In this document: one piece after another, positions 1 to 38,954 of the stretch
Position numbering within the stretch: position 1 is the stretch's first letter
Layout of the letters: every line of letters begins with the position of its first letter
Source of the DNA: Sphingomonadales bacterium
GTDB taxonomy: Bacteria > Bacteroidota > Bacteroidia > NS11-12g > UBA955
NCBI GenBank assembly: GCA_016872175.1
Contig: VHBA01000021.1
Location: 1-38,954 of the forward strand
DNA length: 38,954 bases
Direction of reading: 5' to 3'
Made by a program: the position numbers and the translations under genes
The notes under the pieces: generated by a model
Seen by the model: only the letters and a program-made list of their open reading frames with translations
What the model was told of the DNA's origin: nothing
The model's database searches: none

Positions 1-816
1 TACAAAGCGGTGGCCACCGCCGTGAGCGACATATGTGCCATGAACGGCACCCCCACACAAATTTTGGTTTCACTGGGTTTGAGCAATCGTTTTTCGCTGG
101 AAGCAGTGGAAGAGTTGTATGCAGGCATCCGGCTCGCATGTGAAAAATACAGTGTGGATCTGGCCGGTGGCGACACAACCGCTTCCCCTAGAGGACTTTC
201 GCTTACCGTCACGGTTTACGGACATGTAGCCAAAGACAAAATCTGCAAGCGTTCCGGTGCACAGGAGCATGATTTACTGGTAGTTTCCGGCGATTTGGGC
301 TCAGCCTACATGGGACTGCAGATTCTGGAGCGCGAGAAAAAGGTGTTCATGGAACACCCAAACATGCAGCCCGATTTATCTGGCCATGAATACATTGTAG
401 GCAGGCAACTGCGCCCCGATGCCCGCATGGATGTGGTGCAAACCATTGCAAATCTGGGTATAGTTCCTTCCAGTATGATTGACATCAGCGACGGGCTGGC
501 CAGCGAAATTCACCACCTTGGAATGCACTCAGGCTGCGGTTTTGATGTGTATGACGAAAAACTCCCCATCGATCCGCAGGCTGTAACACAGGCTTTAGGC
601 TTCGATCTGAATCCGTCGGTGGTGGCATTGAACGGCGGTGAAGACTATGAACTGTTGTTTACCGTAGCCCAGGAGCATTACGACAAAATCAAAAGCCACC
701 CCGATTTTACCATTATTGGGCATGCTACTGCAAACAAAGGTACATACAGGCTCTTCGGCAAATCCGGTGCAAGCTTTGACATCAAGGCCCAGGGCTGGGA
801 ACATTTTAAAGGCTGA
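1..816 (+). CDS. thiL: Thiamine-monophosphate kinase, 5'-truncated by the window edge
   Basis: ThiL phosphorylates thiamine monophosphate to the diphosphate cofactor with ATP, the last step of thiamine diphosphate synthesis in the cytoplasm. The reading frame is open from base 1 (Tyr-Lys-Ala-Val-Ala), so the true start lies upstream; the GTG at base 10 is an internal valine. About 271 residues remain, so perhaps 70-80 N-terminal residues are missing. Family marks are the AMN segment near the visible start, the AGGDT motif, ISDGLASEIHHLG and the C-terminal NGGEDYELLFTV, which is typical of the ThiL/PurM ATP-binding fold. It lies 63 bp upstream of aspS on the same strand, but aspS seems to have its own promoter. 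Identification is secure; the N-terminal Mg-ATP site cannot be judged. Confidence 0.95.
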   Translation, partial: YKAVATAVSDICAMNGTPTQILVSLGLSNRFSLEAVEELYAGIRLACEKYSVDLAGGDTTASPRGLSLTVTVYGHVAKDKICKRSGAQEHDLLVVSGDLGSAYMGLQILEREKKVFMEHPNMQPDLSGHEYIVGRQLRPDARMDVVQTIANLGIVPSSMIDISDGLASEIHHLGMHSGCGFDVYDEKLPIDPQAVTQALGFDLNPSVVALNGGEDYELLFTVAQEHYDKIKSHPDFTIIGHATANKGTYRLFGKSGASFDIKAQGWEHFKG

Positions 817-843
817 TTTTTTGCCGTATCTGGGCATAAATCC

Positions 844-879
844 TTCGCGCATTAAGGGCTTTTCGCGTAATTTCGCGGC
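844..879 (+). promoter_or_regulatory. Putative aspS promoter with three TTCGCG repeats
   Basis: TAATTTCG (868-875) matches the Bacteroidota -7 consensus TAnnTTTG with one mismatch and ends four bases before the aspS ATG. TTCGCG occurs three times on this strand, at 844-849, 862-867 and 872-877, and CGCG copies flank the -7 box (864-867 and 874-877). I see no clear -33 TTG at the expected distance, so the promoter call is moderate. If it is right, the mRNA would be nearly leaderless. Confidence 0.45.
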
Positions 880-2628
880 ATGTACCGTTCGCACACTTGT
901 GGAGAATTAAGAATAGCCGATGCAGGTAAGGATGTGACCCTTGCCGGCTGGGCCGCACGCATCCGAACCATGGGAGGCATGGCGTTTATTGATATCCGCG
1001 ACCGGTATGGAATTACACAGCTGGCTTTCAATGAAGGTTATGATGCCAAAGTGCTTCAGCAGGCTTCTGAAATTGGGCGTGAATTTGTAATTCAGGCAAA
1101 AGGAAAAGTAGCCGAGCGGGAAAGCAAAAACCCACAGTTGCCCACGGGCAATGTGGAGGTAATTGTTACAGAACTGAGAGTGCTGAATGCTGCTAAAACC
1201 CCGCCTTTCCTGATTGAAAATGAGACCGACGGAGGCGATGACCTTCGTATGCAATACCGCTACCTGGATTTGCGTCGCGAAGCGGTTCGTGCCAATATGG
1301 TGCTGCGACACAACATGGCCCAGGAAGTGCGCCGTTATCTAAGTGATTCAGGCTTCATTGAGGTTGAAACCCCCGTGCTGATTAAGAGTACGCCCGAAGG
1401 TGCCCGCGATTTTGTGGTGCCCAGCCGTCTCAATGCCGGACAGTTTTATGCGTTGCCCCAAAGCCCGCAAACTTTCAAGCAATTGCTGATGGTGAGCGGT
1501 TTTGATCGCTATTTTCAAATTGTAAAGTGCTTTCGCGATGAAGACCTTCGTGCCGACCGTCAGCCTGAGTTTACCCAGATAGATTGCGAAATGAGCTTTG
1601 TGGAGCGCGAAGACATTCTAAACGTTTTTGAAGGTCTTACCCGCCATTTGTTTAGTAAGGTAAAAGGAGTAGATCTTACCTCCGTGCCACGGATGACCTA
1701 CGCCGATGCCATGCAATACTATGGTTGCGACAAGCCCGATTTGCGCTTTGCCATGCGCTTCGTAGATTTAGGAAACGTTGCCAGGGGCAAAGGATTTGGC
1801 GTATTCGACAACAGTGAAGCGGTGTTGGCCATTTGCGCTCCCGGTGCTGCAGCCTATACCCGCAAGCAAATAGACGAACTGACTGATTTTGTGAAGCGCC
1901 CGCAGATTGGGGCCACCGGACTGATTTACTGCCGCGTGGAGCAGGATGGAACCTTGAAATCCTCCGTTGATAAATTCTTTGACCAGCCCGCCTTAGCTGC
2001 ATGGGCCGAGGCCTGTCAAGCCAAGCCCGGGGATTTGATACTGGTGCTGGCAGGCGCCTTGAATAAAGTAAGAAAGCAACTCAACGAACTGCGCCTGGAA
2101 ATGGGTACCCGCCTGGGATTGCGCGATCCATTTAATTACAAGCCTTTGTGGGTAGTTGATTTTCCTTTGCTGGAACAGGATGAGGAAAGCAGCCGCTGGC
2201 ATGCCATGCACCATCCTTTCACCAGTCCGCTGCCCGAAGATGTTCATCTAATGCAAACCGATCCCGGTGCCGTGCGCGCCAATGCTTACGATTTGGTAAT
2301 TAATGGCGTGGAAGTAGGTGGTGGAAGCATTCGTATTCATGACCGAAGTTTGCAGGAGCGCATGTTTGCCTTGCTGGGCTTCACCCCCGAACAGGCCCGT
2401 GCCCAGTTTGGCTTCCTCATGGATGCCTTTGAATATGGAGCCCCTCCACACGGTGGCATCGCCTTTGGCTTCGACCGTTTGTGCAGTTTGTTTGGCGGCA
2501 GCGAAACCATCCGCGATTATATTGCTTTTCCTAAAAACAATGCCGGCCGTGATGTGATGATTGATGCGCCTTCTGCCCTGGATCAGGCACAGCTGGATGA
2601 ACTGTCGGTATCAGTTAAAAAGAGCTGA
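880..2628 (+). CDS. aspS: Aspartyl-tRNA synthetase
   Basis: A 582-residue class II aminoacyl-tRNA synthetase that charges tRNA-Asp (or tRNA-Asp and tRNA-Asn in the non-discriminating form). It opens with an OB-fold anticodon-binding domain (roughly residues 1-110, starting [10 protein letters not shown]). The catalytic core has motif 2 ([18 protein letters not shown]), the bacterial GAD-type insertion in the middle, [12 protein letters not shown], and motif 3 (GIAFGFDRL) followed by [10 protein letters not shown]. The length is normal for bacterial AspRS of about 580-600 residues. The ATG at 880 is chosen because the OB-fold begins immediately and a -7 box lies just upstream. Its last 18 bp overlap the 3' end of the convergent dgkA gene. 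Whether it also charges tRNA-Asn cannot be told from this window. Confidence 0.97.
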
Positions 2629-2976
2629 TATTCTTACGTAGAATATCCAGAAACCCGCAATTAGGCTGCAAATAGAGGCAAGTAAAACTGCTCCGCCAGC
2701 AACATCCTTGGCTTTGCCAATAGCAGCATCTTTTTCAGGATGAAGTTTATCCATCAAAACTTCAATTGCTGAATTAAGCAGTTCCAAACCCATAACCAGT
2801 CCTATACAGGTGAAAATGATGGCCCATTCCATACGGGTTATTCTCAACCAAACTCCTAGGGCAATTGTCAAAACTGCTATTGCGGTCTGAATCCGTAGGT
2901 TGCGTTGTTCACGAAAGGCTGCAGAGATGCCTTTCAGGGCGTTTTTTACAGAAGATAAGAAATGACTGTTTTGCAT
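2611..2976 (-). CDS. dgkA: Diacylglycerol/undecaprenol kinase family protein
   Basis: A 121-residue integral membrane lipid kinase of the DgkA family. Members phosphorylate diacylglycerol (E. coli) or undecaprenol (Gram-positive relatives), feeding lipid recycling at the inner membrane. Visible marks are the N-terminal amphipathic segment ([12 protein letters not shown] type), three hydrophobic helices (about residues 33-48, 50-66 and 95-114) and the signature [17 protein letters not shown] with the catalytic Glu/Asn cluster, followed by [11 protein letters not shown]. The substrate cannot be assigned from sequence alone. It lies downstream of dnaA on the same strand, and the dnaA terminator ends two bases before the ATG, so expression may depend on readthrough or an unseen promoter. 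Its 3' end overlaps aspS by 18 bp. Confidence 0.92.
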
Positions 2977-2978
2977 AT

Positions 2979-3002
2979 AAAAAAATCCCGCCGGGGCGGG
3001 AT
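2979..3002 (-). terminator. Rho-independent terminator of dnaA
   Basis: Read on the minus strand, a GC-rich 8-bp stem (arms 2985-2992 and 2995-3002, ATCCCGCC/GGCGGGAT) with a very tight loop is followed by seven T residues (2985-2979). It starts 7 bp after the dnaA stop codon. The T tract ends only two bases before the dgkA start codon. Confidence 0.85.
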
Positions 3003-3009
3003 CTTATAA

Positions 3010-4467
3010 TTAGAATGTGTTAATTTTAATTCGTTTTTCAATTTCCTCCACATCGTGGCGGAATTTTTTGTCGGTTTCCATCAGGTCGTTTACGGTCTGA
3101 CAGGCGTGAATCACGGTGCTGTGATCTCTTCCTCCAAAGAACATGCCGATATTTTTGAGCGATGCTTTGGTCAAATCTTTGGTGAAATACATGGCAATCT
3201 GGCGTGCCTGAACAATCTCGCGCTTGCGGGTCTTGGATTTTACCGCTTCCACAGGAATATTGTAGAAATCGCAAACCAGTTTTTGTATGTATTCGATGCT
3301 GATTTCGCGGGTGCTGTTTTTTACGAAGTTCTTCACCACTTGCTTGGCCAGGTTCAGGTCAATTTGTTTGCGGGTGAGTGAAGACTGTGCCAGCAATGAA
3401 ATGAGGGCACCTTCCAGCTCGCGGATGTTGTTGTCTATGTTGTGGGCCAGGTATTCCACGATGTCGCGGTGCAGGGTAATGCCGTCCTGATACATTTTGT
3501 TTTCCAGAATGGCCACGCGGGTTTCAAAATCGGGTGTACCAAGGTCTGCGCTGAGTCCCCATTTGAAGCGGCTGAGCAAACGCTCGTCCATGTTTTTCAA
3601 ATCCTTGGGCGGACGGTCGCAGGTAAGAATAATCTGCTTACCGTTCTGGTGCAGGTGGTTGAATATCTGGAAGAATATTTCCTGGGTTCTTTCTTTTTTG
3701 GAGAAGAATTGTACATCATCCACAATCAGCACATCGAGGTACTGATAAAAATTGATGAACTGGTTATTGTTGCCTTGTTTGGCTGAATCAATAAACTGGT
3801 TGATAAATTTTTCAGCACTCACAAACACTACCACTTTCTGTTTGTGATTCTGTTTAATCAGATTACCGATGGCATGGGCCAGATGGGTTTTACCCAAACC
3901 GCAGCCGCCAAAAACCATCAAAGGATTGAATGCAGTGCCTCCGGGTTTGCTTGCGATAGCCAAACCTGCGTTGCGCGCCAGTTTGTTGCACTCACCTTCC
4001 ACAAAATTGTCAAACGTGTAGCGTGGATTCAACTGGCTGTCGATGTTCATCTTTTTCAGTCCGGGAATGATGAAAGGATTTTTAATCGGCGTATCCAGAT
4101 TCACAGGCATACCCAGTTCATTTTGGGCAGGCTTGCTACTGTTTCCTGTAGGAAGGTTAATCGTGTAAGGCAATTGATCGTGCCCTGCAGTTTCAATTAT
4201 GATATTGTATTCCAGTTTGGCAGTTGGGCCAATCACTTTTTTAAGTGTCTTGTGTAACAGCTGCACATAGTGTTCCTCCAGCCATTCGTAAAAGAACTGA
4301 CTGGGAACCTGAATGGTCAATACTTTGTTTTGCAATTTAATTGCCTTGATGGGCTCAAACCACGTTTTGTAGCTTTGTGGGTTGACGTTGTCTTTGATGA
4401 TTTTCAGACATTCCAGCCAGGCAAGTTCATGGCTCTTGTTTTCAGTGGTAGGTTTTCCCGGAGTCAT
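3010..4467 (-). CDS. dnaA: Chromosomal replication initiator protein DnaA
   Basis: DnaA is the AAA+ initiator that binds DnaA boxes at oriC and melts the origin. The 485-residue product has all four domains. Domain I (about residues 10-80, ending near FFYEWLEEHY) is the interaction domain and is followed by a short linker. The AAA+ domain has Walker A (GGCGLGKTH), Walker B (LIVDDVQFF) and the arginine-finger region LLSRFKWGL. Domain IV is the C-terminal helix-turn-helix with VKSKTRKREIVQARQIAMY and the signature GGRDHSTVIHA. The length is normal. The ATG at 4467 follows an A-rich leader. It is transcribed in the same direction as the mutase upstream and is followed by its own terminator. No convincing DnaA-box cluster lies in the 158 bp upstream. 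Confidence 0.98.
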   Translation of the reverse strand: MTPGKPTTENKSHELAWLECLKIIKDNVNPQSYKTWFEPIKAIKLQNKVLTIQVPSQFFYEWLEEHYVQLLHKTLKKVIGPTAKLEYNIIIETAGHDQLPYTINLPTGNSSKPAQNELGMPVNLDTPIKNPFIIPGLKKMNIDSQLNPRYTFDNFVEGECNKLARNAGLAIASKPGGTAFNPLMVFGGCGLGKTHLAHAIGNLIKQNHKQKVVVFVSAEKFINQFIDSAKQGNNNQFINFYQYLDVLIVDDVQFFSKKERTQEIFFQIFNHLHQNGKQIILTCDRPPKDLKNMDERLLSRFKWGLSADLGTPDFETRVAILENKMYQDGITLHRDIVEYLAHNIDNNIRELEGALISLLAQSSLTRKQIDLNLAKQVVKNFVKNSTREISIEYIQKLVCDFYNIPVEAVKSKTRKREIVQARQIAMYFTKDLTKASLKNIGMFFGGRDHSTVIHACQTVNDLMETDKKFRHDVEEIEKRIKINTF

Positions 4468-4625
4468 TTCTTCATTGAGTGCTATTATGGATGATTAAGT
4501 GGTTGATTTTCAGTTCCCCGTATTCACGACGAATTATTCTGCTAATAAAGAACAAAAATTCACAATGTGCTAACTTTTTTTGCTTGTCTAATAAAAAAAT
4601 TTGCAGTAATATAAGGGCGAAACGT

Positions 4626-6170
4626 CTATTGCTTGTATTCTCCAAATTCTTGTCGAATTTGGTCGGTAATCTCGCCAAGGGTAGCGTAATTTTCTACCGC
4701 ATTCAAAATATAAGGCATCAGATTTTTACCTTCCCTTGCCGCCTCGCCAAGGCAGTGTAAATCTGAAGAGACATTTTCTGCGTTACGATCATTTTTTAAC
4801 TGCTGAATTTTTTGTGCCTGCATTTGCCTGATGCTGTCATCTATCCGCAGAATGGGAGGTGCAGCCTCATGACTTTCACGTTGAAAGGCATTTACGCCGA
4901 CTATAACTTTCTGACCGTTATCTATTTCTTTCTGATAGATATAGCTGCTTCGCGCAATCTCTTCCTGCATCCAGCCGGATTCGACCGCGGTAACCGAACC
5001 GCCCATATCGTCTATGAGGGCAATAAGATTTCGTGCCTCTTTTTCTACCTGTTTGGTAAGACTTTCTATGAAATAACTGCCACCTAAAGGATCAACAGTA
5101 TCTGTAACACCGCTTTCATGTGCCACAACCTGCTGCGTTCGCAGAGCAATCCTTGCGGCATCCTCGGTGGGTAAACCCAGGGCTTCGTCGAAACCATTGG
5201 TGTGCAGACTTTGCGTCCCGCCTAAAACAGCAGCCAAAGTCTGAACGGTAACACGCACAATATTTACGTCGGGTTGCTGCGCTGTGAGGGTTGAACCGCC
5301 TGTTTGTGTATGAAAGCGCAACATCATGGCTTCGGGTGCAGTGGCGCCCATATCTTTCATCATATCGGCCCAGATTCTTCTGGCAGCACGGAACTTGGCT
5401 ACCTCCTCAAACAGGTTGTTGTGGGCGTTGAAGAAAAAGGAGAGGCGCTTGCCGAAAACATTTATATCAAGACCCTGTTCCAGTGCCGCTTTCACATAAG
5501 CCTTGCCATTGGATAGGGTAAATGCAAGTTCCTGAACGGCAGTGCTGCCCGCCTCACGAATGTGATAACCGCTAATAGAAATGGTGTTCCATTTGGGCAA
5601 TTCGTTGCTGCACCAGGCAAAAATGTCGGTGATAATGCGCATGCTGGGTCTCACCGGATATATATAGGTGCCACGCGCTGCATATTCTTTTAAAATATCA
5701 TTCTGTATGGTTCCGGAGATTTTACTCAGGTCAGCGCCTTGTTTTTTTGCCAGCGCCACGTACATGGCCAGCAGGGTGGATGCTGTGGCATTAATGGTCA
5801 TGCTGCTGGTGATGTTTTGCAGTGTGATGCCCTTAAACAGGGTTTCCATGTCGGCCAGTGAATCGATAGCTACACCCACTTTTCCCACTTCACCCTCGCT
5901 CATGGCATGGTCACTGTCATAGCCAATTTGGGTGGGCAGGTCAAATGCTACTGAAAGCCCGGTGGTTCCCTGCGATAAGAGATAATGATATCTTTTATTG
6001 CTCTCTTCTGCTGTGCTGAATCCGGCATACTGACGCATGGTCCAGAGTCTTCCCCTGTACATGTCCTTGCGTATGCCACGTGTGTAAGGATATTCCCCGG
6101 GTAATTCATTCATTCCTGAAGGCTGGGTGTAAACTTCTTCTATCGGAATTCCGGAATCTGTTTTCTTCAT
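4626..6170 (-). CDS. Methylmalonyl-CoA mutase, stand-alone catalytic (large) subunit
   Basis: A 514-residue TIM-barrel acyl-CoA mutase that interconverts methylmalonyl-CoA and succinyl-CoA with adenosylcobalamin, linking propionate or branched-chain metabolism to the TCA cycle. Visible marks are [43 protein letters not shown] and [13 protein letters not shown]. Substrate-defining residues look like the methylmalonyl type: a Tyr near residue 38 (DMYRGR) and an Arg near 166 (YAARGTY), where isobutyryl-CoA mutases carry Phe and Gln by my recollection; the His of SGYH is near 203. The C-terminal B12-binding domain of long mutases is absent and no such subunit is encoded nearby, so a partner must lie elsewhere. 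It starts 6 bp after the upstream gene, suggesting co-transcription. Confidence 0.9.
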
Positions 6171-6176
6171 TGGTTA

Positions 6177-6713
6177 TTACTTGCCAAACATCAGTCCAAC
6201 TTCAGCTTTTAAAAATTGAATAGCCTTGTCTGTAGGCTGTTCTCCATGGTTTTTGAGGTACTCCACAATCATACCACTGAGATCATTTGCAGTTGCCTGA
6301 TCAGGCATACCGGCAGAAGCTTCCTGTATGAGTTTGATAACCTGCTCTTTTACCACTTTTATAAGATTCCATGCTTGTGTACTCAGGTAAATCTGCTGAG
6401 ATAAGTTGTAGTTGTATTCATTCTGGATTGTTGTAATCAGAATGTGTTTCAGTGCTCTGCCACTCATATCTGGCTTATTGTGGGTTTGCAGCATTTGAAT
6501 GGGGCTAATACGCTCCAGAAACAGGGTCATTCTTTCATAGGCCTGCAGTTTGATTGGTGTCAATACATTTTGGTTTTGTTTTAAAACCTCCAGGCTGAGC
6601 CTCGAGAGTTGTGCATCCCCCTGATTTTTTAACACGAAATAGGCCGTAAAGAAAACCATGACGGCGGGTAGGATAAATTTGAGGATTTCAACAAAGACTT
6701 GAACGTTATCCAT
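6177..6713 (-). CDS. Membrane-anchored conserved protein, DUF7935-like
   Basis: A 178-residue protein with one N-terminal membrane helix (about residues 8-28) and an otherwise helical, probably cytoplasmic body. From memory it resembles the Bacteroidota family DUF7935: the segments LQAYERMTLFLERISP and EYNYNLSQQIYLS followed by a conserved Trp are familiar from that group. No catalytic motif is visible and the function is unknown. It lies 6 bp upstream of the mutase in the same direction and is probably the first gene of that transcript, with a -7 box just upstream. The pairing may reflect only co-transcription; I do not infer a role in mutase function. Confidence 0.8.
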   Translation of the reverse strand: MDNVQVFVEILKFILPAVMVFFTAYFVLKNQGDAQLSRLSLEVLKQNQNVLTPIKLQAYERMTLFLERISPIQMLQTHNKPDMSGRALKHILITTIQNEYNYNLSQQIYLSTQAWNLIKVVKEQVIKLIQEASAGMPDQATANDLSGMIVEYLKNHGEQPTDKAIQFLKAEVGLMFGK

Positions 6714-6726
6714 GGCTTGAGTGCCA

Positions 6727-6734
6727 CAAAGATA
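6727..6734 (-). promoter_or_regulatory. -7 box (TATCTTTG) of the 6713-4626 transcript
   Basis: On the minus strand TATCTTTG is an exact match to TAnnTTTG and ends 13 bases before the ATG at 6713. A clear -33 TTG is not visible. The predicted leader is about 10 nt. Confidence 0.6.
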
Positions 6735-6793
6735 AAGATAATGATTGCGATTTTATCCTGTAAGATGCACAAACGATTCCCCTGAAAATATGT

Positions 6794-6801
6794 TAACTTT
6801 G
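6794..6801 (+). promoter_or_regulatory. -7 box (TAACTTTG) of the Fe-S carrier gene
   Basis: TAACTTTG is a perfect match to the Bacteroidota -7 consensus, 13 bases before the ATG at 6815. It is divergent from the box at 6727-6734. No obvious -33 TTG is seen, and the predicted leader is about 10 nt. Confidence 0.65.
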
Positions 6802-6814
6802 CATATCAGCCGTT

Positions 6815-7168
6815 ATGGAAACAAATGTTCATGTTGAAGCGCCGCCGGTGCAGTTTACAGAAACCGCCATTGCCGAGTTGCACCGCCTGAAAAGCGAACT
6901 CACTGTTGAAGGAGAAGCTTTTCTCAGAATTGGTGTAAAAGGCGGAGGTTGCTCGGGTTTGAGCTACTTACTTGCTTTTGATAAAAAAGAAGATGGTGAT
7001 CGTGAATACGAAGTGGAAGGTATATCTGTTGTGATGAACAAAGCCCATGTGATGTATGTGCTTGGGATGGTGATTGACTGGGAAAACGGATTAAATAACC
7101 GCGGATTTACCTTCAACAACCCCAACGCCAAGGAAACATGTGGCTGTGGTCAGAGCTTTAGTGCCTGA
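6815..7168 (+). CDS. A-type iron-sulfur cluster carrier (HesB/IscA/ErpA/SufA family)
   Basis: A 117-residue A-type carrier protein that receives Fe-S clusters from a scaffold and hands them to target apoproteins in the cytoplasm. The three cluster-binding cysteines are visible: one in KGGGCSGLSY (about residue 46) and two in the C-terminal CGCGQSF. The core FLRIGVKGGGCSG and FNNPNAKETCGCG are diagnostic. The N-terminus is slightly longer than in E. coli IscA. Which subtype (IscA, SufA or ErpA) cannot be decided, because no suf or isc genes are in the window. The permease gene follows after 18 bp, so the two probably share a transcript. The start is supported by the -7 box 13 bp upstream. Confidence 0.93.
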   Translation: METNVHVEAPPVQFTETAIAELHRLKSELTVEGEAFLRIGVKGGGCSGLSYLLAFDKKEDGDREYEVEGISVVMNKAHVMYVLGMVIDWENGLNNRGFTFNNPNAKETCGCGQSFSA

Positions 7169-7186
7169 TTCGCATAAAATAAGCGA

Positions 7187-8413
7187 ATGCGCATTACCGA
7201 AAATATCCGTCAGGGACTGGAAGCGGTTAAAACCAATCTGCTACGCACCGTTATTACATGCTTGATAATTGCCATTGGTATAGCCGCGCTGGTAGGTATT
7301 CTCACTTCCATCGATGCCATGAACAGCGCCATCACCAAAACATTCTCACGCATGGGCTCACAGAGTTTTAATATTCGCAATAACCAGGGTTTTCAACGTC
7401 ATGGAGCACCGGGAAGTTCGGTTTCTGAGCCTATTTCATGGACACAAGCCAGCGGATTTAAAAAATCTTTTGATTTTCCTTCGGAAGTTTCCATCAGCCG
7501 AAACGCTGAAATGGCGGCCAAAGTGCGGTACAAAAACAAGGAGACTAACCCCAATGCCCGTGTAATCGGGGTGGATGAAAATTACTTAAAAACTGCCAGT
7601 TACGAACTGGAACAAGGTAGAAATTTCACCGCCAATGATGTAGAACTGGCGCTGCCGTTGGCTATTGTCGGCAAGGAAATAGCAACCACATTGCTGGGTA
7701 AATCCGGACTTGGTGAGGTTGTGAAGGTAAATGGCAAGTCATACCGTGTGGCAGGCATCCTTGCTGAAAAAGGCTCCAGTCTTGGCATGTCGGGTGGAGA
7801 CAGAGTGGTTTTTATTCCTGTCAGCCGATCGCGCATGGATTTCAATAACGGACAGGAAAATTACTTCATCAATGTGGCTGTTAATCAGATAAATCAGCTG
7901 GATCCGGCAATGGATGAGGCTTACCTGCTCATGCGCCGCATGCGTGGCCTGGGCAGTTCCAAACCCGATGATTTCTCCCTCACCAAGAGCGATGCACTGG
8001 CCAATGACGCCATCGATAACCTTAAAATGGTGTCGCTGGTAGGTACCATCATAGCCATTATTACCCTGATAGGAGCTGCGGTGAGTTTGATGAACATTAT
8101 GCTGGTTTCGGTAACAGAAAGGACCAGGGAAATTGGGGTGAGAAAAGCACTGGGAGCTTCGTCTTCCGTCATTCGAAATCAGTTTTTAACAGAAGCCGTG
8201 GTCATTTGCCAGCTCGGCGGACTGGGCGGCATCGTGTTTGGAATTTTGCTGGGCAACCTGGTGGGTTTTGGACTGGGCACAGGTTTTATCATTCCCTGGA
8301 AATGGATGCTCATGTCGGTTGGGGTGTGCATGGTAGTGGGCCTGGTAGCCGGAATTTATCCCGCCACCCGCGCATCAAAACTCAACCCCATAGACGCACT
8401 GCGGTTTGAATGA
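7187..8413 (+). CDS. ABC transporter permease, MacB/FtsX type
   Basis: A 408-residue membrane protein with the MacB-type layout. It has one N-terminal helix (about residues 20-45, TVITCLIIAIGIAALVGI), a large periplasmic MacB-like core domain (about 50-270) and three C-terminal helices of the FtsX domain (about 280-400), containing VTERTREIGVRKALGAS and the closing YPATRASKLNPIDALR. Such permeases act in mechanotransmission or in lipoprotein or macrolide export together with a separate LolD/MacB-like ATPase. No ATPase is encoded next to it, so the partner is elsewhere. The stop codon overlaps the next start in ATGA, indicating translational coupling. The substrate is unknown. Confidence 0.9.
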   Translation: MRITENIRQGLEAVKTNLLRTVITCLIIAIGIAALVGILTSIDAMNSAITKTFSRMGSQSFNIRNNQGFQRHGAPGSSVSEPISWTQASGFKKSFDFPSEVSISRNAEMAAKVRYKNKETNPNARVIGVDENYLKTASYELEQGRNFTANDVELALPLAIVGKEIATTLLGKSGLGEVVKVNGKSYRVAGILAEKGSSLGMSGGDRVVFIPVSRSRMDFNNGQENYFINVAVNQINQLDPAMDEAYLLMRRMRGLGSSKPDDFSLTKSDALANDAIDNLKMVSLVGTIIAIITLIGAAVSLMNIMLVSVTERTREIGVRKALGASSSVIRNQFLTEAVVICQLGGLGGIVFGILLGNLVGFGLGTGFIIPWKWMLMSVGVCMVVGLVAGIYPATRASKLNPIDALRFE

Positions 8414-8619
8414 TGGGTCAAAACGAATTATACAATAACTGGCAGTACTGGTGCAATGAAAAAATCAACTGCGAAATACGCTATCTGGATAATCGCTGTG
8501 AGTTAAAAGTAATCGTTTCGCCCATTTTGGCTATAGATACAGAAGCCCTTAAAATTAGCGTATCAGGAAAAATAATTCCCTTAAGAAATGTGCTGTCGGT
8601 GCAGCCCTTAACTAACTAA
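8410..8619 (+). CDS. Small hypothetical protein coupled to the permease
   Basis: A 69-residue soluble protein of unknown function. It contains two cysteines (in YWCNEK and NRCELK) and a run of beta-like segments (KVIVSPI, ALKISVSGKIIPL). I recognise no family. The case for a real gene is positional: its ATG overlaps the permease TGA in ATGA (a second ATG follows at 8413) and its stop lies 2 bp from the 3' end of gcvT, so it fills the gap exactly. No signal peptide or membrane helix is visible. It could be a small accessory protein of the permease, which is only an inference. Confidence 0.6.
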   Translation: MMGQNELYNNWQYWCNEKINCEIRYLDNRCELKVIVSPILAIDTEALKISVSGKIIPLRNVLSVQPLTN

Positions 8620-8621
8620 AT

Positions 8622-9722
8622 TTATACAAAAGGCAACTTGCAAACTTCGCCCTTCAGCAGTTTGCCTCGAACCTCAATATAGATGGTGCTTCCGGCTGCG
8701 GAAAGTGCCGAAGGTACATAGGCAAGACCAATGGCTTCATTGAGGGTAGGCGACATGGTGCCGCTGGTTACTTCTCCAATATAGGTGCCGCTTTCATTGC
8801 AAACAGGGTAATGCTGGCGGGGAATGCCTTTGTCAATAAGTTTGAAGCCCACCAGTTTTTTGGCAGGCTTGTTTTCTTTTATTTTCAGGTGATAGTCGCT
8901 GTTTACAAACGGATGGTTGAATTTGGTAATCCAGCCCAGACCGGCCTCAATAGGGGATGTGGTATCATCAATGTCATTCCCGTAAAGGCAGAATCCTTTT
9001 TCCAGGCGGAGGGTATCCCTTGCGCCGAGGCCTATGGGTTTGATGCCTGCATCGGAACCTGCTGCGAAAATGCCATCCCACATGGCCTTTGCGTACGTAT
9101 TTTTTACGTAAATCTCAAAACCACCAGCACCTGTATAACCCGTATTGCTGATGATTACGTCTTTCAACCCTGCCATTTCTCCAATGGTGAAATGATAATA
9201 CGGTATATCTGAAAGGTTTACGGAAGTGATTTTCTGTAAAGTTGCGGTAGCTTTGGGACCCTGGACAGCCAGCAGACTATATGCATCGCTGTGGTCGCTG
9301 AGGGTAGCACCGAATCTCTCATTATGTCTGGAAATCCAGGAGAAATCCTTGTCAATGTTGCCGGCATTTACCACCAGCAGGTATTTTTCGGCATTCATGC
9401 GATATACAAGTAGATCATCTACAATACCGCCGGTTTCGTTGGGCATGCAGGAATATTGCACGCGGCCGTCTGTAAGGGCAGAAACATCGTTGCTGGTAAC
9501 ATATTCGACCAGATCGTGTGCCTTGGGTCCTTCCACATAGAATTCCCCCATATGGCTCACATCAAAAACCCCAACGTCATTGCGGACGGTATGGTGTTCC
9601 TGAATGAGGTTAGTATATAAAACAGGCATATTGAAGCCCGCAAATGGCACCATTTTGGCTCCCAGTGAAATATGAAGTTCTGAGAGTGTGGTGCTTCTTA
9701 GATTTGCTGATTCGGTTGACAT
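8622..9722 (-). CDS. gcvT: Glycine cleavage system T protein (aminomethyltransferase)
   Basis: GcvT transfers the methylene group from the aminomethyl-lipoyl H protein to tetrahydrofolate, releasing ammonia and giving 5,10-methylene-THF. The 366-residue product has the family features MVPFAGFNMPV, GVFDVSHMGEF, GGIVDDLLVYR, the GCV_T core near GYTGAGGFEIYV, and ARDTLRLEKGFCLYGND, followed by the C-terminal barrel. I set the start at the ATG at 9722. A longer frame using TTG at 9731 would start inside the -7 promoter box and would add only three residues. No gcvH or gcvP is adjacent, so the system is dispersed. It is convergent with the small hypothetical and divergent from the ion-channel gene. 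Confidence 0.96.
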   Translation of the reverse strand: MSTESANLRSTTLSELHISLGAKMVPFAGFNMPVLYTNLIQEHHTVRNDVGVFDVSHMGEFYVEGPKAHDLVEYVTSNDVSALTDGRVQYSCMPNETGGIVDDLLVYRMNAEKYLLVVNAGNIDKDFSWISRHNERFGATLSDHSDAYSLLAVQGPKATATLQKITSVNLSDIPYYHFTIGEMAGLKDVIISNTGYTGAGGFEIYVKNTYAKAMWDGIFAAGSDAGIKPIGLGARDTLRLEKGFCLYGNDIDDTTSPIEAGLGWITKFNHPFVNSDYHLKIKENKPAKKLVGFKLIDKGIPRQHYPVCNESGTYIGEVTSGTMSPTLNEAIGLAYVPSALSAAGSTIYIEVRGKLLKGEVCKLPFV

Positions 9723-9728
9723 GAGCTG

Positions 9729-9760
9729 CAAAGTTACTTACATAATAATCTATTTCCCAA
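9729..9760 (-). promoter_or_regulatory. Promoter of gcvT
   Basis: On the minus strand TTG (9760-9758), a 21-bp spacer and TAACTTTG (9736-9729) make a complete Bacteroidota promoter. The -7 box ends six bases before the gcvT ATG, so the predicted leader is only about 2-3 nt. Confidence 0.75.
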
Positions 9761-9774
9761 TAAGACACTTTTAC

Positions 9775-9805
9775 TTTGAAAAATAGATGCTACACCCTAA
9801 GATTG
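9775..9805 (+). promoter_or_regulatory. Promoter of the ion-channel gene
   Basis: TTTG (9775-9778), a 19-bp spacer and TAAGATTG (9798-9805, one mismatch to TAnnTTTG) form a well-spaced promoter. The ATG follows four bases after the -7 box, predicting an essentially leaderless transcript. Confidence 0.6.
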
Positions 9806-9809
9806 TAAA

Positions 9810-10817
9810 ATGATTAAAAAACAACTTAAGATATACCGCCTTTTGGCTGTTTTTTCTTGTCTTGTTAGCGGCAGTCTGTTTTCAGCACCGGTTATCCCTA
9901 AAATTTATGTAGGATATTATATGAAAACCGTACTAATAGATAGTAAAGAGGAAAAAGCAGCCATAGACTTTTATTACTGGTACAGGTTTGACATTCCGAA
10001 GGATACTTCTTTAATCAAAACCTTGGCAAGCGTTGAGTATATCAATGGTGGTCTTCAGTCAAACGAGGTTCATGAAACCAAAATAATTGGAAACCAGTAT
10101 TACATTGCAGGTCGTGCCAAGGGGGAATTTGGATTTATTGCCGATTACTCGGCATATCCATTTGATAAGCAGATTATTCCAATTCAATTAGAACATACAA
10201 TGCTTACCAGTAATCAGGTGAAAATTGTTGTAGATTCACAGTCATATTTTAAAAGTGGAGTATCGATCGATAAATGGGGTTTGTCCCCCGATTTAAATTT
10301 CAAAGACATGATATTTGTAAAATCCCTTTTTCAATCTGACTCAAGGCTTTACAATACTAATTTTGGCGATTTTACTTCAACAGAATACCGGAGTAATTAC
10401 TCCCAATTGTCCTGCAACATATATGTGAAAAGAAATTCAATTCCTTACATGCTGAAATTCCTTATCCCTCTAATCATTATTTTGGGACTTGCCTACCTTG
10501 TATTCTTTATTGAAGCCAATAATCTGGAATTGGCTTGCGGTTTGACTGTAACTTCATTGCTGGCAGCTATTGCTTTTCAATGGACAGTATCCGATGATTT
10601 GCCAAACGTTGGATACCTTACCTGTGCAGACAAAGTCTTCTATTTGGGGTATGTATTGATTATGCTTGCCATGGTTCAGACGGTTTGGACATACCATCTT
10701 GAAAAGTCAGGCAAGGATAAATTGGCTTTGAGGATGGAAATGGCTGGCCGGTGGCTGTACCCAATTTTATTTTTTGGAGTTACAGCCACCTTCATAGCAC
10801 TTGCCATTAAATACTAA
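9810..10817 (+). CDS. Pentameric ligand-gated ion channel homologue (bacterial Cys-loop-like)
   Basis: A 335-residue protein with the architecture of GLIC/ELIC-type channels. It has a signal peptide (residues 1-25, cut near LFSA), an extracellular beta-sandwich (about 30-208), and four membrane helices: M1 about 212-234, M2 239-260, M3 274-297 and M4 314-333. Strong marks are the Pro-loop YPFDKQIIPIQLE (116-128), SDDLPNVGYLT between M2 and M3, and the M1 pattern around MLKFLIPL. The Cys-loop cysteines are absent, as in prokaryotic members. By hand alignment to GLIC, Glu240 falls at the -2' position of M2, which would suggest cation selectivity (inference). It stands alone between gcvT (divergent) and the lipoprotein (convergent), with its own promoter. 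The ligand is unknown. Confidence 0.88.
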   Translation: MIKKQLKIYRLLAVFSCLVSGSLFSAPVIPKIYVGYYMKTVLIDSKEEKAAIDFYYWYRFDIPKDTSLIKTLASVEYINGGLQSNEVHETKIIGNQYYIAGRAKGEFGFIADYSAYPFDKQIIPIQLEHTMLTSNQVKIVVDSQSYFKSGVSIDKWGLSPDLNFKDMIFVKSLFQSDSRLYNTNFGDFTSTEYRSNYSQLSCNIYVKRNSIPYMLKFLIPLIIILGLAYLVFFIEANNLELACGLTVTSLLAAIAFQWTVSDDLPNVGYLTCADKVFYLGYVLIMLAMVQTVWTYHLEKSGKDKLALRMEMAGRWLYPILFFGVTATFIALAIKY

Positions 10818-10821
10818 ACTA

Positions 10822-11343
10822 CTATTTTTGATTTAGCGGGAATGTTACGTCCACGTCAGTCTCACCCGGACCGCATGTTCCATCTTTGCTTTTGGGCTGG
10901 TGTTTGAGTGCAATTCGAATCAGTCCCGCAGATTTTCTTTTTGCTTTCCACTCGGTTGAAAGACCTATCGGGTACTTGCCGTCGTTGTCTTTGTAAATGA
11001 TTTCCAGCACATCGGAGGCAGGACCCGTAAAGCATACAAAGTGCTCTTTTCCTTCATTTTTGATTTCTGAGGTAATGTCCTCATCCCCGTTGAAAAATTG
11101 AAGATCACCGTTGTAATTAACACCGCTGTCGCACACAATGGTGTCGGTCTGTTTTGGTGAATTCCCGCCAATCCCGTCAGGGTCGCTCCAGACAAATGTC
11201 TTGGCTGTTCCTCCCGCTTTGGGCGTTAAGGTTAATTTTACTGTGGTGATGAATTCGCCTTCATCGTGCTTGTGGCATGATGTGAGATTCAGCAGAGCCG
11301 CAATAGCAGCTGCTGATGCAATGATGAGAGTTGTTTTTTTCAT
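10822..11343 (-). CDS. Lipoprotein partner of the TonB receptor
   Basis: A 173-residue exported lipoprotein. It has a signal peptide with lipobox LTSC (Cys23), and the mature protein begins Cys-His-Lys-His-Asp-Glu-Gly-Glu. The body is beta-rich with two further Cys, and the C-terminal part ALKHQPKSKDGTCGPGETD is distinctive. I remember similar Bacteroidota lipoproteins carrying the label 'type 1 periplasmic binding fold' next to TonB receptors; I cannot confirm that fold here. It is the last gene of the minus-strand unit, 18 bp after the receptor, and is convergent with the channel gene (4 bp apart). The HKHDE start of the mature chain could bind metal. A role in surface or periplasmic metal handling is inference. 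Confidence 0.82.
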   Translation of the reverse strand: MKKTTLIIASAAAIAALLNLTSCHKHDEGEFITTVKLTLTPKAGGTAKTFVWSDPDGIGGNSPKQTDTIVCDSGVNYNGDLQFFNGDEDITSEIKNEGKEHFVCFTGPASDVLEIIYKDNDGKYPIGLSTEWKAKRKSAGLIRIALKHQPKSKDGTCGPGETDVDVTFPLNQK

Positions 11344-11361
11344 GATTTTTTTATATATTTA

Positions 11362-13638
11362 TTAAAGGTGTTTTTTATGGTGGTGGTGCAGGGGTTTGAT
11401 GATAACTAAGCGGATATTGCGCCCTGGCATATCCATAAAGTATCGGAAACGATCCATGTAACTGCGGTAACTTTGGTTCAGCAAATTATTCACTTCCATA
11501 TTCCATTGCCAGCCATCTTGTCGTTCGCGTTGTGATTTTATTTTTATGTGCCATAAATGATAGGCCGCTGGCGGTGGAAGAAAATCAGTACCCGTTGTAT
11601 ACAATTGCTGTATGGCCACAAATTCGTGCTGCAACTGAAATATTAATTGTTTGTGCTTCCAGGAAAGTAAATTCTGACTCCTTAACGGGGGCAAAAATGC
11701 AGGATAATGATCTGTTTTGGTATAACGTGCGTAAACGTATTGCAGCCCTGTTTGGATTTCAAAGTTTTTGGCAAGCGTAATTTTGATTTGGGCATCCGCA
11801 CCCGTGAAAATAGCGTTGGCCTGTAGGTATTCAAACCCGGGGAAGGCGCCGCGCACAGTCATTACAGGAGCGGCCATTGGGGCTAGGTTTATAAATTCGG
11901 GCAAGTAATTGAAATAGGGTGACAGATAGCAGGCAAATTTATTGCTATGGTTGTATTCCCATTCCAGCTCGGCTCTGTAGCTTTTTTCTATTATTAAATT
12001 GCGGTTTCCCTGTTCATATGAGGCGGAACCATGGTGCACGCCCAATGAATAGAGTTCATTTACCCAAGGTGCTCTCCACATGCGCGATATGTGCCACTGA
12101 AACAATTGTTTTTCTGTCTGAATCAATCCTGTGTATGCCGCACTGTAGTTGATGAAAAAGCGTGATTGCTGATGCCATGCCCCATTATTCCGCTCCCTGG
12201 CAGAAATTTGTTTTTCGTCCAAACGAATGCTAAAGGTATGGGCAATCTTTTCTCCATGTTTATGGAGCAGCCCATAAGTTCCGTTGCTCCATCCCTGAAA
12301 ATCAGGCAGAAAGTAGAAACCACCAAACCGGTGCAGGTAAGCGCTGGATTGATTGCCCCATTCCCAATGGGTGGTTGCATCTATTTTTCTCAATTGCCGG
12401 TAAATCACCGATGGTGAAATGAGGATAAGATCCAGCTGCGGAAAACGATTTGCACTGTTGCGGTGAAAATCATACTCCCTGCGCTGATCGTACTGCAGGG
12501 CAAAGTGCCATTCGTTTTTGCCAAGTGGAGTTACTTTAATGCTGGAACCCTGCAAAGTAGCATGAATGGCCACCTGCCTTGGTTGTTCAATGCGGTAAGA
12601 AAATTCATTATCCGTTACCGGATTGCTGCGATCGATTGCCCTAAGCAGGTCATCCACATTGCCGGTGCGGGTTCCTCTGAATATGCCGCTTTCAAACCGG
12701 TAAAATTCACCATCCAGTCGGTTTTCCCTTCCGTTTTTGGTTTTTACATAGCCACCGGAAAGCGACAATTCAGACAAAGCGGTATTTTCCAGCCAAACCT
12801 TCGGTGTTCGGTAATTGCCGGACCTTCTCAGAGCAGCATTGGCATATAAGATGGGCGAACCGCTGTCGGCTTTCTGGATATAACGAACGGAATATCCGGC
12901 CAAATGGCCATTGCTGTTGTACGATACCCCCTGGTCAAGATTTTGTTCCCCTTCATGTGCCGTTGTATGTCGCTGAAGACGCAATGCTCCGCCTATGGCA
13001 TCGTGCCCGAAACGCAAAACAGATGCGTCTTTCACCCATTCCAATTCATCGAATCCTCGGGCATCGGCCTCAGGGTTATGGTCATTTCCCCACGCCTGAC
13101 CTTCCAGTCTAAACTGCTGACTTATAATAGGAAAGCGCAGACCAAACATTCCATGTGCCACGGGCTTGCTCTGATTGCGGCCTCCCTGCAACATCTGAAT
13201 GCCCGGTATTGAAACACTGATTTGACTCAAATCCCGGTCGTTTTGCTCCATGATAGTTTGCCCAATCAAGGTTATTGAAGCAGACCTTTCTTTTCTTGCA
13301 TGAATGGTGATGGTATCCGAGAAATCTGGATATGGTGAAAGAAAAATCAAAATTTGTGTGTCTCTACTCAAATGAATATCTACATGCAGGTGCTGAAAAC
13401 CGGGTTTGTCAATTTCAATCAGAACCTCACCAGTGCATGCTTTCGTCAATACAAAACGACCTTCCGCATTGGATGTGGCATGTAAATGACCGGCCTCAAT
13501 GAATGCTTCAGCCATGGGCACAGGTATGCTGTCGCGAACATTCAGAATTTGTCCACGAACAACTGCATTGCATTTTTTTTGAGCCGCCAACGGCCCAAAA
13601 GCAAGCAGGATAATGAATCCCAGCGTGATATGTTTCAT
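11362..13638 (-). CDS. TonB-dependent outer-membrane receptor, probably for metal ions
   Basis: A 758-residue receptor. The signal peptide is cut near GPLAAQ, a carboxypeptidase-regulatory-like domain spans about 25-110 (AFIEAGHLHATSNAEGRF), the plug about 115-225, and a 22-strand-type beta-barrel follows. The plug holds FRLEGQAWGNDHNPEADA and VLRFGHDAIGGALR, a pattern that I associate with ZnuD-like receptors (LEGQQWG...H.PE) in Bacteroidota. The chain ends in an unusual His-rich tail (LHHHHKKHL), where most receptors end in a barrel aromatic residue; the aromatic-rich last strand lies just before it. It is flanked by a small His/Cys exported protein and a lipoprotein in one unit. Zinc or another transition metal is a plausible substrate, inferred from the His content and partners. 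Confidence 0.9.
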   Translation of the reverse strand: MKHITLGFIILLAFGPLAAQKKCNAVVRGQILNVRDSIPVPMAEAFIEAGHLHATSNAEGRFVLTKACTGEVLIEIDKPGFQHLHVDIHLSRDTQILIFLSPYPDFSDTITIHARKERSASITLIGQTIMEQNDRDLSQISVSIPGIQMLQGGRNQSKPVAHGMFGLRFPIISQQFRLEGQAWGNDHNPEADARGFDELEWVKDASVLRFGHDAIGGALRLQRHTTAHEGEQNLDQGVSYNSNGHLAGYSVRYIQKADSGSPILYANAALRRSGNYRTPKVWLENTALSELSLSGGYVKTKNGRENRLDGEFYRFESGIFRGTRTGNVDDLLRAIDRSNPVTDNEFSYRIEQPRQVAIHATLQGSSIKVTPLGKNEWHFALQYDQRREYDFHRNSANRFPQLDLILISPSVIYRQLRKIDATTHWEWGNQSSAYLHRFGGFYFLPDFQGWSNGTYGLLHKHGEKIAHTFSIRLDEKQISARERNNGAWHQQSRFFINYSAAYTGLIQTEKQLFQWHISRMWRAPWVNELYSLGVHHGSASYEQGNRNLIIEKSYRAELEWEYNHSNKFACYLSPYFNYLPEFINLAPMAAPVMTVRGAFPGFEYLQANAIFTGADAQIKITLAKNFEIQTGLQYVYARYTKTDHYPAFLPPLRSQNLLSWKHKQLIFQLQHEFVAIQQLYTTGTDFLPPPAAYHLWHIKIKSQRERQDGWQWNMEVNNLLNQSYRSYMDRFRYFMDMPGRNIRLVIIKPLHHHHKKHL

Positions 13639-13645
13639 TTTTTAC

Positions 13646-13678
13646 CTGTATCGATACTTTTCGAGGGCGAAGTATCAG
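13646..13678 (-). promoter_or_regulatory. Nested inverted repeats before the TonB receptor gene
   Basis: The 55-bp gap before the receptor ATG holds the perfect palindrome GTATCGATAC (13648-13657). Its right half, GATACTT (13653-13659), also pairs with AAGTATC (13670-13676). This could be a regulator operator or an RNA hairpin in the polycistronic message. No assignment to Zur, Fur or another regulator can be made by eye. Confidence 0.4.
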
Positions 13679-13693
13679 CACCCTGTTTGCAGA

Positions 13694-14002
13694 CTAACAG
13701 GGCAATGCAGGCGGGGCCTTGTTTTGAATGAGGCCATTAAAGATAAATGGAACTGGCGAGAAACAGTCGGGAAAGGAAACATAACTGAAACTACCGAAAA
13801 AACAGATTTCAGGAGCGGTGTTGTCATCACTCAGCAAGGCAGGCTGATCACAAATGTCACAATCTTCCTCCACGGAAGAACCTGAATGGCTAAATGTACT
13901 GAATTCAGTGTCATGGCAATAGTGCAACCATGAACGAGGCGTTTGCACTATAAGTGTGCAGAACAAGAAAAAAAAGGCAATATGGCTGTGAAATATCCTC
14001 AT
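13694..14002 (-). CDS. Small exported His/Cys protein upstream of the TonB receptor
   Basis: A 102-residue protein with an N-terminal hydrophobic signal or anchor (about residues 7-22, HIAFFFLFCTLIV). It is followed by SWLHYCHDTEFSTFSHSG and an acidic stretch leading to DCDICDQP (a CxxC motif). The pattern of His residues followed by one CxxC in a short exported protein recurs before metal-type TonB receptors in Bacteroidota, as I remember it; I cannot name a family. Its ATG directly abuts the stop of the 108-residue gene (14003), and the receptor follows after 55 bp, so all appear to be in one operon. Metal sensing or relay is an inference. Confidence 0.6.
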   Translation of the reverse strand: MRIFHSHIAFFFLFCTLIVQTPRSWLHYCHDTEFSTFSHSGSSVEEDCDICDQPALLSDDNTAPEICFFGSFSYVSFPDCFSPVPFIFNGLIQNKAPPALPC

Positions 14003-14329
14003 TTAGGCGGTGGCCTGAAGCATATTGGTCATTTCCCTGATCTCATCCCGGTTGTATGTGTTTTCCGATTTGATGGCCAGGGAAATCAGGTATGTGAAAT
14101 TTTCTTCGGTACTTTCACCGTCTTCCAGATAGGTAAGATCAAAGGCTTCATTGGCCTCTAGGTGTTGCCAGCATAGACGCAGCGCACGGGTAAGCAGGGG
14201 GTCTTCCTCTTTCAGGGCGAATTCTCTGGCCTGCTGAAGAAGGGGAATGAGTTTATCTGGCTGAATTCCGTTTTTTTCTACCTGTTTTTGAATTTTTTCA
14301 AGGATTGTATTGGCTTCCGCGGTGCGCAT
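14003..14329 (-). CDS. Conserved helical protein, function unknown
   Basis: A 108-residue soluble protein, probably all alpha-helical (ILEKIQKQVEKNGI, LIPLLQQAREFALKEEDPLL, then acidic YLEDGESTEENF). I recognise no domain or catalytic motif. It is likely the first gene of the unit that continues into the His/Cys protein, the TonB receptor and the lipoprotein: the stop codon directly touches the next start and a consensus -7 box lies 20 bp upstream. It may be an unrelated housekeeping gene that only shares the promoter. Confidence 0.72.
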   Translation of the reverse strand: MRTAEANTILEKIQKQVEKNGIQPDKLIPLLQQAREFALKEEDPLLTRALRLCWQHLEANEAFDLTYLEDGESTEENFTYLISLAIKSENTYNRDEIREMTNMLQATA

Positions 14330-14349
14330 ATCTTAGTTGATTTGAACTG

Positions 14350-14357
14350 CAAATATA
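14350..14357 (-). promoter_or_regulatory. -7 box (TATATTTG) of the 14329-10822 unit
   Basis: TATATTTG on the minus strand matches TAnnTTTG exactly, 20 bases before the ATG at 14329. A -33 TTG is not evident. The EamA gene ends 18 bp upstream of the box, so a new transcript here is plausible. Confidence 0.5.
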
Positions 14358-14375
14358 ATATAAGGTATTAAAAAG

Positions 14376-15275
14376 TTAATCTTTCTTTGGTCGCAGACTC
14401 ATTTTAAGGTTGTATTTTCCACTAACTAGCCAAACACCCATGGTGATCATAATGGCATACATGGCTTTTTCCGGTGTCAGTTCATCCCTTCCCAGTAATA
14501 TGGCAATTAGGGTTGCTAGCAGTGGTTGCAGGTAAATATAAATTCCAACCAGTGAACCTGAAGCATGTTTTATGCCATACATATTCAACATATATACCAG
14601 AAAGCTTGTGAAAAAAAGAATGTATCCTATTTTTAGCCATATATCTCCCGGTATGGCCGAAAAAGAAGTTTGTAGGAGTGGTAAAGCTCCCAGAGGAGCA
14701 ATGTAAAGCAGTCCCATGCCAAACATTACTTTATTTACGGTGATGGCGTGGTACTTATTGGCCAGTTTTTTGGCCAAAACCAGGTAAATGGCATAGAAAA
14801 GTGCATTTACAGAAACCCAGATATCGCCTTCAAGGGTTACACTGCTGAATTGAGCCCCTTTTCCCCACATGAGCAGAAATGCACCCAGTGCCCCAATACT
14901 GATCCCGACAGTCATGCTGAGCGAGGGTTTCTTTTTTTGAATCCAGTGTTCGATGATGGCTACAAACAAGGGAGTAAACAGCATTAAAACTGCACCGTTG
15001 ATGGGTTTGGTCATGCTAAGTCCTTTGAAAAACATGAACATGTTTGCAGCGGTGCCAAAAAAAGCGCAAACGGCAAACCGTTTCCAGTCATTGCGCCATT
15101 CTATGGCTTTATCAGTTATAAATAAAGAACAAATACTGAACAGGGTGAATGCCGTCAGAATGCGAAGCCAAACAAATCCTTCCGCACTGATGTAAGCAGG
15201 CATGATTTCTCCGGCCCAAGAAAATAAAATGGCATATAAGAGCGATACGAGAAACAGTGCACTGTGGACTTTCAA
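14376..15275 (-). CDS. EamA/DMT-superfamily transporter
   Basis: A 299-residue inner-membrane protein with about ten hydrophobic helices and two EamA repeats (halves about 1-140 and 150-290). Family-like segments are WLRILTAFTLF, GLSMTKPINGAVLMLFTPLF and SGSLVGIYIYLQPLLATLIA with GRDELTPEKA at the usual place in the second half. The superfamily covers amino-acid and metabolite exporters; the substrate is unknown. The start is taken as TTG at 15275, overlapping the TGA of the DjlA-like gene in TTGA. The next in-frame Met (about residue 25) would remove most of the first helix, so the TTG is likely real. Confidence 0.9.
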   Translation of the reverse strand: MKVHSALFLVSLLYAILFSWAGEIMPAYISAEGFVWLRILTAFTLFSICSLFITDKAIEWRNDWKRFAVCAFFGTAANMFMFFKGLSMTKPINGAVLMLFTPLFVAIIEHWIQKKKPSLSMTVGISIGALGAFLLMWGKGAQFSSVTLEGDIWVSVNALFYAIYLVLAKKLANKYHAITVNKVMFGMGLLYIAPLGALPLLQTSFSAIPGDIWLKIGYILFFTSFLVYMLNMYGIKHASGSLVGIYIYLQPLLATLIAILLGRDELTPEKAMYAIMITMGVWLVSGKYNLKMSLRPKKD

Positions 15276-16006
15276 GACCAGCCCCGCTTTCTTTTTATGT
15301 TTTCATACGCCTTTTGCACGGATAAGAATTTCTCCTCTGCAGCTTTTTTTTCATTATCCGACAATCCCAACAACCTATCTGGATGAAAGCGCATGGCCAT
15401 TTTTCGGTATGCTTTTTTTACTTCTTCTTCATCAGCATTGGTGTTCACATCCAGAATCTTGTAATCTGAGTCGGGCGAGGACACAAACATGGCCCTTAAT
15501 GAAAGAAAGTCAGGAGTGGTGATGCCCATTTGGGAAGCGATGTGCTGCAGAAGTTGCAGTTCCGATGGGTTGATATCGGAATCAGCCCTTGAAATCCGAA
15601 AAAGGATGTGCAATAATTCAAGGCGCTGGCTGTAGGCCATTTCGCCTCGAATTTGCCGGCTTACAAATGTCACTTCCTGCTTTTCCTTGAGCATTTCTCT
15701 TAAAATCAGCAGGAGATGTGCTGCACGCTGCTCACCATAGGTTCTTACCAGCATGCGTTTCACAAGTTCCAGTTCACTGCGCATGGCCGATCCATCAGCA
15801 TTCATAACGGCGGCAATCAAAATCAACAAGTGACGGGAGAAATCGGTGGGAGGGGCCTGTCGGTATGTTTGTTCAGGTCTTGGCTGTGCATCTTCGCTAC
15901 CTGCATATTCAATGTACATACCTATTAAAAAGCCTACCACAGCACCAATCGGGCCTCCTGAGATTAGGCCAATAACAGCTCCGATAATAGCGATGGAAAT
16001 CTTCAA
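15272..16006 (-). CDS. DjlA-like membrane co-chaperone (TerB domain plus J domain)
   Basis: A 244-residue protein. The N-terminal membrane segment is a glycine-rich helix pair (residues 1-33, with GAVIGLISGGPIGAVVG). A TerB-like helical domain follows (about 55-165, LLILIAAVMNADGSAMRSEL) and a C-terminal J domain (about 178-244) with the HPD motif in AMRFHPDRLLGL. This is the order seen in E. coli DjlA, which stimulates DnaK ATPase at the inner membrane. HPD is intact, so it is probably functional with DnaK. It sits between the DUF4340 gene (14 bp gap) and the EamA gene (4-bp overlap) in one transcript. Confidence 0.9.
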   Translation of the reverse strand: MKISIAIIGAVIGLISGGPIGAVVGFLIGMYIEYAGSEDAQPRPEQTYRQAPPTDFSRHLLILIAAVMNADGSAMRSELELVKRMLVRTYGEQRAAHLLLILREMLKEKQEVTFVSRQIRGEMAYSQRLELLHILFRISRADSDINPSELQLLQHIASQMGITTPDFLSLRAMFVSSPDSDYKILDVNTNADEEEVKKAYRKMAMRFHPDRLLGLSDNEKKAAEEKFLSVQKAYENIKRKRGWS

Positions 16007-16020
16007 GTCTGTGTATGGTG

Positions 16021-17055
16021 TTATTGCCCGGGCGCTATGTCATTCAAGGTTTTTATGCGGCTGTTCATAATCGCACCCTGAATAACCCACAACTCTTTTT
16101 TACCTGATACCTGCACCCAATAAGTGTCGGTTTCAAAATTGGGCACACTGCCATCGCGCCTGTCAAGGGCATAGGTTTCAGCACCGGTTTTCATTTTGAA
16201 CATGCGTATTCCATGTTTTTTGCCTTTTGTATCTGTTATTTCCAGAGAGAAGAAATGCCCGTTGCTTATTACACTATCGCGCAATGCAGTTTTACGGTTA
16301 ATGCCTGCGGTTTCGCCATATTCGCGGGCAATGTTCTGAAATCTTTCCAGAAAAGCGAGCAGTTTGGTACTGTTTGTATTCTTTAGAATATTTCCAGTTG
16401 CATTCTTCAATACAACTGTATTGTTTTCTCGGTTTATGCTGAAACCTTTTTCTGGTGATTCGGGCCATGATATTTCTACTTTTTGTATTTGTTCAGCGGG
16501 CACATCCAAAATTACCGGCGATCGCCAGGCATCGAAATCCAGCGTGAAATACGGAGTCAGGTAGCCTTTGAACCCTGCAATTTCCACAATGCAGGGTCTT
16601 TCCATATCCGGATGATACATATATGTTGCTTCTTGGTTGGGAGTTGGGTTGCCTGCATAAATGGTTTTTATCTCTGAATTGCCCTGGTAGAAAACGGCTT
16701 TTACGCCATTCAAAGCGATTTCGCGTGTTACGGATTCTTTCTCCGCATCGGATACAGGCGATTTTACCTGCGTTTTTTTCATTACCCAATAAAGAAGTTC
16801 ACGTATGCTGTGTGTGTCTGCAGGTTCGGTGAGTTTATCGTTTTTCACGAACCATTTGTCTTTTTCCTCATATAGTATAATATAGCCGAGTTTTTTATTG
16901 TTGGCCGAAAGCAGGATTTTGTCAATTTTATGCGGGCTCTCAACACGGAATGCCTGAGGATCCAGAGAATGTGTCTGATTTATATTTTTCTTTAGCAGAA
17001 TAAAAACAACAATGAGTGCGACTATGGAAGCAATGAGAATAAGTATACGTTTCAT
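16021..17055 (-). CDS. DUF4340 domain-containing membrane-anchored protein
   Basis: A 344-residue protein with one N-terminal membrane helix (about residues 4-20) and a large extracytoplasmic beta-rich region. The pattern 'helix, then HKIDKILLS, then DKWFVKND' and the later YFTLDFDAWRSPVILD correspond to the DUF4340 family as I remember it, a family often found beside gliding or ABC-2 export genes in Bacteroidota. No catalytic residues are apparent. The function is unknown; here it is first in a unit with the DjlA-like and EamA genes, with a good promoter just upstream of the ATG. Confidence 0.82.
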   Translation of the reverse strand: MKRILILIASIVALIVVFILLKKNINQTHSLDPQAFRVESPHKIDKILLSANNKKLGYIILYEEKDKWFVKNDKLTEPADTHSIRELLYWVMKKTQVKSPVSDAEKESVTREIALNGVKAVFYQGNSEIKTIYAGNPTPNQEATYMYHPDMERPCIVEIAGFKGYLTPYFTLDFDAWRSPVILDVPAEQIQKVEISWPESPEKGFSINRENNTVVLKNATGNILKNTNSTKLLAFLERFQNIAREYGETAGINRKTALRDSVISNGHFFSLEITDTKGKKHGIRMFKMKTGAETYALDRRDGSVPNFETDTYWVQVSGKKELWVIQGAIMNSRIKTLNDIAPGQ

Positions 17056-17063
17056 TTAAACTG

Positions 17064-17091
17064 CAAAGTTAGGGATGATTTTGGAAGTCAA
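17064..17091 (-). promoter_or_regulatory. Promoter of the DUF4340-DjlA-EamA unit
   Basis: On the minus strand TTG (17091-17089), a 17-bp spacer and TAACTTTG (17071-17064). The -7 box lies eight bases before the ATG at 17055, for a predicted leader of about 5 nt. It is divergent from the tuf/rpo operon promoter. Confidence 0.7.
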
Positions 17092-17158
17092 GGGGAGGGG
17101 TGAAAAAAGTTGACAGGAGGACGGAAAAACGGGGCTAATAAAAAAAGTCAAACAAGGT

Positions 17159-17200
17159 TTTGAGAATTCAAAAAAAAGGACTATTTTTGCAGTCCTTTTT
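17159..17200 (+). promoter_or_regulatory. Promoter of the tRNA-tuf-rpo operon with dyad around the -7 box
   Basis: TTTG (17159-17162), a 19-bp spacer and TATTTTTG (17182-17189) match the Bacteroidota promoter exactly. A 10-bp perfect dyad (17173-17182 and 17191-17200, AAAAAGGACT/AGTCCTTTTT) encloses the -7 box. The predicted start is near 17193, so the dyad would not be transcribed whole and is more likely a DNA element than a terminator. The rest of the 180-bp gap shows no gene. Confidence 0.8.
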
Positions 17201-17235
17201 ACGGCCCGTGTATATGGAGCCGCGTTCTTTAACAT

Positions 17236-17308
<73 letters not shown>

Positions 17309-17335
17309 CAAAGCATTTAAAGGCGCAAGACTCAG

Positions 17336-17418
17336 GGGGAAATACCAGAGTGGCCAAATGGGGCAGACTGTAAATCTGCTGTCTTACGACTTCGGAGGTT
17401 CGAATCCTTCTTTCCCCA
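17336..17418 (+). tRNA. tRNA-Tyr(GTA)
   Basis: An 83-nt class II tRNA with a long variable arm. Acceptor GGGGAAA/TTTCCCC, anticodon loop CTGTAAA (GTA), T-loop TTCGAAT with one G-T pair in the stem. Discriminator A; CCA is not encoded. Confidence 0.97.
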
Positions 17419-17438
17419 CTAAAGGCCTCTAGATAAAT

Positions 17439-17511
17439 GCGGGAGTAGCTCAGTTGGTAGAGCGACAGCCTTCCAAGCTGTAGGTCGCGGGTTCGAGCCT
17501 CGTCTCCCGCT
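17439..17511 (+). tRNA. tRNA-Gly(TCC)
   Basis: A 73-nt cloverleaf. Acceptor GCGGGAG/CTCCCGC, anticodon loop CTTCCAA (TCC), T-loop TTCGAGC. Discriminator T; the next bases are CCG, so CCA is not encoded. Confidence 0.97.
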
Positions 17512-17515
17512 CCGG

Positions 17516-17547
17516 TTGAAGCAAGCCGGGGCACTGATTTGCTTCAA
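17516..17547 (+). other. Hairpin between tRNA-Gly and tRNA-Thr
   Basis: A perfect 9-bp stem, TTGAAGCAA (17516-17524) with TTGCTTCAA (17539-17547), and a 14-nt loop within the tRNA spacer. No T tract follows, so it is unlikely to terminate. It may be an RNase III-type processing site or simply spacer structure. Confidence 0.55.
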
Positions 17548-17589
17548 AACGGGGTTCTCAGGAATTCCGGGTACCGCAAGGCACCAAAA

Positions 17590-17661
<72 letters not shown>

Positions 17662-17699
17662 CCAGTAACAGGAAACAGACAAACTAATATAAAAAAAAC

Positions 17700-18884
<1,185 letters not shown>

Positions 18885-18894
18885 TTTTTGACCT

Positions 18895-18920
18895 AAAGAA
18901 GGTGGTTCACCGCCTTCTTT
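18895..18920 (+). other. Hairpin between tuf and tRNA-Trp
   Basis: An 11-bp stem (18895-18905 with 18910-18920, one G-T pair) closed by a TTCA loop, just before tRNA-Trp. The 3' arm contains CTTCTTT but no T tract follows, so it may be an attenuator or a processing signal separating tuf mRNA from the tRNA. Confidence 0.6.
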
Positions 18921-18922
18921 CT

Positions 18923-18993
18923 ACGGGCATAGTTCAATGGTAGAATAGAGGTCTCCAAAACCTTTGATCTGGGTTCGAATCCTAGTGCCCGTG
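18923..18993 (+). tRNA. tRNA-Trp(CCA)
   Basis: A 71-nt cloverleaf. Acceptor ACGGGCA/TGCCCGT, anticodon loop CTCCAAA (CCA), T-loop TTCGAAT, discriminator G. No encoded 3' CCA. It sits between tuf and secE, a common arrangement. Confidence 0.97.
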
Positions 18994-19007
18994 CTAATAG
19001 AAGCGCA

Positions 19008-19205
19008 ATGTTTGAAAGAATAGGTAATTACTTCCGCATGACCCGTGATGAACTCCTGAACAAGGTGTCGTGGCCCTCATGGAATGAACTAACGGAAAGT
19101 ACATGGATTGTTCTGGTAGCATCCATACTTTTTGCCACGGTTATCTGGCTAATGGACCAGGGACTGGGCTTTGCTTTATCCAATTTTTACAAACTGTTCA
19201 AATAA
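19008..19205 (+). CDS. secE: Preprotein translocase subunit SecE
   Basis: A 65-residue single-span SecE, the essential clamp of the SecYEG channel. The amphipathic N-terminal helix contains the conserved motif DELLNKVSWPSWNELTEST, and one membrane helix follows (about residues 34-52). The length is typical of short SecE. It lies 14 bp after tRNA-Trp and its stop is 2 bp before nusG. Confidence 0.96.
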   Translation: MFERIGNYFRMTRDELLNKVSWPSWNELTESTWIVLVASILFATVIWLMDQGLGFALSNFYKLFK

Positions 19206-19207
19206 TA

Positions 19208-19759
19208 ATGACGGCTGCCGAAGAAAAACACAAATGGTATGTTGTGCGTGCCATCACCGGACAGGAAAAGAAGGTGAAGCACAACATAGAAGTGGAGCTT
19301 GAAAGAGCCCGCAAACAATCCTTTGTGCCCGAAATTTTGATTCCTACTGAAAAGGTTTACCAAATAAAAAATGGTAAGAAAATCGCCAAAGAGCGTAATG
19401 CGTTTCCCGGTTATATACTTGTTAATGCAGATTTTTCAGATCCCGAAGTTATTCCCCTGATTAAATCTGTCTCCGGGGTTGTAGGATTCCTCGGAAGCAA
19501 GGATACACCCGTAGCACTCAGACCTGCCGAACTAGGCAGAATTTTGGGTACGGCCGATGAACTCAGTGAAACAGCGGCAGCTCCGGAAGAGCACTACATG
19601 GTGGGTGAAGCAGTTAAAGTTATTGACGGTCCGTTCAATGACTTTGACGGTGTGATTGAAGAAATTAACGACGAAAAGAAAAAGTTGAAGGTGATGGTGA
19701 AGATTTTTGGACGCCGCACCCCGCTTGAACTTAATTATAACCAAGTACAGAAATTGTAA
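19208..19759 (+). CDS. nusG: Transcription termination/antitermination factor NusG
   Basis: A 183-residue NusG, which binds RNA polymerase and couples elongation to Rho and the ribosome. The NGN domain begins [16 protein letters not shown] and contains FPGYILVN. The C-terminal KOW domain contains [16 protein letters not shown]. The start is taken at the ATG at 19208, two bases after the secE stop. An upstream extension of the frame into secE (to 19103) is not credible because it would translate secE out of frame. It is followed by rplK after 5 bp, the classical nusG-rplK junction. Confidence 0.97.
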
Positions 19760-19764
19760 CAGCA

Positions 19765-20202
19765 ATGGCAAAACAAATATCAGGCTTCGTAAAACTCCAG
19801 GTGAAAGGCGGACAGGCAAATCCTGCTCCCCCCATTGGTCCGGCTCTCGGTTCCAAAGGTGTAAACATTATGGATTTTTGCAAGCAATTCAATGCGCGCA
19901 CTCAAGATAAAATGGGCAAGGTATTGCCTGTCGTAATCACCGTTTACGCCGACAAATCCTTTGATTTCATAATCAAAACTCCACCCGTGGCAGTTCAGTT
20001 GCTAGAAGCATCAAAGCTACAAAAAGGTTCAGCTGAGCCGAATCGTAAAAAAGTGGGTTCTGTAAATTGGGATCAGGTTAAAACCATCGCTAACGAAAAA
20101 ATGCCCGATTTAAACTGTTTTACAGTGGAATCAGCCATGAAACTCGTAGCAGGGACGGCACGAAGCATGGGAATCACCATATCCGGTGATGCTCCCTTTT
20201 AA
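19765..20202 (+). CDS. rplK: 50S ribosomal protein L11
   Basis: A 145-residue L11, part of the GTPase-associated centre on 23S rRNA. The N-terminal domain has [20 protein letters not shown] and the C-terminal rRNA-binding domain ends [10 protein letters not shown]. It starts 5 bp after nusG; rplA follows after 20 bp. Confidence 0.98.
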
Positions 20203-20222
20203 TCCTTTAAAGAAGCAAGAAA

Positions 20223-20918
20223 ATGAAAGTTGGTAAAAAAAGAAAAGAAGCACTCAGTAAATATGACAATACCAAGTCATACAACCTGAAGGAAGCTTGC
20301 GAAATTGTTAAAAACATCACGACTACCAAGTTTGATGCGTCTGTGGATATCGACGTTCGTCTGGGCGTAGATCCCCGTCAGGCCAATCAGATGGTGCGTG
20401 GTGTAGCTAGCCTGCCGCATGGCTTGGGTAAAACTGTTCGCGTTCTGGTACTGTGTACCCCTGATAAAGAACAGGAAGCAAAAGACGCAGGTGCAGATCA
20501 CGTTGGTTTGGATGACTATATCGAAAAAATAGCCGGTGGCTGGACAGATATCGATATCATCATTGCATTACCCGCAGTTATGGCCAAATTAGGTCGTCTG
20601 GGTAAAGTGCTGGGTCCAAGAAACCTGATGCCAAACCCCAAGAGTGGAACAGTAACCACCGAAGTAGGTAAAGCCGTAACGGAAGTAAAGGCCGGTAAGA
20701 TTGACTTTAAGGTTGACAAGACTGGTATCATTCACACTTCGGTAGGTAAGGTTTCTTTCGAGGCCGATAAACTGAGCGAAAACGCACTGGAACTGGTTCA
20801 GGTTCTCAATAAACTGAAGCCATCTGCCGCAAAAGGTACTTATTTCAAGAGTATCACGATGAGCAGTACAATGAGCCCTGGTGTGAGTATTGATGTTAAA
20901 TCCATTCCCGGAATCTGA
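20223..20918 (+). CDS. rplA: 50S ribosomal protein L1
   Basis: A 231-residue L1 of the ribosomal L1 stalk, often also a translational repressor of its own operon. Visible marks are [20 protein letters not shown], the [11 protein letters not shown] segment, [16 protein letters not shown] (the L1 signature) and [14 protein letters not shown] at the C-terminus. The length is normal. The stop is only 2 bp from the rplJ start. Confidence 0.98.
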
Positions 20919-20920
20919 TT

Positions 20921-21445
20921 ATGAACAAAGATCAAAAACAAGCAGTGGTTGCCGAACTTACGGAAACCTTTAAAAATAACGATGTCGTGTATTTGGCCGA
21001 TACTACCGGTCTGAGCGCCAACGCGACCAACGCTTTCCGCCGTATTTTATTCAACAGTGGCGTGAGTATGCGTATGGCTAAAAACACCCTGATCAACATC
21101 GCCATGGAAAATAGCGGTAAAGATTTTGGTGATTTAAAAAATGCGCTCGCAGGCTCCACATGTGTGATGGTTTCAGAGCAAATGAAAGCGCCTGCTACTG
21201 CCATAAAATCCTTCCGTGATAAAGGTGATCTTCCTGTATTGAAAGGTGCATGGATTGACAGCAGCGTATTCCTCGGCGACAGCGCGTTGGAAGAAATCAT
21301 TAAGCTTAAATCTAAAAATGAACTTATCGGTGAAGTTATCGGTCTGTTGCAATCACCTGCAAAAAATGTTATCAGCGCTTTGCAGGGCAACGCAGGTCAC
21401 AAAATCGCCGGTTTGGTAAAGGCAGTAGCCGATTCAAAAGAATAA
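20921..21445 (+). CDS. rplJ: 50S ribosomal protein L10
   Basis: A 174-residue L10, the base of the L7/L12 stalk. The N-terminal rRNA-binding region contains VVYLADTTGLSANATNAFRR and RMAKNTLINIA. The C-terminal helix, which carries the L7/L12 dimers, ends near GHKIAGLVKAVAD. It starts 2 bp after rplA, so there is no separate long leader for an L10 autoregulatory RNA as in E. coli. Confidence 0.98.
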   Translation: MNKDQKQAVVAELTETFKNNDVVYLADTTGLSANATNAFRRILFNSGVSMRMAKNTLINIAMENSGKDFGDLKNALAGSTCVMVSEQMKAPATAIKSFRDKGDLPVLKGAWIDSSVFLGDSALEEIIKLKSKNELIGEVIGLLQSPAKNVISALQGNAGHKIAGLVKAVADSKE

Positions 21446-21483
21446 TTAACAAATTTTAAAACAACTCAAAAAACAATAAAACA

Positions 21484-21864
21484 ATGGTAGATCTGAAAGA
21501 ATTCGCGAATCAGTTGGTAAATCTCACTGTAAAAGAGGTAAATGAACTTGCTCAAATCCTTAAGGAAGAGCATGGTATTGAGCCTGCTGCTGCTGCAGTA
21601 GCTGTAGCCGCCCCCGCAGCAGGTGGTGGTGGAGCCGCAGCCGCGGAAGAGCAAAACGAGTTTGATGTACTTCTCAAAAGCGCTGGCGCTAACAAGCTGA
21701 ATGTGGTTAAAATCGTTAAAGATTTGACCGGACTAGGTTTGAAAGAAGCCAAAGACCTCGTGGACGCCGCCCCCAAAGCTGTTAAAGAAAAAGTTTCGAA
21801 AGCCGAAGCAGAAGATCTTGCAGCTAAACTTAAAGAAGCGGGCGCTGAAGTTGAGGTTAAGTAA
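21484..21864 (+). CDS. rplL: 50S ribosomal protein L7/L12
   Basis: A 126-residue L7/L12, the mobile stalk protein that recruits translational GTPases. It has an N-terminal dimerisation domain (about 1-33), an Ala/Gly-rich hinge (about 36-56, [15 protein letters not shown]) and a C-terminal domain with [20 protein letters not shown]. It lies 38 bp after rplJ in an A-rich gap and is followed by the rplL-rpoB hairpin. Confidence 0.98.
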
Positions 21865-21881
21865 TTTCCAACGAACACAAC

Positions 21882-21916
21882 CCCAAACGGCCCCGGATTT
21901 CCGCGGGCCTTTTGGG
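21882..21916 (+). other. Large hairpin in the rplL-rpoB spacer
   Basis: CCCAAA (21882-21887) pairs with TTTGGG (21911-21916). Inside, GGCCCCGG (21889-21896) pairs with CCG-C-GGGCC (21901-21909) with one bulge around an ATTT loop, about 14 bp in all. No T tract follows, so it may partially terminate or be cleaved. A regulated or processed spacer here is known in E. coli. Confidence 0.65.
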
Positions 21917-21964
21917 CGTTTATTGAGTTAAACATCCATTGTATTACCCTAAAAAACACAAAAA

Positions 21965-24900
21965 TTGAGCACACTACAAAACAATAGGGTTTCTTTTGGC
22001 AAAGTAAAACACGCCATTGAATACCCCGATTTTCTCGATGTGCAGCTGCAGTCGTTCCAGGAGTTTTTCCAGCTCGACACACCTGCTGATAAACGCGAAG
22101 GTGAAGGTCTTTTCATGGTGTTCCGTGAAAACTTTCCCATTACAGACACCAGAAACATCTTTGTTCTGGAATTCCTTGACTATTTCGTAGATCCGCCAAG
22201 ATATACCCTTCAGGAATGCATTGAGCGCGGCCTCTCATATGCCGTACCGCTGAAAGCTAAACTGAAATTGAGTTGTAACGATCCTGAGCACGAAGATTTT
22301 AAAACCATCGTACAGGATGTTTACCTGGGAACCATTCCCTACATGACGCCCAACGGGACTTTCATCATTAATGGTGCTGAAAGGGTTATTGTAAGTCAGC
22401 TTCACCGTTCTCCCGGCGTATTTTTTGGTCAGAGCATCCACTCTAACGGTACTAAATTGTATTCTGCCAGGGTAATTCCTTTCAAAGGATCCTGGATTGA
22501 GTTTGCTACCGATGTGAATGCCGTAATGTATGCCTACATCGACCGGAAAAAGAAATTCCCGGTTACCACCCTGCTTCGTGCTATAGGCTTTGAGAGTGAT
22601 AAGGACATCCTTGACATTTTCGGTTTGAGCGAGGAAGTGAAGGTTAGCAAAACAGGCCTGAAAAAAGTAATTGGACGCAAGCTTGCCGCAAGGGTTCTCC
22701 GCACCTGGATTGAAGACTTCGTGGACGAAGATACCGGTGAGGTTGTTTCCATTGAAAGAAATGAAGTAATTCTGGAGCGTGATATTATTCTCGCTGATGA
22801 GCACATTGATGTGATTGTAGATGCAGGTGTTAAAACTGTAATTCTGAACACTGAAAACACAGGAAATATCGATTTTGATATTATTTACAATACGCTGCAG
22901 AAAGATACCTCAAACAATGGTAAAGAAGCTTTGGAAGTAATTTACCGTCAGTTGAGGAATGCAGATCCGCCCGATGAAGAAACAGCCCGCGGTATTATTG
23001 ATCGTCTGTTCTTCTCTGACAAGCGTTATGACTTGGGAGATGTAGGTCGTTACCGTATCAACCAGAAGCTTAACATGAATACGCCGATGGATGTGAAAGT
23101 TCTTACCAGGGACGACATCATCAGCATTATCAAGTTCCTCATTCACCTTTTTAACGGTCAGGAAGCACTTGACGATATTGATCACTTAAGCAACCGTCGT
23201 GTTCGTACTGTAGGTGAACAGCTTTATGCTCAGTTTGGGGTTGGTTTGGCCCGTATGGCGCGTACCATTCGTGAAAAAATGAATATCCGCGACAATGAAG
23301 TTTTCACCCCCCAGGATCTTGTAAACGCAAGAACCCTGAGCAGTGTTATCAATTCATTCTTCGGAACCAACCAGCTTTCTCAGTTCTTGGATCAAATTAA
23401 TCCACTGGCAGAAATCACGCACAAGCGTCGTCTGTCAGCGCTGGGGCCTGGCGGTCTGAGTCGTGAAAGAGCAGGTTTTGAAGTTCGTGACGTACACTAT
23501 ACGCACTACGGTCGTTTGTGTACCATTGAAACACCTGAAGGTCCCAACATCGGTCTAATTTCGTCTCTTTGCGTTCACGCCAAAATTAACAGTATGGGCT
23601 TTATCGAAACCCCATACCGTAAGGTAGTTGATGGTAAGATAGAGGAAGGAATTACCTACCTCAGTGCCGAAGAAGAAGATGGAAAAACCATTGCACAGGC
23701 TAATGCTGAGGTTGATACCAAAGGTAATTTTAAAACAGCATTGGTGAAAAGCCGCAAGGAAGGTGACTTCCCGCTGGTGGATCCTTCTAAGCTCGATTAT
23801 ATGGATGTTGCACCCAATCAGATTGTATCTATTGCAGCATCCCTTATTCCATTCTTAGAGCATGATGACGCAAACCGTGCGCTGATGGGATCAAACATGC
23901 AACGTCAGGCTGTACCTTTGGTGAAGCCTGAAGCCCCCATAGTTGGTACCGGTTTGGAAGAAAAAGTAGCCCGAGACAGCCGATCTCTAATCAACGCTGA
24001 AGGTGATGGGGTTGTGGAATATGTGGATGCCCGTGAAATCAGAATTCGCTACAACCATGACTCAGATGATGATCTGGTAAGTTTTACAGGCAATACTAAA
24101 ACGTATCAGCTAACCAAATTCCGCAGAACCAACCAGAATTCCTGCATCAACTTGCACCCGATTGTGAAAAAAGGCGACAAGGTTAGCAAGGGCCAGGTAA
24201 TTTGCGAAGGTTATGCAACCCAGGGCGGTGAACTTGCCCTCGGCCGTAACCTCAAAGTGGCATTTATGCCATGGCAGGGTTACAACTTTGAAGATGCGAT
24301 AGTAATCTCAGAAAAAGTTGTAAAAGACGATTGGTACACCACTGTTTATATTACTGAGTTTGAACTGGAAGTTCGTGACACCAAGCGCGGTGAAGAAGAA
24401 CTGACCAACGATATTCCCAATGTGAGTGATGAAATGACCAAAAATCTCGATGAGAATGGTCTGATCCGCATTGGTGCTGAAGTTAAGGAAGGAGATATAC
24501 TTATCGGTAAAATAACACCAAAAGGAGAAACAGAACCTTCACCTGAAGAGAAACTGCTTCGCGCAATCTTTGGTGACAAAGCCGGTGATGTTAAAGATGC
24601 ATCACTTAAGGCGCCTCCCGGCACTGATGGTGTAGTTATTGAAAAGAAACTGTTCAGCAAGAGCAAAAAAGACAAAACCATTCGTGCCAGCGATAAAGGC
24701 AGGTTGCAAAAACTTGAAGATGAGCACAAGCGTGAGTTGGCAGAGTTTAAAGAAGAACTGGTTAAAAAATTATTCCAGATTGTGAATGGTAAAACCAGCC
24801 AGGGTGTATTTAATATGTACAGCGAAGAGCTTATCAGCAAGGGTACCAAGTTTACCCAGAAAAACCTGATGAGCATTGACTACAGCAATGTAAACTACCA

Positions 24901-25768
24901 CGGCTGGACCGCAGACGCCGAAAAGAACGAGCTGATTGTTCGTGCACTTACCAACTTTATCAATGTTTATAACGACAAAGTTACCAACTTTAAACGTGAG
25001 CATTATACCATCAGCGTTGGCGATGAATTGCCTACCGGTATCCTGCAAATGGCAAAAGTATACGTAGCTACCAAACGTAAGCTTAAGGTAGGTGATAAAA
25101 TGGCGGGTCGTCACGGTAACAAGGGTATTGTTGCCCGTATTGTGCGCGAAGAAGATATGCCATTCCTGGATGATGGAACTCCTGTGGATATCGTTTTGAA
25201 CCCACTTGGTGTACCTTCTCGTATGAACCTTGGGCAGATTTACGAAACTGTTCTTGGATGGGCCGGAAAAGAGCTGGGTGTAAAATTCGCTACCCCGATT
25301 TTTGACGGTGCCAGCAATGCTGAGATTGAAGAATGGACCAATAAAGCCGGCATTCCCATCAATGGTTTGGTTCACCTTAACGACGGTTTATCAGGTCAGA
25401 AGTTTGACCAACCCACAACAGTAGGTATCATCTACATGCTGAAACTGGGTCACATGGTTGATGACAAGATGCACGCCCGTTCAATTGGCCCATACAGCCT
25501 TATTACCCAACAGCCTTTGGGTGGTAAAGCGCAATTCGGTGGTCAGCGTTTCGGTGAGATGGAAGTTTGGGCACTGGAAGCATTTGGTGCATCCAATATC
25601 CTGCGCGAAATTCTTACTGTTAAATCTGATGATATCACCGGTAGAGCCAAGGCGTACGAAGCCATTGTTAAAGGAGAAAACCTTAGTAATATCGGTACCC
25701 CGGAATCATTTAATGTACTCGTACATGAATTGAGAGGCCTGGGTCTGGAAGTTTCATTTATAGAATAA
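21965..25768 (+). CDS. rpoB: DNA-directed RNA polymerase beta subunit
   Basis: A 1267-residue beta subunit of RNA polymerase. Landmarks are [19 protein letters not shown] near the start, the rifampicin region ([28 protein letters not shown]), the [17 protein letters not shown] block and, at the C-terminus, [19 protein letters not shown]. The rifampicin region carries Asp at the position equal to E. coli 516, His at 526 and Ser at 531, so sensitivity is expected; Ala replaces Ser at 522. The start is TTG at 21965. A TAA in frame at 21950-21952 and the lack of any other ATG, GTG or TTG before the conserved region leave no alternative. It precedes rpoC by 22 bp. Confidence 0.98.
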
Positions 25769-25790
25769 TTTTGAGAGAAAGTCAATAGAC

Positions 25791-28700
25791 ATGCAAACAC
25801 AAAAGAAAGTTCAAAAAATCGGAAGCAATTTCAGCAAGATCAGAATCTCGCTGGCTTCACCGGAAAACATACTTCGTCGTAGTTTTGGAGAGGTTGTCAA
25901 ACCCGAAACAATCAACTACCGCAGCTACAAGCCTGAAATGGGTGGTCTTTTCTGCGAACGTATTTTTGGTCCAATCAAGGATTATGAATGCCATTGCGGT
26001 AAATACAAACGTATCCGTTACAAAGGAATCGTTTGTGATCGTTGCGGCGTGGAAGTGACAGAGAAAAAAGTGCGTCGTGAACGTATGGGACACATCAACC
26101 TGGTGGTTCCAGTGGCGCACATTTGGTATTTCCGTTCATTGCCCAATAAAATCGGTTACCTGTTGGGTGTGCCCACCAAAAAGCTCGACATGGTTATTTA
26201 CTATGAGCGCTATGTAGTGATTCAGCCCGGTGCTGCTTCCAACAGTAATTACCTGGATCTTTTGACAGAAGAAGAATACCTTGATATCATCGATTCTCTT
26301 CCCAAAGAAAACCAGATGCTGGATGACAATGATCCCAACAAATTCATCGCCCGCATGGGTGCTAATGCTTTGAACGATCTGCTTACCCGCATCAACCTTG
26401 ATAAACTTAGCTACGATCTTAGGAATCAGGCGGCTACCGAAACCAGCCAGCAGCGCAAGCAGGAAGCCCTGAAACGCCTTAAGGTTATTGAAGGTTTCCG
26501 CGGTTCCCAGAAAACCGGAGAGAATCGTCCCGAGTGGATGATTATGAAAATGTTGCCCGTAATTCCACCCGAACTGCGTCCTTTGGTTCCACTGGAAGGC
26601 GGCAGATTCGCTACTTCGGATCTGAATGATTTGTACCGCAGGGTTATCATTCGTAATAACCGTCTTAAGCGCCTCATAGAAATCAAAGCCCCAGAAGTGA
26701 TCCTGCGTAACGAAAAGCGCATGCTTCAGGAAGCTGTAGATTCACTACTTGATAATACACGCCGTGCAAGCGCGGTTAAGAGTGAAGGTAACCGTCCATT
26801 GAAGTCTCTCAGCGATATGCTGAAAGGTAAACAGGGTCGATTCCGTCAGAATCTGCTTGGTAAACGTGTGGATTATTCCGGTCGTTCTGTAATTGTGGTA
26901 GGTCCTACACTGAAACTGAATGAGTGCGGTCTGCCAAAAAACATGGCTGCCGAACTTTTCAAGCCGTTTATTATTCGTAAACTGATTGAAAGGGGTATTG
27001 TAAAAACCGTAAAAACCGCCAAGAAAATAGTTGAAAAGAAAGATCCGATTATCTGGGACATTCTTGAAAATATCCTCAAAGGGCATCCTGTACTGCTTAA
27101 CCGTGCTCCTACACTGCATAGATTAGGTATTCAGGCGTTCCAGCCCAAACTGGTGGAAGGTAAAGCCATACAGCTTCACCCGCTGGTTTGTACAGGTTTC
27201 AACGCCGACTTTGACGGTGACCAGATGGCGGTACACGTTCCACTTGGAAACGCCGCTATTGCTGAAGCACAACTTCTTATGCTGGCATCGCACAACATCC
27301 TGAACCCGGCGAACGGTTCACCTGTTACAGTTCCTTCTCAGGATATGATTCTGGGTCTGTACTACATTTCCAAAGAACGTGTTGGTACTAAACAGCATCC
27401 TGTAAATGGTGAAGGTCTTACTTTTTACGCTGCTGAAGAGGCCATTATCGCCTACAACGAAGGCAGGGTTGACTTGCATGCTAAAGTTAAATGCCGTGTT
27501 CGCGTTAAGGAAAATGATGAACTGATCTGGAAAGTGATTGAAACGACCATGGGGCGTATTCTCTTCAATCAGGTTGTTCCTGAAGAATATGGCTACATAA
27601 ATGAAGTGCTGAAGAAAAAGAATCTTCGTGACATTATCTCAGGAATGATTAGGGTTGCCGGCGTAGCAAAAGCTGCCAACTTCTTGGATGCAATCAAGGG
27701 TCTCGGATTCCACTATGCATTCCGCGGTGGTCTTAGCTTTAACATGAGCTATGTGAAAATCCCTGATGAAAAGGATCAGTTGGTGAATAAAGCGTACGAA
27801 GAGGTTCAGGAAATTCAGTCAAATGCCGACATGGGTTTCATTACCAACAACGAACGCTATAACCAGGTAATTGACCTTTGGACGCGTGTAAACAACCAGC
27901 TTGCGCGTGTTCTCATCAAGGAACTTAGCTCTGATGATCAGGGTTTCAACCCAATTTATATGATGCTGGATTCCGGCGCCCGTGGTTCTAACGAGCAGAT
28001 TCGTCAGCTTGGTGGTATGCGTGGTCTGATGGCCAAGCCCCAAAAGAGCAGTGGCGGTGGAACCGGCGATACCATTGAAAACCCCATTATTTCAAACTTC
28101 AAAGAAGGTTTGAACGTATTAGAATACTTTATCTCTACTCACGGTGCGCGTAAAGGTCTTGCCGATACGGCCTTGAAAACGGCTGACGCAGGTTACCTGA
28201 CCCGTCGTTTGCACGACGTAGCGCAGGATGTGGTAATCACAGAACCCGATTGCGGTACTTTGAGAGGTATAGCCATGTCTGCCATCATTAACAATGACGA
28301 GGTTGCAGAAAGCTTGAATGAACGTATTCTGGGTCGCTGTTTGGTGGATGATGTAATCAATCCTGCCACCGGAGAAGTAATCGGAAAAGGCGGTCAGGAA
28401 GTTACGGAGCGAATGGCCGCTGCTATTGATGATGCAGGTATTGAAGATGTTGAAATACGCAGTGTGCTTACCTGCGAAACCCTTACCGGCGTTTGTGCCA
28501 AGTGCTACGGCCGCAATTTGGCGACAGGTCGCATGGTGCAGATCGGTGAGGCTGTAGGTGTAATTGCCGCCCAGTCAATCGGTGAACCCGGAACACAGCT
28601 TACCCTGCGTACATTCCACACAGGTGGTGCTGCGATGAACATTGCTGCCGAAAATACACTCGAAACAAAATATGAGGGTGTTGTTAATTTTGACAGCATG

Positions 28701-30098
28701 CGTACCGTTTCCAAGGAAGTGGTAGACGATGAGTCCGGTAAGAAAAAGAGAGTTGATATCGTTCTTGGCAGAAGCGGTGAAATCAGAATTCTGGATGCCC
28801 GCAACAATAACGTAATTACCAGCTATAACGTGCCTTATGGCGCTCAGCTTATGGTTAAAGAAGATTCCACAGTGAAAAAAGGTGACAAACTTTGTACCTG
28901 GGATCCTTTCAATACGCTGATTATCTCCGACATTGATGGTACTGTTAAGTATGATAACATCGTTGAAGGCGTCAATATGCGCGAAGAAGGTGATGAGCAA
29001 ACAGGTCTGAGCGAACTGGTAATCGTTGAAAGTAAAGACAGAACCGTTGTTCCTGTAATAGCTGTAGACGGTAAAGGCGATTTGAACAAGCATTTCAACA
29101 TGCCTGTAGGATCTATCCTTGTTGCTAAAAATGGCGCCAATGTTAAGGCTGGTGATATTCTGGCAAAAATTCCAAGAAGTGCAACACGTACCCGTGACAT
29201 TACCGGTGGTCTTCCCCGTGTTACGGAATTGTTCGAAGCACGTAATCCTTCAAACCCTGCTGTAGTAAGCGAAATTGACGGTGTGGTTGAATATGGCGTG
29301 AGCAAACGTGGTAACCAGGAAATTATCGTTACCAGCAAAGACAATGAGAAAAAGCACTATCAGGTGGCTTTAAGTAAGCACATTCTTGTGCACGACGGAG
29401 ACTTTGTTCGTGCCGGACAGCCTCTTAGTGATGGTGCCATTACACCTCAGGATATCCTTCGCATTGAAGGTCCCGGTGCTGTACAGCGTTATGTACTGAA
29501 CGGTATTCAGGAAGTTTACCGCTTGCAGGGTGTGAAAATCAATGATAAGCACATTGAAACCATCGTAAGGCAGATGATGCAGAAGATGGAATTAAACGAT
29601 CCCGGTGATACCCGTTTCCTCGAAGGTGAAATTACCGACAGATGGAACCTGCAGTCTGAGAATGACTGGATCTGGGATAAGAAAGTAGTAACCGTTGCCG
29701 GTGAAAGCGATCAGATGCACCCAGGACAGATTGTGAGCCTTAAAGATTTGAGGCAGGAAAACAGTGCATTGCGCCGTCAGGACAAAAAACTGGTGGAATT
29801 CCGCGATGCAGTTTCTGCAACTGCTCAGCCTGTGCTGATGGGTATTACCAAAGCTTCATTGGGTACACAGAGCTTCATGAGCGCTGCATCGTTCCAGGAA
29901 ACTACCAAAGTGCTGAATGAAGCCGCCATTTCAGGTAAGATTGATGAACTGAAAGGACTCAAGGAAAATGTAATCGTAGGTCACCTTATTCCTGCCGGTA
30001 CCGGCATGCGCAACTGGGACAGCGTAATTACCGGTTCCAAAGAAGAGTACGATCGTTTGATGGCCTCCAAGATGGAAGCTGAAACAGAAGAAGCTTAA
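25791..30098 (+). CDS. rpoC: DNA-directed RNA polymerase beta' subunit
   Basis: A 1435-residue beta' subunit with the catalytic metal motif [14 protein letters not shown]. The N-terminal zinc site is [20 protein letters not shown] and the second zinc site is [11 protein letters not shown]. The bridge and trigger regions are near [15 protein letters not shown] and [16 protein letters not shown], and the C-terminal end carries [15 protein letters not shown]. The length is as in other Bacteroidota. It is the last gene of the operon, followed by a terminator. Confidence 0.98.
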
Positions 30099-30113
30099 TT
30101 CTTTGAAATATTG

Positions 30114-30143
30114 AAAAGCCGGCCTTTATGGTCGGCTTTTTTT
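30114..30143 (+). terminator. Bidirectional rho-independent terminator after rpoC
   Basis: Stem AAAAGCCGGCC (30114-30124) with GGTCGGCTTTT (30130-30140), one G-T pair and a TTTAT loop, then T residues to 30143. On the minus strand the same hairpin ends in a T tract and would terminate the convergent ABC transporter gene, whose stop codon (30142) lies in its edge. Confidence 0.92.
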
Positions 30144-31902
30144 ATGCAATAATATTATCTCTGGAAAGCTGTTGTGCCTTATGCATAGTGGCATATAGTC
30201 CGTTGATTGCCATCAGTTCGCTGTGGGTGCCTTCCTCGCATTTCTCACCGCTTTTCATGTAAAGAATACGGTCTGCGTGTCTGATAGTGCTTAATCTGTG
30301 GGCGATTACCACGGCTGTGCGGTTGTTCAGTAACTCAAGAATGGCTTTTTGAATAAGAAGTTCTGTTTCGCTGTCAATATTGCTGGTGGCTTCGTCCAGA
30401 ATAATGATTTCCGGTTTGCAAGCCAGCGCCCTGATGAAACTGATGAGCTGTCGTTGGCCAAGACTTAGCGACATGCCTCTTTCCATAACATTAAATTCAA
30501 ATTTACCCGGAAGATGGTCTATGAAATCGTAGGCACCTATCATTCGGGCAGCTTCTGCAATTTCTGCATCGCTGATTTCAGTATTCTTAAGACGGATATT
30601 ATCGGAAATACTTCCGCTGAAAAGAAAAACATCCTGTAGCACTGAAACAATTCGTTTTCTTAATGCTTCCAAGTTATAGGATTCAATTTCAACCCCGTCA
30701 ATATAGATATTACCACGCTGATGACGGTAAAATCGTGAGATAAGACCAATGATGGTAGTTTTGCCACTCCCGGTATGCCCAACAATGGCAAAGGTCTCTC
30801 CGGGTTTTACAATAAATGATAAGTCCCGAATTACCCAGTTTTCATCCTCATAGGCAAACCAAACATTTTCAAAACGGATTTCGCCCGTTATTTGGTCGGG
30901 TACAATACTTCCTGAGTTTTCGGTATTGTCTGAATCATCCAGCAGTTGAAAAATCCTTTCTGCAGCAACCATTCCCATTTGAATGTTGTTGAAACGATCG
31001 GCGATAGCACGCACAGGACGAAAAAACAGGTTGACAAACATGATAAATGCAGTAAGTTCACCGGGCTGCATATTGTTTTTTATGATGCCGCCGGTTCCAT
31101 ATAGCAGAATGATGGCAAGCGTTACGGCCACAAGAAATTCTACTATGGGGAAGAATACTGCATAGTAAAATATTCCCCGTATGTGTGCATCCCTGTGCGA
31201 TGCATTTATCTTGTTGAATTTGTAAAATTCCTTTTCTTGTCGGTTAAATAACTGAACAATGTGTATGCCTGTAACATGCTCCTGAATGAAAGAATTTAGC
31301 CTGGAAACTTCATTGCGAACCTGCTGAAAACTGTCGCGTACACCTTTCCTAAAAAAATTAGCCGCCCATAATAAAAAAGGCAGTACAAGTAGGGTTAAAA
31401 AGGTCAATTTCCAGCTTATAATAAACATACATACCAGTATGATGATAATCTGGAAAGCGTCTCCTGCTATGGTTATCAGTCCTGCAGAGAAAAGTTCGGT
31501 TACGGTTTCAATATCGCTGATGGTACGGGTAACGGAAGTCCCCACCGGTGTCCTGTCAAAAAAGCTTTGTCGTAGATTTATAAGATGTTTGTATGTGTAA
31601 TTGCGCATGCGAAGAATTACATCCTGTCCGATTTTTTCCGACAACCAGCTGTTCAGAAAACCTAAAAAAGTTTGGGTGATGAGCAAGGCTAAAATCAGAA
31701 GGCACCACAAGCCCAGACCTTCCGATGTTCCTTTCATTATGTAATTATCTATGGCATGGCTGTAGAAATTTGGCTGAATGGCTGAAAGGCAGCTTTGGGT
31801 TAGTGTGAGAGCAATGGCAGCGTAAAAAGTTCCCCGTTTTGGGAGAGCCAGTTTCATAATGCGTCCCAGCAGACCGGGATTAAATTTTTTAGGGCTGTTC
31901 AC
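30142..31902 (-). CDS. ABC transporter, fused membrane and ATPase domains (MsbA/MdlB-type exporter)
   Basis: A 586-residue half-transporter. The N-terminal type I exporter membrane domain (about 20-310) has six helices. The ATPase domain (about 340-575) carries Walker A GHTGSGKTT, Q-loop VLQDVFLFSG, signature LSLGQRQLISF (the more usual start is LSGGQ), Walker B EIIILDEATSNID and the switch His in VIAHRLSTIRHADR. Gly is replaced by Leu within the signature core LSLGQ. Such proteins work as homo- or heterodimers exporting lipids, peptides or drugs; the substrate is unknown and no second half-transporter lies adjacent. The start is GTG at 31902, with a -7 box 15 bp upstream. It is convergent with rpoC and shares its terminator. 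Confidence 0.92.
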   Translation of the reverse strand: MNSPKKFNPGLLGRIMKLALPKRGTFYAAIALTLTQSCLSAIQPNFYSHAIDNYIMKGTSEGLGLWCLLILALLITQTFLGFLNSWLSEKIGQDVILRMRNYTYKHLINLRQSFFDRTPVGTSVTRTISDIETVTELFSAGLITIAGDAFQIIIILVCMFIISWKLTFLTLLVLPFLLWAANFFRKGVRDSFQQVRNEVSRLNSFIQEHVTGIHIVQLFNRQEKEFYKFNKINASHRDAHIRGIFYYAVFFPIVEFLVAVTLAIILLYGTGGIIKNNMQPGELTAFIMFVNLFFRPVRAIADRFNNIQMGMVAAERIFQLLDDSDNTENSGSIVPDQITGEIRFENVWFAYEDENWVIRDLSFIVKPGETFAIVGHTGSGKTTIIGLISRFYRHQRGNIYIDGVEIESYNLEALRKRIVSVLQDVFLFSGSISDNIRLKNTEISDAEIAEAARMIGAYDFIDHLPGKFEFNVMERGMSLSLGQRQLISFIRALACKPEIIILDEATSNIDSETELLIQKAILELLNNRTAVVIAHRLSTIRHADRILYMKSGEKCEEGTHSELMAINGLYATMHKAQQLSRDNIIA

Positions 31903-31916
31903 TTATTGAGGAACTG

Positions 31917-31924
31917 CAAAGGTA
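31917..31924 (-). promoter_or_regulatory. -7 box (TACCTTTG) of the ABC exporter gene
   Basis: TACCTTTG on the minus strand matches the consensus, 14 bases before the GTG at 31902. No clear -33 TTG was found. The predicted leader is about 11 nt. It is divergent from the kinase promoter in the same 97-bp gap. Confidence 0.5.
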
Positions 31925-31963
31925 GGGCTCCGAATTTGTGTAAAACTTTATTTTGCAAACCAC

Positions 31964-31995
31964 TTGCACACCTTTTTTAAGCCATTGTAATATTG
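31964..31995 (+). promoter_or_regulatory. Promoter of the deoxynucleoside kinase gene
   Basis: TTG (31964-31966), a 21-bp spacer and TAATATTG (31988-31995, one mismatch). The ATG begins four bases after the -7 box, predicting a leaderless mRNA. Confidence 0.55.
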
Positions 31996-31999
31996 CACT

Positions 32000-32617
32000 A
32001 TGGCCATGCATATCGCGATAGCGGGAAATATAGGAGCGGGAAAGACAACATTAACACATTTACTTGCCAAGCATTACGACTGGGAAATGCAGTTGGAGGA
32101 TATGGATGATAATCCCTACATATCTGATTTTTATGAAGATATGCAGCGCTGGAGTTTCAATCTTCAGTTGTATTTTCTTAATACCCGCTGGAAGCATATT
32201 CAAGATATTCGCAAGGGCAAGAAAACCGTTATTCAGGATAGAACTATTTATGAGGATGCGCACATCTTTGCTCCTAATCTACATGCGATGGGTCTGATGA
32301 GCACGCGTGACTTCGAGAACTACAATTCTTTATTCGAAAATATCAGTCAGCAAATCAATCCTCCGGATTTATTAATTTACTTACGTGCCGGAATTCCTAA
32401 GCTGGTTCACCAGATTCAGATGCGGGGCCGAGACTATGAGGATGCCATACGTCTGGATTATCTTAAAAGACTCAATGAGCGTTACGAGGCATGGATCAGT
32501 GAATACAAGGGAAAATTACTTGTTTTTAATGTGGATGACATGGATTTCTCAGACAATCCCGATCATGCCGCACAAATTATTCAGCAGGTAGAAAGCACCC
32601 TAAACGGGCTGTTCTGA
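32000..32617 (+). CDS. Deoxynucleoside kinase (deoxyadenosine/deoxyguanosine kinase family)
   Basis: A 205-residue P-loop kinase that phosphorylates deoxynucleosides for nucleotide salvage. The P-loop is GNIGAGKTT (residues 9-17). The substrate-binding region is NPYISDFYEDMQRWSFNLQLY, the DRT motif (equivalent to DRS/ERS) is in DRTIYEDAHIF, and an Arg-rich lid lies near MRGRDYED. The length and motifs fit the dCK/dGK superfamily; exact specificity (dAdo, dGuo or dCyd) is not decided. A second ATG at 32006 is possible. The stop overlaps the thioesterase start in TGATG, so the two are coupled. Confidence 0.9.
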   Translation: MAMHIAIAGNIGAGKTTLTHLLAKHYDWEMQLEDMDDNPYISDFYEDMQRWSFNLQLYFLNTRWKHIQDIRKGKKTVIQDRTIYEDAHIFAPNLHAMGLMSTRDFENYNSLFENISQQINPPDLLIYLRAGIPKLVHQIQMRGRDYEDAIRLDYLKRLNERYEAWISEYKGKLLVFNVDDMDFSDNPDHAAQIIQQVESTLNGLF

Positions 32618-33051
32618 TGCCTGTAAATACTGAAACGTACACTACAAGACTACAGGTTCGCCCCGACGATATAGATATGTTTGGGCATGTTCATAGCAGC
32701 CGCTACATGGATTTTGTGCTGGCGGCTCGTTTTGAGCAAATGGAGCGTTGTTATCGCATGTCTATGCAAGAGTTTCTGGACCATAACCTTGGCTGGTATC
32801 TCTCTGCTGCTGAATTGAGATTTCTCAGGCCGCTGAAAATGGGAGATTTCATGGATGTGCAGACTCGCATTGTTGAGATGGGAACTGCTTCCGTGCGTGT
32901 TGAATTTACGATTTTACTTTCTGCCTCTGGCAAAACCAGTTGCAAAGGCTGGGCTGAATATGTATTGGTGGATGTGAAATCCGGAAGGTCTAAATCGATC
33001 CCTGACTGGATTATACAGCGTTATTCACTTCCCGACGATTCAATTTCGTAA
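32617..33051 (+). CDS. Acyl-CoA thioesterase, 4HBT hot-dog family
   Basis: A 144-residue hot-dog-fold thioesterase of the YbgC/4-hydroxybenzoyl-CoA type. The active-site segment DDIDMFGHVHSSRYMDF (about 17-33) has the catalytic Asp and His. The usual Asn of HxNN/HVNN forms is replaced by Ser (HVHSSRY), as in several other family members. The central helix carries MQEFLDHNLGWYL. The substrate is not predicted. It is coupled to the kinase gene by a 1-bp overlap, and its stop codon is part of the promoter box of the next gene. Confidence 0.87.
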   Translation: MPVNTETYTTRLQVRPDDIDMFGHVHSSRYMDFVLAARFEQMERCYRMSMQEFLDHNLGWYLSAAELRFLRPLKMGDFMDVQTRIVEMGTASVRVEFTILLSASGKTSCKGWAEYVLVDVKSGRSKSIPDWIIQRYSLPDDSIS

Positions 33052-33056
33052 CTTTG
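33049..33056 (+). promoter_or_regulatory. -7 box (TAACTTTG) of the BatA-type gene, overlapping a stop codon
   Basis: TAACTTTG is a perfect match. Its first three bases are the TAA stop of the thioesterase, and the BatA-type ATG starts at 33061, four bases after the box. The predicted mRNA would be leaderless. No -33 TTG is seen. Confidence 0.5.
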
Positions 33057-33060
33057 CGGT

Positions 33061-35097
33061 ATGTCCTTTTTGTACCCGGTGTTTTTATCAGCACTTCTGC
33101 TGCTGCTTATTCCGCTGCTGGTACATCTTTTTCGCTTCAGAAAACATCGTGAAATACGCTTCACCCGTATTCGCCTGTTGAAGGAAGTTGACATAGAAAC
33201 AAAAAATCAAAACCGCCTCAAACACCTTATTACTCTTGCTTGCAGAATGCTGGCCATCGCCTGCATGGTACTGGCGTTTGCCATTCCCACTTGTCAAAAA
33301 CAAAACAACCAGGGAACGGGGAAAACGCGGGTAAGTATCTTTATTGATAACTCCTACAGCATGGATAATGGTCGTGATGGGCAGATTCTGCTTGAAACTG
33401 CCAAACAGCGGGCCAGGGAAATAGTGAAATCGTATGGAAATAACGGTGAATTTCAAATACGGTCGCAACAGTCTGCAGGTGCTCATTTGAGGTTTGTGTC
33501 CGCTGCCGAAGCTGTTTCTTACATTGATGCGTTAAAAATTCAGTCGGGTTTAGTTCCACTTTCCTCATTGTTAACAGAAATGTCAGATGATCTGAAACAG
33601 GAAGGTAATAGCCATGCGGCATTTATCATCTCTGATTTTCAGACAGGATTTGCGGGTCAGCCCAAAAAAATGACGGGATTAAAGGGGATGGCAGTCACAT
33701 TTGTTAAAATTGCTTCTGATAAAAGGGAAAATATAAGCATTGATTCAGCTTGGCTTCAAAAGCCCTATCTGATGCCCGGGGAGAAAAATGTAATTCAGTT
33801 TAAAATAACCAATTTTACCAAGGAGCCTATTGAGGATTTTCCGGTGAAATTTTATACGGAAACCGGTCTGGTGGGCACGGGACGGGTTTCTGTTATGCCA
33901 GGCAATTCTGCAGTATCTACCATCGAATTCCTGGTAGAAAATAAGCCATCGAATACCGGTAAGCTTGTGATTGAGGAAAACGGTGCTGCCTTTGATAATG
34001 TTTTATATGTAAATGTAAGTAGCACCGCAGCCCGCAGTGTAGGTATGAGTTCAACCAACCGTTTTGTGGAGCAGGTAATAGCAGCACAGTCTTTTTTGCA
34101 AAAGAAACCCAATTCAGGTCCTTTTGCCGGCCAGACAACTTCAGCAAGAGATGTGTATGTGTGGGTAGGACCCGGAAATCTATCTCAAACACAGGCGCAG
34201 ACTTTGAAAGATTGGCTGGCCTCATCAGCATCAACCGCTTTAGTAGCTGCAGATTTGAATGGCACTACGGAAGCGATGCAGAAAGTATTTGGTCTGCCAG
34301 AGACAAAACAGGTAAGCATTTCTAGGCGTATCTCTGAAAATGGATTTTCCCATCCTTTTTTCTCGGGTGTTTTTCAGAAAATTCCCCGAAACATGAATGT
34401 CCCGGATGTAAAAAATTATCTGAGTACTTCCGGTATTAATGGTTCTGGCGAAGCCATTTTATCCCTTGAAAATGGCGATCCGTTGCTGTTGAAATTTCAG
34501 GTAGGTACCGGCACAATGTATTTTTTCACATCCCCATTTAGCGAAGAAGGAGGAAATTTGGTGAAAAGTCCGCTGTTTTTACCCCTGCTCACACAAGCCA
34601 TGATTGCGGGAAATTCCGGACCGCCATTATACGGGGTCTGCAATTCCAAAGAGGTATTGCCGATAGAAAATATCCGAAAATTAACAGAAAAGCCACCGGT
34701 ATTGAAAAGCGATGGTTGGGAAGGTATGGCCGAAATGAGCCCTTCCCAGGGCGGAATTGGTCTTTATTTGGGCGCCCAGCCTGAAAAAGCCGGTAACTAT
34801 AAGTTGCTGGAAAACGGAAACAATCGTTTGCTTGCAAATGTTGCGGTAAATGATAGCAGACTGGAAAGTAATCCCAATATGGCTCCTGATGATGTAATGA
34901 AAGCCTGGACCGCAAATAACAATATAGTTTGGATGCAGGGCGATAACGCCATTGCAGCCTTTCAGGCCAAAATATCGGACACTACAAAATGGCGCTTGTT
35001 TATTTGGCTGGCTGCTGTTTTTTTCGCATTGGAAGTTTTGGTTCTGGTATTTTGGGATTCACGGTTCAATAAAATTATAAAAAAGCAGTCAACATGA
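33061..35097 (+). CDS. BatA-type membrane protein with von Willebrand A-like domain
   Basis: A 678-residue protein. It has an N-terminal BatA-type region (residues 1-80) with two membrane helices (about 8-24 and 55-75) and a vWA-like domain from about 88 with DNSYS at 96-100 (MIDAS pattern DxSxS). A long extracytoplasmic beta-rich part follows (about 260-630), then one C-terminal helix (about 645-668). BatA proteins are linked to aerotolerance or MoxR-associated complexes; no moxR gene is near, so the role is uncertain. The last codons overlap the next gene's ATG (ATGA), so translation is coupled. Confidence 0.83.
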   Translation: MSFLYPVFLSALLLLLIPLLVHLFRFRKHREIRFTRIRLLKEVDIETKNQNRLKHLITLACRMLAIACMVLAFAIPTCQKQNNQGTGKTRVSIFIDNSYSMDNGRDGQILLETAKQRAREIVKSYGNNGEFQIRSQQSAGAHLRFVSAAEAVSYIDALKIQSGLVPLSSLLTEMSDDLKQEGNSHAAFIISDFQTGFAGQPKKMTGLKGMAVTFVKIASDKRENISIDSAWLQKPYLMPGEKNVIQFKITNFTKEPIEDFPVKFYTETGLVGTGRVSVMPGNSAVSTIEFLVENKPSNTGKLVIEENGAAFDNVLYVNVSSTAARSVGMSSTNRFVEQVIAAQSFLQKKPNSGPFAGQTTSARDVYVWVGPGNLSQTQAQTLKDWLASSASTALVAADLNGTTEAMQKVFGLPETKQVSISRRISENGFSHPFFSGVFQKIPRNMNVPDVKNYLSTSGINGSGEAILSLENGDPLLLKFQVGTGTMYFFTSPFSEEGGNLVKSPLFLPLLTQAMIAGNSGPPLYGVCNSKEVLPIENIRKLTEKPPVLKSDGWEGMAEMSPSQGGIGLYLGAQPEKAGNYKLLENGNNRLLANVAVNDSRLESNPNMAPDDVMKAWTANNNIVWMQGDNAIAAFQAKISDTTKWRLFIWLAAVFFALEVLVLVFWDSRFNKIIKKQST

Positions 35098-36377
35098 CAA
35101 GTATTCTAATAAGGTCAGCGCAAATCATAGACCCCGAATCTGCTTACCACGGCAAGCAAACAGACATTTTTATTAACAACGGAATCATTGAGTCCATGGG
35201 TTCGGATTTGGGTGTTTCCGCCGATGCCGAGGTTAATGCCAGCGGTCAGATTGCCAATACCGGGTGGCTCGATGTTTTGTCTTACTGTGGCGAACCTGGG
35301 GAGGAATGGAAGGAAGATTTAAAAAGCCTCTCCGGTGCGGCGCAAGCAGGCGGGTTTACACACGTTGGTGTTCTGGCGGGCAACCATCCACTGCCTGATC
35401 ATGCTGCTGCTATTGCGTCCATCCGTAAATCCGGGGAAGGTTTACCGGTCCATTTTTTACCACTGGGAAATATAACGTGTGAAGCAAAAGGGCTGGAGAT
35501 GGCCGAATTACATGACATGGTAAGGGCCGGTGCTGCTGGTTTTAGTGACGGAGATAATCCAATATCTGACACGGGCTTGATTTCCAGGCTGATGGAATAT
35601 GCCTCGGGCTTGAAAACGCCGATTTTGTTTTTCCCTTACGATAAAAAACTGGCTCCCGGAGGAAGAATGCATGACGGAGTTGTAAGTACATCCCTTGGAT
35701 TAAAAGGAATGCCGGCTGTAAGTGAGAGCGCAGCACTCGAGCAGATTCTGCAAATTTCTGCCTGGCTGAAAGTTCCGGTGCGTGTGGTTCGGGTTAGTAG
35801 TGCCGAAACGGTTGAAATAATCAGAAAAGCCAAAGCCTCCGGGATAGATGTGAAAGCGGCAGTTCCTGCTCTGAATCTTTTATTTACGGATGAAAATCTG
35901 GAATCTTTCAATGAAAACCATAAGGTGTTGCCACCTTATCGAACCGAAAAGGATAAAGCAGCACTCTGGCAGGGCCTGTCAGATGGCACCATTGATGCGG
36001 TGATGAGCAATCACCATGCGCAGGATATTGAAAACAAGGCCGTGGAATTTGAATATGCGGGCTGGGGCGCTTCTTCGGTACAAACGGTGTTACAGGCTAT
36101 GACCGCAGGCGGAAGACCGGATTTGAATCTGATAGCCTCTGCTCTTTCATCCGGACCACGCAAGCTCATGGGACTTCCCAAAGTGAGCCTTAATCCCGGA
36201 CAGCCGGCTGATATTACCTTGTTCAGCCCAACAGCGGAATGGATTTTTGAACCTTCCTTGAATTTTAGCAAAGGCGTTAACCAGCCCATGCTCGGAAAAA
36301 CGCTGAAAGGTATGGTTACAGGCACAGTAAAGGCCGGTGTTTGGTTTGCCAATAAAGCTGCGCTTAAAAACGCCTGA
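35094..36377 (+). CDS. Dihydroorotase-like protein, metal ligands lost (pseudo-DHOase)
   Basis: A 427-residue member of the dihydroorotase/amidohydrolase superfamily. The fold is clear: a small beta-domain (1-55), the barrel with EEWKEDLKSLSGAAQAGGFT, RAGAAGFSDG and GLKGMPAVSESAALE, and the C-terminal NPGQPADITLF. The metal site looks dead. The DxHxH motif is DVLSY (residues 60-64), the HxED region is FFPYD (169-173), the HIST segment is RVSS (223-226), and the late Asp of TDHAP is Asn306. Only the Asp of FSDG (142) remains. Such inactive DHOases form complexes with aspartate transcarbamoylase in some bacteria. A structural role is therefore possible, with catalysis by another pyrC. Confidence 0.87.
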   Translation: MTSILIRSAQIIDPESAYHGKQTDIFINNGIIESMGSDLGVSADAEVNASGQIANTGWLDVLSYCGEPGEEWKEDLKSLSGAAQAGGFTHVGVLAGNHPLPDHAAAIASIRKSGEGLPVHFLPLGNITCEAKGLEMAELHDMVRAGAAGFSDGDNPISDTGLISRLMEYASGLKTPILFFPYDKKLAPGGRMHDGVVSTSLGLKGMPAVSESAALEQILQISAWLKVPVRVVRVSSAETVEIIRKAKASGIDVKAAVPALNLLFTDENLESFNENHKVLPPYRTEKDKAALWQGLSDGTIDAVMSNHHAQDIENKAVEFEYAGWGASSVQTVLQAMTAGGRPDLNLIASALSSGPRKLMGLPKVSLNPGQPADITLFSPTAEWIFEPSLNFSKGVNQPMLGKTLKGMVTGTVKAGVWFANKAALKNA

Positions 36378-36388
36378 TTGGTTTATTG

Positions 36389-37207
36389 ATGTTCATGAAG
36401 CACATTAGCAGCCTGCAAAATCCCGCTGTTAAGGAGACCCTGCAACTCCTGGAAAAAAGCCGCCTGCGGAAATCTCAGGGGTTGTTTGTGGCAGAAGGAC
36501 TCAATGAGCTGAAAATGTGCCTCAAAGCCGGTTATCGATTTCAAAAGTTATTTTTTTGTGAACATGATATTGCCGCTGAAGCGCTGTTAGAGTGGTTTTC
36601 TCCCCACAATACAGAAGCAGATTTGTATGCTGTATCCGCCGAAGTAATGAATAAACTGGCTTATCGTTCGGGTGTGAAGAATGCTGTGGCTGTTGTTGAA
36701 TCAAAAAATGCATCATGGCAGCAGCCAATAAAAAGTGAGACCCCTTTTTACCTAATTGCCGAATCGGTGGAAAAACCCGGAAACCTGGGCGCCCTGCTTA
36801 GAAGTGCGGATGCATCAGGAACCACAGCGGTTATTTTATGCGACCCCGCGGTAGATATATATAATCCGAATGTGATCCGCAGCAGTGTTGGTTGCGTGTT
36901 TAGTGTGCCTGTTATGGTGATGAGTCCGCAGGAAACACTGGTGTTTTTACAAAAAAACAATGTTGCAGTTTACACGACATTCATGGAAAAATCTGTGAGT
37001 ATATGGGACTGCGATTTAACAAGGCCCTCAGCGGTGGTTGTAGGTACGGAAAGTACAGGCCTAAGTAACTTTTGGAAGTCGGCCGGAACCAACGTAAATA
37101 TTCCCATGTTTGGCAATGTAGATAGTCTCAATGTGTCTGCTGCAGCCGCTTTAATGATGTTTGAAATGGCCAGGCAACGCCATCAATTAGGGGGTGCAAG
37201 TGAATAA
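36389..37207 (+). CDS. TrmH/SpoU-family RNA 2'-O-methyltransferase
   Basis: A 272-residue SPOUT methyltransferase that methylates a ribose in tRNA or rRNA using S-adenosylmethionine. The N-terminal substrate-binding domain is about 1-115. The SpoU domain holds motif 1 (EKPGNLGALLRSADA), motif 2 (VVVGTESTGLS) and motif 3 (IPMFGNVDSLNVSAAAALMMFE region). The start is set at the ATG at 36389; TTG at 36386 and ATG at 36395 are alternatives. It overlaps the next gene by 14 bp if that gene begins at 37194. The target nucleotide is unknown. Confidence 0.92.
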   Translation: MFMKHISSLQNPAVKETLQLLEKSRLRKSQGLFVAEGLNELKMCLKAGYRFQKLFFCEHDIAAEALLEWFSPHNTEADLYAVSAEVMNKLAYRSGVKNAVAVVESKNASWQQPIKSETPFYLIAESVEKPGNLGALLRSADASGTTAVILCDPAVDIYNPNVIRSSVGCVFSVPVMVMSPQETLVFLQKNNVAVYTTFMEKSVSIWDCDLTRPSAVVVGTESTGLSNFWKSAGTNVNIPMFGNVDSLNVSAAAALMMFEMARQRHQLGGASE

Positions 37208-38534
37208 AGATGTTTTGGTGCTTGGCGCTGGCAGAAGTTCCCGTTTTTTGTTGAAACAGCTTGCTGATTTTTGTGAAAAAACAGGTCGAATACTTACCGT
37301 TTGCGATGCAAGCAAACAGGAACTGGATAAACATACCGCAGACTTATCGCTGGAGCGTAAAATATTCAATGCTTCAGATGCTGTGGAACTTGAGCAGATA
37401 ATAGATGGTAAGGAAATTGTAGTATCCCTGCTTCCGCCATTTATGCATCCAACCATAGCCGCCTTATGTCTGAAAAATAAGGCCCATTTCGCCTCTGCTT
37501 CTTATGTAGGTGAGGCTATGCGGGCATTGGATTTTGAGGCACGTTCAGCCGGGTTGGTTTTTCTCAATGAACTGGGGCTTGATCCGGGAATCGATCATCT
37601 TAGCGCAATGAAGGCGATGGATGAAATTCGGGAAGGCGGTGGTGAAATCACTTCATTCGAGAGTTACTGCGGCGGGCTTGTCAGCGAGGCTTATTGTGCA
37701 GGCAACCCATGGAAATATAAGTTCAGCTGGAACCCGCGCAACGTAGTATTGGCAGGGCAGGGTGGTAACAGTGTTTACAGGCAAAATCATCAAATACGAA
37801 GCATTCCCTGGCATCGTTTGTTTGCTGAGGCAAATTCGTTGTCTATTCCAAATCTTGGGGAGTTTGATGCGTACGCAAACCGCGATAGTCTTTCTTATTC
37901 GTCTTTGTACAGGCTGGATGAAGTTTCTACATTGTTGCGGGGAACACTGCGGCGTGAAAATTATTGTAAAAACTGGCAGGTGCTGGTAGCGCTTGGATTC
38001 ACGGACGCGCAGTCGCCCTTGCCTGATGACGTATGCAGTGTGAATGACCTGTGCTGTGCCCTCACGGGAAAAGAAACCGATCAGTTGCTTTCAGCATGGC
38101 TGCTCGAAAATAATTGGATACGTCCTGAGCAAACCATTTGGTTTGATTATCTGAACCTGGAAAACAAGCAGGAATTGGGTTTTAAGCCAAACAATGCCGC
38201 AGAAGTGCTGGAAGCGGTTTTGCTTGATAAATGGAAACTGATGCCGGGAGATTGTGACGAAGTTGTCATGTATCACCGAATAGGATTTGTGAAGGACGGC
38301 AGAAAGCAACTACTTCATTCCGTGCTACGTGTTACGGGCGAAGATGAAATGCATACGGCCATGGCTAAAACTGTAGGATTGCCACTGGCTTTGGGTGTGG
38401 AGCTTGTGCTGTCAGGAAATTGCCCTGAAAGGGGCGTGGTTATTCCCGTAAGCAAATTCTGGTACAACGGCATTTTGCCCCGTTTGGAACAAATGGGAAT
38501 TCGATTTGCCGAGCATACCGAATTTTGCGATTGA
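37194..38534 (+). CDS. Saccharopine dehydrogenase-like NAD(P)-binding protein
   Basis: A 446-residue protein with an N-terminal Rossmann fold (VLVLGAGRSSRF, a GxGxxxR pattern) and the saccharopine-dehydrogenase core (ELGLDPGIDHLSAMKAMDEI). A SESYCGG-like segment (TSFESYCGGLVSEAY) and the C-terminal domain follow. The family includes lysine-degrading reductases and homologues of other function; the lysine pathway role is not proven. The start is GTG at 37194 or 37200, both inside the end of the methyltransferase gene, and no ATG is available nearby. It lies 51 bp upstream of the RidA-family gene, so the two could share a catabolic role. Confidence 0.85.
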   Translation: MQVNKDVLVLGAGRSSRFLLKQLADFCEKTGRILTVCDASKQELDKHTADLSLERKIFNASDAVELEQIIDGKEIVVSLLPPFMHPTIAALCLKNKAHFASASYVGEAMRALDFEARSAGLVFLNELGLDPGIDHLSAMKAMDEIREGGGEITSFESYCGGLVSEAYCAGNPWKYKFSWNPRNVVLAGQGGNSVYRQNHQIRSIPWHRLFAEANSLSIPNLGEFDAYANRDSLSYSSLYRLDEVSTLLRGTLRRENYCKNWQVLVALGFTDAQSPLPDDVCSVNDLCCALTGKETDQLLSAWLLENNWIRPEQTIWFDYLNLENKQELGFKPNNAAEVLEAVLLDKWKLMPGDCDEVVMYHRIGFVKDGRKQLLHSVLRVTGEDEMHTAMAKTVGLPLALGVELVLSGNCPERGVVIPVSKFWYNGILPRLEQMGIRFAEHTEFCD

Positions 38535-38562
38535 AATTAGGCATATAATCTTTTAAGGGTTG

Positions 38563-38570
38563 TAAATTCG
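38563..38570 (+). promoter_or_regulatory. Weak -7-like box before the RidA-family gene
   Basis: TAAATTCG matches the -7 consensus with one mismatch, 14 bases before the ATG at 38585. No -33 TTG is at proper distance. This gene may instead be read through from upstream. Confidence 0.25.
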
Positions 38571-38584
38571 CATGCAGAATTATT

Positions 38585-38954
38585 ATGAGTGAAATTATCA
38601 ATTCCGGTAAGGCACCCGAGCCTGTAGGTTTATATCCGCATGCAAGGCGCGTTGGCAATCTTTTGTTTTTGAGCGGTGTGGGTCCCCGCGAAAAAGGAAC
38701 CAAAAAAATTCCCGGTGTTGAATTGGATGAATCGGGTAATATTATTTCATACGATATTGAAACCCAGTGTCGCAGTGTGTTTCAGAATGTTCGGTGGATT
38801 CTGGAAGATGCCGGCAGCAAATGGGATAACATTGTGGATGTAACGGTTTTTTTAACCAACATGAAAGATGATTTCAAAACCTACAACCGTTTGTGGGCTG
38901 AATATTTTGCAGAAAATCCCCCTTGCCGCACTACTATCGAAATCAATTGTTTGC
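38585..38954 (+). CDS. RidA-family protein, possibly 2-aminomuconate deaminase-like, 3'-truncated
   Basis: The open frame runs from the ATG at 38585 to the window edge (123 codons). RidA/YjgF proteins form trimers that hydrolyse enamines or imines. Visible marks are GKAPEPVGLYPHARRVGN, LFLSGVGPR, VFQNVRWILEDAGS, VVDVTVFL-like VDVTVFLTNM and the C-terminal CRTTIEI with the typical conserved Arg. The opening resembles my memory of the aminomuconate-deaminase branch of the family, involved in tryptophan or aromatic catabolism, but I cannot separate the branches by eye. The end of the gene lies outside the window. Confidence 0.88.
   Translation, partial: MSEIINSGKAPEPVGLYPHARRVGNLLFLSGVGPREKGTKKIPGVELDESGNIISYDIETQCRSVFQNVRWILEDAGSKWDNIVDVTVFLTNMKDDFKTYNRLWAEYFAENPPCRTTIEINCL

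Follow-up and report, generated by a model that had tools for sequence, protein, structure and literature searches.

Copper can be sensed by a half-made protein, as illustrated by CruR and CutF, and leaders of the CruR/CutF type are regulatory and apparently short-lived. In CruR-type proteins, the CxxC motif is separated from a RAPP motif by 45 ± 1–2 residues (PMC9426467). C-terminal ends of the RAPP/RGPP type arrest ribosomes, and TonB-related leaders bearing them occur throughout Gram-negative bacteria (PMC12992588). The CutF study also lists CutF-like proteins from Bacteroidota, as well as some encoded ahead of TonB-like genes (PMC9973294). Such surveys place these leaders ahead of Bacteroidota TonB receptors, leaving both target and mode of action unsaid. 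Outer-membrane zinc uptake is itself poorly described in this phylum; literature searches covering zinc, ZnuD, Zur and TonB receptors yielded no characterized ZnuD-type receptor from Bacteroidota, and a Riemerella zinc-regulation paper gives TonB receptors by locus tag, with no link established to the operon described here. This operon provides a concrete case, since it combines ligand residues that suggest zinc with an RNA structure linking a leader to the start of its receptor gene. The sensing of metals other than copper by such leaders therefore becomes directly testable.

Organization and co-inheritance of the operon

The operon lies in a freshwater Bacteroidota genome, within the 38,954-nt stretch of DNA that was analyzed (the window). 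Checking of open reading frames and translations confirmed three adjacent genes, all on the minus strand, that encode a lipoprotein (10822–11343), a TonB-dependent receptor (11362–13638) and a small protein (13694–14002). A preliminary description had read these genes as a probable metal-uptake cassette and had overlooked a fourth, which encodes a 108-aa protein (14003–14329, minus strand), abuts the small gene and is the first gene of the operon. Because the genes recur in identical order in the family loci, the three reading frames are not a product of chance. The 108-aa gene, the receptor and the lipoprotein co-occur in all 30 loci of the window's family, with the small gene kept in 25 of them, and across Bacteroidota the lipoprotein adjoins the receptor in 54 of the 60 loci examined. 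A failure of the genes to co-occur had been named as an outcome that would speak against a dedicated outer-membrane uptake operon; the survey did not produce it, and the proposal is supported.

The operon is driven by a single promoter. A Bacteroidota-type element, TATATTTG (TAnnTTTG; 14350–14357, minus strand), lies upstream of the 108-aa gene, and a TAnnTTTG element is present no more than 60 nt upstream of this gene in 25/30 family loci, compared with 1.4 expected, and upstream of none of the remaining operon genes. The 108-aa protein is probably cytosolic; it matched no Pfam or NCBIfam family in profile searches, nothing in the phylum-wide neighborhoods and no credible relative among solved structures. 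The preliminary description had also recommended a search for metal regulators nearby. In the 40 genomes examined, no gene of the Fur/Zur family lies next to the operon, the nearest Fur-family gene being ~17 kb away, in two of them, and the single Fur-family gene of the source genome is located beside purA. Neither an adjacent Zur/Fur gene nor, as judged by eye, a promoter Zur site marks the locus as a Zur-regulated zinc operon.

The leader and the RNA preceding the receptor

The small protein is a 102-aa CruR/CutF-like leader, an assignment that draws on motifs, alignments and literature. It harbors an export signal, a histidine pair (H27 and H30, in SWLHYCHD, residues 24–31) and a CxxC motif (CDIC, C48–C51), the His/Cys motifs already reported, together with a KAPP sequence near its C terminus (residues 95–98; codons 13709–13720, minus strand) that, from its position relative to the CxxC motif and the C terminus, is presumed to be a ribosome-pausing site. 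Alignments inspected by eye show a hydrophobic N terminus in both the window protein and its relatives. In 30 phylum-wide leader relatives, H27, C48 and the PP pair are invariant, and CxxC is found in 46 of 56 leaders. The window leader has 43 residues between CxxC and KAPP, and KAPP lies four residues before the end; in 44 leaders the CxxC-to-PP spacing is 41–45 residues and the motif stands 2–7 residues before the end, whereas only 4 of 656 other reading frames of similar size have a C-terminal end of this type. The terminal motifs of the phylum relatives are RGPP (18) and RAPP (13), of which the KAPP in the window is a lysine variant. DUF2946 matches 5/30 leader relatives (best 2.4e-8), and the window leader matches no Pfam family at E values up to 1; we refer to it as CruR/CutF-like rather than as a DUF2946 member because the DUF2946 model does not match it. 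A recognizable leader is absent from ~20 of 54 phylum loci.

The preliminary description had overlooked the KAPP sequence and also a conserved RNA structure between the small gene and the receptor, all on the minus strand. The 5′ arm of an outer stem (CCUGC, 13707–13711) overlaps the last KAPP codon and pairs with a 3′ arm, ACAGG (13645–13649), immediately upstream of the receptor ATG. Enclosed are hairpin 1 (CCCUGUU/AACAGGG, 13681–13702), the 5′ arm of which lies in the leader's last codons and stop and which is kept in 7/7 genus members, and hairpin 2 (GAUACUU/AAGUAUC, 13653–13676), ahead of the receptor start, in which three pairs are changed on both sides. RNAalifold analysis of the seven genus members returned three stems with five compensated pairs, and in the consensus stems 96.2% of cells are paired, compared with 38–44% when the stems are slid. 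The folding z score is −2.50 at leader–receptor junctions vs. −0.47, +0.14 and −0.53 at control junctions, and the structure was not seen at the operon's other junctions or at leaderless loci. Across 42 loci, the leader end pairs with the receptor start beyond shuffled sequences (Wilcoxon, 8e-5); this shuffled version is the one relied on, as an earlier duplex test of matched vs. mismatched loci (0/2000 permutations) was confounded by genome GC. The window sequence alone folds moderately better than its shuffles (z −1.82), a modeled stalled ribosome raises the exposure of ACAGGU from 0.50 to 0.73 only, and there is no Rfam match within 10500–15500.

The suggestion that the small protein relays or stores the ion is not supported, given its CruR/CutF-type motifs and spacing and its tie to structured RNA where the receptor gene begins. 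The protein is most likely a metal sensor that acts during its own translation and gates receptor synthesis.

The receptor and its partner lipoprotein

Pfam and NCBIfam searches identify the 758-aa receptor as TonB-dependent, with a CarboxypepD_reg-like N-terminal domain. Its best solved relative is ZnuD (6.5e-21, and 5.2e-13 with the C-terminal barrel), and the earlier likening of its plug to ZnuD-like receptors is borne out by ligand conservation, as three of the four residues that bind zinc in ZnuD fall at alignment positions conserved in 76/76 receptors. D186 and H187 (codons 13078–13083, minus strand) align to Asp-99 and His-100, with the first position acidic and the second histidine in all 76, and H535 (codon 12034–12036, minus strand), likewise histidine in 76/76, aligns to His-499. 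The mid-barrel profile stops short of the position of the remaining ligand, Glu-340, for which E388 and D390 are candidates. Because the receptor scores 52 bits with the curated ZnuD model NF038289, compared with a cut-off of 950 bits, we call it ZnuD-like rather than ZnuD. Its final eight residues, HHHHKKHL (11365–11388, minus strand), follow the last barrel strand. This tail is unusual, as had been noted, but is a family-level trait: tails with at least three histidines occur in 18/23 family receptors vs. 0/53 elsewhere in the phylum, and in the source genome none of the other 11 TonB-dependent receptors carries more than one histidine there.

The lipoprotein defines an uncatalogued family present in 88 of 392 Bacteroidota genomes, about one-fifth of those sampled. 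From this distribution and its adjacency to the receptor it is a probable receptor partner; it has no Pfam or NCBIfam match above cut-off and no credible solved relative was found. The histidines of HKHDE, which follow the lipobox cysteine, are not a general feature: at least two histidines at mature positions +2 to +9 occur in 12/71 relatives, all within the window's family. The idea of a His-rich metal store was rejected since the histidines are not conserved, and a relay role is not supported; the N terminus instead resembles a surface-export signal. The Bacteroidota surface-lipoprotein signal LES calls for a mature start of C-X-K-(D/E)2 or S-D-D type; phylum relatives begin CSDDD, CKKDKDE or CEKDDP and the window protein CHKHDE, with histidine between Lys and Asp. 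A plasmid search for the lipoprotein returned one Bernardetia record, with no receptor adjoining. Structure predictions from five-row alignments gave mean pLDDT values of 29.8 for the receptor and 45.1 for the lipoprotein, and the models were discarded.

Proposed mechanism, alternatives and known systems

We lean, with somewhat better than even confidence, to a transition-metal import operon transcribed from one promoter in which a CruR/CutF-like leader gates a ZnuD-like receptor through RNA, with zinc as the favored metal. The receptor would bind the ion with its acidic-His plug pair and outer-loop histidine for TonB-driven import, assisted by the cotranscribed and probably surface-exposed lipoprotein. 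When metal is scarce, ribosomes would pause at the leader KAPP codons and hold the RNA open, such that receptor and lipoprotein are made. When metal is available, the nascent leader, while being exported, would bind it with its histidine pair and CxxC motif and end the pause, upon which the RNA would close on the receptor start and synthesis would drop. Gene order and co-inheritance, the motifs and spacing of the leader, the covarying RNA that accompanies it and the conserved ligands are direct observations, whereas arrest, metal binding, the sense of the regulation, the metal itself and a surface position of the lipoprotein are inferred. Weighing against this reading are the leader's lack of a Pfam family and its KAPP rather than the proven arrest motifs RAPP and RGPP, the modest fold and exposure gain in the window, the leaderless phylum loci, copper sensing by both characterized leader relatives, the lack of a zinc regulator beside the operon and the unmapped Glu-340 equivalent. 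A broader version, in which nascent-chain zinc sensors with a His pair and CxxC pause at [K/R][A/G]PP throughout the phylum and a covarying RNA switch sets translation of a ZnuD-like receptor and lipoprotein, is offered tentatively, at rather less than even confidence.

The metal could instead be copper, with a true CruR/CutF copper sensor controlling an importer like CrtA or OprC. Both characterized relatives of the leader sense copper, not zinc; CrtA, which CruR controls, is a TonB-dependent importer of copper with a key histidine and no conserved Cys or Met (PMC12914433); and among solved structures OprC ranks second as a relative of the receptor. However, the acidic-His pair is missing from OprC at the corresponding place in the plug, the top score goes to ZnuD, copper-related RAPP leaders are reported to be missing from Bacteroidota, in which TonB-related ones do occur (PMC12992588), and the leader's His pair plus CxxC would be a mixed ligand set typical of zinc. 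Copper is unlikely on this evidence. A heme receptor with the conserved histidines as heme ligands is improbable. NCBIfam heme-receptor models match 20–22 of 23 family receptors, some above ZnuD, and H535 is flanked by WRAP and a GNxxL segment, the place of the heme histidine in receptors such as ShuA. ZnuD, too, resembles heme receptors (PMC4557270), which counts toward heme. With the C-terminal barrel, however, no solved heme receptor scores better than 1.6e-3, compared with 5.2e-13 for ZnuD; the plug histidine follows an acidic residue in all 76 receptors, the upstream leader is of metal type and MerC is near 7/60 loci across Bacteroidota.

Two further alternatives concern the leader. As in CruR, it could spare the transcript from Rho-dependent termination, with the RNA structure having no role in translation; gaps of 200–323 nt in some phylum loci would suit this route. 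The leader–receptor gap is, however, mostly 29–78 nt in the window's family, compared with 162 nt in cruR-bfrG, and pairing extends to the start of the receptor, which suits the CutF arrangement better; we regard the Rho route as unlikely. Least probable is a role of the small protein in carrying or storing metal after export, with the lipoprotein relaying the ion. Histidines and cysteines in an exported protein, and a receptor His tail that could pass ions on, are in keeping with it, but apart from its ligands the protein is most conserved at the C-terminal PP, which keeps a fixed distance from CxxC, loci without the leader also lack the RNA structure, the lipoprotein histidines are not conserved, and neither CruR nor CutF was detected as a stable protein.

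Should the broader version, a phylum-wide class of nascent-chain zinc sensors, be correct, it would be, within the literature searched, the first arrest leader to respond to zinc and the first switch based on metal-dependent arrest to be worked out for Bacteroidota. A close counterpart of the window leader is CruR (DUF2946) of the Bordetella pertussis cruR-bfrG/crtA system, an exported small protein with CXXC, ~45 residues and a terminal RAPP-type motif (PMC9426467, PMC12914433), encoded directly upstream of a TonB-dependent receptor in the same operon. The window leader differs in having Lys for Arg (KAPP) and a His pair in addition to CxxC, in being encoded second, behind the 108-aa gene, and in being missed by the DUF2946 model; its gap is 55 nt with structured RNA, in contrast to the longer CruR gap with Rho control, and its receptor is ZnuD-like rather than CrtA. 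CutF of cutFOG in Rhodobacter capsulatus shares an exported leader, a metal motif, a proline-rich end and an mRNA stem-loop over the region where the following gene starts (PMC9973294). The target of CutF, however, is a copper oxidase, and its arrest is prolonged by metal, whereas the window leader precedes an uptake receptor and the opposite direction would be expected. RAPP/RGPP arrest peptides similarly combine a terminal [R/K][A/G]PP with a small exported protein upstream of the regulated gene (PMC12992588); the window's family has the Lys variant and metal ligands upstream of the motif, with arrest presumed from sequence. OprC and CrtA, the latter compared by description only, are likewise metal-importing TonB-dependent receptors. 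Neisseria ZnuD (4RDR; PMC4557270) shares with the window receptor TonB dependence, the aligned Asp/Glu-His plug pair and the outer-loop-motif histidine, whereas the window receptor scores far below the curated cut-off, leaves the fourth ligand unmapped and adds a CarboxypepD_reg-like domain, a periplasmic His tail, a partner lipoprotein and leader control.

Organization and inheritance of the operon

The operon comprises four minus-strand genes, which encode in turn a protein of 108 aa (14003-14329), an exported small protein (102 aa; 13694-14002), a TonB-dependent receptor (758 aa; 11362-13638) and a lipoprotein (173 aa; 10822-11343). The 108-aa gene abuts the small gene, which is separated by 55 nt from the receptor gene, and a further 18 nt separate the receptor and lipoprotein genes. 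The Bacteroidota promoter consensus TAnnTTTG is matched at 14350-14357 on the same strand; among 30 loci of the window's family, 25 have this element no more than 60 nt ahead of the 108-aa gene (1.4 expected), and it was found before none of the other three genes. A plus-strand gene at 9810-10817, convergent with the cassette, encodes a protein of 335 aa similar to pentameric ligand-gated ion channels (NF033918, 6.3e-19, under its cut-off). The genome is a 2.26-Mb draft, most closely related to MAGs that bear the names Flavobacteriales bacterium or Bacteroidetes bacterium.

The preliminary description read the small protein, receptor and lipoprotein genes, all of which were found as described, as a metal-uptake cassette, and named co-occurrence as the test. 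The genes are co-inherited: all 30 family loci carry the 108-aa gene, the receptor and the lipoprotein, and 25 of them the small gene. The block stays together in changing surroundings, with EamA and gcvT beside it in many of the genomes but not in all. Across the phylum, the lipoprotein profile matches 88 of 392 Bacteroidota genomes, and a receptor of the same family adjoins the lipoprotein gene in 54 of 60 lipoprotein loci. Thus, the objection that the genes do not co-occur fails. A small upstream ORF ending in [KR][AG]PP is present at 31 of these 54 receptor-bearing loci, with a PPP end in 3 more. The lipoprotein gene precedes the receptor in three loci (L083, L084 and L099), with no leader seen between the two; L082 carries a tandem pair of lipoprotein genes and L127, on the Bernardetia plasmid NZ_CP147018.1, a single copy, both without an adjoining receptor of the same family. 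All 30 family loci encode a well-conserved 108-aa protein (mean column identity 60%); neither it nor its family relatives matched a known family, and its gene was not found in phylum-locus neighborhoods outside the window's family.

A putative metal-sensing leader

The small protein had been proposed to relay or store the ion. Its CruR/CutF-like motifs, their spacing and the adjacent RNA structure appear better explained by a metal-sensing translational leader. In the phylum-wide leader alignment, invariance is limited to H27, C48 and the final Pro-Pro, and 41-45 residues separate CxxC from [KRN][AGS]PP (n = 44 proteins), with 2-7 residues after PP. The motif in the window's family is mostly KAPP (15/25), KGPP (4) or KSPP (3), and elsewhere RGPP or RAPP; among other ORFs of leader size, just 4 of 656 end in [KR][AG]PP. 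The phylum-wide leader profile detects a single leader in the window's genome, the operon's own. Of 30 relatives, five hit the Pfam family DUF2946 (best 2.4e-8), and the window's own small protein matches no Pfam family.

Between the presumed arrest codons and the receptor start, RNAalifold predicts an outer stem (13707-13711 paired with 13645-13649) enclosing hairpin 1 (13681-13702) and hairpin 2 (13653-13676), all on the minus strand, with five compensated pairs among seven genus members. Paired cells amount to 96.2% in this structure, compared with 38-44% when partners are slid by 1-3 columns. Folding over 80 nt is strongest where leader and receptor meet (mean z −2.50, 25 loci); the mean is −0.47 between the 108-aa gene and the leader, +0.14 between receptor and lipoprotein and −0.53 ahead of receptors without a leader (5 loci). 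The window sequence by itself (88 nt) gives −1.82. In other genera the sequences differ and the layout is the same, with one arm at the leader stop and the other at the receptor start. Across 42 loci, pairing of leader end with receptor start exceeds chance, with a mean z of −1.0 against dinucleotide-shuffled starts (Wilcoxon 8e-5). In a simple model, exposure of ACAGGU, just upstream of the receptor ATG, rises with a stalled ribosome only from 0.50 to 0.73.

These features suggest a switch in which, when metal is scarce, the ribosome would pause at KAPP (residues 95-98) and cover the 5′ arms of the outer stem and hairpin 1, leaving the receptor start open. Metal binding to the nascent leader would end the pause and the structure would close, such that receptor and lipoprotein synthesis falls. 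We infer every regulatory step from this anatomy and from two studied relatives, CruR and CutF, which differ in direction: copper relieves arrest in CruR but prolongs it in CutF. As the receptor serves uptake, control in the same direction as in CruR makes more sense.

The receptor, its partner and the metal

The best solved relative of the 23-receptor family profile is ZnuD (4RDR; E = 6.5e-21), with OprC behind; the C-terminal barrel only gives the same order (ZnuD, 5.2e-13; OprC, 1.4e-7; heme receptors, 1.6e-3 or worse). With the ZnuD chain numbering offset by 14, the residues aligned with the ZnuD zinc ligands Asp-99, His-100 and His-499 (PMC4557270) are D186, H187 and H535. Position 186 is Asp or Glu, and positions 187 and 535 are His, in 76/76 receptors; mapping of ZnuD Glu-340 failed. 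As the receptor scores 52 bits against the curated ZnuD model (cut-off 950 bits) and generic heme-receptor models also match, we call it ZnuD-like, not ZnuD. Position 324 is His in 65/76 receptors (a GSHIGN-like motif) and Arg (R324) among close relatives of the window, which may alter the path of the metal. The receptor His tail noted in the preliminary description is real: at least three His occur in 18/23 family receptors versus 0/53 other phylum receptors, and the genome's other TonB-dependent receptors (n = 11) each have at most one. The tail is an addition at the family level, presumably periplasmic, and may provide a local site for handing the ion on.

The lipoprotein His features, by contrast with their proposed role in metal relay or storage, seem incidental. 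Conservation falls on DxDGxGG, on one His that follows Asn or an acidic residue, on DxD and on a stretch resembling KHQPxxKxGxxxxGETD; the N-terminal His residues are absent from this set. The protein has no Pfam or NCBIfam match above cut-off. At least two acidic residues occupy +2 to +9 after the lipobox Cys in 60/71 lipoproteins, similar to the surface-export signals C-X-K-(D/E)2, SDDDD and SDDFE (PMC5080379), and the lipoprotein is a putative surface partner of the receptor.

Near the cassette, 7/60 phylum loci (L087, L092, L101, L104, L112, L115 and one more) encode a MerC-family protein (PF03203), directly upstream of the receptor in the six checked. Upstream of the receptor in L076 (3414-3974), a protein combining heavy-metal-associated and AraC-type DNA-binding domains is a possible metal-responsive regulator. 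The window's genome encodes a ZIP transporter and no ZnuA was found there, so the imported ion could reach the cytoplasm through ZIP. Metal import is supported in outline, with the small protein as putative leader rather than relay or store. Zinc, somewhat favored, is the most likely metal; copper, which controls CruR and CutF, comes next and is rather unlikely.

Relation to known leaders

DUF2946 includes both CruR of Bordetella pertussis (PMC9426467) and CutF, in which translation of the following gene is governed, via an mRNA stem-loop, by export, a metal motif and a proline-rich end (PMC9973294). CruR is exported, with 45 residues between its CXXC, needed for copper control, and its terminal RAPP, needed for expression, and lies upstream of a TonB-dependent transporter (PMC9426467). 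RAPP and RGPP motifs arrest ribosomes in vitro; CruR is one such case, its two prolines occupying the P and A sites (PMC12992588). Leaders of this type before Bacteroidota TonB receptors are already in surveys: CutF-like proteins are listed for Bacteroidota and also ahead of TonB-like genes (PMC9973294), and TonB-related leaders are reported throughout Gram-negatives, with Cu-related leaders missing from Bacteroidota (PMC12992588). The window operon is therefore a variant, not the first of its kind. Like CruR, its leader is exported, carries CxxC and a terminal [KR]APP end, and precedes a TonB-dependent transporter; whereas CruR has RAPP, the window's family mostly has the Lys variant KAPP. 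What is new, and of interest, is this variant, together with the probable zinc ligand set, the covarying candidate RNA switch and partner proteins that belong to no catalogued family.
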